The notes beneath the pieces were generated by a model. The model did no database searches and was not told the DNA's origin. It saw only the letters and a program-made list of their open reading frames with translations. Positions 1 to 45,674 of a stretch of DNA of 45,674 bases are shown one piece after another (positions within the stretch are counted from its first letter, which is position 1; the number at the start of each line of letters is the position of its first letter). This stretch comes from a virus. Both the position numbers and the translations under genes were made by a program. The stretch lies in the IMG/VR virus record IMGVR_UViG_3300032069_000849, positions 1 to 45,674 of that record; one strand, given 5' to 3'.

Positions 1-118
1 TTTGCGGTACGAGTTTTGTTTGTCAACAACCTTATACCACAAGAGGAGCCCCATTTTTCGCGGATTTCCACTGATCGCGTCAACTTTCATGCTAACCAAT
101 CCGTCAACCCTTGCGTAA

Positions 119-400
119 TTCGGGTTTATTGTCCGTACCTTCTCGCAAGAACAAGATGATCCACAAATTCGACACATAGCTCAACTGATACCGTATATCT
201 TCCCGACGGATAGAGGCATATATCATCCCCCGCGACTGGTTACCGATCAAGCCGAGATCAATGATGTCCTTCAGGGTGCCCGCGGAACATCCTTCATCGG
301 TGAGGTTAGAAAGAAGGAGGTCCTCTTTAAGCCCCTGACACCGATTCCTGATCTGAAGTACATATACGTTCCCTTCCTGTTTTCGCCACAAATCAACACT
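119..400 (+). other. Start-less 5' extension of the HerA-like ATPase frame
   Basis: The frame of the downstream ATPase is open from 119, just after a TAA at 116-118, and the translation reads like protein (for example VRTFSQEQDDPQIRHIAQ). It contains no ATG, GTG or TTG before the ATG at 401. The same frame also continues upstream of the TAA. Either a nonsense change at 116-118 or a nearby frameshift has cut the gene's 5' end, or the true start lies outside the window in another frame. This is inference from open frame and composition. Confidence 0.45.
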
Positions 401-2785
401 ATGATCGCTATCTGTGAAACGATGGTGAAACAGAAGGCAACGGGCTTGGTATTGGATATTAACTTGGTGCCGACAAACCTCACTGACTATGAAATGGACG
501 TATTGAAGAAAGCGGTAATTAACTATGATAAGTTGAAGCGCGATCAGAAGATCCAGGTGCCTGCAGCCGAAGCCTACATCGCTGGTCAGTCGTCTATGTT
601 AGAGGCTCCGGCAGATCCGATCGTCCAACTTGCGTTCGAGACTTTTCGCTCTAGTCTTAATGCGTACGCTACAGGAAGTTTGTTTTTGCAAAGTGTCAGG
701 GCTCTGTCAAACAGCGCGGCCGCGGTCGAAGCCGTCGTTGTGACGATGGCGCGGAACGCCTCGCGAGAATACAACTATGAGCTCTTGAGCAGTGACCAGA
801 AAGACGAATTTGTACCTGCGACCATAGCGTTCCAGCATTGCAATATCTCATCTCGTACTCGTGATAACGCGATTTGGGACCGCCCAGATGCGCCGACCCC
901 ATTTCGACGCTTGCATAGGCTTGTCGGCTCCGCCGAGGCCAGTTCCTTTTTCCGCATGCCAATACCGACAGATGAAGGTGTCCCTGGATTTCGAACTATG
1001 AACTCCCGGAAGGAGACAGGCCCATCTGCTCTCAGGCGCGACGATGCCGCAGCAAGCGTCGACATTGGACGAATCATGCTCCGTGGCATCCCCCTACCCG
1101 AAGAAACTGTATTGATTCCGGTAAAGCAGTTCTGTAAGCATTCATTGATCGTAGGAGTCCCAGGGAGCGGTAAGACGACATGTGTGTTCAATATTCTGTG
1201 GCAACTTTGGACTCGGTTTCGAATTCCGTTCTTAGTTCTTGAACTCGCCAAGACTGAATATCGGAAACTGCTTGCACTGCCAGAGATGCAGGATCTGCTG
1301 GTCTTTTCACTCGGCAATCACCAGATCTCGCCATTCATTTTCAATCCGCTAAACGTTTTGCCTGGCATAACGCTTGAACGCCACTTTTCCGGATTAGAGG
1401 AATGCTTCCGCAGTGCACTCCGAGGATTAGAGGGGCCTGCGCCGTTTATTTTGCGCGAAGCACTTGAGCAGGCTTACAGGAGCAAAGGTTGGGCGATGGA
1501 AGATGTCGGCGAGAGACACTCAGCAAAGGATACTCCCACCATTCATGATGTGAAACAGGCATTGGAGGAAATCATTCCTCAGAAGGGATACAAGGGGGAA
1601 ATCGAAAGCAATATTAAGGCAGCGTTGACCCTACGGATGGAGTACTTCGCCAATCGACGCATGTCGATTGGCCGTATGCTCAACAATGCAGGCACGATTC
1701 CTGCGGACGTCCTGTTTACCAGGCCCGTTATTTTGGAATTGGAGTCGTTGAACGAAGAAACCAAAGCCTTAATGGCAATGTTTATCTTGAACTTGCTTCG
1801 TGAGTACAGTAGTGTGCGCTCCCCTCAATCAAATGATTACGGCCTCCGCCATTTGGTCGTTTTGGAGGAAGCCCATAATCTTCTTGGCCATGTGCCTTGG
1901 GCGGAAGCTGGCGAAGGGAATCCGAAGGTCCAAGCAGTAAAATACTTTGTTCGTATGCTGGCGGAAATGCGGGCTTTGGGTGAGGGTATTCTGATCGCCG
2001 ATCAGCTACCCTCGGCCCTCGCAACCGAGGTAATCAAGAACACCAGCATAAAGATAATGCACCGCCTCACGAGTGAAGATGATCGCAAGATCCTCGGAAG
2101 CACCATGGTCTTAAACTCTGAACAATATGTCCGTGCTGTTACCCTGGATCCAGGCGAGTCATTTCTGTTTCGTGAAGGCTGGGAGAGGCCATTCCATGTG
2201 CTTGAGAACGATGTCGGCCTGGAGTTTCAGTCGCGTGGCGTAAATTTAGACAACGATGTCACCGACACAGAGGTGGCAGCACGTATGAAATCCAAATGGG
2301 ATTCGTCAGCGATTATGATTGAGTACGATCCCATTCTTGAAATGATTACCAACCCTTGCTGCCTAAGTATTTACGTCCGAGCAAAAGAACTTTCGCAAAA
2401 CGACCAGTTCAAGCTTCGCGCAAATCATGTTCTGAGTTCGTGGTTGGCGAGCGAGCGTGCCACGCATGCCAGTGGTGGGGACGGCGCAGTGTCCCAAATA
2501 AGACCGCATCGCCAAATAAGAGAGCTCAAATGCGTGTGTGCTGGAGTATTGGCGTCTATCGCAGAGCAGGAAATAAGCAAGCAGCAGAACCAAATGTCGG
2601 AAAAGGATATTGCAGAAACTCTGGCGATGGGATTGTGTCTTTTGAATTCCGTATATAAGCAAGTACTGCAAAATAAGTCATGTAATGCCTGTTCCTGCGA
2701 TGCCTCAGTCAAGGGTGCCAAAATCAGCGACTTCATCCGAACGCTTCAATCGACAGTTAAAACTCACGTCAGCACCGAGGCCTAA
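401..2785 (+). CDS. HerA/FtsK-superfamily ATP-binding protein (DUF87-like), possibly 5'-truncated
   Basis: A P-loop ATPase of the HerA/DUF87 type, 794 aa from this start. Seen: Walker A GVPGSGKTT at about residues 252-260; Walker B hydrophobic-LEEAH at about 486-494; then the HerA-like stretch ADQLPSALATEVIKNTS and the GESFLFREGW segment before the C-terminal part. A Cys-rich patch (CNACSC) lies near the C terminus. HerA-family proteins are hexameric DNA translocases, often paired with nucleases in repair or defence. The gene converges on and overlaps by 4 bp the NPEG gene at 2782-3237. The start is uncertain because plausible coding sequence extends upstream to 119 without a start codon. Base composition is less GC-rich than the phage genes. 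The specific role is unknown. Confidence 0.8.
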   Translation: MIAICETMVKQKATGLVLDINLVPTNLTDYEMDVLKKAVINYDKLKRDQKIQVPAAEAYIAGQSSMLEAPADPIVQLAFETFRSSLNAYATGSLFLQSVRALSNSAAAVEAVVVTMARNASREYNYELLSSDQKDEFVPATIAFQHCNISSRTRDNAIWDRPDAPTPFRRLHRLVGSAEASSFFRMPIPTDEGVPGFRTMNSRKETGPSALRRDDAAASVDIGRIMLRGIPLPEETVLIPVKQFCKHSLIVGVPGSGKTTCVFNILWQLWTRFRIPFLVLELAKTEYRKLLALPEMQDLLVFSLGNHQISPFIFNPLNVLPGITLERHFSGLEECFRSALRGLEGPAPFILREALEQAYRSKGWAMEDVGERHSAKDTPTIHDVKQALEEIIPQKGYKGEIESNIKAALTLRMEYFANRRMSIGRMLNNAGTIPADVLFTRPVILELESLNEETKALMAMFILNLLREYSSVRSPQSNDYGLRHLVVLEEAHNLLGHVPWAEAGEGNPKVQAVKYFVRMLAEMRALGEGILIADQLPSALATEVIKNTSIKIMHRLTSEDDRKILGSTMVLNSEQYVRAVTLDPGESFLFREGWERPFHVLENDVGLEFQSRGVNLDNDVTDTEVAARMKSKWDSSAIMIEYDPILEMITNPCCLSIYVRAKELSQNDQFKLRANHVLSSWLASERATHASGGDGAVSQIRPHRQIRELKCVCAGVLASIAEQEISKQQNQMSEKDIAETLAMGLCLLNSVYKQVLQNKSCNACSCDASVKGAKISDFIRTLQSTVKTHVSTEA

Positions 2786-3237
2786 CGAAGCGCTCGTTGT
2801 TTGGCGTCTGCAGCCATTTTAGCGATAGCCTGTAATTCCATGATGCTACCGTGAAGAGCAGCCAATACATTAGCCCCTTCCGGGTTATTCGTTGCGATCG
2901 CAAGCGCTTCCTCATCGCGCTGACGCTGCTTCTCGCACATTTCCGCAACCTTGTCGAGTTGCTCGTTTTGTACCTCGATTTCTTGTTCATGCGTGGCAAG
3001 CGCTTCTCGTTTCTGCTGCAGCCTCGCCTCAACGTCCTGCCGAATTTCCTCTAAACGCTCTTCATCAATGACTTCGCCCTGCAGTTTTTCCTGAATTTCA
3101 TCGTATTGCGACTCCAATTCCTCGATACCTTTGGCTAAGGTGTCCCGTTCTTCACACAATCGGTCGACGTTTTTCGAGAGATCAGAGCATTCTGCCATTA
3201 AATCCTTGATCTCGATTCCCTCAGTTATCTCAACCAT
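2782..3237 (-). CDS. Stand-alone coiled-coil NPEG-domain protein
   Basis: A 151-aa, mostly helical and charged protein with predicted coiled coil over about residues 10-110. It ends in the motif D-x-E-A-L-x-x-A-x-x-N-P-E-G at residues 108-121, followed by ALHGSIMELQAIAKMA. It aligns without gaps to the N terminus of the next gene upstream (3250-4668), so it is a free copy of that protein's N-terminal domain. The two genes are 12 bp apart on the same strand and form an operon. No signal peptide or membrane segment is seen. I do not recognise the family. A partner, adaptor or immunity-like role is only inference from the duplicated domain. Confidence 0.75.
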   Translation of the reverse strand: MVEITEGIEIKDLMAECSDLSKNVDRLCEERDTLAKGIEELESQYDEIQEKLQGEVIDEERLEEIRQDVEARLQQKREALATHEQEIEVQNEQLDKVAEMCEKQRQRDEEALAIATNNPEGANVLAALHGSIMELQAIAKMAADAKQRALR

Positions 3238-3249
3238 ACGCCCCTCGGA

Positions 3250-4668
3250 TTAGAAAGTTCGCTTGCCGCCGATAATAACCTTCATTGGCAGGGTGGAAAT
3301 ACCCAGTTGCTTGGCCAGGTGAATGCGATGTCGGCCATTTGTCACGCTGTAGCTTTCGCCTACTTGTTCAACGCGAATGCCGTCAGTTCCGTAAAACGCC
3401 TCGTAGATTCGCTGATACCCATGTTCATAGTCCAATCCCATTTGACTATCTTTCATTGCCCAGTAATCTCGATTTGCGCCGGGTCCTTTCTCTACCTCCG
3501 GGAGAATATCTTGCAGTAACAGCAAACCGCGGCGCATGTCCGTTTCAGATACTTTTCGGAAGGAAGACGAATCAATCTCATCTGGTTCTCGGATTTCGGA
3601 GAGTGGAACATTGATTATGCCCATGTCAGTCCATTCGGTCGCGCCGATTTCGCGGGATTTAGCAGATTCGCCCTTGGGCGATGGATTAAACAAATCTCTC
3701 GTACTCGGATACGGCGAATAGTAGATCGATGGTAAGCGACCGAATCGAGCTATATAGGCGGCTTCATATTTATCGCTTTGTTGCTTGTGTATGTCTATTA
3801 GCGCTTGGTCTGTTTCTTCCAATGATTGGGGCTTGCGGTCAACGATAATATCGTTGACGAAATCGACATAATCAAAGCGGACTGAACTGCCATCGGGTTG
3901 TTCGAGGATGTATTCAATCGCGTAATCTCGGCCTTCGGTGCGGCCCCGGGCTTCCTCGACTCGACGAACCTCGGCCTGCCAATCCTTGTGTTCTTCTATC
4001 CCAAACACGCGCGCAAATTCGGCGCGATCCTTAGGCCTTTGCTTCCACTCTGTTGCAGCTTCGGAATATCGGCGTTCAAGCTCTTTCTCTATTTTCGCGG
4101 CATTGACAGTAAGGCTGTCGCGCCGCGACGTTTCTGCATCACGACCGGTAACCGGCGGAGATGAGTGACGGCAGGCAAGCGACTGCAAAGTTGACCCACA
4201 CAAATCGGCATTCAAATCCGCAATGCCGATGAGCGACTTTGCTTGGGATACTATGGACGTCAACTCGAGCATGCTCTGATTGAGCGCACAAATGACCTGA
4301 AAACCTTCTGGATTGTGAGCGGCTAATTGCAGCGCTTCGGAGTCATGCTGAAGCTGGCGTTCGGCAAGATCGACGATGATCTCCAGCTGCTCAATATCAC
4401 GTTTGATGGAGGTTGCGCTTTCCTGCAATTCCATTTCACGGGCATGAAACGCGGCCTCCATTTCGGCCCGTACTTGGGAGACAAGACGGCTGTCAATGAT
4501 TGGACCGTTCATTCGGTCGTTTATTCTGTCGAGATTATCTGTCAGTGTGCGCACTTCCTGACACAAGCGAGTGTCCTTTTCATTAAGAACGGAAAGATCG
4601 GCAGTGATATCGCCGAGTTCCTGCTTCAGGACGGCTAATTCGACGCCCTCTGAGAGCAATTCGCGCAT
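3250..4668 (-). CDS. Three-part protein: NPEG coiled coil, possible nuclease/toxin middle, ParB-like C-terminal domain
   Basis: A 472-aa protein. Residues 1-145 are a coiled-coil domain paralogous to the neighbouring small gene, with NPEG at 119-122. Residues about 190-330 are charged and contain RFDYVDF(x5)VDRKP at 265-280, resembling the D...(D/E)xK core seen in some toxin endonucleases; this is suggestive only. Residues about 395-472 contain GYQRIYEAFYG and NGRHRIHLAKQLGI (444-457), the N-G-x-H-R signature of ParB/sulfiredoxin-like folds. It is first in a two-gene operon that converges on the HerA-like ATPase gene. The domain order resembles polymorphic toxins or defence effectors, but no function is established. 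Confidence 0.72.
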   Translation of the reverse strand: MRELLSEGVELAVLKQELGDITADLSVLNEKDTRLCQEVRTLTDNLDRINDRMNGPIIDSRLVSQVRAEMEAAFHAREMELQESATSIKRDIEQLEIIVDLAERQLQHDSEALQLAAHNPEGFQVICALNQSMLELTSIVSQAKSLIGIADLNADLCGSTLQSLACRHSSPPVTGRDAETSRRDSLTVNAAKIEKELERRYSEAATEWKQRPKDRAEFARVFGIEEHKDWQAEVRRVEEARGRTEGRDYAIEYILEQPDGSSVRFDYVDFVNDIIVDRKPQSLEETDQALIDIHKQQSDKYEAAYIARFGRLPSIYYSPYPSTRDLFNPSPKGESAKSREIGATEWTDMGIINVPLSEIREPDEIDSSSFRKVSETDMRRGLLLLQDILPEVEKGPGANRDYWAMKDSQMGLDYEHGYQRIYEAFYGTDGIRVEQVGESYSVTNGRHRIHLAKQLGISTLPMKVIIGGKRTF

Positions 4669-4797
4669 ATCTCATGCCCGATGCTGAATTATTGGCAAGG
4701 CAACTCTGAACGTACAAGATTGTAGCTCCATCCAAGAATCAATTCATCTGAAAAGTGGTTTGTGAAGCCGGCAGAAATCGAATCTTAATTCTTGGCG

Positions 4798-4820
4798 CTT
4801 CCGGGTTTTGAGTGGGTGAC
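4798..4820. repeat. MITE left terminal inverted repeat
   Basis: 23 bp exactly complementary to 5098-5120. Four bases (GGCG) separate it from the TAATTCTT duplication on the outside. Confidence 0.85.
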
Positions 4821-4894
4821 CCCAAGATGATGTGGTTGCGGGTTAACTTCGCGTCAGCATTGCAGATACGTACCGCAGCAGCCGCTGTGCGAGC

Positions 4895-4981
4895 TGTGGG
4901 AATCGCGCAGCGATTTCCAAGAGCCTGTGGAATTCCGCAGGAATTCCAAGCGATTGTGGGTCCCGCAAAGCGGGATCCACA
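4895..4981. repeat. Three tandem short hairpins inside the MITE
   Basis: Three successive near-palindromes at 4895-4918, 4926-4948 and 4955-4981, about 30 bp apart. Each starts TGTGG, has a different stem (GGAATCGC, GGAATTCC, GTCCCGC), a GCA-type turn, and ends CCA or CCACA. The flanks are alike but the stems differ, with both arms changed together, so pairing seems to be preserved. They lie centrally in the MITE. Confidence 0.7.
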
Positions 4982-5097
4982 TGAGCGGCAGGCTCGGCAG
5001 CTTCCACAGCGCGAGGCCGACCCGTCGAGCCAGCAGAATCCCGAATCGGGTTTTGTCAAACCGGGCCCTTGCAGGTCGTCGACCACAAGATATAGCT

Positions 5098-5120
5098 GTC
5101 ACCCACTCAAAACCCGGAAG
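5098..5120. repeat. MITE right terminal inverted repeat
   Basis: 23 bp exactly complementary to 4798-4820. Four bases (AACC) separate it from the right copy of TAATTCTT at 5125-5132. Confidence 0.85.
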
Positions 5121-5135
5121 AACCTAATTCTTAGG

Positions 5136-5617
5136 TTGTCGGCGGCATGACAAAAAGGGTTGCCAGCAAATAAGTTGGTCTCGTGGTTTCCTTCGCAGCG
5201 CCCTAGCACGACGAGGATGATCAGGCGGGAACGAAACCTCTCCTAGATATGCTCCGATGCGAGCAGGCTCCGAAATCAACCAGCTGCTGATTGGCGAAGC
5301 TTTGTCTGACGAATTCGACGGAAAAATCCTCAATCCTCATGGCATCGAGATCGACCTCTCCTTCGTGAGCTCGGCTGCACGAAAAAAAGGCGCAGATCGA
5401 CTTGACAAACAGAACAGCCAGCAAATACGGTGATAGTGCGGTACTTGGGCAGTTGAACTAGGCAATCGGCACCGCACCAGCAGCAGCGGACAATGTCACC
5501 AACTTCCTGATTATCCGGTTTGCCCCGCATCACAGGTCGGACTAAGGGGCGGGTAGACCGACACAAAACAATTCCACGGCGGCCCGGAGCCACCAAAACC
5601 GGAAGCCAAGAGGCGCG
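5136..5617. other. Intergenic stretch between MITE and prophage, no recognised gene
   Basis: About 480 bp with only short or unconvincing frames. One small plus-strand frame (5257-5433, 58 aa, MRAGSEINQLLIGEALSDEF...) reads like protein but matches nothing I know and may be a gene remnant. A minus-strand frame across 5330-5905 is low-complexity and overlaps a better plus-strand gene. The left prophage boundary probably falls near here. I see no tRNA gene or clear attachment repeat. Confidence 0.4.
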
Positions 5618-5986
5618 ATGGGCGAAGCCTTGCACGGCGGACACGAGATGCTGAACCATCTTGGAAGGGTGATCCGCGTGACACGGCGGACCATCCGCGC
5701 CCTCGACATGCGCCATTATCTGCGGCGCGATCACAGGAGCGGTTTGCTCCAGTTGCGTCCTGAGTTCTATCCCTTGTTCAAGGAACTGGAACGCGGGGAT
5801 CGTCGTGGCGGGGTTCTGAGGGAACTGGGTGACGATTGCTCGGGCCCGAACATTCCCATCTGCCATTGCCGGCAATGCTCCAGCCAAGCGGCTGATCTGG
5901 ATCACACGCGCCTCTCGGACGAGTACCGCCAGATGAAGACCGATGAAGTGATCAAAGCGGTGAAATCCAAAAGGCGCGGGCGCTGA
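5618..5986 (+). CDS. Hypothetical phage protein
   Basis: A 122-aa unrecognised protein. Support for coding: strong G/C preference at third codon positions along this frame, and a stop only 2 bp before the next gene. The first half is Arg-rich (RVTRRTIRALDMRHYLRRDH), there is a CHCRQC cluster near residue 85, and the C terminus is basic (AVKSKRRGR). The start could be further downstream. A longer minus-strand frame across this region has poorer composition. Confidence 0.4.
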   Translation: MGEALHGGHEMLNHLGRVIRVTRRTIRALDMRHYLRRDHRSGLLQLRPEFYPLFKELERGDRRGGVLRELGDDCSGPNIPICHCRQCSSQAADLDHTRLSDEYRQMKTDEVIKAVKSKRRGR

Positions 5987-5988
5987 GC

Positions 5989-6144
5989 GTGGCGAATCAG
6001 GACTGGCGCAACGTCTACCGCGAGGAAAAGCGGCGCCCGGAATACGTGCTTGAAAACGGCAAATCCTCTGTCAATTCAAACCGCGAGTCGGCTGCAAGAC
6101 TTGAAGTGAAACCTCCCAGCTCGCACAAGAGGAAAGCGGCGTGA
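5989..6144 (+). CDS. Small basic phage protein
   Basis: A 51-aa open frame starting GTG (VANQDWRNVYREEKRRPEY...). It starts 2 bp after the previous stop and overlaps the GTG start of the HNH gene by 4 bases (GTGA). Hydrophilic, with no recognised domain. Coding is inferred from tight packing in the leftmost phage operon. Confidence 0.5.
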   Translation: MANQDWRNVYREEKRRPEYVLENGKSSVNSNRESAARLEVKPPSSHKRKAA

Positions 6145-6503
6145 GCCCATTCGCGCCGCAGCATCCGTGCACTTACCCGGGCTGTTCGACTCTCGTAGCT
6201 TCGCGCAGTAGCAGGTGCGAGAAGCACCAGGCGCAGGATCGCAACACACAGGAAAATCGACGCGGCTCGGCCAACTCGAGAGGCTACGGCTCCAGATGGC
6301 GGGCTGCAAGGAAGCACTTTCTCGAACTAAATCCCCTGTGCGCCGAGTGCAATCGCATGGGCCGGCTGACCGCGGCGACCGTTGTCGACCACATCGTCCC
6401 CCACAAGGGCGATGCCGGACTCTTCTGGAAGCAATCGAACTGGCAGGCGCTCTGCAGGCGCTGCCATAACCGCAAGACCGCCGCAAGCGACGGCAGGTGG
6501 TGA
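6141..6503 (+). CDS. Phage HNH endonuclease
   Basis: A 120-aa HNH-fold nuclease starting GTG. Seen: Cys pair CTYPGC near the N terminus, the RGYGSRWRAARKHFLELNPLCAEC segment, the core VDHIVPHKGDAGLFWKQSNWQALCRRCHNRKT, with the catalytic-type DHIVPH and a second Cys pair. Phage HNH proteins of this type are encoded near terminase genes and assist DNA packaging in HK97-like phages. Here it lies about 4 kb upstream of the terminase, separated by the methyltransferase and RadC genes, which look inserted between packaging genes. Confidence 0.88.
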   Translation: MSPFAPQHPCTYPGCSTLVASRSSRCEKHQAQDRNTQENRRGSANSRGYGSRWRAARKHFLELNPLCAECNRMGRLTAATVVDHIVPHKGDAGLFWKQSNWQALCRRCHNRKTAASDGRW

Positions 6504-6506
6504 TAG

Positions 6507-6797
6507 ATGCGAGTGATTTCTGCAGTCCTTGAAAAACTCCTGCGCTGTCAGGCCAGGATTCTCAGTAACCAAATCCTACTAATCGAAAGGGTGGAAGATA
6601 TGTCAGAAGTACTTGATCAGGTGAAAGCTTTTGCGGCGAAGATCGACGATGCGACCAACGCCATCGCCGCCAGGATTCAGACGCTGATCGACAAGATCAA
6701 TGCCGGCACGGCGACGCCCGAGGAAATCGCGGCAGTTCTGCAGCCCGAGGTCGACCGGCTGACGGAACTAGGGAAGGATCCGTCCAATCCTGTGTAG
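6507..6797 (+). CDS. Small helical phage protein
   Basis: A 96-aa helical protein ending in the phage-like tail ALQ/VLQPEVDRLTELGKDPSNPV. Two starts are possible: ATG at 6507 with AGGTGG six bases upstream, or ATG at 6600 (MSEVLDQVKAF...) preceded by AAAGGGTGG. Heptad-like spacing of Val, Leu, Ile and Ala suggests a coiled coil. Similar small coiled-coil proteins occur in many phage genomes without a known role. Confidence 0.65.
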   Translation: MRVISAVLEKLLRCQARILSNQILLIERVEDMSEVLDQVKAFAAKIDDATNAIAARIQTLIDKINAGTATPEEIAAVLQPEVDRLTELGKDPSNPV

Positions 6798-6812
6798 CCA
6801 ACGGGGGTATGG

Positions 6813-6867
6813 GGGCCCGAATCTCTGGGCCCTCGTGCCGTAGACCGGGCGCGCGGGGATTTTTTTA
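6813..6867 (+). terminator. Possible hairpin and T-tract before the ParB-like gene
   Basis: GGGCCC at 6814-6819 can pair with GGGCCC at 6828-6833 (8-nt loop), and a run of seven T follows at 6861-6867. The 27-nt gap between stem and T-run makes classical termination doubtful. Confidence 0.25.
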
Positions 6868-6902
6868 TGCCGTCAAAATTGATGGGGGGGGGTAGCCGAA
6901 GC

Positions 6903-7463
6903 ATGACGCAAAGGCCCAGGAAAAAGAACTCGCCACGGGCTGCCGTGGAGCAAACGGGAGCCGTTTCTGCGAGCCTCCGGATCGAATACCGGCCCCTGGA
7001 TTCGCTGATTCCGTACGAAAGGAACCCCCGGACGCATACCGAGGAGCAAATCGCCCAGATCGCGGCCAGTATCAAGGAGTTCGGGTTCACGAATCCGGTC
7101 CTTTTGGACGGCGAAAACGGCGTAATCGCCGGCCACGGGCGGCTCGCTGCAGCCCGGAGTCTTGGCTTGAAGACAATCCCGTGCATCGAGCTCGGCCACC
7201 TGACGCCGGAACAGAAGCGCGGCTACCTCATTGCCGACAACAAAATCGCTCAAAATGGCCTCTGGAACGAGGATTTTTTGCGTCTGGAATTGACGGAATT
7301 GAAGGAATTGGGCGCAAATCTTGAGCTTTTGGGCTTCAATCCGATGGAAATCGCTGACATCACGCTCGGGAAGGATGTCGAGTTCAAGGAATACGACGAA
7401 TCCGCTGCCGATGATGTCGAAAAGGTCACTTGCCCGAAATGCGGACACACCTTTCCAAAATAG
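6903..7463 (+). CDS. ParB-like N-terminal-domain protein linked to a split methyltransferase
   Basis: A 186-aa protein with a ParB/Spo0J-type nuclease-like domain: PLDSLIPYERNPRTH (31-45), an IAQIAASIKEFGFTNPVLLD helix, and the hallmark GVIAGHGRLAAARSLG (73-88). It ends in a short Cys pair (CPKCGH). ATG at 6903 follows an eight-G run about 10 nt upstream and is preferred to the in-frame ATG at 6867. It overlaps the methyltransferase catalytic gene by 34 bp, so they are co-transcribed. In phages this domain is often fused to or next to DNA methyltransferases; here the partner is an unusual split m5C enzyme. Its role in methylation is unknown. Confidence 0.8.
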   Translation: MTQRPRKKNSPRAAVEQTGAVSASLRIEYRPLDSLIPYERNPRTHTEEQIAQIAASIKEFGFTNPVLLDGENGVIAGHGRLAAARSLGLKTIPCIELGHLTPEQKRGYLIADNKIAQNGLWNEDFLRLELTELKELGANLELLGFNPMEIADITLGKDVEFKEYDESAADDVEKVTCPKCGHTFPK

Positions 7464-8053
7464 AAGACTACCCGGCGTTCCTCGAAGCGTGTTGGCAGGA
7501 GCACCTGAAGCCCCGGGAGCCCGATGCGCCGACTGTGATCTCGCTTTTCGCCGGCTGCGGCGGCTCTTCGCTCGGCTACAGCATGGCCGGCTACCGGGAA
7601 CTGCTCGCGGTCGAGTGGGACGACCACGCCGTGGAGACTTTCAAGCTCAATTTCCCCGACGTTCCGGTCTGGCATGGCGACATCGCCGAGCTTTCGGCTG
7701 AGGAATGCCTTCGGATCACAGGGCTGGAGCCGGGAAGACTCGACGTTCTGGACGGCTCGCCGCCCTGCCAGGGCTTCTCTACCGCCGGAAAGCGCAAGAT
7801 GGACGACGGCCGCAACCAGCTTTTCCGCGAATACGTCCGCCTGTTACGCGGCTTGAGACCGAAAGTTTTCGTCATGGAGAACGTGAGCGGCATGGTGAAG
7901 GGCAAAATGAAGTTGATCTTTGCCGAAATCATGCGCGAACTGAAGGCCTCGGGCTATAAAGTCTCGGCCAGGTTGATGAACGCCATGTACTTCGGCGTCC
8001 CCCAGTCTCGCGAGCGCATGATTTTCATCGGAATCCGGGAGGACCTTTGCTGA
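7430..8053 (+). CDS. Split m5C DNA methyltransferase, catalytic (alpha) subunit
   Basis: A 207-aa catalytic half of a DNA cytosine-5 methyltransferase. Seen in order: motif I LFAGCGG (39-45, AdoMet binding), motif II VEWDDHAVETF, motif IV GSPPCQGFS with nucleophile Cys113, motif VI ENV (150-152), motifs VII-VIII MYFGVPQSRERMIFIG. The protein stops six residues after motif VIII, where an ordinary enzyme would enter its target-recognition domain; TRD and motifs IX-X are absent. The stop overlaps the next gene by 7 bp, and three proteins carrying the missing parts follow. The first codon is TTG at 7430; ATG at 7439 is equally likely. Architecture matches the alpha subunit of split enzymes such as M.AquI. 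Probable role: self-methylation of phage DNA against host restriction. Confidence 0.9.
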   Translation: MPEMRTHLSKIEDYPAFLEACWQEHLKPREPDAPTVISLFAGCGGSSLGYSMAGYRELLAVEWDDHAVETFKLNFPDVPVWHGDIAELSAEECLRITGLEPGRLDVLDGSPPCQGFSTAGKRKMDDGRNQLFREYVRLLRGLRPKVFVMENVSGMVKGKMKLIFAEIMRELKASGYKVSARLMNAMYFGVPQSRERMIFIGIREDLC

Positions 8054-8520
8054 TTCCCTGCCACCCTGCCGCGCAAACGGCTCCCATACCGGCGGGGGAA
8101 TCGCTCGCCGGCTGCTCCACGCCTCCGGAGCAGCTGGCGGCGCTGTTTGAGGCGGCGAGAAAGTACCGCTCGTTCAAGTACTGGGACAAGATCAAGGTAG
8201 GATCGTCCGAGAGCCGCATCACTGGCCAGGGATTCAACGCGGTGAAGTTCGATCCGAAGAAACCGGCTCGCACTATTCGACGAAATGACGGCAACCTCGG
8301 AATGCATGGCGCCATGTGCTGGAGCGAACGGCGCCGGTTCTCCCTCCCGGAGTTCAAGCGCTTCGGTTCCTTCCCCGATAAATTCGCATTCGCAGGCGCA
8401 TTCGAAGAGGGGATCCGGCAGATCGGCAACTGCGTCCCGCCGCTCTTCATGAGGGCAATCGCGCGCCACATAAGGGAGAAGGTCCTGGCTTCAGTCGCGG
8501 GTTCGGAGCGTGCGGCATGA
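8047..8520 (+). CDS. Split m5C methyltransferase specificity (beta) subunit 1
   Basis: A 157-aa C-terminal half of an m5C methyltransferase. It has the post-motif-VIII linker (CHPAAQTAPIP), a variable target-recognition region with VKFDPKKPARTI (66-77), motif IX RFSLPEFKRFGSFPDKF (97-113) and motif X QIGNCVPPLFMRAIARHIR (125-143). It lacks any catalytic motif. The TTG start overlaps the alpha-subunit stop by 7 bp in another frame, implying translational coupling. Its end overlaps beta 2 by 4 bp (ATGA). A simple frameshifted single gene is unlikely because two further independent C-terminal halves follow. Confidence 0.87.
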   Translation: MLIPCHPAAQTAPIPAGESLAGCSTPPEQLAALFEAARKYRSFKYWDKIKVGSSESRITGQGFNAVKFDPKKPARTIRRNDGNLGMHGAMCWSERRRFSLPEFKRFGSFPDKFAFAGAFEEGIRQIGNCVPPLFMRAIARHIREKVLASVAGSERAA

Positions 8521-8957
8521 ACTTGCACCCGCAACCGTGGACGGAGCCGGTGACAGCGAGGCAGGCAATCGGACACCTTGAAGCATCCATCCAGTCGCGC
8601 ATGGGCCACCGGCGGCAGGCACTTATCGATGCCTGGCGCAAATGCCCGCCGGGTAAGTCGCTGCGAAAGACGGTCCCGAATGTTTCCTCTTTCGAGTCGG
8701 TGAGACTCGATCCCGACAAGCCGAGCACGACGCAGACGAATCATTCCAACTGGCACTACGCGGCGCCGCGGTATCTGACGCTTGAGGAAACGGCTCTGAT
8801 CGGCAGCTTCGATCCGGGTTTCCGCTGGCCGGCAAAGCAGGGGCACTCCAAAAGGCAGATCGGCAACAGCGTTCCTCCGCTTTTTATGAGGGCGATCGCG
8901 CGACATATCAGAGCGAAGATCCTTGATCAGATTCCCAGGAGAGAGGAAGCGGCTTGA
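8517..8957 (+). CDS. Split m5C methyltransferase specificity (beta) subunit 2
   Basis: A 146-aa protein of the same build as beta 1 with a different recognition region. It has the linker LHPQPWTEPV (3-12), VRLDPDKPSTTQ (62-73), motif IX RYLTLEETALIGSFDPGF (85-102) and motif X QIGNSVPPLFMRAIARHIR (114-132). The helix after GN(C/S)VPP is identical to beta 1 in 13 consecutive residues, whereas the part between linker and motif IX is dissimilar. ATG overlaps the beta 1 stop (ATGA). It cannot methylate alone because motifs I-VIII are missing, and presumably pairs with the catalytic subunit. Confidence 0.87.
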   Translation: MNLHPQPWTEPVTARQAIGHLEASIQSRMGHRRQALIDAWRKCPPGKSLRKTVPNVSSFESVRLDPDKPSTTQTNHSNWHYAAPRYLTLEETALIGSFDPGFRWPAKQGHSKRQIGNSVPPLFMRAIARHIRAKILDQIPRREEAA

Positions 8958-9502
8958 GCCTCCATCCAAATCCGCTCTATCAGCCGATCCCGGTCAAAGC
9001 AGTCATTCTCCGGGCGCTCGGCACGAGATCCCAGCGGATTAATCCATGGATTCCCGCAGCCGAGCCCGCGGCGACGATCTGCAAGACCGAGGCCGGCTAT
9101 CAGCTGAAGGAATGCGAGATCCGGACTACCTGGCAGATGTATCGGGTCCTCACGGGGCAGGAAAGAAAGAACCACTTCGGGCTCATCAAACTGGATCCTG
9201 AAAAGCCGTCCCCGACCATTCTCAGCGGAGTGGGAGGGACAACCACGGGACTCGTCCACCCCTGGGAAATCCGCAAGCTGACGATAGATGAAGCGAAGGC
9301 GCTGGCCTCCTACCCGAAGGCATTCGAGATCAGGGGCGGCTACAACGCCAGGTGGTCAAGGATCGGTAACAGCGTTCCCCCGCTCTTCATGCGGGCGATT
9401 GCGCATCATGTGCGGAATGTGGTGCTGAAGGGGGAGACACACGAATCCCTCAGGACCGTGTGTCTCCCGAATCGGGAGGAAGCAAGGAGAGAGGCTTGTT
9501 AG
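8954..9502 (+). CDS. Split m5C methyltransferase specificity (beta) subunit 3
   Basis: A 182-aa third C-terminal half. It has the linker LHPNPLYQPIPV (3-14, close to beta 2), a longer recognition region with IKLDPEKPSPTI (78-89), motif IX RKLTIDEAKALASYPKAF (107-124) and motif X RIGNSVPPLFMRAIAHHVR (136-154). The TTG start overlaps the beta 2 stop (TTGA). About 22 residues beyond motif X are partly encoded by a strong inverted repeat (9432-9468) and may be a non-essential tail. The stop overlaps the convergent RadC-like gene by 4 bp. Role: an alternative sequence-specificity partner for the catalytic subunit (inference). Confidence 0.86.
   Translation: MSLHPNPLYQPIPVKAVILRALGTRSQRINPWIPAAEPAATICKTEAGYQLKECEIRTTWQMYRVLTGQERKNHFGLIKLDPEKPSPTILSGVGGTTTGLVHPWEIRKLTIDEAKALASYPKAFEIRGGYNARWSRIGNSVPPLFMRAIAHHVRNVVLKGETHESLRTVCLPNREEARREAC
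9432..9468. repeat. 11-bp perfect inverted repeat at the end of the methyltransferase operon
   Basis: GGGAGACACAC (9432-9442) pairs exactly with GTGTGTCTCCC (9458-9468) across a 15-nt loop, inside the last codons of beta 3. A second small palindrome (CCCGAATCGGG, 9466-9476) overlaps its right arm. It lies between two convergent genes, so it may act as a bidirectional transcription barrier, although no T-run follows. Confidence 0.55.
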
Positions 9503-9978
9503 GGGAGGGAACTCGGATTGTCCGCGAGCATTCCGGCATCGGCGAAAGAAAAAAATTCGGTATCTCCGCAGACGATGTGGTCAAGGATGCGAATGCCGAG
9601 AAATCTGCCGGCCTGAAACAGTCTGGCCGTGCACTCGCGATCCTCTCTGCTCGGCGTGGGATCGCCGCTAGGATGCAGATGCAGACATATGATCGCCGCG
9701 CAGTTGGCGATTATGGCGGCCTTGAAGACCTCGGGGGCCGCTACCACGGCAGAGTTCAGGCTCCCCTGGGAAACGAAGTTGACGCCGATCAGGCGGTGCT
9801 TGCTGTCCAACATCAGAACGTGGAATTGCTCGCGATCGGCATCGGCATAGAGCTGCTCGCGCGCGAATTCGAATGCCTGCCGCGAATTGCTGAAGCATTT
9901 CCAGCTGCTGCGAAGCGAGCCGTCGCGCACCAAGGATACACGCTGTCTCGGAATGCGGTAGTTGATTGGATCCGGCAT
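9499..9978 (-). CDS. RadC-like JAB/MPN domain protein
   Basis: A 159-aa protein of the RadC family limited to the JAB/MPN metallo-domain. Seen: Glu50 in EQFHVLMLD, then the metal-binding signature HLHPSGDPTPSRED at 100-113 (H-x-H...S...D). Full-length RadC has an N-terminal helix-hairpin-helix part that is missing here, as is common for mobile-element versions. The biochemical role of RadC proteins is not settled. It is transcribed against the methyltransferase operon with the small basic gene at 10015-10338. Confidence 0.85.
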   Translation of the reverse strand: MPDPINYRIPRQRVSLVRDGSLRSSWKCFSNSRQAFEFAREQLYADADREQFHVLMLDSKHRLIGVNFVSQGSLNSAVVAAPEVFKAAIIANCAAIICLHLHPSGDPTPSREDRECTARLFQAGRFLGIRILDHIVCGDTEFFSFADAGMLADNPSSLP

Positions 9979-10014
9979 GATGCGTCCTATGTGTGATCCT
10001 GATGACCCTGTCAG

Positions 10015-10338
10015 TCAATCGGCGGTTTTGGGCTGCTTCCTTCCCATGGGCGCGATCGTGATGGCCGCGCCCGTCAGCAATCCCTTGCGCGCCTGCGAGC
10101 GGTACCAGGCTGCGTGCCGTCCATCGAACGCGGACTTCGGGAACTCCGCTTTGACGGCCGCGATCATCTCGTCGTTGGTTGCCGCGCTGTTCTTGGCAAT
10201 TGTCTCGATGATCACCTGCTTGATGGTGCGCTTGGGTTCGGATTCCGGCTTTTGGGCTTTCAGGGCAGGGGCGGCGGCCACGGGCTTTTTGCCATTCTTT
10301 GGCAGCTTTGACGTTTTCTGTTCTTTCTTGCTCTTCAT
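10015..10338 (-). CDS. Small Lys-rich protein with possible winged-helix segment
   Basis: A 107-aa protein with a Lys/Pro/Ala-rich N-terminal third (KSKKEQKTSKLPKNGKK). A compact domain follows, IKQVIIETIAKNSAATNDEMIAAVKAEFP...AAWYRSQARKGLLTG, which looks like a winged helix. It is preceded by a good ribosome site (CAGGAG, 8 bp from ATG). A nucleic-acid-binding role is likely from charge and fold impression; the family is not recognised. It is the first gene of a short minus-strand unit with RadC, divergent from the terminase genes across a 114-bp gap. Confidence 0.65.
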   Translation of the reverse strand: MKSKKEQKTSKLPKNGKKPVAAAPALKAQKPESEPKRTIKQVIIETIAKNSAATNDEMIAAVKAEFPKSAFDGRHAAWYRSQARKGLLTGAAITIAPMGRKQPKTAD

Positions 10339-10452
10339 ATTGGATCTCCTGAATCAATTCGGGAGGGGCTTGATTGCCCGTCTCCGAGGATTCCAATCGT
10401 GTCGGGGTTGGTCTTGAAAGCCCAGAAGAAAACAGCGCGGTTTTGAATAGAA

Positions 10453-10920
10453 ATGAACGCCGGAAGAAAGCCGAAACCCACGGCCCTGAAAGTCATCCAG
10501 GGGACGTACAGGCCCGACCGGGCCAACCTCTCCGAGCCCCGTCCGCGTCCCGGGATTCCTCCCTGCCCCAAGTTCCTGCAGGGGGATGCGCGCGAGGCCT
10601 ACCGGAAGACGGCGAAGAAACTCGCGCGCATCGGGTTACTTACGGAACTTGACGACATGGCGCTCTCGATGCTCTGCCAGTCCTGGGCGGAGTACCTCGA
10701 AGCCACCGACCAGGTGCGAAAGACCGGCATGCTGGTCAAATCGCCGAACGGATTTCCCGTGTTCAATCCCTATCTCGTTATCGCGAACCAGGCGGTCAAG
10801 AAGGTCCGCTCGCTTCTCGCCGAGTTCGGCATGTCGCCGAGTTCCCGCAGCAGGATCGCGGCCGCCGGCGCCGGGCATGAATCTGAAAGCGGCGAGTGGA
10901 TGGAACTCCTCGACGACTGA
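10453..10920 (+). CDS. terS: Terminase small subunit, P27 family
   Basis: A 155-aa DNA-packaging protein. The N-terminal GRKPKPTALKVIQGTYRPDR is typical of P27-type small terminases, followed by PPCPKFLQGDAREAYRKTAKKLARIGLLTELDDMALSMLCQSW and NPYLVIANQAVKKVRSLLAEFGMSPSSRSRI, the conserved C-terminal part. It recognises phage DNA and loads the large subunit encoded 3 bp downstream. Length fits the family. No strong ribosome site precedes this ATG, but no better start is apparent. Confidence 0.92.
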   Translation: MNAGRKPKPTALKVIQGTYRPDRANLSEPRPRPGIPPCPKFLQGDAREAYRKTAKKLARIGLLTELDDMALSMLCQSWAEYLEATDQVRKTGMLVKSPNGFPVFNPYLVIANQAVKKVRSLLAEFGMSPSSRSRIAAAGAGHESESGEWMELLDD

Positions 10921-10923
10921 TGG

Positions 10924-12606
10924 ATGACCAAGGGCGGGAAGGATTATGCGGCCATCGCGAGAGCCTACGCCGAAGGCGTGCTGTCGGGGCACATTCCGGC
11001 TTGCGAGTGGGTAAAGAAGGCATGCCGCAGGCAGATCGCCGACCTCGAGCGGAAGGACTTCGCTCACCGCTACGACGAGAAGAAGGCGGCGCGCGTCTGC
11101 AGATTTATCGAGAAGCTGCCGCACATCAAAGGCAAATGGGCGAAGGCGGGTGGAAGGATCGAGCTTCAGCCCTGGCAGATATTCATCCTGACGGCGGTCT
11201 TCGGCTGGGTGTCGTGCAACACCGGCTTGCGGCGCTTCAAGACAGTCTATTTGGAGATGCCCCGCAAGAATGGCAAGAGCTCGATGTCGAGCGGCGTCGG
11301 GATCTACTGCTGCTGCGCCGACGGCGAGGAGGGCGGGGAGATCTACTCGGCCGCGACGACGCGCGATCAGGCGAAGATCGTCTGGCAGGACGCCTGGCAC
11401 ATGGTCGAGCGGTCGCCCGGGCTGAAGGCGGCATTCGGCGTCTCGACGACGGCGCATGCGATCAGCCAGGTGAGGACGGCGAGCCGGTTCCAGGCGCTCT
11501 CGGCCGAGGGGAACAGCCTGGACGGCCTGAACATCCACTGCGCGATCGTGGACGAACTCCACGCCCACAGGACGCGCAAGGTGTTCGACGTGCTGGAAAC
11601 GGCGACCGGCGCGCGCTCCCAGCCGCTGCTCTGGCTGATCACGACGGCCGGCTCGGACATGAGCGGGATCTGCTACGAGCAGAGGACGTACCTGATCAAG
11701 ATCCTCGACGGGGTCGTGAAGGACGACACCTATTTCGGGGTGATTTACACGATCGACGACGGGGACGACTGGAGTTCCCCGAAGGTATGGGCCAAAGCGA
11801 ATCCCAACTATGGCGTCTCGGTCTTTCCGGAGGACATCGAGCGGCTGTGCGTGAAGGCGCTCAAGATGCCGAGCGCCCAGAACAACTTTCTCACCAAGAG
11901 GCTTTCGGTCTGGGTCAACGCGGACTGCGCATTCTTCAACATGGTCGAGCTTGCGAAGTGCGCCGATCCGAAGCTGAAAGCGGAGGACTTCCTGGGGGAG
12001 CCGTGCTGGATCGGGATCGACCTTGCCACCCGGCGTGACATCGCCCCGAGGATTCAGCTTTTCCGGCGCGAGGATCACTACTACTGCTTCGGGCGCTACT
12101 ACCTGCCCGAGTCCGAGATCGAGGGCTCAAAGAATTCGCAGTACTCGGGCTGGGTCAAGGCGGGCTGGATTACCTCAACGCCAGGGAACATCATCGACTT
12201 CGGCTATATCGAGGAAGACCTCATCGGACTTGCCTCCAAGTACCAGATCCTGGAGGTGGACTACGATCCCTTCCAGGCGAATCAGTTTACGACACGGATG
12301 ATGAAGGAAGGGTTTCCCATGGTCGAGATGAGGCAGCTGGTAAAAACCTTCTCGGAACCCATGAAGCACCTGGACGCGCTGATATCAGCAGGCAAGTTCC
12401 ACTATAACGGCGATCCCGTCCTGAGCTGGATGTTTTCGAATGTCGTCGCCCATTTCGACAACAAGGACAACGTGTATCCGAAAAAGCAACGCCCCGAGAA
12501 CAAGATCGACGGGGTCGTGGCCCTTTTGATGTGCCTGGGAAGGGCGATGGCGGCCGATGCGGAGCCGGGATCGATCTACGAAAAGAGAGGTCCGATATTC
12601 GTATGA
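10924..12606 (+). CDS. terL: Terminase large subunit
   Basis: A 560-aa packaging motor and nuclease. ATPase half: LQPWQIFILTAVFGW adenine-binding region, Walker A variant MPRKNGKS at about 112-119, Walker B CAIVDELHAH at about 206-215 and the LITTAGS coupling motif. Nuclease half: IGIDLATRRDIA at about 363-374, VDYDPFQANQ, and a final acidic residue in NKIDGVVALLMCLG. All key residues are visible and length is normal for the HK97/P27-associated group. It ends overlapping a small membrane-protein gene by 4 bp. Confidence 0.95.
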   Translation: MTKGGKDYAAIARAYAEGVLSGHIPACEWVKKACRRQIADLERKDFAHRYDEKKAARVCRFIEKLPHIKGKWAKAGGRIELQPWQIFILTAVFGWVSCNTGLRRFKTVYLEMPRKNGKSSMSSGVGIYCCCADGEEGGEIYSAATTRDQAKIVWQDAWHMVERSPGLKAAFGVSTTAHAISQVRTASRFQALSAEGNSLDGLNIHCAIVDELHAHRTRKVFDVLETATGARSQPLLWLITTAGSDMSGICYEQRTYLIKILDGVVKDDTYFGVIYTIDDGDDWSSPKVWAKANPNYGVSVFPEDIERLCVKALKMPSAQNNFLTKRLSVWVNADCAFFNMVELAKCADPKLKAEDFLGEPCWIGIDLATRRDIAPRIQLFRREDHYYCFGRYYLPESEIEGSKNSQYSGWVKAGWITSTPGNIIDFGYIEEDLIGLASKYQILEVDYDPFQANQFTTRMMKEGFPMVEMRQLVKTFSEPMKHLDALISAGKFHYNGDPVLSWMFSNVVAHFDNKDNVYPKKQRPENKIDGVVALLMCLGRAMAADAEPGSIYEKRGPIFV

Positions 12607-12740
12607 AGGAACACGCGCGGGAAATCCTCGGCTGGGCGGGGGCGGCAATCGCGAGTCTCGGGCTCGGGTGGATTTATCCGCCGCTTACTCCGATCTCGAT
12701 CGGCTGTTTCCTGATCTTCGTAGCGGTAAGGAGCCGCTGA
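12603..12740 (+). CDS. Small one- or two-segment membrane protein
   Basis: A 45-aa protein starting at the ATG in the ATGA overlap with terL (MKEHAREILGWAGAAIASLGLGW...). Almost all of residues 8-41 is hydrophobic with a short Pro-containing turn, so one or two membrane passes are likely. It ends 1 bp into the portal start. Such mini-proteins between terminase and portal are known in siphophages without an assigned role. Confidence 0.6.
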   Translation: MKEHAREILGWAGAAIASLGLGWIYPPLTPISIGCFLIFVAVRSR

Positions 12741-13984
12741 TGGGACTGCTCATGAAGGCTTTCGAACGGAGATCGAATCTCGCGAATCCCGATCCCTGGC
12801 TGGTTTCACTCATGGGCGGTCCCACGACCGCGGCGGGCATGCGGGTGAATCCAGACACCGCCATGCGGTTCACGGCAGTCTACGGCGCCGTGAGGATCCT
12901 TGCCGAAACGGTCGCGACCTTGCCGCTCATTGTCTATCGCCGGCTTCCGAATGAAGGCAAGGAACGAGCAACGGACTATTTTCTTTACCGGCTGCTTCAC
13001 GATCAGCCGAACGAGGAGCAGACGCGGACGGAGTTCGTCGAGATGCTCCAGGGGCATCTCGCGCTTCGGGGCAACGCATACGCCCAGATCGACAGGAAGG
13101 CGGGACAGCCCGCGCGCCTTGTGCCCCTTCATCCGGACCGGGTGGAGGTGGATCGCGACCGCATGGGCGGGCTTGTTTACAAAGTGACTCCCGATTCTGG
13201 TCGGCAGTACCAGCTTCGCAGGCAAGCCGGCGAGATCATGCACATCCGCGGGTTGTCCTCGGACGGAGTAACCGGCCTGAACCCGATCGAGCTCTTTCGG
13301 GAATCTGTTGCGTTGGGCCTGGCCTACGAGGAGTACTCGGCAAGGCTCTTCGGCAATGGCGCGAACCTGCAGGGGGTGCTGGAAACGCCGCAGGCGATGA
13401 GCGACACGGCGCTGAAGCGTTTCCGGGAGATGTGGCAGCAGAACTATGGGGGACTCGCTAACTCCGGGAAGACCGCGATCCTGGAAAACGGGATGAAGTG
13501 GCAGGCGATCGGGATGCGGCCGGCCGACGCCGAGTTCATCGCTTCGCGAAAGTTCCAGGTAACGGAGATCGCGCGGATTTTCCGGGTGCCGCCGCACATG
13601 CTGGCCGACTTGGAGCGGGCGACCTTCTCGAACATCGAGCACCAGTCGCTCGAGTTCATCCGGGACACCATCCGGCCCTGGCTCGTGCGCTGGGAGCAGG
13701 CGCTGACGCGCGACCTGATTCCCGCGGAGGACCGCGACAAATACTTTGTCGAGTTTCTGATCGACGGCCTGATGCGCGGAGACCTCAAGTCGAGGTACGA
13801 CTCTTACGCGATCGGCCGCAACAATGGGTGGCTCTCGGCCAACGACATCCGGCGACTGGAGAACATGAATCCCCTGCCTCCCGAGCAGGGGGACGTCTAC
13901 CTGATCCCGCTCAACATGGTGCAGGCGGGAACAGCGCCGGCCGGATCAACAACGACCGGCAAAACAAACGAAGGCGGCAACTAA
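12740..13984 (+). CDS. Phage portal protein, HK97 family
   Basis: A 414-aa portal. Family landmarks: VNPDTAMRFTAVYGAVRILAETVATLPLIVYRR, HLALRGNAYAQIDRK, GLVYKVTPDSGRQYQL, FREMWQQNYGGLANSGKTAILENGMKWQAIGMRPADAEFIASRKFQVTEIARIFRVPPHMLADLERATFSNIEHQS, and DLIPAEDRDKYFVEFLIDGLMRGD. The ATG overlaps the stop of the preceding membrane-protein gene by one base and gives the normal family length; in-frame sequence upstream is a shadow. It forms the dodecameric DNA entry ring bound by terminase. Confidence 0.94.
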   Translation: MGLLMKAFERRSNLANPDPWLVSLMGGPTTAAGMRVNPDTAMRFTAVYGAVRILAETVATLPLIVYRRLPNEGKERATDYFLYRLLHDQPNEEQTRTEFVEMLQGHLALRGNAYAQIDRKAGQPARLVPLHPDRVEVDRDRMGGLVYKVTPDSGRQYQLRRQAGEIMHIRGLSSDGVTGLNPIELFRESVALGLAYEEYSARLFGNGANLQGVLETPQAMSDTALKRFREMWQQNYGGLANSGKTAILENGMKWQAIGMRPADAEFIASRKFQVTEIARIFRVPPHMLADLERATFSNIEHQSLEFIRDTIRPWLVRWEQALTRDLIPAEDRDKYFVEFLIDGLMRGDLKSRYDSYAIGRNNGWLSANDIRRLENMNPLPPEQGDVYLIPLNMVQAGTAPAGSTTTGKTNEGGN

Positions 13985-14017
13985 TAGCCGGCCTGCAATG
14001 CAATCAGAAGAGGACAG

Positions 14018-14040
14018 GGGCTGCTTGCGCGGCCCTTTTT
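14018..14040 (+). terminator. Intrinsic terminator-like hairpin after the portal gene
   Basis: GGGCTGC (14018-14024) pairs with GCGGCCC (14029-14035, one G-U pair) around a TTGC loop, followed by five T. It lies 18 nt before the prohead protease ATG, so it could attenuate transcription between packaging and head genes. Confidence 0.5.
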
Positions 14041-14057
14041 CATTTCCGGGAGTGTTC

Positions 14058-14807
14058 ATGAACAGAAACAGGGAGCGGCGTTTCACCGGCAACTGCGAGC
14101 TGCGCGCGATCGTTCCGGAATCGGGCGGGCGCGCCAAGATCGCAGGCCACGCGGCGGTCTTCAACTCGCTTTCCGAGGACCTCTGGGGATTCCGGGAGAA
14201 GATCGCACCGGGAGCGTTTGCGTCGGCGCTCGGGAAATCCGACATCCGCGCTCTCCTGAACCACGATCCCAACTTCGTGCTCGGACGAACTAAGAGCGGC
14301 ACCCTGCGTGTCCAGGAAGACGAAACGGGGCTTGCCGTCGAGATCGATCCGCCTGAGGCCAGATGGGCTGACGACCTGCTCGTTTCGATCGGCCGCGGCG
14401 ACATCAGCCAGATGAGCTTCGCATTCAGGGTGGGCGAGGAGTCCTGGGAGACGGTGGACGGCATCGATATCCGCACGATTCTCAGCTTTGACGAGATCTT
14501 CGACGTGTCGCCCGTGACCTACCCGGCATACCCGGACACGGATGTGGCCCTTCGGGAAGGGCTCGATCCCAGGGAACTCGACGCCGCAATCGTCCGCGCC
14601 GGCAGTCGCATGAAACTGCAGCCGGAGGACACGGCGATCATGCGGGAGTACCTCCGCATCTTGCGCTTTTTGATCGACGGCCCCGTTCAACCGAACGGGG
14701 AAAGTGAAGTTCCGCAAGACGGCCCGCGCGCGCGGAGCCTGAACCAAATCATGCGCCGGCTCCACATCCTGGAGCTGGAGCATTCAATCGAGGAGACAAT
14801 CCAATGA
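14058..14807 (+). CDS. Prohead maturation protease, HK97 family
   Basis: A 249-aa serine protease that matures the capsid. Seen: GHAAVFNSLSEDLWGFREKIAPGAF (30-54), catalytic-type His69 in LLNHDPNFVLGR, and Ser120 in ISQMSFAF; the C-terminal part is longer and charged. The start has GGGAG eight bases upstream. It overlaps the capsid gene by 4 bp, the usual protease-capsid coupling. Confidence 0.93.
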   Translation: MNRNRERRFTGNCELRAIVPESGGRAKIAGHAAVFNSLSEDLWGFREKIAPGAFASALGKSDIRALLNHDPNFVLGRTKSGTLRVQEDETGLAVEIDPPEARWADDLLVSIGRGDISQMSFAFRVGEESWETVDGIDIRTILSFDEIFDVSPVTYPAYPDTDVALREGLDPRELDAAIVRAGSRMKLQPEDTAIMREYLRILRFLIDGPVQPNGESEVPQDGPRARSLNQIMRRLHILELEHSIEETIQ

Positions 14808-16027
14808 AGGACCTGAACGAGCTCCGCAGACGGCGGGGCGCAATCATCAAGGACATGCGGGCGCTGACGGACAAGGCCGACGCGGAGAAGCGCGAGCTCA
14901 CCGCCGAGGAAAACGACCAGTACTCCCGCATGGAAGACGACCAGGAAAAGCTCCGGGTCGAGATCGAGCGCGAGGAACGGCAGCAGAAGCTCGACCGGGA
15001 ACTCGAATCGTTCGATCGCGAGCCTGGTCGCATGCCCGAGCCGGCGGCTGCAGGCGAGCGAAACGGCAACCCGCGTTCCACGGAGGAATACCGGTCGCAG
15101 TTCACCGACATGCTCTGCCGCGGCTACCGCCCGGGCGAGCACCGGGCGCTGCAGGCCGACAGCCAGGTCGGCGGCGGCTACCTCGTCGCCCCCGAGCAGT
15201 TCGTCAACAAGCTGATCGAGGCACTGCGTGACCAGGTCTTCATCCGTCCGCTCTCGACCGTGATCCCGGTCCAGAGCGCCATGAGCCTCGGCGTGCCCGT
15301 CCTCCAGACGAGGCCGGATGACGCCGACTGGACCGTGGAACTGAAGACCGGAACCCCGGACACGGCGATGGCCTTCGCCAGGCGCGAGCTTCATCCGCAT
15401 CCGGCAGCAAAGAGGATCCTGGTGTCGACCTTCCTGCTCAACAACTCCGTGCTCCCGGCCGACCAGATCGTTCGCGACCAGCTGGCCTACAAGTTCGGAA
15501 TCACGCAGGAGAAGGCGTTCATGACCGGTTCCGGCGCGGGCCAGCCCCTTGGCGTCTTTACGGCCAGCCCGAACGGAATCAACACCGACCGCGATATCGC
15601 AACGGGAAACGGCGCGACTGCGATCGGAGCCGACGGTCTGATCAACGCAAAGTATGCCCTGAAGGCCCAGTACCAGAAGACCGCGCGCTGGATCTTCCAC
15701 CGCGACGCGATCAGCGGCATCCGGAAACTGAAGGACAAGAACGACCAGTACCTGTGGCAGCCGGGCTTGGTCGGCGACAAACCGGACACGATTCTGGAGC
15801 TGCCGTTTTACATGTCCGAATATGCCCCGAACACGTTCACGACGGGACTGTACGTCGGCATCATCGGTGATTTTTCGTTCTACTGGATCGCGGACTCGAT
15901 GGAGTTCTCCATCCAGGTGCTCAAGGAGCTCTACGCCGAGTCGAACCAGGTCGGATACATCGGCCGCATGGAGTGCGATGCGCAGCCGGTGCTCTCGGAA
16001 GCCTTCGTCCGAGTGAAGCTCGGATAA
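14804..16027 (+). CDS. Major capsid protein, HK97 family, with N-terminal scaffold domain
   Basis: A 407-aa precursor. Residues 1 to about 85 are a charged coiled coil (delta domain acting as internal scaffold), followed by a linker and the HK97-fold body: GGGYLVAPEQFVNKLIEALRDQVFIRPLSTVIPV, FGITQEKAFMTGSGAGQPLGVFTA, and the C-terminal YVGIIGDFSFYWIADSMEFSIQ...VRVKLG. The protease gene immediately upstream would remove the scaffold part. Length is typical. Confidence 0.94.
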   Translation: MKDLNELRRRRGAIIKDMRALTDKADAEKRELTAEENDQYSRMEDDQEKLRVEIEREERQQKLDRELESFDREPGRMPEPAAAGERNGNPRSTEEYRSQFTDMLCRGYRPGEHRALQADSQVGGGYLVAPEQFVNKLIEALRDQVFIRPLSTVIPVQSAMSLGVPVLQTRPDDADWTVELKTGTPDTAMAFARRELHPHPAAKRILVSTFLLNNSVLPADQIVRDQLAYKFGITQEKAFMTGSGAGQPLGVFTASPNGINTDRDIATGNGATAIGADGLINAKYALKAQYQKTARWIFHRDAISGIRKLKDKNDQYLWQPGLVGDKPDTILELPFYMSEYAPNTFTTGLYVGIIGDFSFYWIADSMEFSIQVLKELYAESNQVGYIGRMECDAQPVLSEAFVRVKLG

Positions 16028-16093
16028 CCAGATGCATGAATAGGGGCCGGGATAATCCACCCGGCCCCGGACAAACCATCATAGGAGACAGAC

Positions 16094-16534
16094 ATGAATC
16101 TCAGCAAAGCGGTAAAGGTGGCTCGCGTTCTCAATGGCGTGGCCGCAGGCACGACCGATCAGAATGGGTCGGTGGTCGACATGCAGGGTTTCGAGGGGGT
16201 GCAGTTCGTGGCGCTCTTCGGCGCGCTCACGGCGACACAGGTAACGAACCTGAAGGTCCAGCAGGGCAGCCTCGTGGACGGCTCCGACATGGCCGACCTG
16301 GCCGGGAGCCTGCACACGGCGCTGGCCGATGCGGATGGCAACAAGTGCCTGGTGACGGATGTATTCCGCCCCCAGAAACGCTATGTCCGGTGCGTCGTGA
16401 AACGCGGGACGGCGAACGCCGTGATTGACGGCGTGCTTGCGCTTCTATACAGCGCGCGCATCGAGCCGGTGGCGACCGACGCCACCGTCAAATCGACGAA
16501 GCTTCTTGTTTCCCCCGACGAAGGGACGGCATAG
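16094..16534 (+). CDS. Head-associated or decoration-type phage protein
   Basis: A 146-aa protein directly after the capsid gene, beta-rich, with conserved-looking NGSVVDMQGFEGVQFVALFG and CLVTDVFRPQKRYVRCVVKRG. TAGGAGACAGAC gives a strong ribosome site. Position and length fit a small capsid or head-completion protein of siphophages, but no specific family signature was identified. Confidence 0.7.
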   Translation: MNLSKAVKVARVLNGVAAGTTDQNGSVVDMQGFEGVQFVALFGALTATQVTNLKVQQGSLVDGSDMADLAGSLHTALADADGNKCLVTDVFRPQKRYVRCVVKRGTANAVIDGVLALLYSARIEPVATDATVKSTKLLVSPDEGTA

Positions 16535-16537
16535 GCG

Positions 16538-16771
16538 ATGAAAATCCGCCTGATTACTTTGATGGCGGGGCCGGAGGGCGTCTTCCCGCCGGGATCGGTG
16601 ATCGAGGTTTCCCCCGAGGAAGCCCGGGCGCTGATCGCCGGCGGTTATGCCGAGCCCGTTGCCCGCCCGGCCTCGCTGCCAAAGGTTGAGCCGTCCGCTG
16701 TTGAAACGGCTGCGGTTCAGCCGGGCAGCCGGGCCGTGCGGCCGGAAGCCAAGGCCCGCAAGACGCCTTAA
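16538..16771 (+). CDS. Small head or connector-region protein
   Basis: A 77-aa protein starting 3 bp after the previous gene. Residues 1-40 (MKIRLITLMAGPEGVFPPGSVIEVSPEEARALIAGGYA) match a frequent small phage fold with a V-x-P-E-x-A-x-x-L-I-x-x-G-Y-A pattern. The rest is Pro/Ala-rich and probably disordered. Function not established. Confidence 0.65.
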   Translation: MKIRLITLMAGPEGVFPPGSVIEVSPEEARALIAGGYAEPVARPASLPKVEPSAVETAAVQPGSRAVRPEAKARKTP

Positions 16772-16779
16772 CCGTCGTC

Positions 16780-16971
16780 TTGATACGGATCATTGTGCCG
16801 ATGGAAATCCAGCAGGGCCGCGGCGTGCGGCCTATCAAACCGCTGCTTTCCTGGGAATTGCAGGCCGGCATGACGCTCGCGCTTCCTGCCGAGTTTGAAT
16901 CCATCCTGATCCGCGAGGGGTTTGCGGAGCAGATCGAAGCCCTGGTCAGCAGCCAGGTCGAGGGCAAATAA
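16780..16971 (+). CDS. Small hypothetical phage protein
   Basis: 63 aa from TTG at 16780 (MIRIIVPMEIQQGRG...), or 56 aa from ATG at 16801. It shows the same strand-then-helix pattern as the preceding small protein, ending in a helix (ILIREGFAEQIEALVSSQ). The stop overlaps the connector ATG by one base. No family recognised. Confidence 0.5.
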   Translation: MIRIIVPMEIQQGRGVRPIKPLLSWELQAGMTLALPAEFESILIREGFAEQIEALVSSQVEGK

Positions 16972-17552
16972 TGGGACTGAAACTCATCACGCCTCCCGAG
17001 GTCGAGCCAGTTACGCTCGAGGAAGCGAAAGCCCACTTGCGGCTGAATGACGATTCGGACGACGCATATGTGTCGGCTCTGATCACGGCCGCGCGGGAGC
17101 GAGTCGAGCTCTTCCTGCGGCGCGCGCTGATCACTCAGACTTTCGAGTACACGCTTGACGGCTTTCCTGCAAGCCAGGTGATCGATCTGCCGAGGCCTCC
17201 GCTTCAGTCGGTTGAGTCGATCCAGTACGTCGACACCGCCGGTACCGTTCAGACCCTGGCGCCGGACGACTACGTGGTCGACGCCTCGTCGAGCGAGATC
17301 GGGCGCGTGGCGCTTGCATGGAACCGGTTCTGGCCCATCACGCGCTCTTCGATCAACAGCATCCTTATCCAGTTCACTGCCGGATACGGCGACGCAGCCG
17401 AGGACGTCCCGCAGACGATCAGGCAGGGGATCCTGATCGAGATCTCGAACCTGTACGAAAACCGAGAGGACGTCGTTGTCGGCCAGAACATATCCATGCT
17501 CTCCCTTTCCGAACGGCTGCTCTGGCCGTATCGGGCCTTGTCGGTGGAATGA
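16971..17552 (+). CDS. Head-tail connector protein (gp6-like)
   Basis: A 193-aa adaptor that binds the portal. The N-terminal half PVTLEEAKAHLRLNDDSDDAYVSALITAARERVELFLRRALITQTFEYTL is the standard gp6-like helical domain. The C-terminal part has LPRPPLQSVESIQYVD...YVVD and FTAGYGD...VPQTIRQGILIEISNLYENRED. The stop overlaps the next gene's ATG. Confidence 0.92.
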   Translation: MGLKLITPPEVEPVTLEEAKAHLRLNDDSDDAYVSALITAARERVELFLRRALITQTFEYTLDGFPASQVIDLPRPPLQSVESIQYVDTAGTVQTLAPDDYVVDASSSEIGRVALAWNRFWPITRSSINSILIQFTAGYGDAAEDVPQTIRQGILIEISNLYENREDVVVGQNISMLSLSERLLWPYRALSVE

Positions 17553-17869
17553 TGCGCGCGGGGCCGCTGCGCTGCCGGATCACGATTGAAGCGCCGATTG
17601 AAACCCAGGCCGGGGATGGCTCAATGACCACGACCTGGGAAACATTCGCAACTGCCTGGGCGTCAATCGAGCCGCTGATCGGTAAGGAATACTTCGCGCA
17701 GCAACGCGAGCAGGCCACAGTGAGCCACAAGATCCGTATGCGGCACCAGCCCGGGATCACCCACAAGATGCGCATCACCTGGGGAACGAGGCTCTTTGAG
17801 ATCGAATCGGTCCTCAATGTCGGCGAACGCAACCGCGAGGTTGTCCTGATGTGCAGCGAGGCGATATGA
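17549..17869 (+). CDS. Head-tail adaptor (head completion) protein
   Basis: A 106-aa head closure protein of the phage H-T-join (SPP1 gp16-like) type: GPLRCRITIEAPIETQAGDGSMTTTWETFATAWASIEPLIGKEYFAQQREQATVSHKIRMRHQPGIT. Two adjacent ATGs (17549 and 17552) fit the overlap with the connector stop. Ends in ATGA overlap with the DUF3168 gene. Confidence 0.88.
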   Translation: MMRAGPLRCRITIEAPIETQAGDGSMTTTWETFATAWASIEPLIGKEYFAQQREQATVSHKIRMRHQPGITHKMRITWGTRLFEIESVLNVGERNREVVLMCSEAI

Positions 17870-18270
17870 CCGCAACCCTGGACGAAGGAATCTTCGATCA
17901 CCTGACGCATCACGCCGGCTTGGCCGCGCTCATCGGGACGCGGATCCATCCGGACTATTTCTCGGAAGACGAGGAACTGCCCGCAATCGCCTACTCCCTC
18001 GAAGACGACCGTTCGATGCCTACCCAGCAGGGGCCGTCGGCGTTGCGCCAGGCAATCTATCGGTTCGATATCTGGGCGGACACGGCGGCCGAGGCCATGG
18101 CTGTCATGAAGCAGATGTGCGCGGCGCTTGACGGCTACCGCGGCTCGTTCAAGGGCGTTCCCATCGTGGGTGTGTTCTTCGACGGCGCCGGGCGCAGCCG
18201 CGACCCGGACACGCAGACCTTCAACGTTTCAATGCGATTCACGATTCATTACCAGGAGAAAGAGACATGA
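17866..18270 (+). CDS. DUF3168-type tail completion protein
   Basis: A 134-aa protein (MTATLDEGIFDHLTHHAGLAALIGTRIHPDYFSEDEELPAIAYSL...) with the DUF3168 pattern of an N-terminal helix, a beta core and YRFDIWADTAAEAMAVMKQMCAALDGY. It sits at the usual place between head closure and tail tube genes. The start is the ATG in the ATGA overlap. Confidence 0.85.
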   Translation: MTATLDEGIFDHLTHHAGLAALIGTRIHPDYFSEDEELPAIAYSLEDDRSMPTQQGPSALRQAIYRFDIWADTAAEAMAVMKQMCAALDGYRGSFKGVPIVGVFFDGAGRSRDPDTQTFNVSMRFTIHYQEKET

Positions 18271-18701
18271 GCGATGGAGTAATCGGTTTGGGGACCTTGC
18301 TTAAGATCGGCGACGGCGCGAGCCCTGAGGTGTTCACGGCGATCGCCGAAGTCAAGGACATCAACGGCCCCGTGCTGAGCCGCGAGTTCGCGGAGTTCAC
18401 GCACCAGCAGTCGGCAAGCGGCTACCGCGAGTACAAACCCACGTTCAAGAATTCGGGCGACGTGACCTTCAAGTGCAACTTCCTGCCCGACGACACGACA
18501 CAGGGTTTTTCGACCAAAGGCCTCCTGAAGGACTACGAGGACGGAGAGTTGCGCAATTTCGAGCTGCTCTTCCCCGACTCGGGCGCCACCAAGGCCGCGT
18601 TTGCCGCCTATGTGGCGAACATCAGCCCGGGTGCGCCGATCGCGGGGGCACTCGAACTCAATGTGACTTTGCGGGTCACCGGGCCCGTGACCTGGAGCTG
18701 A
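18267..18701 (+). CDS. Major tail (tube) protein
   Basis: A 144-aa beta-rich tail tube subunit: LGTLLKIGDG...AIAEVKDINGPVLSREFAEFTHQQSASGYREYKPTFKNSGDVTFKCNFLPDD and the LPDSGATKAAFAAYVANISPGAPIAGALELNVTLRVTGPVTWS ending typical of short siphophage tube proteins. It precedes the chaperone pair and tape measure gene as expected. Confidence 0.88.
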   Translation: MSDGVIGLGTLLKIGDGASPEVFTAIAEVKDINGPVLSREFAEFTHQQSASGYREYKPTFKNSGDVTFKCNFLPDDTTQGFSTKGLLKDYEDGELRNFELLFPDSGATKAAFAAYVANISPGAPIAGALELNVTLRVTGPVTWS

Positions 18702-18714
18702 TTCTCAGCTCTCA

Positions 18715-18754
18715 GCCGTAAGTCCAATAGAATCCGCTATGGATAATTTATCCA
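18715..18754 (+). repeat. Copy A of a 40-bp repeat ending in a palindrome
   Basis: Matches 41263-41302 in 36 of 40 positions. It starts GCCGTAAGTCCAAT and ends in ATGGATAATTTATCCAT, a 17-bp palindrome running one base past the repeat. It lies in the only sizeable gap of the tail operon, 33 bp before the tail chaperone start. The other copy is inside the ParB-like gene. A protein-binding site is likely; which protein is unknown. Confidence 0.7.
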
Positions 18755-18787
18755 TGGTGTTCGCCGGCGTTTCATAGGAGATAAATC

Positions 18788-19177
18788 ATGATCCTCAGCA
18801 AGCAGCAGATTCTCGCAACTGCGCCGCGCCTGAAGGAAGTGGATGTCCCCGAGTGGGGCGGGTCCGTTTTCATCCGCCCCCTCACGATCCACGAGCAGGC
18901 GAAGCTCGCCGACCTCGGCACCAAGTATGAAAAAAGCTCAGTGGTCGACCGCATGAAAAACTGCACGCTGCGCCTCGTGCAGTGGTCCGTGTGCGACGAG
19001 CAGGGCAATCCCCTGTTCGAGGCCGGCGACCTCGAGCCGCTGATGAGCAAGGCCGCAAGTGCCTTCCTACGCCTCCAGGATGCCATCCTCGCCCTCTCGG
19101 GTCTCACCGAAGAGTCGCGCAAGGAATTGGAAAAAAACTTGCTGAGCGCCCCGAGCGACGGGCCAGATTCCGATTAG
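18788..19177 (+). CDS. Tail assembly chaperone (gpG-like)
   Basis: A 129-aa protein that with its frameshifted product guides tail tube assembly on the tape measure. It has ILSKQQILATAPRLKEVDVPEWGGSVFIRPLTIHEQAKLADLG, then a helical C-terminal part ending DSD. A strong ribosome site (AGGAGAT) precedes the ATG. Near its end is the heptamer A AAA AAC in frame (19132-19138), so a fraction of ribosomes should shift into the gpT-like frame. Confidence 0.87.
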   Translation: MILSKQQILATAPRLKEVDVPEWGGSVFIRPLTIHEQAKLADLGTKYEKSSVVDRMKNCTLRLVQWSVCDEQGNPLFEAGDLEPLMSKAASAFLRLQDAILALSGLTEESRKELEKNLLSAPSDGPDSD

Positions 19178-19353
19178 CCGAGACGCTCGGGCGCACCGTC
19201 GCCGAACTCGAGCAGACGCTTTCCTACCCGGAGTTCTTGGAATGGATCGCGTACTTCCGGCTTGAGTCCGGCGGATCCCCGCCGGTTTCCCACTGGCAGA
19301 AGATGATGCAGTCGATGCGCCTCGTGACCGAGCTTCAGAAGGCAAAGCCATAA
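18788..19353 (+). CDS. Tail assembly chaperone fusion (gpGT-like) by -1 frameshift
   Basis: The -1 frame runs from the slippery site to the stop at 19351-19353 and encodes a gpT-like tail (FRLAETLGRTVAELEQTLSYPEFLEWIAYFRLESGG...). The fusion would be about 188 aa, with junction ELEKK/LAERPE. There is no good independent start for the T part. The next gene begins immediately after its stop. Conserved G/GT frameshifting in siphophage tails supports this reading. Confidence 0.82.
19132..19138 (+). promoter_or_regulatory. A AAA AAC ribosomal -1 slippery site
   Basis: In the frame of the 18788 gene the codons are gaA AAA AAC, an exact X XXY YYZ heptamer. It lies 37 nt before that gene's stop, in the overlap with the -1 frame that continues to 19353. 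Confidence 0.85.
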
Positions 19354-19758
19354 ATGGCCGGCGTTGAGATCCAGGGATTCGAGGAGCTCAGGCGTAACAC
19401 CGAACACATCTGCAAGGACGTACTCGACCGCGCGATCCAGGCAGCGGAGGATGCCGCCGCCCAGGTAATCAGGCGGGCGGTGGAAGCATCCGCCCCGCGA
19501 CGCACCGGGCAGCTCGCAAGGAGCGTGATCGTTTATGAAAGCGTGAACCGCAAAGCGCTCACGGGATCCGCGCGCCGCCGGCTGCTCGTCGGCCCCGAAA
19601 AGCGCAGGGGATTCTACGGGTACTTCTACGACTTCGGCCGTAAGGGGCAGCCTGCCAGACCGTGGTTTGAGACGGCTTCGGCAAGCGTCGAATCGCAGGC
19701 CATGGAGGCGGGAATCGCGGCATTCCAACAAGTGATCGGGCAGGAGCTGGGAAGATAG
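19354..19758 (+). CDS. HK97 gp10-like tail completion protein
   Basis: A 134-aa protein: VEIQGFEELRRNTEHICKDVLDRAIQAAEDAAAQVIRRAVEASAPRRTGQLARSVIV, then FYGYFYDFGRKGQPARPWFETA, which is the gp10-like signature (A-P-x-R-T-G-x-L and P-A-R-P-W). It starts right after the chaperone stop. Its place between chaperone and tape measure, rather than before the tube gene, is slightly unusual. Confidence 0.85.
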   Translation: MAGVEIQGFEELRRNTEHICKDVLDRAIQAAEDAAAQVIRRAVEASAPRRTGQLARSVIVYESVNRKALTGSARRRLLVGPEKRRGFYGYFYDFGRKGQPARPWFETASASVESQAMEAGIAAFQQVIGQELGR

Positions 19759-22700
19759 ATGCCGGTTATCGGACGGCTGTTTTATGAGATCGGCGGCGAC
19801 ACCGACCGGCTCCAGGCCGACTTGCGCAAGGCCGTGGACCTGGCCAAGAACGCCGGCCTTGACGTCAAGCGCGCCGGGCAGTCCTTCCTTGCCTCCTTCA
19901 ACGAGGCTCTCAATCCCACGGGCCTTCTGACGGACAAACTCAAGCTTCTGGAAGCCGCCGGCAAATCGAGCGGCGAGATCATGGCCGTCATGGGCAGCCA
20001 GATCAAATTGGCCGCCGAAACCGCCCGGGCGCATGGCCAGGCGATCGATCCCCTGGTGCAGAAGTACGCGGACCTCGCCAGTGCGGCCAAGGGCGGCGGC
20101 TTTTCCATCGAAAGCCTGGGCAAAACCCTGACTGACTTCGCCCGGAATCCCGTTTCAGCCGCAAAGGAAGGGATCGGCGGATTCGCGGAGAAGCTCGGGC
20201 CGGCCGCGGTCGGCCTTGCCGGGATCGCCACGGCTGCCATTGCCGCGGGCGCCGCGATCTTCAAACTCGCCGAAAGCGCCGCCAACGAAGCCGAGCAGAT
20301 TACGAACCTGTCCTTGCGCACCGGGATCGGCGTCGAACGCATCCAGAGCCTTCAGAAGGCCGCGGAACTGATGGGAGTGAGCGGCGAGACGGTCGTCTCC
20401 GCTGTCTCCAAGATCAACCTGGAACTCGGCAAGTTCGGCACCGGCGGCGAGTTCACGAAGGGGATCACGGCTCTCGGCATCTCGCTGGAGGACGCATCCG
20501 GGAAGGCAAAACCGGCCATTGACCTCCTCGGGGAGCTCCGCACGAAGCTCCTCGAAATCGAGGACCCATCCGAGCGCGCCCAGGTCGCCACGGCGGTTCT
20601 CGGCCGTCGCAACCAGGAGCTGGCGCCGCTGCTATTGAACTCTAAGGAAAACCTGTTCGACCTGGCGAAGCAGCTCGAAGATACCGGCGCCATCATGGAC
20701 AAGGTCGCGATCGACCAGGCCATGAAGCTCGACGAGAAGCTGGATGTCCTATCGGCCCGTTTCGCCAAGGTCAAGACCATCGCCAAGGAAGCCGCGGTCG
20801 AGACCGCCCTGGCGGTAAGCGACGTCTTCACGGGCGATTTCTGGAAGCTGCTGGCCGCGAACCTCGCCAAGGGCGCCGGCATGCAGAGCGCCGCGCTCGC
20901 CTCCATGCAAATGAGGATTAAGGAGGCCGCCGATGCCGCGGCCGAGGCATCCAACAAGCAGGCAGAAGCCGGCAAGAAAGCGGCCGACGCGGCAGGCCTC
21001 GCGCGCATGAAAGAGGAGGAACTCTACAACGAGCGACTGAAGCTCCTCTCCCAGGGCAAGGAGAACGTCGACCTCCTCCTGAAGCTCCAGGAGGCGCAGG
21101 AGAAGTTCAACGCCGCGATCGAGAAGGGCCTGAGTCACAAGGAAAAGGAAAGGGCACTCAACGCAGTCCTCTCAATTCGGGACCAGATCAAAGCCCGCGA
21201 GGATGAGGCGCGCGCTTACGAAAAGGCGCTCGACGCGGTCGACAGGCTGCAGCGGGAGCGCTACGAAGCCGCTGAGAAGCTCAGGCAGAAGGAAGCCGAA
21301 GAGGAGGAAAAACGGCTTAAAGACCAAGCTGCCTTCCAAGCCAAGCTACAGGCCCAGATAAACAAAGCCGCGGCCGAACTCGACAAAATCAAGCCCAGGG
21401 ATCCGCTGAAAGAACTTATCCCCACCGAGAAGGACATTCGCGACATGGAGCGCCGATCGGCCGATCTCACCCGGATGACCACTGACTGGGGCAAGAAGAC
21501 CATATCGATCGGCGAGGAGATGCGGGAACAGATCAGCACGGTGGTGACGGATTTCGGGCGGAAGGTGGCCGATTCGATCGTGCACTGGAAGGGCCTCGGC
21601 AACGCGGTCAAGGAGTTCTTTTCGAGCCTTGCGGAATCTACGTTGCGGATCGTGGTGGAACGGCTCTTCAGCCCGTTGCAGAAACTTCTGGGCAAGGTCG
21701 TCGACTCTTTCACCGAGAACCTGTTCGGGGGCGGGCGCCAGCCGGCAAGCATCTCCGCGGCAAGCGTATCGCCCGGCTCCTGGGGAAACCTCCTGGGCAC
21801 AGCCGGCGCCGGATTGCCCGACTGGCTCAAGGCGGCAACGACTCCGGCTGAAGCAGGGCCGAGCATCTCGGACATCCTTGCGGAGGGAAATCCGCTCCTT
21901 CAGGTCTATGCGCCTGTCGAGTACTCACCGGCCCAGGCCTCGCCGGACTTTGTCGGCCCGACGCTCGACATGGTGAAGTGCGGAGGCACGGGCGGCATAT
22001 TCGGGGTGGGCGGTACCGCGGGTTCCCTGATCCAGGGCGGCCTCATGGCCGGCGGCACGGCGGCATTCCTCGACTCGTTCAGCCAGAAAGGTGTCCGGGG
22101 CTGGGCAGAGGCCATCGGCGGCGGCGCGGCAATCGGCGCCGCAATCGGATCCGTGGTTCCGGTCATCGGAACCGCCATCGGGGCAGCGATCGGGGCGGCT
22201 GCCGGCGCCCTGGCCAAGGGGATCCAGTCTCTCGTCAACGCGATCAAAGGGAAGAACGCCTATCAGGCGGGGGCAATGGAGCTCGGGCGTGACTTCGGCG
22301 GCACTACCATGTCGTCGGATGATTTCAAGCAGTGGCTCGAAGGGGTGGGAATCTCCGAGGGCCAGGCTTACCCGATTCGAAAGGACATCCTGTCGAGTTC
22401 AAAGTTCCTGGCCGAAGTGGCCGGTCCCTTGGCCGCCGCGCAGGGCAAGACCCAGGAATTCCTGAAATCCCTCGAGGCCGTGAAGACCGCCTGGGGAACC
22501 TTTGACTTCCGGAAGCAGTACGAGCTGGGCGAGCTGACGGGCGACTGGACGGCCCTTGACGAGGCCTTCAAGGCCGCATTCAAGGACTCGCAGGCCCTGA
22601 ACCAGAATGTCCCGGATTGGCAGTCGAAGCTCACGATGCTTGGGGACGCGACAAAGAAAACCGCCGGCGAGTTCCAGAATCTCTACAAGCAGTTCGAGGA

Positions 22701-23943
22701 AACCAAAACCGTCTGGGACGAGTTCGCGGATTTCCTGAAGAAGAATGCAGACGCGCTCGACGAGGCAGCGAAATCCTCCTCGGCCTTCGCGGATGAACTC
22801 GCGATCGCCAGGAAAGCCCTGGAGATCAAGCCCCTATTGGACGGCCTCAAGAGCCTCCGGGACGGGATCTCCGGCATGGTGCCTGCGGTTGAGACGATGT
22901 ACGACCGTTTCCTCAAGACCGGCGACATCACGGACGAATTTGCGGCCAAGATCACCGAACTCGGCGGCGACATCGCAAAATTCACGGAGGTGTCCGGCCT
23001 GGTCAAGCTCAATAGCTACTTCGCGGAGATGGTCCAGCATTTCCGGGACACGGGCGAGATCCTCCCCGATCTGCGCGATCTATTCCAGCAGTTCGGCGGC
23101 GACCTGTCGGCATTGGACCGGGCGGCGGAGCTCCCGGGCTTGAAATCATCGCTCGGGTTCATCCAGCAGCTGTCGGACGAACTGGCGAGCTTCCTGCCGG
23201 AGCAGACGGCCATCCAGAAGCTGATGTCGGGAGTCATGGACCAGTCCGTTATGGACGCACTGACCGGCGCCGGGGTCGCTCCGGGGAGCCTGGCGAATAT
23301 CACGGGCCTCCTGAAGATGGAGACTGGATGGGATGAGGCGGTCAGGCAGTTCCAGCAGTCGGGCAAACTGCTTCAGGGCGGCCTGCTCGAACAGGCACTC
23401 CTGCAGTATGGCGGCAGCGCCGGCCAGACCGCGGTCTTCCGATACGGCCAGGGCTTCAACACCATCACCGACCAACTGCTCGCCGGGACCAAGGCCGCGA
23501 TGGATGCTGCCTTCCGCGCCGAGAGGGCCGGCGTGCTCGACATCCTTAAGCAGGCCGCCGTGGACATCACGAAGCAGGTCGGCGACATCACCAGGCCGAT
23601 TGAGGACCAGTTCACGGTCGTGAGCACAAACATCCAAGCCGCTTTCCAGACCGCAGCGGCAGCGGCGATCGCCGAGCTCGACAAGATCCTCGCCAAGATC
23701 GAGGAGATCAAGATCGCCACCAAGGATATCGTGCCGGTTCCGGAAACGCCCGGCGGCGATAGCGTGCCCGAGGAGCCCGGATCTGGCGAAACCATTCCCA
23801 ACATGATCGAGGCGCAGGGGACGACGGGCGCTTACATCGACCTGCGCGGCGCCACGATTTTCGGATATGACGAGTTCGCAAGGCGCGTCGCGGAGGCCCA
23901 GGCCCAAAACGCCCGCCGCGCTGGTGTTCGCGCCGTCGCATGA
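19759..23943 (+). CDS. Tail tape measure protein
   Basis: A 1394-aa tape measure, the longest gene, immediately after the gp10-like gene. It starts with IGRLFYEIGGDTDRLQADLRKAVDLAKNAG, followed by long helical, Ala/Glu/Lys-rich stretches (coiled coil about residues 380-560). A Gly/Ala-rich hydrophobic part lies at about 740-835 (GGTGGIFGVGG..., IGAAIGSVVPVIGTAIGAA), followed by more helical repeats. Length implies a tail of roughly 200 nm if the usual proportionality holds. The C terminus overlaps the FN3 gene region. Confidence 0.93.
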   Translation: MPVIGRLFYEIGGDTDRLQADLRKAVDLAKNAGLDVKRAGQSFLASFNEALNPTGLLTDKLKLLEAAGKSSGEIMAVMGSQIKLAAETARAHGQAIDPLVQKYADLASAAKGGGFSIESLGKTLTDFARNPVSAAKEGIGGFAEKLGPAAVGLAGIATAAIAAGAAIFKLAESAANEAEQITNLSLRTGIGVERIQSLQKAAELMGVSGETVVSAVSKINLELGKFGTGGEFTKGITALGISLEDASGKAKPAIDLLGELRTKLLEIEDPSERAQVATAVLGRRNQELAPLLLNSKENLFDLAKQLEDTGAIMDKVAIDQAMKLDEKLDVLSARFAKVKTIAKEAAVETALAVSDVFTGDFWKLLAANLAKGAGMQSAALASMQMRIKEAADAAAEASNKQAEAGKKAADAAGLARMKEEELYNERLKLLSQGKENVDLLLKLQEAQEKFNAAIEKGLSHKEKERALNAVLSIRDQIKAREDEARAYEKALDAVDRLQRERYEAAEKLRQKEAEEEEKRLKDQAAFQAKLQAQINKAAAELDKIKPRDPLKELIPTEKDIRDMERRSADLTRMTTDWGKKTISIGEEMREQISTVVTDFGRKVADSIVHWKGLGNAVKEFFSSLAESTLRIVVERLFSPLQKLLGKVVDSFTENLFGGGRQPASISAASVSPGSWGNLLGTAGAGLPDWLKAATTPAEAGPSISDILAEGNPLLQVYAPVEYSPAQASPDFVGPTLDMVKCGGTGGIFGVGGTAGSLIQGGLMAGGTAAFLDSFSQKGVRGWAEAIGGGAAIGAAIGSVVPVIGTAIGAAIGAAAGALAKGIQSLVNAIKGKNAYQAGAMELGRDFGGTTMSSDDFKQWLEGVGISEGQAYPIRKDILSSSKFLAEVAGPLAAAQGKTQEFLKSLEAVKTAWGTFDFRKQYELGELTGDWTALDEAFKAAFKDSQALNQNVPDWQSKLTMLGDATKKTAGEFQNLYKQFEETKTVWDEFADFLKKNADALDEAAKSSSAFADELAIARKALEIKPLLDGLKSLRDGISGMVPAVETMYDRFLKTGDITDEFAAKITELGGDIAKFTEVSGLVKLNSYFAEMVQHFRDTGEILPDLRDLFQQFGGDLSALDRAAELPGLKSSLGFIQQLSDELASFLPEQTAIQKLMSGVMDQSVMDALTGAGVAPGSLANITGLLKMETGWDEAVRQFQQSGKLLQGGLLEQALLQYGGSAGQTAVFRYGQGFNTITDQLLAGTKAAMDAAFRAERAGVLDILKQAAVDITKQVGDITRPIEDQFTVVSTNIQAAFQTAAAAAIAELDKILAKIEEIKIATKDIVPVPETPGGDSVPEEPGSGETIPNMIEAQGTTGAYIDLRGATIFGYDEFARRVAEAQAQNARRAGVRAVA

Positions 23944-23957
23944 CAAGGAGAAATCAC

Positions 23958-24380
23958 GTGAGGAGATTTATTGCAGTCAGTATCTGTCTGCTTGCTCTGG
24001 CCCTTGTATTTGCCGCACCCGTTCGCGGCACCGTGGTCCAGGGAACATCCGGCAATACGGTCACGCTGGCCTGGGACGCAAACAGCGAACCCGACCTGGC
24101 AGGATACAAGGTCTACTGGGGCCGCGCATCGCGCCAGTACGACAACTCGCCGGTGCCGACGGTCGCTCCGAGCGCGAATCCCACGTATACGACTCCCGCC
24201 CTCGCGAACGGGACGTGGTATTTCGCTGTCACGGCATACAACACTGCCGGGCTTGAAAGCGGGTACTCGAACGAAGTGTCAACGACGATCGCCACCCCGC
24301 CCGAGCCTCCCAAGAACCTGCGCATCTGGATCGCCCAGGCGATCGCCTGGATCCTTCGTCACCTGAAGTTCTGGGGATGA
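23958..24380 (+). CDS. Secreted fibronectin type III domain protein
   Basis: A 140-aa protein with signal peptide RRFIAVSICLLALALVFAAPVRG and one FN3 domain (VTLAWDANSEPDLAGYKVYWG...GTWYFAVTAYNTAGLESGYSNEVSTTI), then a Trp-rich tail. GTG at 23958 has AAGGAG at the right distance; ATG at 23940 overlaps the tape measure stop but lacks a ribosome site. FN3 domains are frequent in phage tails, but a cleavable signal peptide is not, so it may act on the lysogen's surface. The DNSEPDLAGYKVYWG style resembles deltaproteobacterial surface proteins. Confidence 0.8.
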   Translation: MRRFIAVSICLLALALVFAAPVRGTVVQGTSGNTVTLAWDANSEPDLAGYKVYWGRASRQYDNSPVPTVAPSANPTYTTPALANGTWYFAVTAYNTAGLESGYSNEVSTTIATPPEPPKNLRIWIAQAIAWILRHLKFWG

Positions 24381-24383
24381 GTT

Positions 24384-24471
24384 GAATTTTCCGGCCCGCC
24401 CTCAAATGCCGAAATGGGGCGGAGATCGCTCTCCTGCGGGGTTGAGCCACGCCGCGGCGGGCCGGCAATTC
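24384..24471. repeat. Long inverted repeat in the gap before the 978-aa tail gene
   Basis: GAATTTTCCGGCCCGCC (24384-24400) is complementary to GGCGGGCCGGCAATTC (24456-24471) apart from one bulge/mismatch near the middle, with 55 bp between. It fills the 100-bp gap that ends at the next ATG (24481), and could be an mRNA stem, an attenuator or a degenerate small repeat element. Confidence 0.55.
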
Positions 24472-24480
24472 GAATAGACA

Positions 24481-27417
24481 ATGATCACCGCAACCTACCG
24501 CTACTACCTCGACTGGAACGGGGATGGGGATTTCTCCGATGCGAACGAGAACATCTCCACGTTCGTGTTCGAGGCCTCCTGGGAGTACGGGCGCGACTAC
24601 GCCTCGCAGCTCAATGGGCGCAGCAAGGCCGGCAGCTGCCGCCTGAGCCTCGACAACTCCGACAGCCGTTTCTCCCCCTTCAATGTTTCGAGCCCGATCT
24701 ATGGCCAGATGCTGCCCGGGCGCCGCATTCGCATCACGATGCAGATCGGGGGCGGCTCGGAAGTGACGATGTGGCAGGGGTATCTGGAATCGGTCAACCC
24801 GACAGTGGGCGCGGTGGTGGGGATTTCGACGGCGGAACTCCTGGCCTATGGGGCCCTTGCTCACCGGTCGCTTCAGGGCCAAGTGTCGGTCCCCATGCAA
24901 ACCGATATCAAGACCGGCGACGCCGTCACGGAGGTCCTTGACCAGGCGCAGTTCCCGGAAGGTGAGAGGGTCATCGACGCCGGCCAGGGGACCATGTCGC
25001 GGTGGTGGGACTCGGGTACGGCCATCCAGGCGCTCCGCGACCTCGAGGAAACCGAGGCCGGATTCCTGCGCGAGACGAAGGACGGGAAAATCGCCTTCGA
25101 GGACCGCGCGCACCGGCTGTCTGCCCCGCACACGGTCTCCCAGGCCACCTTCGGCGGCAGCAGCCTGGTCCTCTGGAACCCGCAGCAAGGGGATTCCTCG
25201 AAGGGCATCTTCAACCACATCGAGGCCTCGGTCCGCAGCTTCGACGTTTCTGAGGAGATGGTCCTGTGGACGCTATCCGGAACGCCGCCTTCGATCGCTC
25301 CCGGTGCCACGCTGGCGATCAAAGGCCAGTTTCCCAATCCGACCGGCATGAGCGGATATATCGCCGTCTCGGAATGGACGATGACCGATTACCAAGCCAA
25401 CAGCCAGGCCGACGGCGGCGGGGACGACCTCACCGAGTTTGTCGATGCCGTCGCCACGAAAAGCGCAACCGAGATCCTTCTTGAGTTCACGAACAACGGC
25501 GCGTCCACGGCCTATCTGACTCTCTGCCGCTGCCACGGCATCGCCATCGTCGAAAGCGACCCGGTCAAAGTCTGGGCCGAGGATCAGGAAAGCAGGGACC
25601 GGTTCAGCTACCTGCCTTACACCAACGTCGGCAAGTTTCTGACCAATATCCAGGAGGCCCAGGACCGCTGCGACCACTTCCTTGCAATCTACAAGGATCC
25701 GGTCCCGATCATCTCGCTCGATCTCAAGGCGAACTACGATTCGGCGTATCTCGCCGAAGCCCAGGTCCGGGACGTCAGTGACCGGATTACCATCCAGGCA
25801 GGCGCCCCCTATGGCCTCTACATCGACGAGGACTTCTTCGTCGAGTGGATCCGCCACAGCGTCGGCAGGGACAAGCTCCACGTCGTGACCCTGCTCTGCT
25901 CCGCGGTCGTCTCTCACCACTGGCCGGCGAGCGGCACTCCTTACGAGCCCAAGGTCATCCCGCCACCCACGACCGGGGGATCGCCGCACGTTCCGGACGA
26001 CCTCTGGACGAACGCGATCGCCTCGGGCCTGCGCCTGGCGATCGGCGCCGTGGCCGACAAGTGGAACGTGGACGTCGACGAAGCCGAAATGCGAGCGCAA
26101 CTCTTCGCCGAGGGCTTTTCCGCGCCGAGCGTGGACCTGCGCACGCCGGCCGAGGGCGGCACGCTCGTGCACAACGGCACGGACAAGTGGGTAGTCACGG
26201 GCCTTGCGGCAAGCAAGTTCGGCATCGCCAAGCGGCTCATGGTGGACACGCCGGGACGCCTGTACTTTGCTTTCAAGCTTCACAACACAGCCGGCTGGAG
26301 CGTCTGGACCGACGGCAACGATACGCCCGAAGTTGTACTCGATTACCTCGACACGGAAGATCCGGATGCCGCGGACATAGGGCCGCCGGAGGATTGGGCG
26401 GTGGAGGTGATCAAAGGCTCCTCGCCGAACTCCTGCCGCGTCGTTGCCTCTCGCCCGAAGGTCAACGGCCACAAGATCCTCTTTGCGGCCTTCCAAATCA
26501 AGGATTCATCAGTCGGCCAGTGGCACGGTATTGCCGACGATTCGGGCGTTCTCGGAAGCTCGGAGGTCTGGTACGACGGCAGCGCCCAGGCCCACATATT
26601 CGACCCAGTCAACTTCACCATCACGATCGGCGCCGGAGGCCCCTCGGACTATGGGGCGGACGCGATCGCCAACGGCGGCCTGCTCCTCATGGATGTGCGC
26701 TGCGGCCAGTTCCACCACGACTGGGTCATCTGGAACGGGCTTGCGGCCTCGCAGGTGGATGGAAATGTCCTTCGCGGCTGCGGCGTCGAGCCGGCCGTGG
26801 GCGATCCCGACGAAAACGGCCTGTACCAGGACGTGCGCATCATGATCGTGAAGCCCCACTGGACCTGGAACGGCGAAGGCTACCAGGGAGACCAGCCCGG
26901 GATGGGCTGCTTCGGCGGCGAGTACTGGAAAAACGGCGGCGATAAGGATACGCAGACGTTCGAAAGCGGCGACATCCTGTACGACCCGGCAGTGAGCTTC
27001 GAGGATCTCCAGGGGCGGGTGTGGTTCGGAAACGCTCTCTGCTTTTCTGACGACGACACCTACTCGCCCTGCCCGAAGGACCCGGGCGACCCTACCGACC
27101 CGGGTGTGATCATCATCAAGTGGAGCTCGCACATCGTGATCGACTGCAACCTGGGCAGCATCTTCTATTTGCTGCTCACGGCCGACGCGATTCTCGATCC
27201 CCTGGTGAACGCGAAACACTGTAAGCCGATCATCCTCATCGTTCAGCAGGACAGCGTCGGCGGCCACAGGCTGACGCTCGACGACATCTACAACACCGGC
27301 ATCGACATTGACGACGTAGCGCTCTCCGGAGAGCCGGACGGGCGCGACTACTTCGGGCTCATGCACAACGCGGATTACGAGGAGACGGACGTGGTCGCCT
27401 TCGTGAGGGGCTACTGA
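24481..27417 (+). CDS. Large tail tip/baseplate-type protein
   Basis: A 978-aa protein. The N-terminal 400 residues read as a tail hub-like module: TATYRYYLDWNGDGDFSDANENIST, QLNGRSKAGSCRLSLDNSDSRFSPFN, MLPGRRIRITMQIGG, MWQGYLESVNPT. This pattern occurs in phage proteins upstream of fibres. The rest is beta-rich, with many Gly, Asp and Trp, and ends GRDYFGLMHNADYEETDVVAFVRGY. DWNGDGDFSD resembles a calcium-binding loop. It overlaps the first tail paralogue by one base. Confidence 0.75.
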   Translation: MITATYRYYLDWNGDGDFSDANENISTFVFEASWEYGRDYASQLNGRSKAGSCRLSLDNSDSRFSPFNVSSPIYGQMLPGRRIRITMQIGGGSEVTMWQGYLESVNPTVGAVVGISTAELLAYGALAHRSLQGQVSVPMQTDIKTGDAVTEVLDQAQFPEGERVIDAGQGTMSRWWDSGTAIQALRDLEETEAGFLRETKDGKIAFEDRAHRLSAPHTVSQATFGGSSLVLWNPQQGDSSKGIFNHIEASVRSFDVSEEMVLWTLSGTPPSIAPGATLAIKGQFPNPTGMSGYIAVSEWTMTDYQANSQADGGGDDLTEFVDAVATKSATEILLEFTNNGASTAYLTLCRCHGIAIVESDPVKVWAEDQESRDRFSYLPYTNVGKFLTNIQEAQDRCDHFLAIYKDPVPIISLDLKANYDSAYLAEAQVRDVSDRITIQAGAPYGLYIDEDFFVEWIRHSVGRDKLHVVTLLCSAVVSHHWPASGTPYEPKVIPPPTTGGSPHVPDDLWTNAIASGLRLAIGAVADKWNVDVDEAEMRAQLFAEGFSAPSVDLRTPAEGGTLVHNGTDKWVVTGLAASKFGIAKRLMVDTPGRLYFAFKLHNTAGWSVWTDGNDTPEVVLDYLDTEDPDAADIGPPEDWAVEVIKGSSPNSCRVVASRPKVNGHKILFAAFQIKDSSVGQWHGIADDSGVLGSSEVWYDGSAQAHIFDPVNFTITIGAGGPSDYGADAIANGGLLLMDVRCGQFHHDWVIWNGLAASQVDGNVLRGCGVEPAVGDPDENGLYQDVRIMIVKPHWTWNGEGYQGDQPGMGCFGGEYWKNGGDKDTQTFESGDILYDPAVSFEDLQGRVWFGNALCFSDDDTYSPCPKDPGDPTDPGVIIIKWSSHIVIDCNLGSIFYLLLTADAILDPLVNAKHCKPIILIVQQDSVGGHRLTLDDIYNTGIDIDDVALSGEPDGRDYFGLMHNADYEETDVVAFVRGY

Positions 27418-28241
27418 TGGCCGTTCCGACCTTCCTCAACGCGCCTTTCCGGTCGCTGAAGATCACGATCACGGACGTTGCGGACATCGTCACAAACCTC
27501 CGCAGCGAGCTCCTGGCTTTGGACGATCCCTGGACGGAGCCGGTCGCCGGCACGTTCAAGTCGCCGGCGCGTGCCGACGGGGCGTTCTTCACGATTACCG
27601 TGGCGGCAATCTCGGTGACGCGCATCAGCTATGTCGTCAAGGACCACCAGGGCCTCCAGGTCAATAACGACACCGACACGCGACAGGACATCAAGGTGTC
27701 CGGCACTACCGATGTCTACATCTACACGAGTCCCTTTTACGTGATCATCGACTCCGCGGGGGCGACGGCCGGGGTCCCGGAATGCTGGGGCGCCGGCATT
27801 GCCTGCCGCGAGCCGGAGCCGCTGGCCGTTCCCCGCCCGTGCTACTGGGCGTCGCGCGGCCCCCGGCACGCCTCGGGCTCGTACGCGCTGACTTACAACG
27901 GCTGGTGGTACACCTGGTACCTGAACGTCGGGGCGACCGCATACGCAACCGACAGCTACGGCATCCTCAACCTTCGTTCGAAGGCGGTTAACTACTACAT
28001 CGACCGCTTCTCGATGTGCGGCACCCTGATGTTCATCTCGATGGAAATGGCCGCCGGGGTTTACCTCCTGGGGCGCAGGTTCAATACGCTGATATCCGAC
28101 GGCATCCAGCCGGACCAGAGCGAGTGGACGGTGCCCCTTGACTCGGAAATCCTGGGCACCTTCCGCGTCCTGGGCTGGGGAGTGCTCGGGCTCGGCTCTT
28201 TCATCCATTACGAACAGAAAGTCTACATAAGGATCGCGTGA
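27417..28241 (+). CDS. Tail tip/receptor-binding paralogue 1 (type A)
   Basis: A 274-aa protein, first of four tandem related genes. It starts MAVPTFLNAPFRSLKITITDVADIVTNLRSELL and has FKSPARADGAFFTI (residues 49-62), the A-type signature shared with paralogue 3, plus QGLQVNNDTDTRQDIKV (compare YGILVNNQTSTKQDIDA there). It ends in a VPLDSEILGTFRV beta segment. ATG overlaps the preceding stop by one base. Position after the tail hub suggests tail tip or fibre function. Confidence 0.68.
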   Translation: MAVPTFLNAPFRSLKITITDVADIVTNLRSELLALDDPWTEPVAGTFKSPARADGAFFTITVAAISVTRISYVVKDHQGLQVNNDTDTRQDIKVSGTTDVYIYTSPFYVIIDSAGATAGVPECWGAGIACREPEPLAVPRPCYWASRGPRHASGSYALTYNGWWYTWYLNVGATAYATDSYGILNLRSKAVNYYIDRFSMCGTLMFISMEMAAGVYLLGRRFNTLISDGIQPDQSEWTVPLDSEILGTFRVLGWGVLGLGSFIHYEQKVYIRIA

Positions 28242-29083
28242 TGGCGGTGCCTTCCTACCTGAACACGGCCTTCCGCTATTTCGAGCGGACGGGCGTGACG
28301 GACGTCCAGCAGATCATCGACGACGTCGAGGACGAAGTGCTGGCAAGCTCCGGCCTGGGGGACGTTGCATGGTCGCCCTGGACGAATCCGGGCGCGGGGC
28401 TCTACCAATCCCCGGTCGACGCCTGGAACCGTTTCATGGACGTTCTTTTGACCAGGGTCACGCAGCAGAAGCTCGAGATGAGGCTGCGAAACCAAGGCGC
28501 GGAAACGATCATGACCCGCCGGATCGTCCTGTCCTCGACCTACACGTGGACGGTGCGGATCTACAGCGGCCCGTACTACCTGCTCATCGATGTCTACATG
28601 GGAGGAGCCGTCAGCCAGGGTTTCAGCGCCGGCATCCTGGACCTGAGCCCGAATCCCCAGGACAGCCACAGCCTTTACGTATACGGGACCGGCCCTTACG
28701 ACACCTCGGACTTCAACGACAACACCGACAACGCCGACAGCGCCTTCATCAAGGCGGGCACGAGCGCGGCCGCGCACACCAACTGCGTGGCGCTCTATGG
28801 CGTGGTCGGCAGCGGCGTCGGGTTCGGGTACCGGACGCTGAGCGGCGGGCGCGTCTACCGCACCAGGGAGTACTGGACGCAGCAGATCGGCGCATCCGGG
28901 ATGTACGGCTACTACCACCACGCTGGAATCGCCTACCAGCAGCTGTGGTGCCCGGCGGTGATGTGCAAGGAGGGCAGCAAGCAGTACGTGCCGATCGATA
29001 CCGGAAAGCTTGGAGTCTTTCGCGTAATCGGCGGCGCGCCGCGGCCGGACTCCTACTGGGCGGTTTGCGCGAGGATGGGATAG
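28241..29083 (+). CDS. Tail tip/receptor-binding paralogue 2 (type B)
   Basis: A 280-aa protein with start MAVPSYLNTAFRYFERTGVTDVQQIIDDVEDEVL and the B-type block LYQSPVDAWNRFMDVLLTRVTQQKLEMRLR, nearly identical to that in paralogue 4. The C-terminal part ends VPIDTGKLGVFRVIGG, like the other three. A GTG lies one codon upstream, but the ATG overlapping the previous stop is preferred. The middle (residues 120-230) is not shared and is Gly/Tyr-rich, which would suit target binding. Confidence 0.68.
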   Translation: MAVPSYLNTAFRYFERTGVTDVQQIIDDVEDEVLASSGLGDVAWSPWTNPGAGLYQSPVDAWNRFMDVLLTRVTQQKLEMRLRNQGAETIMTRRIVLSSTYTWTVRIYSGPYYLLIDVYMGGAVSQGFSAGILDLSPNPQDSHSLYVYGTGPYDTSDFNDNTDNADSAFIKAGTSAAAHTNCVALYGVVGSGVGFGYRTLSGGRVYRTREYWTQQIGASGMYGYYHHAGIAYQQLWCPAVMCKEGSKQYVPIDTGKLGVFRVIGGAPRPDSYWAVCARMG

Positions 29084-29899
29084 ATGAGCGTTCTGCCCTG
29101 TTACAACACCCCCTACCGCTACCTGAACACCCCCGGGGTGACCGATGTCCAGACGATCATCGACACCCTGTACGCGGAACTGGTGACCAATGGCGGCTGG
29201 CCCTGCACGGTGGGCGGCATCGGGTTGTCACCGACGGAGTTCAGGTCGCCGGCTCGGGCTGACGGGGCCTTTTTCACGGTCAATCTCACTCGTACGTCCG
29301 CCACGAGGCTCTCCTGGATCGTCAGGGACCAGTACGGAATCCTGGTAAATAACCAGACCTCGACCAAGCAGGATATCGATGCGGGGGGCACGGCGATCGA
29401 CTATTTCACCGGCCCGATGCACGTGTGCGTGAATGCGCTGCGGGCGACGCAAGAAACCATGCACTGCGGCATGGCCGAGCAGTCGCCTGAGGGAAGCGAT
29501 TCCATCCCCTACGCGGTCATCTGGGCGCATAAGGGTCCCAGGAACGATGCGGGCACGCTGCAGGCGGACCGCTATTGGGGCAACGTCTTCCTGAGGCTCA
29601 ATGGCGGGACGACATACTACGCGTCTTCAACGAACTCGATAGTGCGAGGCAGGCTGACCACCGCGCGCACCCGAAGCCAGACAATTGCAGGAACGTGGCA
29701 GTTCTTCCCCCTGGAGTTCGTGGACTACTCGAATTACACGTGGATGGGGCGCGCTGCTCAGTGCGTGGTTGTGGACCAGTCGCAGTTTCCCGCCGGCGCC
29801 GAGATCACGGTGCCTCTCGGCGGTGCAGTCACCGGGGTTTTCAAGGTGGACGGGGGTCTCACGACTTCCGGGCTGAGAACGGCGTGGAGGAAAGGATAG
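29084..29899 (+). CDS. Tail tip/receptor-binding paralogue 3 (type A)
   Basis: A 271-aa protein starting MSVLPCYNTPYRYLNTPGVTDVQTIIDTLYAELV with A-type block FRSPARADGAFFTVNLTRTSATRLSWIVRDQYGILVNNQTSTKQDI. It ends VPLGGAVTGVFKVDGG. It starts directly after the stop of paralogue 2. The N-terminal 35 residues follow the B-type start pattern more closely than paralogue 1 does, so some exchange between types is possible. Confidence 0.68.
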   Translation: MSVLPCYNTPYRYLNTPGVTDVQTIIDTLYAELVTNGGWPCTVGGIGLSPTEFRSPARADGAFFTVNLTRTSATRLSWIVRDQYGILVNNQTSTKQDIDAGGTAIDYFTGPMHVCVNALRATQETMHCGMAEQSPEGSDSIPYAVIWAHKGPRNDAGTLQADRYWGNVFLRLNGGTTYYASSTNSIVRGRLTTARTRSQTIAGTWQFFPLEFVDYSNYTWMGRAAQCVVVDQSQFPAGAEITVPLGGAVTGVFKVDGGLTTSGLRTAWRKG

Positions 29900-30706
29900 A
29901 TGGCGGCTCCGGCCTTCCTTTCGTCGAGCTTCGCCTACTTCGAACGGCAGGGCGTAAGCGACGTCCAGGCGATCATCGACGACATCGGCGACCAGGTGAT
30001 GAACCACGCATCCCCGGCATGGACGAATCCGAGTGTCGGCCTCTACAAGTCGCCGGTGGATGCGGTCGGGCGCTTCTTCGACGTGCTCCTGACCAGGGTC
30101 ACTCAGCAAAAGCTCGAGTGGCGGGTACGAGACTACCTCGGCAACACGATCTGCACGCGCCGCATCAACCTGCCGTCGGCCAACCTGTGGGTGATCCACC
30201 TCTGGTTCGGCGAGAACCACATCGAGATCGGCGTCGAATGCGGGTCGACGGCCCCGGAGTTCCTGACCGCGGGGCTGCTCGATTGCTGCCCGGACGCGCA
30301 GAACTCGCACACCCATAACGTTTACGGCCACGGCACGAGAACGGTTGCGGATGTAGCGGACAGCTACGCCACCGTCGCATATGCCGTCATGTGGGACAAC
30401 AACGCCGCCGGGGCTGTCAGCACTGTGCGTGTGCAGACCTTCTGCCCCCAGTCTTACGCTCAAGCTGCCGTCCTGACCATGAACGGCGCCCGGATGTACC
30501 GGGAGGCGGCCTACTTCGCGCTGGGGACGGGCGAGGCCACAAACTACAAGATCGCCGGCAGGCGCTATCAGACGCTCATCTGTGACGCCAACCTACCGCA
30601 TTTTTCCCGGGTCGTGGTGCCGGTCGACTCCGGCGTGTCGGGCACCTTCATGGTGACGGGGCAGGCCTCAGCCGGCGGCCAGCGGCTCTGCATGAGGATC
30701 GCCTAG
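29900..30706 (+). CDS. Tail tip/receptor-binding paralogue 4 (type B)
   Basis: A 268-aa protein starting MAAPAFLSSSFAYFERQGVSDVQAIIDDIGDQVM with WTNPSVGLYKSPVDAVGRFFDVLLTRVTQQKLEWRVRD, matching paralogue 2. It ends VPVDSGVSGTFMVTG. It directly follows the stop of paralogue 3 and completes the A-B-A-B row. Confidence 0.68.
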   Translation: MAAPAFLSSSFAYFERQGVSDVQAIIDDIGDQVMNHASPAWTNPSVGLYKSPVDAVGRFFDVLLTRVTQQKLEWRVRDYLGNTICTRRINLPSANLWVIHLWFGENHIEIGVECGSTAPEFLTAGLLDCCPDAQNSHTHNVYGHGTRTVADVADSYATVAYAVMWDNNAAGAVSTVRVQTFCPQSYAQAAVLTMNGARMYREAAYFALGTGEATNYKIAGRRYQTLICDANLPHFSRVVVPVDSGVSGTFMVTGQASAGGQRLCMRIA

Positions 30707-30708
30707 CC

Positions 30709-31512
30709 GTGAGAATGCAGATCAAGAAGCTCTCGGGCACGCATCACGGCGAGGCGATGGCGCAGCCCGGCAATGCCGTGAGCGGGTCGAACATGATGGC
30801 CGAGTTTGCGGCGATCGCAAGAGACGGATTCATGACCGAGTTCGCCTCCCTGAACAAGCTCGAACACAGCATTGATCTCTGGAATCTGCGCGTGCGTACG
30901 TTCGACACCGAGCCCGAGCACTGGGGCGCGAGCAAGCCGCCGGAGGACTTCCCGGCGCCGGAATGCGTCATGCAAATCAACGAGGAGACGCAGTGGCACG
31001 AGGTCACGCAGATCGGAGCAGCCAGCAAGGCGAACTGCGACATCACGGCCAGCGCCACGAGCGTCACCGTGTACGACGGCCTGAACGGCCCCCCGCCGGG
31101 GAACGTCTCGCCCCCCGGTGGCGGCGTGATCATGATCATGGTCGAACAGGAAAAGGCGCATTACGGCAGCCGCTCTGCGACGAACTACAGCCAACTCGTG
31201 CGCGGCTGGGACGATACAGTCCCCTCCCCTCATTACGGCCACGACATGGGGGCGCAGAATCCGGGGCCGCCGCCGGTGCCCCCGGACACGATCCACGACG
31301 CGGTCCTGATAAAAAAGTTCAGCACCGCGCTGACCCACTTCCTGGCGACAGCGAGCGAGCAGACGGTGATGCTGCCGCGGCCGGTCAACTACTCGCCCGA
31401 AGGATCGCGCAACGGCATCTTCATGCCGATCATGCTCCGCTACCTTGCGGACCTTCGGATGACGAGGACCGTGAGCACCCTGCTGCGGCGGACCATTAAA
31501 GGTATCGGCTGA
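30709..31512 (+). CDS. Phage structural protein of unknown role
   Basis: A 267-aa protein from GTG at 30709 (ATG at 30715 also fits). It contains a helical N terminus, a beta-rich middle (ETQWHEVTQIGAASKANCDITASATSVTVYDG), a Pro/Gly-rich loop (PPPGNVSPPGGG), and a C-terminal helical part ending MLRYLADLRMTRTVSTLLRRTIKG. It lies between the tail paralogues and lysis genes, so is probably a tail tip component. No family recognised. Confidence 0.6.
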   Translation: MRMQIKKLSGTHHGEAMAQPGNAVSGSNMMAEFAAIARDGFMTEFASLNKLEHSIDLWNLRVRTFDTEPEHWGASKPPEDFPAPECVMQINEETQWHEVTQIGAASKANCDITASATSVTVYDGLNGPPPGNVSPPGGGVIMIMVEQEKAHYGSRSATNYSQLVRGWDDTVPSPHYGHDMGAQNPGPPPVPPDTIHDAVLIKKFSTALTHFLATASEQTVMLPRPVNYSPEGSRNGIFMPIMLRYLADLRMTRTVSTLLRRTIKGIG

Positions 31513-31527
31513 GGCGGAGCGACTGAA

Positions 31528-31833
31528 GTGGGAGATATGGGAAAACTGATACTCGAAAGCGCCGCTGAGGCGCTGGTCGAACTTGCGATCCTGGTCGTGA
31601 CCGGCGTGGTCCTCCTGGACCGCGTAAAAAACCTGACCCGGGATCTCAAGTCCAGGGTCGACGCCCTTGAGGAATGGCGCGATGGTCACATCTCGAGCAC
31701 CCAGCCGCATGCTGTCTGCATCCTCGAGGAGCGCCGGCAGTTCGACGAGAAGGAGCGGCTGGAGCGGATCGAACGCAAGATCGACAGGCTCGAGGAGCGC
31801 ATCGACGCCCTGACGGGGAAGTTCCACGACTGA
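31528..31833 (+). CDS. Membrane-anchored coiled-coil protein
   Basis: A 101-aa protein with one N-terminal membrane segment (LVELAILVVTGVVLLDRV) and a long charged coiled coil with regular heptads to the end (ERLERIERKIDRLEERIDAL). Start GTG 31528 or ATG 31537. Position just before the lysozyme gene fits a lysis accessory or spanin-like role, but no lipobox or cognate partner is obvious. Confidence 0.6.
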   Translation: MGDMGKLILESAAEALVELAILVVTGVVLLDRVKNLTRDLKSRVDALEEWRDGHISSTQPHAVCILEERRQFDEKERLERIERKIDRLEERIDALTGKFHD

Positions 31834-31873
31834 ATCTGAAGCCCTGAGGTTCATCAGGGACACCTATGGCGGG

Positions 31874-32344
31874 ATGATCGCCGAATCCGCCGCGAAGCAC
31901 CGCCACCGGCCCGAGGTCCTCGCCGGGATAGTCATGCGTGAAACCCGGGGCGGCTTATCGCCCCTGCTTGACCGCCCCGGGCCCGAAGGCCGCGGAGACC
32001 GCGACAAGCAAGGCCGGTATCACGGCCACGGCTTATGCCAGGTCGACGACCGCTCTTTCCCCGAGTTCTGCGCCGGCCCGGACTGGAAGGATCCCGCGAA
32101 AAACATAGAAATGGGCGCCTGGGTGCTTGCCCGGAAGCGCGCCTTCCTCGCGGCGAGGACGCTCAGCTCCCCGCTCACAGTCGCTGACCTCGAAAGGGCT
32201 GCGATTGCCGCCTACAACGCCGGCGAAGGCCGTGTGCTCAAGGCCATCGAGAAGGGCCTGGATATCGATAGCCATACGGCGCACGGCGACTACTCAGTCG
32301 CGGTACTGCGTTTCGCGGATCTGTATCTGAGACTGGAGGTTTGA
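31874..32344 (+). CDS. Lysozyme (goose-type/SLT-like muramidase)
   Basis: A 156-aa endolysin of the lysozyme-like superfamily: VLAGIVMRETRGG with the likely catalytic Glu near residue 23, then GRYHGHGLCQVDDRSFPEF and AAIAAYNAGEGRVLKAIEKG, the standard SLT/goose-type landmarks. The frame is open upstream to 31814 with protein-like sequence (ESEALRFIRDTYGG) but no ATG/GTG/TTG before 31874. The N terminus may therefore be longer through an unusual start. No signal peptide, so a holin is needed; one follows. Confidence 0.82.
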   Translation: MIAESAAKHRHRPEVLAGIVMRETRGGLSPLLDRPGPEGRGDRDKQGRYHGHGLCQVDDRSFPEFCAGPDWKDPAKNIEMGAWVLARKRAFLAARTLSSPLTVADLERAAIAAYNAGEGRVLKAIEKGLDIDSHTAHGDYSVAVLRFADLYLRLEV

Positions 32345-32347
32345 GAC

Positions 32348-32551
32348 ATGGACTGGCACTGGCTGCGCAACGACAAAATCCTGCTGGCTCTTCTGATGCT
32401 TGCGTTCCTCGGCGTCTGGTGCTTCACACGATACGAAAAGCTATTCGATGTCGTCATCACCTTCCAGGGCGCCCTCATCGCCCTGATCACGGGCGAAGTG
32501 CTCAAGCGGCGCAACGGCAGCAACAGGAATGGAAACAACCCGCGGAAATGA
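32348..32551 (+). CDS. Holin-like small membrane protein
   Basis: A 67-aa protein with two hydrophobic segments (ILLALLMLAFLGVWCF and VVITFQGALIALITGEVL), an Arg/Asn-rich C terminus, and a position 3 bp after the lysozyme gene. These are the features of a class II-type holin; no sequence family was recognised. Ends with a 4-bp overlap to the next gene. Confidence 0.62.
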   Translation: MDWHWLRNDKILLALLMLAFLGVWCFTRYEKLFDVVITFQGALIALITGEVLKRRNGSNRNGNNPRK

Positions 32552-33270
32552 AAAACATCATTCCCATCCTGAAGTCCCTCTGCCTGCTGGCCGCGATCTT
32601 TGCGCTTGTTGAAGCCGGCCTGGCGCTCCGAGACATCGCAAAACTCTCGAAAGCGGCCTCCATGACTGTGACGGAAGCTGGCGGTGCGGCAACAGAGCTG
32701 AGAAAAGCCGCAACCGCCATTTCAGAATACACGCAGCACCAGACAAAGCAGCTGATGGATCCCCGCAACCAAAAAGCGCTCGATGCCGGAATCCAGGCTC
32801 TTGCCGTCTTCAACGGCACCGGCAGGCTAATCAATCGTGAGGTGATTCCCCGGGCGATGGAGGTTCTATACAACCTCTCCAATGCTGCGGTTTCCCTCAA
32901 CCAGGCAATTCAGTCGACAGACCGATCCGTAAACGGCGATCTCCTACCCGAATCGAAGCGGCTGCTTGCCGGAACGACGGATGCCGTCGCGTCCGCGCGG
33001 AACTCGGTCGACGCTGCTTCAGATCAGATTTTCCAGGCCGGCAACGATATCCACACGATCCTCGCGGATCCCGCACTGAAATCGATCCTGGCCGAAACAA
33101 ATGCGATCGCGTCACATGCCGACGGCATCGCGGGCAACCTCGAGGATGCATCCAAGCAGCTGCCTCTGATCGCCGCCGATCTCGAACGCATCGCCGCGAC
33201 CAGTTCCCGCTACAGGAAGGCAATTCTATTGAGTCAAATCCTGTCCGCCCTCGCGCGGGCATTTTTCTGA
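32548..33270 (+). CDS. Membrane-anchored long helical protein
   Basis: A 240-aa protein beginning with a membrane segment (NIIPILKSLCLLAAIFALVEAGLAL), followed by about 190 residues of Ala/Ser/Asn-rich amphipathic helix with repeated small-residue heptads (ATAISEYTQHQ..., DAVASARNSVDAASDQIFQAGNDI). It resembles the periplasmic or helical-bundle part of MCP-like or apolipoprotein-like proteins. It sits in the lysis cluster; its function is unknown. ATG from the ATGA overlap. Confidence 0.65.
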   Translation: MKNIIPILKSLCLLAAIFALVEAGLALRDIAKLSKAASMTVTEAGGAATELRKAATAISEYTQHQTKQLMDPRNQKALDAGIQALAVFNGTGRLINREVIPRAMEVLYNLSNAAVSLNQAIQSTDRSVNGDLLPESKRLLAGTTDAVASARNSVDAASDQIFQAGNDIHTILADPALKSILAETNAIASHADGIAGNLEDASKQLPLIAADLERIAATSSRYRKAILLSQILSALARAFF

Positions 33271-33279
33271 GGTGACAAA

Positions 33280-33564
33280 ATGACGAATCTATTGAAACGC
33301 ATCGGCGGCGCCCTGAGGGACGCCGTTTTTCAGATGTTCGGGCTGCAGGCTGTTTTCGGCCCCGGAACCGGAGAGACCAAGAAGGCGGCTATCATGGATT
33401 TCCTGAAAAACGCGATCGGCATTGGCGAGCTGGCCCTCGGGAAAGACATCATGGACGAAGCCGAATTTGTGGCAGGCCTCGACCAGGCCGCTGAGGGTGT
33501 CCTACGCGCCCTTAAAGCCACGAACCTGTGGCAAAAAAACTTTGGCGCATCCAAGACAGCATAA
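33280..33564 (+). CDS. Small hypothetical phage protein
   Basis: A 94-aa helical protein with mixed charge (MTNLLKRIGGALRDAVFQMFGLQAVFGPGTGETKKAAIMDFLKNAIGIGEL...). It is the last gene of the late operon and has a GAGGTG ribosome site. No domain recognised. Confidence 0.6.
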   Translation: MTNLLKRIGGALRDAVFQMFGLQAVFGPGTGETKKAAIMDFLKNAIGIGELALGKDIMDEAEFVAGLDQAAEGVLRALKATNLWQKNFGASKTA

Positions 33565-33646
33565 GCCCAGGGAGGGGAACAGATGCGGAAAATGCCGCCA
33601 CATTGTGACACTCATTCCACCTTGGTGTGCTATCCTCGCCTGCACC

Positions 33647-34225
33647 ATGAACAAGGCAAAGCTTGCGAAATGCGTCGGGCAGTTTGTGAGACTCCGTCCC
33701 ATGGCTGTTCGCCATGATGGTGTATGCGGACTACCCCAGATCGACGATGATTGGCGTGTTGACCAGGTGGAAGACGAAGGCGTGTGGATCCAGAATATCA
33801 GGACTGGCCATAGAGTTCTCTTGGGATACGATCACATACACAGTTACATAAGCGATCCCGCTCGCCGCCTTGGTCAACAAAGACACGGCCTCCTCCAATT
33901 GAATGTTCGCATCATAATGCATGGTGTCCATGCTGACATCGAGCCTATCGACCCACGTGAAAAGGCAAAGGCAAGCCAGGTTGCCGATAAGTGGGTCTGC
34001 ACCCCGTACATTGAAAAGACCGGCATCGCCAAGGATTTGCGAACGCAAGGATTTGAACTATGCTGGAGTACCGCGAATGATGAGACTACAAAAACCGACA
34101 CCGAAGGTTGGGGGCCGGTCCTGATCTGCGAACCTGACGGAACACTGGTATGCCTCAAAGTCCGCGACCATCCGATCGTTGGCGGTTACTTGATCCTCTT
34201 AAAAAGGGCCAAACACGCGACATAA
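33647..34225 (+). CDS. Moron-like gene of unknown function
   Basis: A 192-aa protein. The N-terminal part KCVGQFVRLRPMAVRHDG...WRVDQVEDEGVWIQNIRTGHRVLLGYDHIHSYISDP looks like a small SH3-like or ligand-binding beta domain. The C-terminal part (GFELCWSTANDETTKTDTEGWGPVLICEPDGTLVCLKV) is separate. It is less GC-rich than the late genes and follows an 82-bp gap. It lies between lysis genes and the restriction-modification cargo, as morons do. Function unknown. Confidence 0.62.
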   Translation: MNKAKLAKCVGQFVRLRPMAVRHDGVCGLPQIDDDWRVDQVEDEGVWIQNIRTGHRVLLGYDHIHSYISDPARRLGQQRHGLLQLNVRIIMHGVHADIEPIDPREKAKASQVADKWVCTPYIEKTGIAKDLRTQGFELCWSTANDETTKTDTEGWGPVLICEPDGTLVCLKVRDHPIVGGYLILLKRAKHAT

Positions 34226-34230
34226 GTCGG

Positions 34231-34404
34231 ATGAAGACAAATCATCGCCATTTCCTCTTCACTTTCGTCCCACGTATCAAAATGCTCCAGAGGCATCTCT
34301 CGGCCTGCTTGACAATCATCTGCACTGCCTTTGCTGCACAACTCTCAGGAACAGCCGCTCATGCGGCCTTTTTCGGGGATACTACTGCTGAGGCTGGGCT
34401 CTGA
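34231..34404 (+). CDS. Short secreted peptide or truncated gene
   Basis: A 57-aa frame with a basic start, hydrophobic core and an Ala-x-Ala-type cleavage site (LTIICTAFAAQLSGTAAHA), then only 13 residues. A terminator-like hairpin lies within its last codons. It could be a remnant of an exported protein cut off by the insertion of the downstream cargo, or not be translated at all. Confidence 0.3.
   Translation: MKTNHRHFLFTFVPRIKMLQRHLSACLTIICTAFAAQLSGTAAHAAFFGDTTAEAGL
34354..34373 (+). terminator. Intrinsic terminator-like hairpin
   Basis: GCCGC (34354-34358), loop TCAT, GCGGC (34363-34367), then C and five T. It separates the moron-like gene from the restriction-modification genes. Confidence 0.5.
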
Positions 34405-34645
34405 TCGCTTCGCCACGGCCATCCTAGCGCAGTTTGTTAGCGCCCTTTCGGGCGCCGCATGAGCGAAATCCCGGTTTTCGAGCGTTCCATACCTCGCCGG
34501 CCGATACTGCCTCCGCGGCACAACTGAGGCGCCATTTGCGGCACAAGCAAGGGCCAATGGATCGCGAAATTCTCGCTCTGAATAAGCTCATTTTGGGGTC
34601 ACTTTTTTGTTGCGCGCTTTACGTCACTTACGTTACTCTAATCAC
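34405..34645. other. Junction region before the methyltransferase gene
   Basis: 240 bp without a convincing gene. It holds a perfect 6-bp stem with TTTC loop (34441-34456, GCGCCC/GGGCGC) and, at the right end, the putative promoter of the methyltransferase. Composition is mixed, consistent with a cargo boundary. Confidence 0.4.
34610..34639 (+). promoter_or_regulatory. Putative promoter of the type II methyltransferase gene
   Basis: TTGCGC (34610-34615) and TACTCT (34634-34639) are 18 bp apart. The ATG is only 6 bp after the -10-like box, suggesting a leaderless or very short leader. Direct repeats ACGTCACTT and ACGTTACTC lie in the spacer and overlap the -10-like box, a possible operator. 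Confidence 0.35.
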
Positions 34646-35818
34646 ATGGCACACGGAGACTCAGGACGGATTGTGATCGACGTCGAGCTGGATTTAAAGC
34701 GCCAGCTCTATGCTGCGCTCTCGCTGAAGGGCAGTACCCTAAAGGACTGGTTTAGGAAATCCGCCGAGGCGTTCTGCGCGGAGACAATGCGACCATCCCG
34801 GTTCAGAGATGCGAGGGTATCAGAAACGCAGAGCCCATATTTGCCTTGGCCCAAGCCGAGGAACGATATGACGCTTGAGCCGCGGAAGGCCGAGACCGCC
34901 TACACGCTGGTGTCCATGTTTTCTGGCTGCGGCGGTATGGACCTCGGCTTCATTGGAGGGTTTGAGGTTTTCGGCCGGACCTACGCACCCTTGCCTTTCA
35001 GAATCGTCTGGGCTAATGACAACAATCAGGCCGCCTGCAAGACATACAAGGAAAATCTCGGCCACGATATCAAGGACGGAAGCGTATGGGATGTTTTGGA
35101 CTCGTTGCCCGAAAAAGCTGATGTCCTAGTCGGAGGTTTTCCGTGCCAGGATGTCTCGGTCAACGGCAAACGGCGTGGCCTCAACGGCTCCCGAACCAGT
35201 CTCTACAAGGCGATGGTCAAGGCTATCGAGAAGGTGAAGCCGAAGGTGTTCGTCGCGGAGAATGTGAAGGGATTGCTGATGGGCGAGAACCAAGGCTGGG
35301 CGAAGCAAGTACTGGATGACTTCAAGGCATTGGGTTACGAGGTGCAGAAACCGAAGATTTACAGAGCTGCCGATTATGGAGTTCCGCAGACTCGGGAACG
35401 GATCTTCTTCGTAGGCACCGCGGCCGGCGTGAAGCCGTTCGAGCCTCCTCCCGCTGAGCGCAACGCAGCTACGTGGATGACGGCCAAGGAGGCTTTGGCA
35501 GACCTGGAAAGCATTGAGGAGTCGCCGGAGATCAACCACATCTGGAGCCGGGCGAATAAGAGCCCCGAACAGGGCAATCGACGGCTGATCCCGGGAAGGC
35601 CCGCGTACACAATCAGAGCCGAGTGCCACGGCAACATCCAGTACCACTACAGCCTTCCGCGTCGCATCTCGATGCGCGAGGCAGCGCGGATTCAGTCCTT
35701 CCCTGACTCGTTCATCTTCCATGCGAAGCTGAGGGAGACCGAGCGGCAGGTGGGGAACGCGGTCCCTCCGGTCTTGGCATGGCACATGGCAAAGGCGGTT
35801 CTGGCCTGCCTTGAGTGA
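34646..35818 (+). CDS. Type II m5C DNA methyltransferase with N-terminal ribbon-helix-helix segment
   Basis: A complete 390-aa cytosine-5 methyltransferase. Residues 7-45 (GRIVIDVELDLKRQLYAALSLKGSTLKDWFRKSAEAFC) have the strand-helix-helix pattern of a ribbon-helix-helix DNA-binding domain. Catalytic motifs follow: MFSGCGGMDLGF, GGFPCQDVS with Cys167, AENVKGLL, YGVPQTRERIFFVG, TRD, and motif X QVGNAVPPVLAWHMAKAV. The restriction enzyme gene converges 7 bp away. The extra N-terminal domain may let the enzyme repress its own promoter, as fused HTH domains do in M.EcoRII/M.SsoII-type enzymes. Recognition sequence unknown. Confidence 0.92.
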   Translation: MAHGDSGRIVIDVELDLKRQLYAALSLKGSTLKDWFRKSAEAFCAETMRPSRFRDARVSETQSPYLPWPKPRNDMTLEPRKAETAYTLVSMFSGCGGMDLGFIGGFEVFGRTYAPLPFRIVWANDNNQAACKTYKENLGHDIKDGSVWDVLDSLPEKADVLVGGFPCQDVSVNGKRRGLNGSRTSLYKAMVKAIEKVKPKVFVAENVKGLLMGENQGWAKQVLDDFKALGYEVQKPKIYRAADYGVPQTRERIFFVGTAAGVKPFEPPPAERNAATWMTAKEALADLESIEESPEINHIWSRANKSPEQGNRRLIPGRPAYTIRAECHGNIQYHYSLPRRISMREAARIQSFPDSFIFHAKLRETERQVGNAVPPVLAWHMAKAVLACLE

Positions 35819-35825
35819 CGCGTCA

Positions 35826-36851
35826 TCATCTAAACAGCACTTCGGATGGTTTCCAGGTCGTGGCGAAATCATCCGCGCGTCTGAGCCACTCCTTTATGCG
35901 TTGGCCAGGGGGGACATCCGCGCCCCAATATTCCACGAACAGAGCGGAGTCAAGGGTCGCGGCCGCCTTCCGCATCTCGTCCTCAATATCAAGCAGCGCG
36001 CGCATTACATAGTTGCCGCCGCGCTTCGAGCTCCCGCGGAGGGCTACGCTCCCGGCAGAGAAGAGGTCGCGGGCCTGGCTCACGAGAACGCCACGGTAGG
36101 TGATCAGATACATCGCGACATCGTCGTACTTGTGTTTGGAACGGGAGGTCTTGACGATCTGCGGACACAACAGCGCAGCCTCCGCTCGTAGCCTGCGCTT
36201 TTCCTCTTGGTCCAAGCCCATATATAACCGAGCCTGGATCGGAAGTGAGTGGCCCTGGTCCGGCCGGTCCTCAAGCCACCAGAGACGCTCGCCCTTTTTC
36301 AGGCGGCTTCGCGCATACTTGCGAATGTGCTCCATCCGCTGGTGAATCGACAACTGACAGAAGTCCTTGTACGAGATGCCGAATTTCTTGAACAGCGACT
36401 CCTTCGGATCGGCGCCCTCGCGCGGGATCTCGACCTCAAACCGCGGCACGTGTGATGTTCTGACATGCATCACGCATTCCTCGTAACGCCCCCAAGCCAC
36501 CTCCGGGTCTCCACCCATCTTGCCGAAGACCACGTAGATGTGCTCCACCTCAGTCTTGCGCATGCTCTCTAAAACGCTGTTCGCCACGCTCCTCCACGTG
36601 TCGTTCTCGGTGAACTTCACCTCGATTCCGAACTTGCCGAGGACGATATCTGGGAATGCGTAAGGATGCGGCTCGAAGTCAACGGCGAGTTTATATTCGG
36701 CGACCAGGTCCTGCGTTACCTGCCTCACTCTGTTCTCGAACTCGGCCGACTTCCTGTACTCGCGACGCGACCGGCATTCATCCGTGAGCATTTCACAGAG
36801 GCGGTGCAGCACTCCCTCGAATTCGCGCATGGTCAAATCAGCTTTTGGCAT
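35826..36851 (-). CDS. Type II restriction endonuclease (PD-(D/E)XK)
   Basis: A 341-aa nuclease: FPDIVLGKFGIEVKF at 66-80 gives PD67-68...E77-x-K79, an intact PD-(D/E)XK core. The remainder is charged, with a Trp-rich middle (RLWWLEDRPDQGH) and a C-terminal region rich in Arg/Lys. Start at ATG 36851, overlapping the Vsr stop by 14 bp; longer in-frame sequence upstream is a shadow of Vsr. Convergent with the methyltransferase gene and transcribed from the Vsr promoter. It should cut unmethylated DNA at the site protected by the neighbouring methyltransferase. Confidence 0.85.
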   Translation of the reverse strand: MPKADLTMREFEGVLHRLCEMLTDECRSRREYRKSAEFENRVRQVTQDLVAEYKLAVDFEPHPYAFPDIVLGKFGIEVKFTENDTWRSVANSVLESMRKTEVEHIYVVFGKMGGDPEVAWGRYEECVMHVRTSHVPRFEVEIPREGADPKESLFKKFGISYKDFCQLSIHQRMEHIRKYARSRLKKGERLWWLEDRPDQGHSLPIQARLYMGLDQEEKRRLRAEAALLCPQIVKTSRSKHKYDDVAMYLITYRGVLVSQARDLFSAGSVALRGSSKRGGNYVMRALLDIEDEMRKAAATLDSALFVEYWGADVPPGQRIKEWLRRADDFATTWKPSEVLFR

Positions 36852-37278
36852 CCGAGCGCACCTGTAAGGAATTTGATAAGAGAATGTGGAGTCGTGAGAC
36901 GACCAAACGAGGCGTGTCGAGGGAGTGCTCCCAAATGCGGTAGACCTGCCAGCCTTTTTGGTGCAGCAGCCTTTTGACCTCAAGATCGCGCGCCCTGTTG
37001 CGGGCGATCTTGAGCTGCCAATAATCAAGCCGGCTCTTCGGCATCCGGCAGTGTTTCGGGCATCCGTGCCAGAAACAGCCATCGATGAAAAGCGCGATGC
37101 GCTCGCGCCGGAACGAAAAATCAGGACGACCAGGCAGTGTGGATACGTGGCGCCGCCACCCTGTGATACCGGCCTCTCTGAGGATCATAGCCAGCTTTGC
37201 CTCGGTGTCCCGGTTGCCGCGTGAGCGGACCGCGGCCATCATCCGGGAACGTGTCTGTTTGTCATACTTATCTGTCAC
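36838..37278 (-). CDS. vsr: Very short patch repair endonuclease (Vsr)
   Basis: A 146-aa mismatch nuclease that nicks T:G mismatches made when 5-methylcytosine deaminates; usual companion of m5C methyltransferases. Seen: DKQTRSRMMAAVRSRGNRDTEAKLAMILREAGITGWRRH, GRPDFSFRRERIALFIDGCFWHGCPKHC with catalytic Asp and zinc ligands, and WQVYRIWEH. GTG at 37278 gives the standard length; another GTG at 37332 is possible. It forms an operon with the restriction enzyme. Confidence 0.92.
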   Translation of the reverse strand: MTDKYDKQTRSRMMAAVRSRGNRDTEAKLAMILREAGITGWRRHVSTLPGRPDFSFRRERIALFIDGCFWHGCPKHCRMPKSRLDYWQLKIARNRARDLEVKRLLHQKGWQVYRIWEHSLDTPRLVVSRLHILLSNSLQVRSDAKS

Positions 37279-37286
37279 AGCGGAGG

Positions 37287-37318
37287 CAGTATAAACCTCT
37301 CGACCCGTAGAGGTCGAG
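37287..37318 (-). promoter_or_regulatory. Putative vsr-R promoter with overlapping operator palindromes
   Basis: On the minus strand, TATACT (37293-37288) lies 9 bp before the GTG, with TCGACC (37317-37312) 18 bp upstream as a weak -35. The same stretch contains two overlapping inverted repeats: CTCGACC/GGTCGAG (37299-37305, 37312-37318) and ACCTCT/AGAGGT (37295-37300, 37109-type arm at 37309-37314). This fits a promoter under repressor control, perhaps by the methyltransferase's N-terminal domain. Confidence 0.4.
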
Positions 37319-37442
37319 TGGAGTATCCGCACGGCCCCTTCTGAGCATCATTCCAGCCATTGTTCTCCGGATTCCGACGAAAATGGCTCCTTGCGAATAT
37401 CAGTCCCGCCACCATTCACTGCCGCAGACTCGCCAGTCTTGT

Positions 37443-37471
37443 GCATGACGGTCTCCAACACTCCGTCATGC
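37443..37471. repeat. 9-bp perfect inverted repeat, possible operator
   Basis: GCATGACGG (37443-37451) and CCGTCATGC (37463-37471) with an 11-nt spacer. It lies 29 bp upstream of the -35 box of the promoter for the QueC-like pair and between two divergent transcription units. Confidence 0.55.
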
Positions 37472-37499
37472 GAAATTCCTGAGGTGAAGAAGGATCTGC

Positions 37500-37529
37500 T
37501 TGACAAGATTGTTGCCCGTGATGTATCTG
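37500..37529 (+). promoter_or_regulatory. Sigma-70-like promoter for the QueC-like pair
   Basis: TTGACA (37500-37505, perfect -35) and TATCTG (37524-37529) are separated by 18 bp. It points to the gene starting at 37677, leaving a leader of about 140 nt. Confidence 0.5.
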
Positions 37530-37676
37530 CTTTATCTCTTTGAGGTTGAAGCGGCATTACGCGGTTCAACTGCTCGAAGCAATCCCCGCGCAAGTAGGAA
37601 GACTTCACCTGGAAAAGAGGAGGCAAGGTCTGGCTGGCTGCGCGCCGCCTTCGTGATTTGTCGGAATGAGGATGGG

Positions 37677-38465
37677 ATGGGGCACATCAGGTTAGGAAGA
37701 CTGCCCAGAACACGAAAGTGGAATCAGGTCCTTGGCCTGATAGGCGGAGGCGCGGACGCCCCGGAAGTTGCGGCCTCTGCAATGGAGGCTTCCCAAGGAG
37801 GACTGGTCAAAGCTGCAAAAGATCCGGGCCTCATCCACACAGTCTGGCTTCTCACCCAGATTCCGCTGGCCGCGCGGAGCGAACATTTCGCGGACGGCCT
37901 CCGGCAGCTCGGACTCGAGGTATCAAACGCCCCAAGCCTCCTGGAGGTTGCCGGAGCCTTCACTGGCGCGGTGGATGCCCACCTGCGCCGCGGCGGCGGA
38001 CGCACCGACCTCGGCGAGATGGCAGAGATGGCAGCCGCCGAGACCCTCACGCGCCTCGGTAATGTCAAGACTGCCAGCCTCTTCGGCGCCACCGCGGCAG
38101 ACGTCCAGCAGGCATTCGGAAGCTTCTCGACAACGAAGCAGTTCGGCACACTCGCCCGGGAATTCTTCACACGCCTCTCGAAAAAGTACCTGACCTATTT
38201 TCTCAGCCGGGAACTTTCGAATTACGTCGATGGCGGGGGCGGCAGCCGTTTCTCCAACATCGACGAACACGCAGAGTTCAACGAAGCGCTGGACCTCCAC
38301 TGCCGCCAGGCCTCGCGCATCGTCGAGGAATTCTCCGGAGGCTGGTTCTCCAAGGCCAATTTCGAGGGAGGGATCACTCCGGAGAAGGCAGCCGGATTCG
38401 TCCATGTCGCCCTGAAAAAGCTGCGGGCTGAGCTCGCGAAGGGAGGCACGCCGCATGAGCAATGA
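37677..38465 (+). CDS. Partner protein of a QueC-like enzyme, unknown fold, Met-Gly start
   Basis: A 262-aa protein beginning MGHIRLGRLPRTRKW, with a helical body: VAASAMEASQGGLVKAAKDPGLIHTVWLLTQIPLAARSEHF, GEMAEMAAAETLTRLG, FGTLAREFFTRLSKKYLTYFLSRELSNYVDGGG, HVALKKLRAELAKGG. ATG at 37677 has GAGGATGG just upstream; frame further upstream lacks coding character. It overlaps the QueC-like gene by 11 bp, so they are translationally coupled. I do not recognise the family. The invariantly exposed Gly after Met is notable because QueC-like defence enzymes have been reported, to my recollection, to modify a partner's N terminus; this is inference. Confidence 0.75.
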   Translation: MGHIRLGRLPRTRKWNQVLGLIGGGADAPEVAASAMEASQGGLVKAAKDPGLIHTVWLLTQIPLAARSEHFADGLRQLGLEVSNAPSLLEVAGAFTGAVDAHLRRGGGRTDLGEMAEMAAAETLTRLGNVKTASLFGATAADVQQAFGSFSTTKQFGTLAREFFTRLSKKYLTYFLSRELSNYVDGGGGSRFSNIDEHAEFNEALDLHCRQASRIVEEFSGGWFSKANFEGGITPEKAAGFVHVALKKLRAELAKGGTPHEQ

Positions 38466-40419
38466 GCGTGTCATCCTTTGCGGAGGGCTGCCCGCTCCGG
38501 CCAAGGTTGCGAAGAAGGCCATAGTCCCGCTGCAGCTATGGGGCAGGGATCCAAACGTCAATCTCACAATCGCCGACATCAGCCGGAAGATGGTGGCCAA
38601 CCTTAATCCTGTGTTCATCGATCTTCTGGAAATAGCCGCGTACATCTACTGCGCCGATCAGGCAACCACCCGGGGCGGGGATACCTGGAAGAGTTGTGGC
38701 GCGAGGTGGAGGCGCCATTTCCAATTCCACATCCCGGTCCGTGAACCCGGGATATGGTCATCGGAGGACGTTCTCACACCCCTGCGCGACACATTGGCAT
38801 TTCTCTCAGACGACGAATATGAATTCACTTTCGAGAGGCTTTCCGAGCCACACCCTGTAGAGCAGTATCTCGATTTCACCACTGGAGAAAATACCGGATT
38901 TGCGCCAGAGGAAGTCATCCTCTTTTCTGGAGGCCTCGACTCATTGTCAGGCGCGATACAGGAGGCTGTTGCCGGAAAGGCGGTCGCATTGGTCAGCCAC
39001 CGGTCCTCACCGAAGATTGACAAGCGGCTAAGGGGACTCGTGGAGGATCTCAGGGAGCGCTCTCCGAAAGAGCATCTCCACGTGCCGGTCTGGGTTAATA
39101 AGGATAAGAATCTGGGCAGGGAATATACGCAGCGGACACGATCATTTCTTTATGCCTCGCTGGCAGCCGTGGTAGCGCGAATCTTTGGCCTCTCAGGAGT
39201 CCGCTTCTATGAAAACGGGGTCATAAGCATTAACCTCCCGATTTCATCCCAGGTGGTGGGCGGTCGCGCGACAAGGACTACGCACCCCCAGGTTCTTAAT
39301 GGTTTCTCCGACATCTTCACGGCCCTTTTCCGGAAGCCGTTCATCGTCGAGAACCCTTTTATGTGGATGACCAAAGCGGAGGTGGTGCGGTCCATCCGCG
39401 AAGCGGGCTTTAACGGCCTTATCAAGCACTCTGTCAGCTGCACCCATGTCTGGGAGACAACGAAACTGAAGACACACTGCGGCACTTGCTCGCAGTGCAT
39501 CGACCGGCGCTTCGCCACGCTGTCGGCCGGATGCCCGGACCAAGAGGATCCTGAGGAGATGTACGCCGTCGATCTGCTAAAGGGAGCGCGCGAACCCGGC
39601 GAATCCCGAACGATGTTGGAGTCATACGTTCGAACCGCGAAGCGGGTCAAGGACATGTCCGACAACGCCTTCTTCTCGGAGTTCGGCGAGGTTCACCGGG
39701 TAACCAGGCACATCCGCGGCAGGAGCGTGGATGATGCAGCCTCCAGAATCCTGGATCTCTATAAGCGCCATGCGGCAGAAGTGTGCGACGTAATAACTGC
39801 AGGATACCGCGAGCACGCCCAAGACATCAGCGACGGCAGCCTTCCCAGCTCGAGTCTTCTGATCTTGGCCTTGCCCGAACCGTACAAGAAGCCGGCAACG
39901 CATGACAATCCGCCGCCGGCAGCGTTATTGGCTCTTGATGAAATCCGCGACGGCGAAACCAACCAGGGATTGCTCGCGCGAATAGTGGGGAGCGGCCGGT
40001 TCGACGGAGTGAACAAGAAGATCGGCTCACGAGAGCTCTTCTTTATCTATCTGCTTTTCGGGTCCACCCGCTCCTATCACGTGGATGGAGAGCACCTGAC
40101 TGTCGTAACGGAAGAGGAAGCCGCGCGAGAGTTAGTCAAGTGGAGCGATGGTGGCCACCTCCAATTCTCGGGGAAGGATGAAGACAATCCGGCCCACCGG
40201 ATCAAGAAGATGTGGGGCGAGTTCGTCCGCCAGATCGAAAAGGAGAAGAATCTCAAAGGCCTCTTCACCAACCATCATAAGGATCCGAACGGGGAGAAGC
40301 TCTACGGACTGCGCCTCCGCCCGGATGAAAAGCAGATCCGCGTACAAAGCATCGCGGCGCTCTTCCGGAAGACGGCTGAGCAGGCACAAGCAGCGCCCTC
40401 CACAGCCCGCAAAAGCTAA
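38455..40419 (+). CDS. QueC-like PP-loop ATPase, putative defence enzyme
   Basis: A 654-aa protein. An N-terminal region (1-150) is followed by a QueC-type domain: PP-loop VILFSGGLDSLSGA with SGGLDS at 158-163, VSHRSSPKI, and a zinc site of Cys329 plus HCGTCSQC (342, 345, 348), matching QueC's four-cysteine arrangement. The C-terminal ~175 residues add a domain ending in a winged-helix-like part. QueC makes preQ0 in queuosine synthesis, but no other queuosine gene is here. QueC-like proteins also occur in Qat (QatC) and type IV CBASS (Cap9) immunity. The pairing and prophage cargo site favour defence. It is longer than plain QueC (about 230 aa). Confidence 0.82.
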   Translation: MSNERVILCGGLPAPAKVAKKAIVPLQLWGRDPNVNLTIADISRKMVANLNPVFIDLLEIAAYIYCADQATTRGGDTWKSCGARWRRHFQFHIPVREPGIWSSEDVLTPLRDTLAFLSDDEYEFTFERLSEPHPVEQYLDFTTGENTGFAPEEVILFSGGLDSLSGAIQEAVAGKAVALVSHRSSPKIDKRLRGLVEDLRERSPKEHLHVPVWVNKDKNLGREYTQRTRSFLYASLAAVVARIFGLSGVRFYENGVISINLPISSQVVGGRATRTTHPQVLNGFSDIFTALFRKPFIVENPFMWMTKAEVVRSIREAGFNGLIKHSVSCTHVWETTKLKTHCGTCSQCIDRRFATLSAGCPDQEDPEEMYAVDLLKGAREPGESRTMLESYVRTAKRVKDMSDNAFFSEFGEVHRVTRHIRGRSVDDAASRILDLYKRHAAEVCDVITAGYREHAQDISDGSLPSSSLLILALPEPYKKPATHDNPPPAALLALDEIRDGETNQGLLARIVGSGRFDGVNKKIGSRELFFIYLLFGSTRSYHVDGEHLTVVTEEEAARELVKWSDGGHLQFSGKDEDNPAHRIKKMWGEFVRQIEKEKNLKGLFTNHHKDPNGEKLYGLRLRPDEKQIRVQSIAALFRKTAEQAQAAPSTARKS

Positions 40420-40469
40420 GGGCAGCGACCTCACTTAACTTTCGAACCATCGTTTTTTTCCTTTCGAAT

Positions 40470-40498
40470 AGGGGGGTGTGAATTTTTCACACCCCCCT
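40470..40498. repeat. 13-bp perfect hairpin (AGGGGGGTGTGAA stem)
   Basis: AGGGGGGTGTGAA (40470-40482), loop TTT, exact complement at 40486-40498. No T-run follows on either strand, so it may be an operator or a bidirectional end structure after the QueC-like gene. It shares the GGGTGTGAA/TTCACACCC core with the second palindrome at 40549-40570. Confidence 0.6.
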
Positions 40499-40548
40499 GT
40501 TTCCTCAGCTCATTGTCCCCCAAGCACTTACGGTGCGCGATTTTTTTC

Positions 40549-40570
40549 AATTCACACCCTTCTGTGAATT
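40549..40570. promoter_or_regulatory. Second TTCACA/TGTGAA palindrome, possible early operator
   Basis: AATTCACA (40549-40556) and TGTGAATT (40563-40570) with a CCCTTC spacer. It lies about 85 bp before the start of the replication-region operon. Together with the hairpin at 40470-40498 it gives four copies of the TTCACA half-site in 100 bp. A seven-T run (40541-40547) precedes it, possibly ending transcription of the QueC-like gene. Confidence 0.45.
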
Positions 40571-40654
40571 CTCCTATTTGAAGACAATCAGCTCGAAATA
40601 AGGCGTGCAGCGATGTTCGGCGGAAATCCAAGCGAATCGCTCGGAGAAAAGGGC

Positions 40655-40903
40655 ATGACCTACGAAACCAGGATCGGCATCGAGATCGCAGGCATCCGGC
40701 GTTCGATTCGGGTCGAGTTCAAGTATCGGATAAAGGCCGTAAAGAGCAAGCCGGTGGCAATTCATGAATCGGCAACCGTCTGCTGCTGGGGAGAACGGTC
40801 TTCTGGCGAATGGATCTATGACGCGATGGGGACCCGCCAGCTCGAGGAGTTGGACAGCAGGCTGATCGAGTGCTGGAAATCAGAAAAAGGCAAGGCTGCA
40901 TGA
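40655..40903 (+). CDS. Small phage early protein
   Basis: An 82-aa protein (MTYETRIGIEIAGIRRSIRVEFKYRIKAVKSKPVAIHESATVCCWGERSSGEW...), beta-rich. ATG at 40655 has GGAGAAAAGG upstream; ATG at 40613 is an alternative. It is first in the early operon and overlaps the ParB-like gene by 4 bp. No family recognised. Confidence 0.6.
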   Translation: MTYETRIGIEIAGIRRSIRVEFKYRIKAVKSKPVAIHESATVCCWGERSSGEWIYDAMGTRQLEELDSRLIECWKSEKGKAA

Positions 40904-41736
40904 AAATCGCGGACATCAGGATCGGCAGGCGGTCGCGCAAGGACCCAGGGGACATCGGATCCCTGGCCCGCAGCATCGAAACGACCGGACTCATCCATCC
41001 GATCGCAGTCAGCCCAGATGGAAGTCTCATCGCCGGTTTCAGACGCATTCAGGCTTTCAAACTGCTTGGGCGCGACGAGATCCCCCACCGGGTGATCGAC
41101 TCCCTCGATGACGCCCTCAAGATCCTCCAGGCCGAGCGCGATGAAAACACTGAGCGCAAACAGCTCAATCCATCCGAAGCCCTCGAACTGGCAGAGCGAC
41201 TGGAGCCCCTGGAGCGGGAAGCCGCAAGAGAGCGGAGGGGAAAAGCGGGCTTCCGTAAAGACGCCGTAAGTCCAATGAAATCTGCTGTGGATAATTTATC
41301 CACACCGTCCTGCGGCGGCCGCGCTTCGGACAAGATAGCTTCAGCCGTCGGCCTCTCCCGTCACACACTCGCCAAAATCAAAGCCGTCACCGAAGCAGCA
41401 AAGCAGAATCCCGAACGCTATCAGCCTCTCGTTGAAGAGATGGACCGCACCGGGAAGGTGGATCGGGTGTCAAAGCAGCTCGGCCGCATGAAGGCGGAGG
41501 ATGCAGGCCCCATTCCGGCGGAGGTCTCCCGGCACAACCCGGAATGGCGATGGACTATGGCTCTTCACGATCTCTACAAATTCATGAATTCAACCCGGGA
41601 CGCCGGCGGCATCGAAAAACTCGTGACCTCATGGTCTGGGAAAGCCCGGGCGCAGTACATGGAAGAAATCCGGATGGTCATCGCGGTATTGCAGCGATGG
41701 GCGTCCTATCTGGAAAGGAGCGACAATGAAGTCTAA
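40900..41736 (+). CDS. ParB-like DNA-binding protein of the replication region
   Basis: A 278-aa ParB/RepB-type protein: ADIRIGRRSRKDPGDIGSLARSIETTGLIHPIAV, then SLIAGFRRIQAFKLLGRDEIPHRVI (a GFRR version of the ParB motif), QLNPSEALELAERLEP, and the helix-turn-helix ASDKIASAVGLSRHTLAKIKAVTEAA. The C-terminal part is variable. There is no ParA gene here, so regulation or replication control is as likely as partition. Its own coding sequence carries a 19-bp palindrome (repeat copy B), a possible autoregulatory or origin site. Confidence 0.82.
   Translation: MKIADIRIGRRSRKDPGDIGSLARSIETTGLIHPIAVSPDGSLIAGFRRIQAFKLLGRDEIPHRVIDSLDDALKILQAERDENTERKQLNPSEALELAERLEPLEREAARERRGKAGFRKDAVSPMKSAVDNLSTPSCGGRASDKIASAVGLSRHTLAKIKAVTEAAKQNPERYQPLVEEMDRTGKVDRVSKQLGRMKAEDAGPIPAEVSRHNPEWRWTMALHDLYKFMNSTRDAGGIEKLVTSWSGKARAQYMEEIRMVIAVLQRWASYLERSDNEV
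41263..41302 (+). repeat. Copy B of the 40-bp repeat, with two inverted DnaA boxes
   Basis: 36 of 40 positions match 18715-18754. Its end contains the perfect 19-bp palindrome TGTGGATAATTTATCCACA (two bases run past the repeat), made of two inverted consensus DnaA boxes (TTATCCACA) with one base between. It lies within the ParB-like coding sequence, between the ParB-motif and HTH regions. Confidence 0.75.
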
Positions 41737-42160
41737 AGAGCGGAACGAAGAAACGAATCTGCAGCGTTTTGTCGGCTGTCTGGACGGCATGAATCGGTGG
41801 GCAACCATTGATGAATTTATGGACGCTCTGGATGAAGCCAATTTCTGGGATGAGGCTTTCTATTCGAAGGTGGAAGCGCACGCCAAGAAGCAGTTTATCC
41901 GGCAGATGATCCGGCGGGCGAAAGATGAGACAGATTGGCCTGTCTGGGCGAACGTCAAAGTGCTGGATGCCAAGACCGGCGTCGAAACCCGCGTCTATAA
42001 ACAGGAATCACTTTTTGAAATCTCCGATTATGTCCAGGTGTGCGGCTACCACCGTCAGGCAGGGCTCCACCACCTCGACATGGCCAAAGGTTACAAGGAA
42101 CGCGCTGAGCGCCGCTTCGGAAAGCAGATCTCTTTCGCATTCGAAAACAGCGCGGCCTAA
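41726..42160 (+). CDS. Conserved-looking phage protein of unknown function
   Basis: A 144-aa protein, charged and helical (RFVGCLDGMNRWATIDEFMDALDEANFWDEAFYSKVEAHAKKQFIRQMIRRAKDETDWPVWANVKVLDAKTGVETRVYKQESLF). It overlaps the ParB-like gene by 11 bp and precedes the Sak4-type ATPase gene. I do not recognise a domain. Confidence 0.65.
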   Translation: MKSKERNEETNLQRFVGCLDGMNRWATIDEFMDALDEANFWDEAFYSKVEAHAKKQFIRQMIRRAKDETDWPVWANVKVLDAKTGVETRVYKQESLFEISDYVQVCGYHRQAGLHHLDMAKGYKERAERRFGKQISFAFENSAA

Positions 42161-42190
42161 ACAGCCAGGAGACTTTATTCGGAGACAATC

Positions 42191-43171
42191 ATGGGGAAAT
42201 TCGTGAAGGCGAAGAGCGAGCAGGCATTTTTCAAGGGCGTGGTGTACGGCAAGCCGGGAAGCGGTAAGACGCTGACATCTCTTATGTGGGCCGAAGGCCT
42301 GGCTGCACGAGATGGAAAGCGCGTCGCGCTGATCGACACGGAGAGAGGATCGGATTTTTACGTCCTCGACATTCCCGAAAGGACAGTCCATCCCAAGGCC
42401 TTCGACTTCGATCGTCTGATAACGCGCAGCCTGATGGAAACCCTGGAAGCCATCGAAGAACTTAATCCGAAGATCTACGGCGTTCTCATCATCGACAGCA
42501 TTACCCACACCTGGGAAGCGGCACGCGCCGCCTACAACGGTAAGTTGCTTCCGAATGGCGGAATCCCCATCCAGGCCTGGCAGCTGATCAAAAAGCCCTA
42601 CAAGAAGCTCATGTCGCTGCTGCTCGACGGCTCCTTTCACGTGATTATCTGCGGCCGGGAGGGCGTCGTCATGGAGCAGGACGAAGACGGCGAGATGCGC
42701 GTCACCGGCACCAAACTCAAGGCCGAGGGCGAAACTCCGCACGAGCCTCATCTCCTTGGACACATGTGCCCCGAACGGGACGAAAAGGGCGGATACATCA
42801 TCAAGATCTTCTTCGAGAAGGACCGTTCCGGGGTCCTAACCGGCAAAGAGTTCCGATGGCCTACCTACGAGACCATCGCTCCCGTCGTCAACTATCTCTG
42901 CGGGAGCGAGCAGGGCCGCATCGGCACGCAGGAGGAGGCTGCCGAGCGCGACATCTCCGCGCAGGAAGCCGAGAAAGAGAAGGCGGAACGCGAGCGCAAG
43001 GAGCTTTACGACCAGATCCGGACCGCGCTCCTCGGGGCCAAGAAGATGGCGCAGCTACAGACGGCATGGAGCCTCACCAACGGGAAAAAGACGCGCCTCG
43101 GCGACGAGCTCTTCACGCAGCTGCAGGCAATCAAGGACAGCCGCAAGGCTGAACTTTTGGAGGTCGCATGA
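42191..43171 (+). CDS. Sak4-like RecA-family recombination ATPase
   Basis: A 326-aa protein with Walker A GKPGSGKT (20-27), ALIDTERGSDFYV, Walker B VLIIDSITHTW at about 98-108, and a C-terminal charged helical region (EAEKEKAERERKELYDQI). This is the Sak4/RAD51-like ATPase type found in phage recombination modules, working with a single-strand-binding protein, here encoded next (4-bp overlap). GGAGAC precedes the ATG. Confidence 0.82.
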   Translation: MGKFVKAKSEQAFFKGVVYGKPGSGKTLTSLMWAEGLAARDGKRVALIDTERGSDFYVLDIPERTVHPKAFDFDRLITRSLMETLEAIEELNPKIYGVLIIDSITHTWEAARAAYNGKLLPNGGIPIQAWQLIKKPYKKLMSLLLDGSFHVIICGREGVVMEQDEDGEMRVTGTKLKAEGETPHEPHLLGHMCPERDEKGGYIIKIFFEKDRSGVLTGKEFRWPTYETIAPVVNYLCGSEQGRIGTQEEAAERDISAQEAEKEKAERERKELYDQIRTALLGAKKMAQLQTAWSLTNGKKTRLGDELFTQLQAIKDSRKAELLEVA

Positions 43172-43587
43172 GCATCAAGGCCGACACCAAGTACAACGGC
43201 GTCGTGGGACCGGGATCGCAGCTGTACGAGTCGCAGACCGGAAGCCTCGGCTACCAGGTCATGCTCGAATGCGCGGACGGCTCTACTTCGTTCGTCATCT
43301 GGCTGACTCAGAAAAACCGGGAGCGCTCGAAAAAGTACTTCGAAGTCCTCGGCGTCGATGCCGAGCTTCTGAAGGATCCCGGCTACATCGAGTACCAGCT
43401 TGGAATGGACATCGAGGGCCGCGAGGTTTCCTTCGGCACAAAGGACGAAGAGTACAACGGCAGGCACAGCGTCAAGGTAGTCTGGATCGGGAAGAAATCG
43501 GACCCAAACCTGTCGCGGAGCGCCGCCCGTTTTTTCGGATCTACCACCATCGATTCCGGAATTCCTGGTGAGGGCACTCCATTCTGA
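43168..43587 (+). CDS. Probable phage single-stranded DNA-binding protein
   Basis: A 139-aa beta-rich protein (YNGVVGPGSQLYESQTGSLGYQVMLECADGSTSFVIWLTQKNRERSKKYFEVLGVD...), ending GIPGEGTPF. An OB-fold SSB role is inferred from size, location after the Sak4-like gene and the Pro-Phe C terminus typical of SSB tails. It resembles DUF669-type phage proteins, but the family call is not certain. Confidence 0.62.
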   Translation: MSIKADTKYNGVVGPGSQLYESQTGSLGYQVMLECADGSTSFVIWLTQKNRERSKKYFEVLGVDAELLKDPGYIEYQLGMDIEGREVSFGTKDEEYNGRHSVKVVWIGKKSDPNLSRSAARFFGSTTIDSGIPGEGTPF

Positions 43588-43598
43588 TCCGAGAACCA

Positions 43599-43916
43599 AT
43601 GAGCGACCTTGAGGCCCTTCTCGAACAGCATATCAGGCTCACGGGCCTGCCGGCGCCTGCGCGGGAATATCGCTTCCACCCCCGCCGGAGGTGGCGGTTC
43701 GATTTCGCATGGCCGCGGTACATGGTCGCGGTGGAAGTGGACGGCGGGATCTACTGCCGGGGCCGCCACGTCCGCGGGGCAGGGTTCGAGCGGGACGCCG
43801 AGAAAAGGAATGCGGCCGTTCTGGCCGGCTGGCGAGTGCTTCATTTCACGCCGCGAATGGTCAGGTCCGGAGCGGCGTTGCAGGCGATTGAAAGCCTGAT
43901 GAGGACGTGCAGGTAA
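43599..43916 (+). CDS. DUF559/Vsr-like endonuclease-fold protein
   Basis: A 105-aa protein with RFDFAWP (Asp35), VAVEVDGG (Glu46) and RDAEKRNAAVLAGWRVLHFT (Lys69), the DUF559/Vsr-like PD-(D/E)XK arrangement. Phage versions near SSB and recombinase genes are thought to act in recombination intermediates. It ends one base before the zinc ribbon gene. Confidence 0.8.
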   Translation: MSDLEALLEQHIRLTGLPAPAREYRFHPRRRWRFDFAWPRYMVAVEVDGGIYCRGRHVRGAGFERDAEKRNAAVLAGWRVLHFTPRMVRSGAALQAIESLMRTCR

Positions 43917-44108
43917 ATGGCAAGACGAGGCGGGGATAAGAACATCCAAGAGATTCGCAGAGCCGGCGGCATCGTGCGTCTCGTGCGAGCCTCCCTGTGC
44001 GTCAACTGCGAGCATATCAGCGAGGCAGAAGGCGAGCGCTGCCCGAGATGCGGATCGCCTTCCCTCCTCAGCCTGGCGCGGATCCTCAACAAGCAGGCGC
44101 AGGCATAA
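43917..44108 (+). CDS. Small zinc-ribbon protein
   Basis: A 63-aa protein with two Cys pairs (CVNCEH and CPRCGS) forming one zinc ribbon, flanked by basic segments. Starts immediately after the nuclease stop. A nucleic-acid-binding or regulatory role is likely. Confidence 0.7.
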   Translation: MARRGGDKNIQEIRRAGGIVRLVRASLCVNCEHISEAEGERCPRCGSPSLLSLARILNKQAQA

Positions 44109-44166
44109 GAGAGCGTAAACGTGGGCATTGGCCTCACAACACGACATATTGGAGCGGAGTTCCAGG

Positions 44167-44457
44167 ATGAAACCGATGGGCGCAACGGCAATTTCGAACG
44201 AACCGCGCGCGGTCTCGGAAACCGACGATTACATCACCGTGCGGGACATCGCCCGGCGGGCGTCGATGTCCGAGAAAAGCATCCGGGACATCATCAGGAA
44301 CGACGCTCTGCCCCATTATCGAAGAAGCGCGTCCGGGAAGATTCTCGTCCGCTGGAGCGACTTCGAGGCGTGGATGGAGCGCCGCAGGATCGAACTCAAA
44401 CACGACGATTGTCTTCTCGGCATCCTGAGGGACATGAAGTCAAGGGGCAGGCGATAA
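44167..44457 (+). CDS. Excisionase-type HTH_17 DNA-binding protein
   Basis: A 96-aa protein with a MerR/excisionase-type winged helix: DDYITVRDIARRASMSEKSIRDIIRNDALPHYRRSASGKILVRWSDFEAWMERR. ATG at 44167 has a GGAG-type site upstream; the in-frame start at 44128 lacks one. It overlaps the integrase ATG by one base, the classic xis-int coupling. Confidence 0.82.
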   Translation: MKPMGATAISNEPRAVSETDDYITVRDIARRASMSEKSIRDIIRNDALPHYRRSASGKILVRWSDFEAWMERRRIELKHDDCLLGILRDMKSRGRR

Positions 44458-45674
44458 TGGGCGTGCAAGTCAGGCAGATTTACCCGGGCAGCTGGTACCT
44501 GAGGATCACATATCAGGGCATCAGGAAGACGAAGGCGGTCGGCTCAAAGCAGCGCGCGACAGAACTGGCGAGAAAACTGAACACCGCGCTCGAGCTGTAC
44601 GGGCTCGATGCGCTGAAGGTGATCGAAGAGGACCACGAGAGCGAAATCCGGAAGACTGAGGAGCCGACGATTCCGACGATTGATGAGTATCAGACCAAGT
44701 GGCTCGATGAACTCGATAAAACGGACCTCAAGAGATCGACGAAGCAGAGTTACTCTTTTCTGGTCACCAAGCACATTGTGCCGGCATTCGGAGACTGCGC
44801 CCTCGACACGCTTGACTACCCGCGCCTGAAGGCCTGGGTGATCGAGCAGGCCGGGAAGTATTCGAAGGACACGGTCCGGCTGATGGTCGCGGTCCTGCGG
44901 TCGATGTTGCAGGAAGCGGTAAACGAGGGCATCCTGTCGGGGAATCCCGTGATGAAGCTCGGCAAGTTCTACCGGTCGGCACGAAGGATCAAGGAGAAGG
45001 TCGATCCGTTCACGATGGAGGAGCTGCACCTGATCGAGTCTACGTGCCGGGAGCGGTTCCCCGAGCACTACGTCTTCATCCTCTGCATGGCGCGCACCGG
45101 GATGCGGATCGGCGAGGCGACGGCGCTTCAGTGGCACGACCTGGATTTCGCGAAGAATTACATCATCGTGCGGCGGAACATTCCGCACCACCGCCACGTG
45201 GAGACGACGAAGACAGAAGCGTCACAGCGGAAGGTGGACATGAGCCCCGAGCTCGCCGCGGAGTTGAAGCGCCGACTTCTCGAACGGAAAAAGCAGGCGT
45301 TGGCCGACGGGAAACCTTTTGACATGGAAGAGTGGGTGTTCCCGACGGAGGACGGCACGCCGGTCCACTACACGAATTTCCTGCGGCGGGTGTGGCACAA
45401 GGTCCAGGACGTCGCTAAGATCCGGCGGCGGACCCCGCATGACTTGAGACATTCGTGGGCGAGTCACATGCTCACGGCCGGCGCAGACCTGGCCTATGTT
45501 TCGGCGCAGCTCGGTCACGCGAATCCGTCGATTACCTTGAGGATTTATTCGCACTGGGTCCCCCGCACGCGCCGGGTGACGACGTCGGTGCTCGATACGG
45601 CATCGGCAAACAATCGGCAAATGTTGGAGGAAAACGGTCAAGAGGAAGGAGCGGAAACGACCGTAACTCGTTGA
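44457..45674 (+). CDS. int: Tyrosine-type site-specific integrase
   Basis: A 405-aa integrase: N-terminal arm-binding part (VRQIYPGSWYLRITYQGIRKTKAVGSKQRATEL), a core-binding SAM-like domain (TIDEYQTKWLDELDKTDLKRSTKQSYSFL...), and a catalytic domain with Arg in ARTGMRIGEAT (about 217), HDLRH (about 328), GHANPSITLRIYSHW with the Tyr nucleophile at about 364. All catalytic residues are present. It drives integration and excision of the prophage; its attachment site is expected just beyond the window end. Confidence 0.94.
   Translation: MGVQVRQIYPGSWYLRITYQGIRKTKAVGSKQRATELARKLNTALELYGLDALKVIEEDHESEIRKTEEPTIPTIDEYQTKWLDELDKTDLKRSTKQSYSFLVTKHIVPAFGDCALDTLDYPRLKAWVIEQAGKYSKDTVRLMVAVLRSMLQEAVNEGILSGNPVMKLGKFYRSARRIKEKVDPFTMEELHLIESTCRERFPEHYVFILCMARTGMRIGEATALQWHDLDFAKNYIIVRRNIPHHRHVETTKTEASQRKVDMSPELAAELKRRLLERKKQALADGKPFDMEEWVFPTEDGTPVHYTNFLRRVWHKVQDVAKIRRRTPHDLRHSWASHMLTAGADLAYVSAQLGHANPSITLRIYSHWVPRTRRVTTSVLDTASANNRQMLEENGQEEGAETTVTR

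Follow-up and report, generated by a model that had tools for sequence, protein, structure and literature searches.

A predicted m5C methyltransferase encoded as one catalytic gene and three TRD-bearing genes in a probable Acidobacteriota phage

Gene organisation of the locus

The window analysed here is the whole 45,674-nt IMG/VR record IMGVR_UViG_3300032069_000849, which derives from a temperate phage, probably of Acidobacteriota. On its plus strand lies one gene with m5C methyltransferase motifs I–VIII (alpha, the catalytic subunit, 7439..8053), followed by three genes that each carry a target-recognition domain (TRD), motif IX and motif X (RQIGNCVPPLFMRAIARHIRE in beta1): beta1 (8047..8520), beta2 (8517..8957) and beta3 (8954..9502). 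This division, claimed in the initial annotation from the sequence motifs, is mirrored by the Pfam profile PF00145, of which alpha covers positions 2–165 of 324 (E 2.9e-52), whilst the matches in beta1 (241–323, E 3.8e-10), beta2 (239–322, E 1.9e-9) and beta3 (269–321, E 5.8e-8) are confined to its C-terminal part. PF00145 was the only family returned by the Pfam scan of the betas, in which HsdS-type domains were absent. No Rfam match was found anywhere in the window at the gathering threshold.

All of motifs I–VIII are present in alpha (FAGCGG, SPPCQGFS, MENV and QSRERMIFIG amongst them), including the PCQ catalytic cysteine (codon 7766–7768), ENV and QxRxR, as expected for PF00145. The protein stops about 8 residues past motif VIII (QSRERMIFIG) and contains no TRD sequence. 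Its start had been placed at a TTG at 7430, but the ATG at 7439 is probably the correct one, as it alone among the candidates can serve as a start in each of the five loci compared (ATG in four, GTG in one). This start falls within a 25-nt overlap with the upstream gene (6867..7463, plus strand), which encodes a ParB_N domain (PF02195, E 1.9e-6) and a C-terminal zinc ribbon. Of the 89 related loci with enough flanking sequence, 82 have a ParB_N gene immediately before the methyltransferase, on the same strand.

The genes overlap one another by 7, 4 and 4 nt, with TTG starts for beta1 and beta3, as first described. At the alpha/beta1 junction (8047..8053, plus strand) the TTG of beta1, preceded by GGGAGGA, lies four bases ahead of the alpha TGA; the other two overlaps are ATGA (beta1/beta2) and TTGA (beta2/beta3). 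Junction start codons differ between loci (ATG, GTG or TTG) yet are never missing, and the beta2/beta3 junction reads TTGA, GTGA and ATGA in three loci. Shine-Dalgarno-like pairing precedes most beta starts, mostly at −4.3 to −12.1 kcal/mol, the median for background sequence being −3.3. These features strongly suggest translation of all four proteins from a single mRNA, with termination coupled to reinitiation at the overlaps.

The methyltransferase genes sit within the packaging module of the window. A convergent RadC-like gene follows on the minus strand (9499..9978; phrog_10276, E 5.5e-36), and then the terminase small and large subunit genes on the plus strand (10453..12606; phrog_83, E 1.1e-39 and phrog_9, E 8e-177); the terminase is close downstream of the methyltransferase in most loci checked. 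Between the operon and radC there is a conserved hairpin, GGGAGACACACG...CGTGTGTCTCCC (9432..9468; predicted fold −26.4 kcal/mol), which is possibly a terminator. It is also found 800–900 nt downstream of beta3 in two related loci (L008 and L010), and in L107. The last 24 or so codons of beta3 overlap the hairpin, and these codons are not kept in all relatives.

Conservation and origin of the split

The order alpha, beta1, beta2, beta3 recurs in the independent metagenome contigs L007 and L008, and the order alpha, beta1, beta3, without beta2, in L009 and L010; in L127 and L129 beta1 and beta3 are adjacent and alpha would lie beyond the contig edge. Altogether the same split is present, whole or in part, on seven independent IMG metagenome contigs. 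Values of omega of about 0.06–0.35 across all four genes show purifying selection, with alpha at 0.06–0.10, beta1 at 0.09–0.13 and beta2 at 0.18–0.26. The most widely shared beta is beta3, found in eight loci, with homologues in seven other contigs that have an invariant GTRSQRINPW. In L010 beta1 is internally frameshifted whilst beta3 is kept, and beta2 is missing from both L009 and L010; single betas are thus dispensable.

It had been suggested that related genomes might hold one intact gene, of which the present form would be a product of assembly frameshifts. The first part stands, in that the single-chain form is ancestral, but the split is common to independent contigs that keep start codons and ribosome-binding sites at the junctions, and is therefore a real, derived state and not an assembly error. 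In the tree about 80 single-chain relatives surround the split clade, which marks the split as derived. The tree and the register of the beta1 start support the view that the reading frame of a single-chain enzyme was broken just past motif VIII, an event that probably occurred once. The alpha–beta architecture is restricted to one phage lineage, and phage and plasmid records contained no close multi-beta relative, alpha being at most about 63% identical to their entries.

Three further loci were considered and set aside. An Acidobacteriota MAG contig (L107; 2.8x coverage) is not an intact alpha–beta1 fusion or ancestor, as motif VIII is lost where its frame is disrupted on the way into beta1; the tail of a beta3 follows 2 kb further on. 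Two candidates for an independent split (X-A|X) were left out of the count, L038 because an in-frame stop closely precedes its motif IX, and L039 because its junction lacks a start codon.

Ordinary single-chain enzymes have the TRD type of each beta in their C-terminal part: that of beta1 in L136 and L137 (49–52%), that of beta2 in L067, L047, L056 and L110 (its TRD at 49% to L067, and at 51% to a module at the N-terminus of L012), and that of beta3 in L115, L041 and L028. The idea that beta3 contains two TRDs was rejected, as single-chain homologues (L115, L028) span its entire TRD; an Azospirillum plasmid enzyme aligns to this TRD over residues 20–159. Among the other relatives are six X-A-X single-chain enzymes (L012, L031, L043, L058, L068 and L106) and two that are circularly permuted (L040 and L077). 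The TRD-IX-X unit is thus an independent evolutionary module, which may be a separate downstream gene, a C-terminal fusion, an N-terminal fusion, or present at both ends of one core. The TRDs of the three betas are mutually dissimilar, and so the betas are not recent duplicates. Compared with unrelated single-chain enzymes, motif X of beta1 and beta2 is alike at the 98th percentile (75%), whereas that of beta3 resembles the other two no more than unrelated single-chain enzymes resemble each other; beyond the beta1–beta2 pair the sequences therefore give no indication that the betas are specially co-adapted to a shared alpha. Comparison of the loci shows betas gained, lost and diversified one at a time.

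Predicted assembly and alternative explanations

An AlphaFold2 model of alpha with beta3 has a complete m5C-methyltransferase fold, with pLDDT of about 95–98 for alpha and 92–98 for the motif IX–X core of beta3, the docking of the two subunits deriving from single-chain homologues in the alignment. Single structural alignments spanning both subunits were obtained with 8YF3 (Z 37.1, 316 residues), M.HaeIII (Z 31.0, 274 residues) and M.HhaI (Z about 30.6, 299–305 residues). The structure prediction called for by the initial annotation thus has beta3 completing the alpha fold with its TRD and motifs IX and X, and by homology beta1 and beta2 would do the same.

The closest solved structure by both sequence and fold, 8YF3, is CmoX, the DNA cytosine C5-carboxymethyltransferase of Synechococcus phage S-B43, in which Arg-350 of motif X holds carboxy-SAM (PMC12783734). 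We therefore considered carboxymethylation. At the motif X position equivalent to HhaI Asn-304, beta1, beta2 and beta3 read GNC, GNS and GNS; unlike CmoX, all three have asparagine as in ordinary methyltransferases, which argues for methylation, and carboxymethylation was rejected on this ground.

We think it probable that the locus encodes a split, multi-partner phage m5C methyltransferase, in which alpha joins each beta in turn to methylate up to three sequences and so protect the phage DNA. Alpha would supply the SAM-binding and catalytic core, and each beta one TRD together with motifs IX and X, of which motif X would complete the cofactor pocket and pack back onto the core. Without a TRD and motif X, alpha alone should be inactive. 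We infer that alpha binds the betas singly, which would yield as many as three enzymes and three methylated motifs; the mutual dissimilarity of the TRDs is suggestive of several target sequences. The most likely purpose is to keep several restriction enzymes of the host from recognising the phage DNA, by analogy with multispecific Bacillus phage enzymes and given the position beside the terminase.

More tentatively, the beta genes may be interchangeable cassettes, gained, lost and recombined singly beside a constant alpha and competing for it as the limiting component, and an orphan beta might act in trans, redirecting an alpha that belongs to a co-resident phage. One phage contig (L089) has a lone beta just upstream of the terminase, with no alpha in 3.5 kb.

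It is also conceivable, though unlikely, that only alpha and beta1 form an active enzyme, a heterodimer like M.AquI, and that beta2 and beta3 are inactive remnants from tandem duplication or recombination of C-terminal halves. Beta1 does occupy the exact place of the single-chain C-terminal half, two relatives lack the beta2 gene, its omega exceeds those of alpha and beta1, and decayed beta fragments occur in Acidobacteriota genomes. However, beta2 and beta3 retain motifs IX and X, their start codons and an omega well below 1; it is beta3 that is most widely shared and that persists in L010 beside a frameshifted beta1, and the unrelated TRDs do not fit recent duplication.

Programmed frameshifting could instead join alpha and beta1 in one chain, leaving beta2 and beta3 to compete in trans or stay silent. 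The frames overlap, CTTTGCTGA at the junction could slip, and a −1 shift would bring back the single-chain register. We regard this as very improbable: the junction sequence varies (GACCTGTGCAGCTGA in L010) whilst the start codon there is kept, and beta2 and beta3 have their own ATGA and TTGA junctions, so that slippage near alpha cannot fuse them to it. Equally doubtful is a role for the extra betas as DNA-binding regulators, or as competitors that keep alpha inactive until needed, in place of specificity subunits. The betas should indeed compete for one alpha surface, and in other m5C enzymes a C-terminal fragment on its own is believed to leave the hydrophobic C-terminal helix exposed (PMC5944983), but all three betas retain the whole of motifs IX and X, including the cofactor-side asparagine, and a pure regulator would have no use for these. 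That the locus is a decaying or mis-assembled single methyltransferase is hardly credible, for although the family is otherwise single-chain and broken versions exist in Acidobacteriota MAGs (L107 and L120), the same split recurs in independent metagenomes under purifying selection, with one N-terminal part serving three different C-terminal parts.

Comparison with known systems

Two-subunit m5C enzymes occur naturally, M.AquI and M.EcoHK31I being examples (PMC3404938). The likeness to M.AquI drawn in the initial annotation holds for the partition, with motifs I–VIII on one polypeptide and IX–X on a second and both subunits of M.AquI needed, but not for the cut site: M.AquI is cut within its variable region, the large subunit keeping the proximal half (PMC3404938), whereas the enzyme described here is cut directly after motif VIII. 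The large subunit of M.EcoHK31I retains both the TRD and motif X (PMC3404938), unlike alpha, which has no TRD. Both known enzymes have a single beta, in contrast to three betas with three unrelated TRDs in the window (two betas in L009 and L010).

Phage m5C enzymes that combine several TRDs in one chain confer protection from several R-M systems (PMC12707154). The enzymes of SPR, SPbeta, phi3T and rho11s resemble that of the window in their temperate phage setting and in the use of one catalytic core for several TRDs; however, their TRDs are arranged in series in one chain, between motif VIII and a single IX–X, whereas here each TRD is its own gene with its own motifs IX and X. Another phage m5C enzyme, M.phiBssHII, reportedly has TRDs at separated locations (a 1999 EMBO J study), and like the X-A-X relatives such as L012 would have more than one TRD-bearing module per core, in one chain and not in separate genes. 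The circularly permuted enzymes M.BssHII, M.Alw26I and M2.BsaI (PMC5944983) demonstrate that a TRD-IX-X module works in an altered topology, in a single chain with one TRD. The window enzyme is split and not permuted, with no IX–X ahead of motif I in one chain.

In its manner of working, the proposed enzyme would be akin to type I R-M systems, in which a shared HsdM serves several exchangeable HsdS subunits. Those enzymes methylate adenine (or N4-cytosine), have two TRDs per S subunit and are unrelated in sequence. The initial annotation knew of no described alpha with several betas, and our literature search, with most subscription papers outside its reach, likewise found none. The arrangement proposed here would join the two-subunit and the multispecific phage enzymes in a combinatorial layout, in which a specificity could be added by inserting one gene of 450–550 nt; known phages place several recognition parts inside one protein, and here they are separate genes. 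It would offer a natural test of how one catalytic subunit is shared among several partners, and tools for programmable or split m5C methylation could naturally take it as their point of departure.

Motif partition and conservation of the array

The catalytic half is separate from the three genes that each carry a target-recognition domain (TRD) with motifs IX and X, as had been proposed. The match of alpha (7439–8053) to the PF00145 profile covers positions 2–165 only, and those of beta1 (8047–8520), beta2 (8517–8957) and beta3 (8954–9502) cover only 241–323, 239–322 and 269–321, respectively. Alpha ends a few residues past motif VIII, and each beta opens with an ‘LHP’-like stretch, which directly follows motif VIII in single-chain relatives, and goes on to a recognition region of its own, then motifs IX and X. 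The overlaps, initially put at 4–7 nt, are 7, 4 and 4 nt. The initial annotation began alpha at TTG 7430; this is not a start codon in all five alpha-bearing loci, whereas the position of ATG 7439 is, making the latter the likely start.

Relatives of alpha were gathered from viral contigs and genomes, those of the betas separately, and profiles built from the loci themselves served to read the architecture of each. The full order alpha, beta1, beta2, beta3 recurs in L007 and L008, and alpha, beta1, beta3 in L009 and L010; at the edge of their contigs L127 and L129 carry beta1 followed by beta3, and L128 has a beta3. A frameshift artefact of assembly, or decay, is contradicted by this split, or part of it, being shared in seven different IMG metagenomes (L007–L010, L127–L129), by the retained starts and by low omega. 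Junction start codons vary between loci and none is lost: beta2/beta3 reads TTGA in one phage, GTGA in another and ATGA in a third, and L010 has GTG at the alpha/beta1 start where the other four loci have TTG. Most beta starts have Shine-Dalgarno-like pairing ahead of them, with energies mostly between −4.3 and −12.1 kcal/mol (background median −3.3). Selection, as pairwise omega, is 0.06–0.10 for alpha, 0.09–0.13 for beta1, 0.18–0.26 for beta2 and 0.10–0.35 for beta3. The exceptions to an intact array are the frameshifted beta1 of L010 and the broken versions in two Acidobacteriota MAGs (L107, L120). Two further candidates, L038 and L039, were rejected as not true splits.

Origin and possible exchange of modules

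The split loci group together in a tree built from 94 alpha-type cores, as a set of six with SH-aLRT support of 97 that counts the broken L107 as its sixth member. Since this set sits inside an overwhelmingly single-chain family (88 with the motif I–VIII core followed by a TRD-IX-X module, 8 with modules on both sides), the suggestion that relatives hold one intact gene is right for the family at large, but the split is derived rather than a frameshift artefact. A break in the reading frame immediately past motif VIII appears to have produced the split, and beta1 keeps the register that the C-terminal half has in single-chain enzymes.

The TRDs of beta1, beta2 and beta3 in the window are unrelated to one another, and all types recur inside single-chain enzymes: beta1 in L136/L137 (49–52%), beta2 in L067, L047, L056 and L110 (44–49%) and, at 51%, in the module at the N-terminus of L012, and beta3 in L115 and L041 (49–52%) and L028 (42%). 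Beta2 is present or absent among close relatives. Between the window and L008, beta3 is more diverged than the other three genes (saturated dS; dropping nucleotide identity), a pattern consistent with cassette exchange.

Single chains with modules on both sides of one core are scattered in the family tree and include L012:3518–5041, L031:3503–4936, L043:3–1478, L058:3752–5089, L068:2357–3970 and L106:754–2187. In the predicted model of L012 (mean pLDDT 90) both modules are folded, and the C-terminal one takes the canonical position. Two circularly permuted members (L040:2089–3222, L077:75–1094) have TRD-IX-X, then motifs I–VIII and nothing further. An orphan beta, L089:3559–4029, has a basic N-terminal extension and no alpha within 3.5 kb upstream; it lies immediately upstream of apparent packaging genes, and its nearest relative, L090 (61%), is at a contig edge.

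Fold of alpha with beta3 and the cofactor site

As alpha lies in the same frame as beta3, the stretch 7439–9499 can be read as one chain; it was modelled with about 300 out-of-frame residues as an unstructured linker, at positions that practically no homologue covers. AlphaFold2 pLDDT is about 95–98 for alpha, about 92–98 for the IX–X core of beta3 and about 35 for the linker. A single structural alignment spans alpha and beta3, with Z 37.1 over 316 residues for 8YF3, 31.0 over 274 for M.HaeIII and about 30.6 over 299–305 for M.HhaI. The expectation that the betas complete the alpha fold is thus upheld for beta3 as one modelled chain, with docking that draws on single-chain homologues; the model indicates fold compatibility, as distinct from trans binding.

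Of the solved structures, CmoX comes closest; this C5-carboxymethyltransferase holds carboxy-SAM through its Arg-350 (Asn-304 in HhaI) (PMC12783734). Because this residue belongs to motif X, its position lies in the betas, and the cofactor site of alpha alone would therefore be incomplete. Since Asn occupies it in all three betas and in nearly every intact motif X of the family (Ser in one relic), ordinary methylation is to be expected of the alpha/beta enzyme; neither Arg nor Lys was seen there in the family.

Phage setting, proposed role and known systems

Given its terminase, portal, tape-measure and integrase genes, this 45,674-base IMG/VR virus record is a temperate tailed phage. The four overlapping genes have a ParB_N gene on one side and a convergent radC on the other, and sit a short way upstream of terS–terL. 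In 82 of 89 loci of the family the ParB_N gene immediately precedes the methyltransferase, and terminase lies downstream in most loci checked, a supporting context for a role in masking phage DNA. Further support in this sense is that, in phage populations, methyltransferase genes rank with the most variable (PMC7468147).

The radC gene (9499–9978) is only 56% identical to L007:2806–3255, with ParB, TerS and TerL of the two phages being 95%, 97% and 99% identical, which marks a recombination spot immediately past the beta array. A strong hairpin of conserved sequence (9432–9468), with no T-run, lies between operon and radC; its counterparts in L008, L010 and L107 are 0.8–2 kb past beta3 or beta1, so extra DNA has been inserted there. 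Elsewhere the phage has a second ParB_N-domain gene (40870–41736) and a QatC/QueC-like protein (38455–40419; PADLOC QatC E 3e-54; PF06508), which may belong to a Qat-type defence cargo or to a 7-deazaguanine pathway. A complete type II restriction-modification pair (34607–37082) lies between the integrase and the structural genes; in it a second, single-chain m5C methyltransferase (34607–35818) adjoins a restriction enzyme of convergent orientation (PADLOC REase_II E 4e-133). This system is separate from the alpha/beta array.

Because broken array pieces occur in four genomes of one Acidobacteriota class (38 genomes searched), the sequences point to that class as host, among 396 genomes of Acidobacteriota, the one phylum searched in this manner. 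L107, L120, L145, L146 and L147 are such pieces, all from genomes of one Acidobacteriota class. In L145, beta1 overlaps through ATGA with the gene behind it, a beta of a fourth kind that is itself disrupted.

The analysis establishes how the motifs are divided, that the array is conserved and under selection, that the betas have single-chain counterparts, and the fold of alpha with beta3. Beyond this, alpha probably pairs with one beta at a time, each pair having a separate target. The most likely purpose is to hide the phage genome from several restriction enzymes, a function known from the multispecific enzymes of Bacillus phages (PMC12707154). The initial annotation knew of no described example, and the accessible literature, with subscription papers mostly outside it, likewise contains no account of a single catalytic gene accompanied by two or three recognition genes of their own. 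The parts are already known from two-subunit m5C enzymes, from multispecific enzymes of phages and from permuted enzymes; within that literature, what is new is their combination as one catalytic gene with separate recognition genes, with a testable mechanism.
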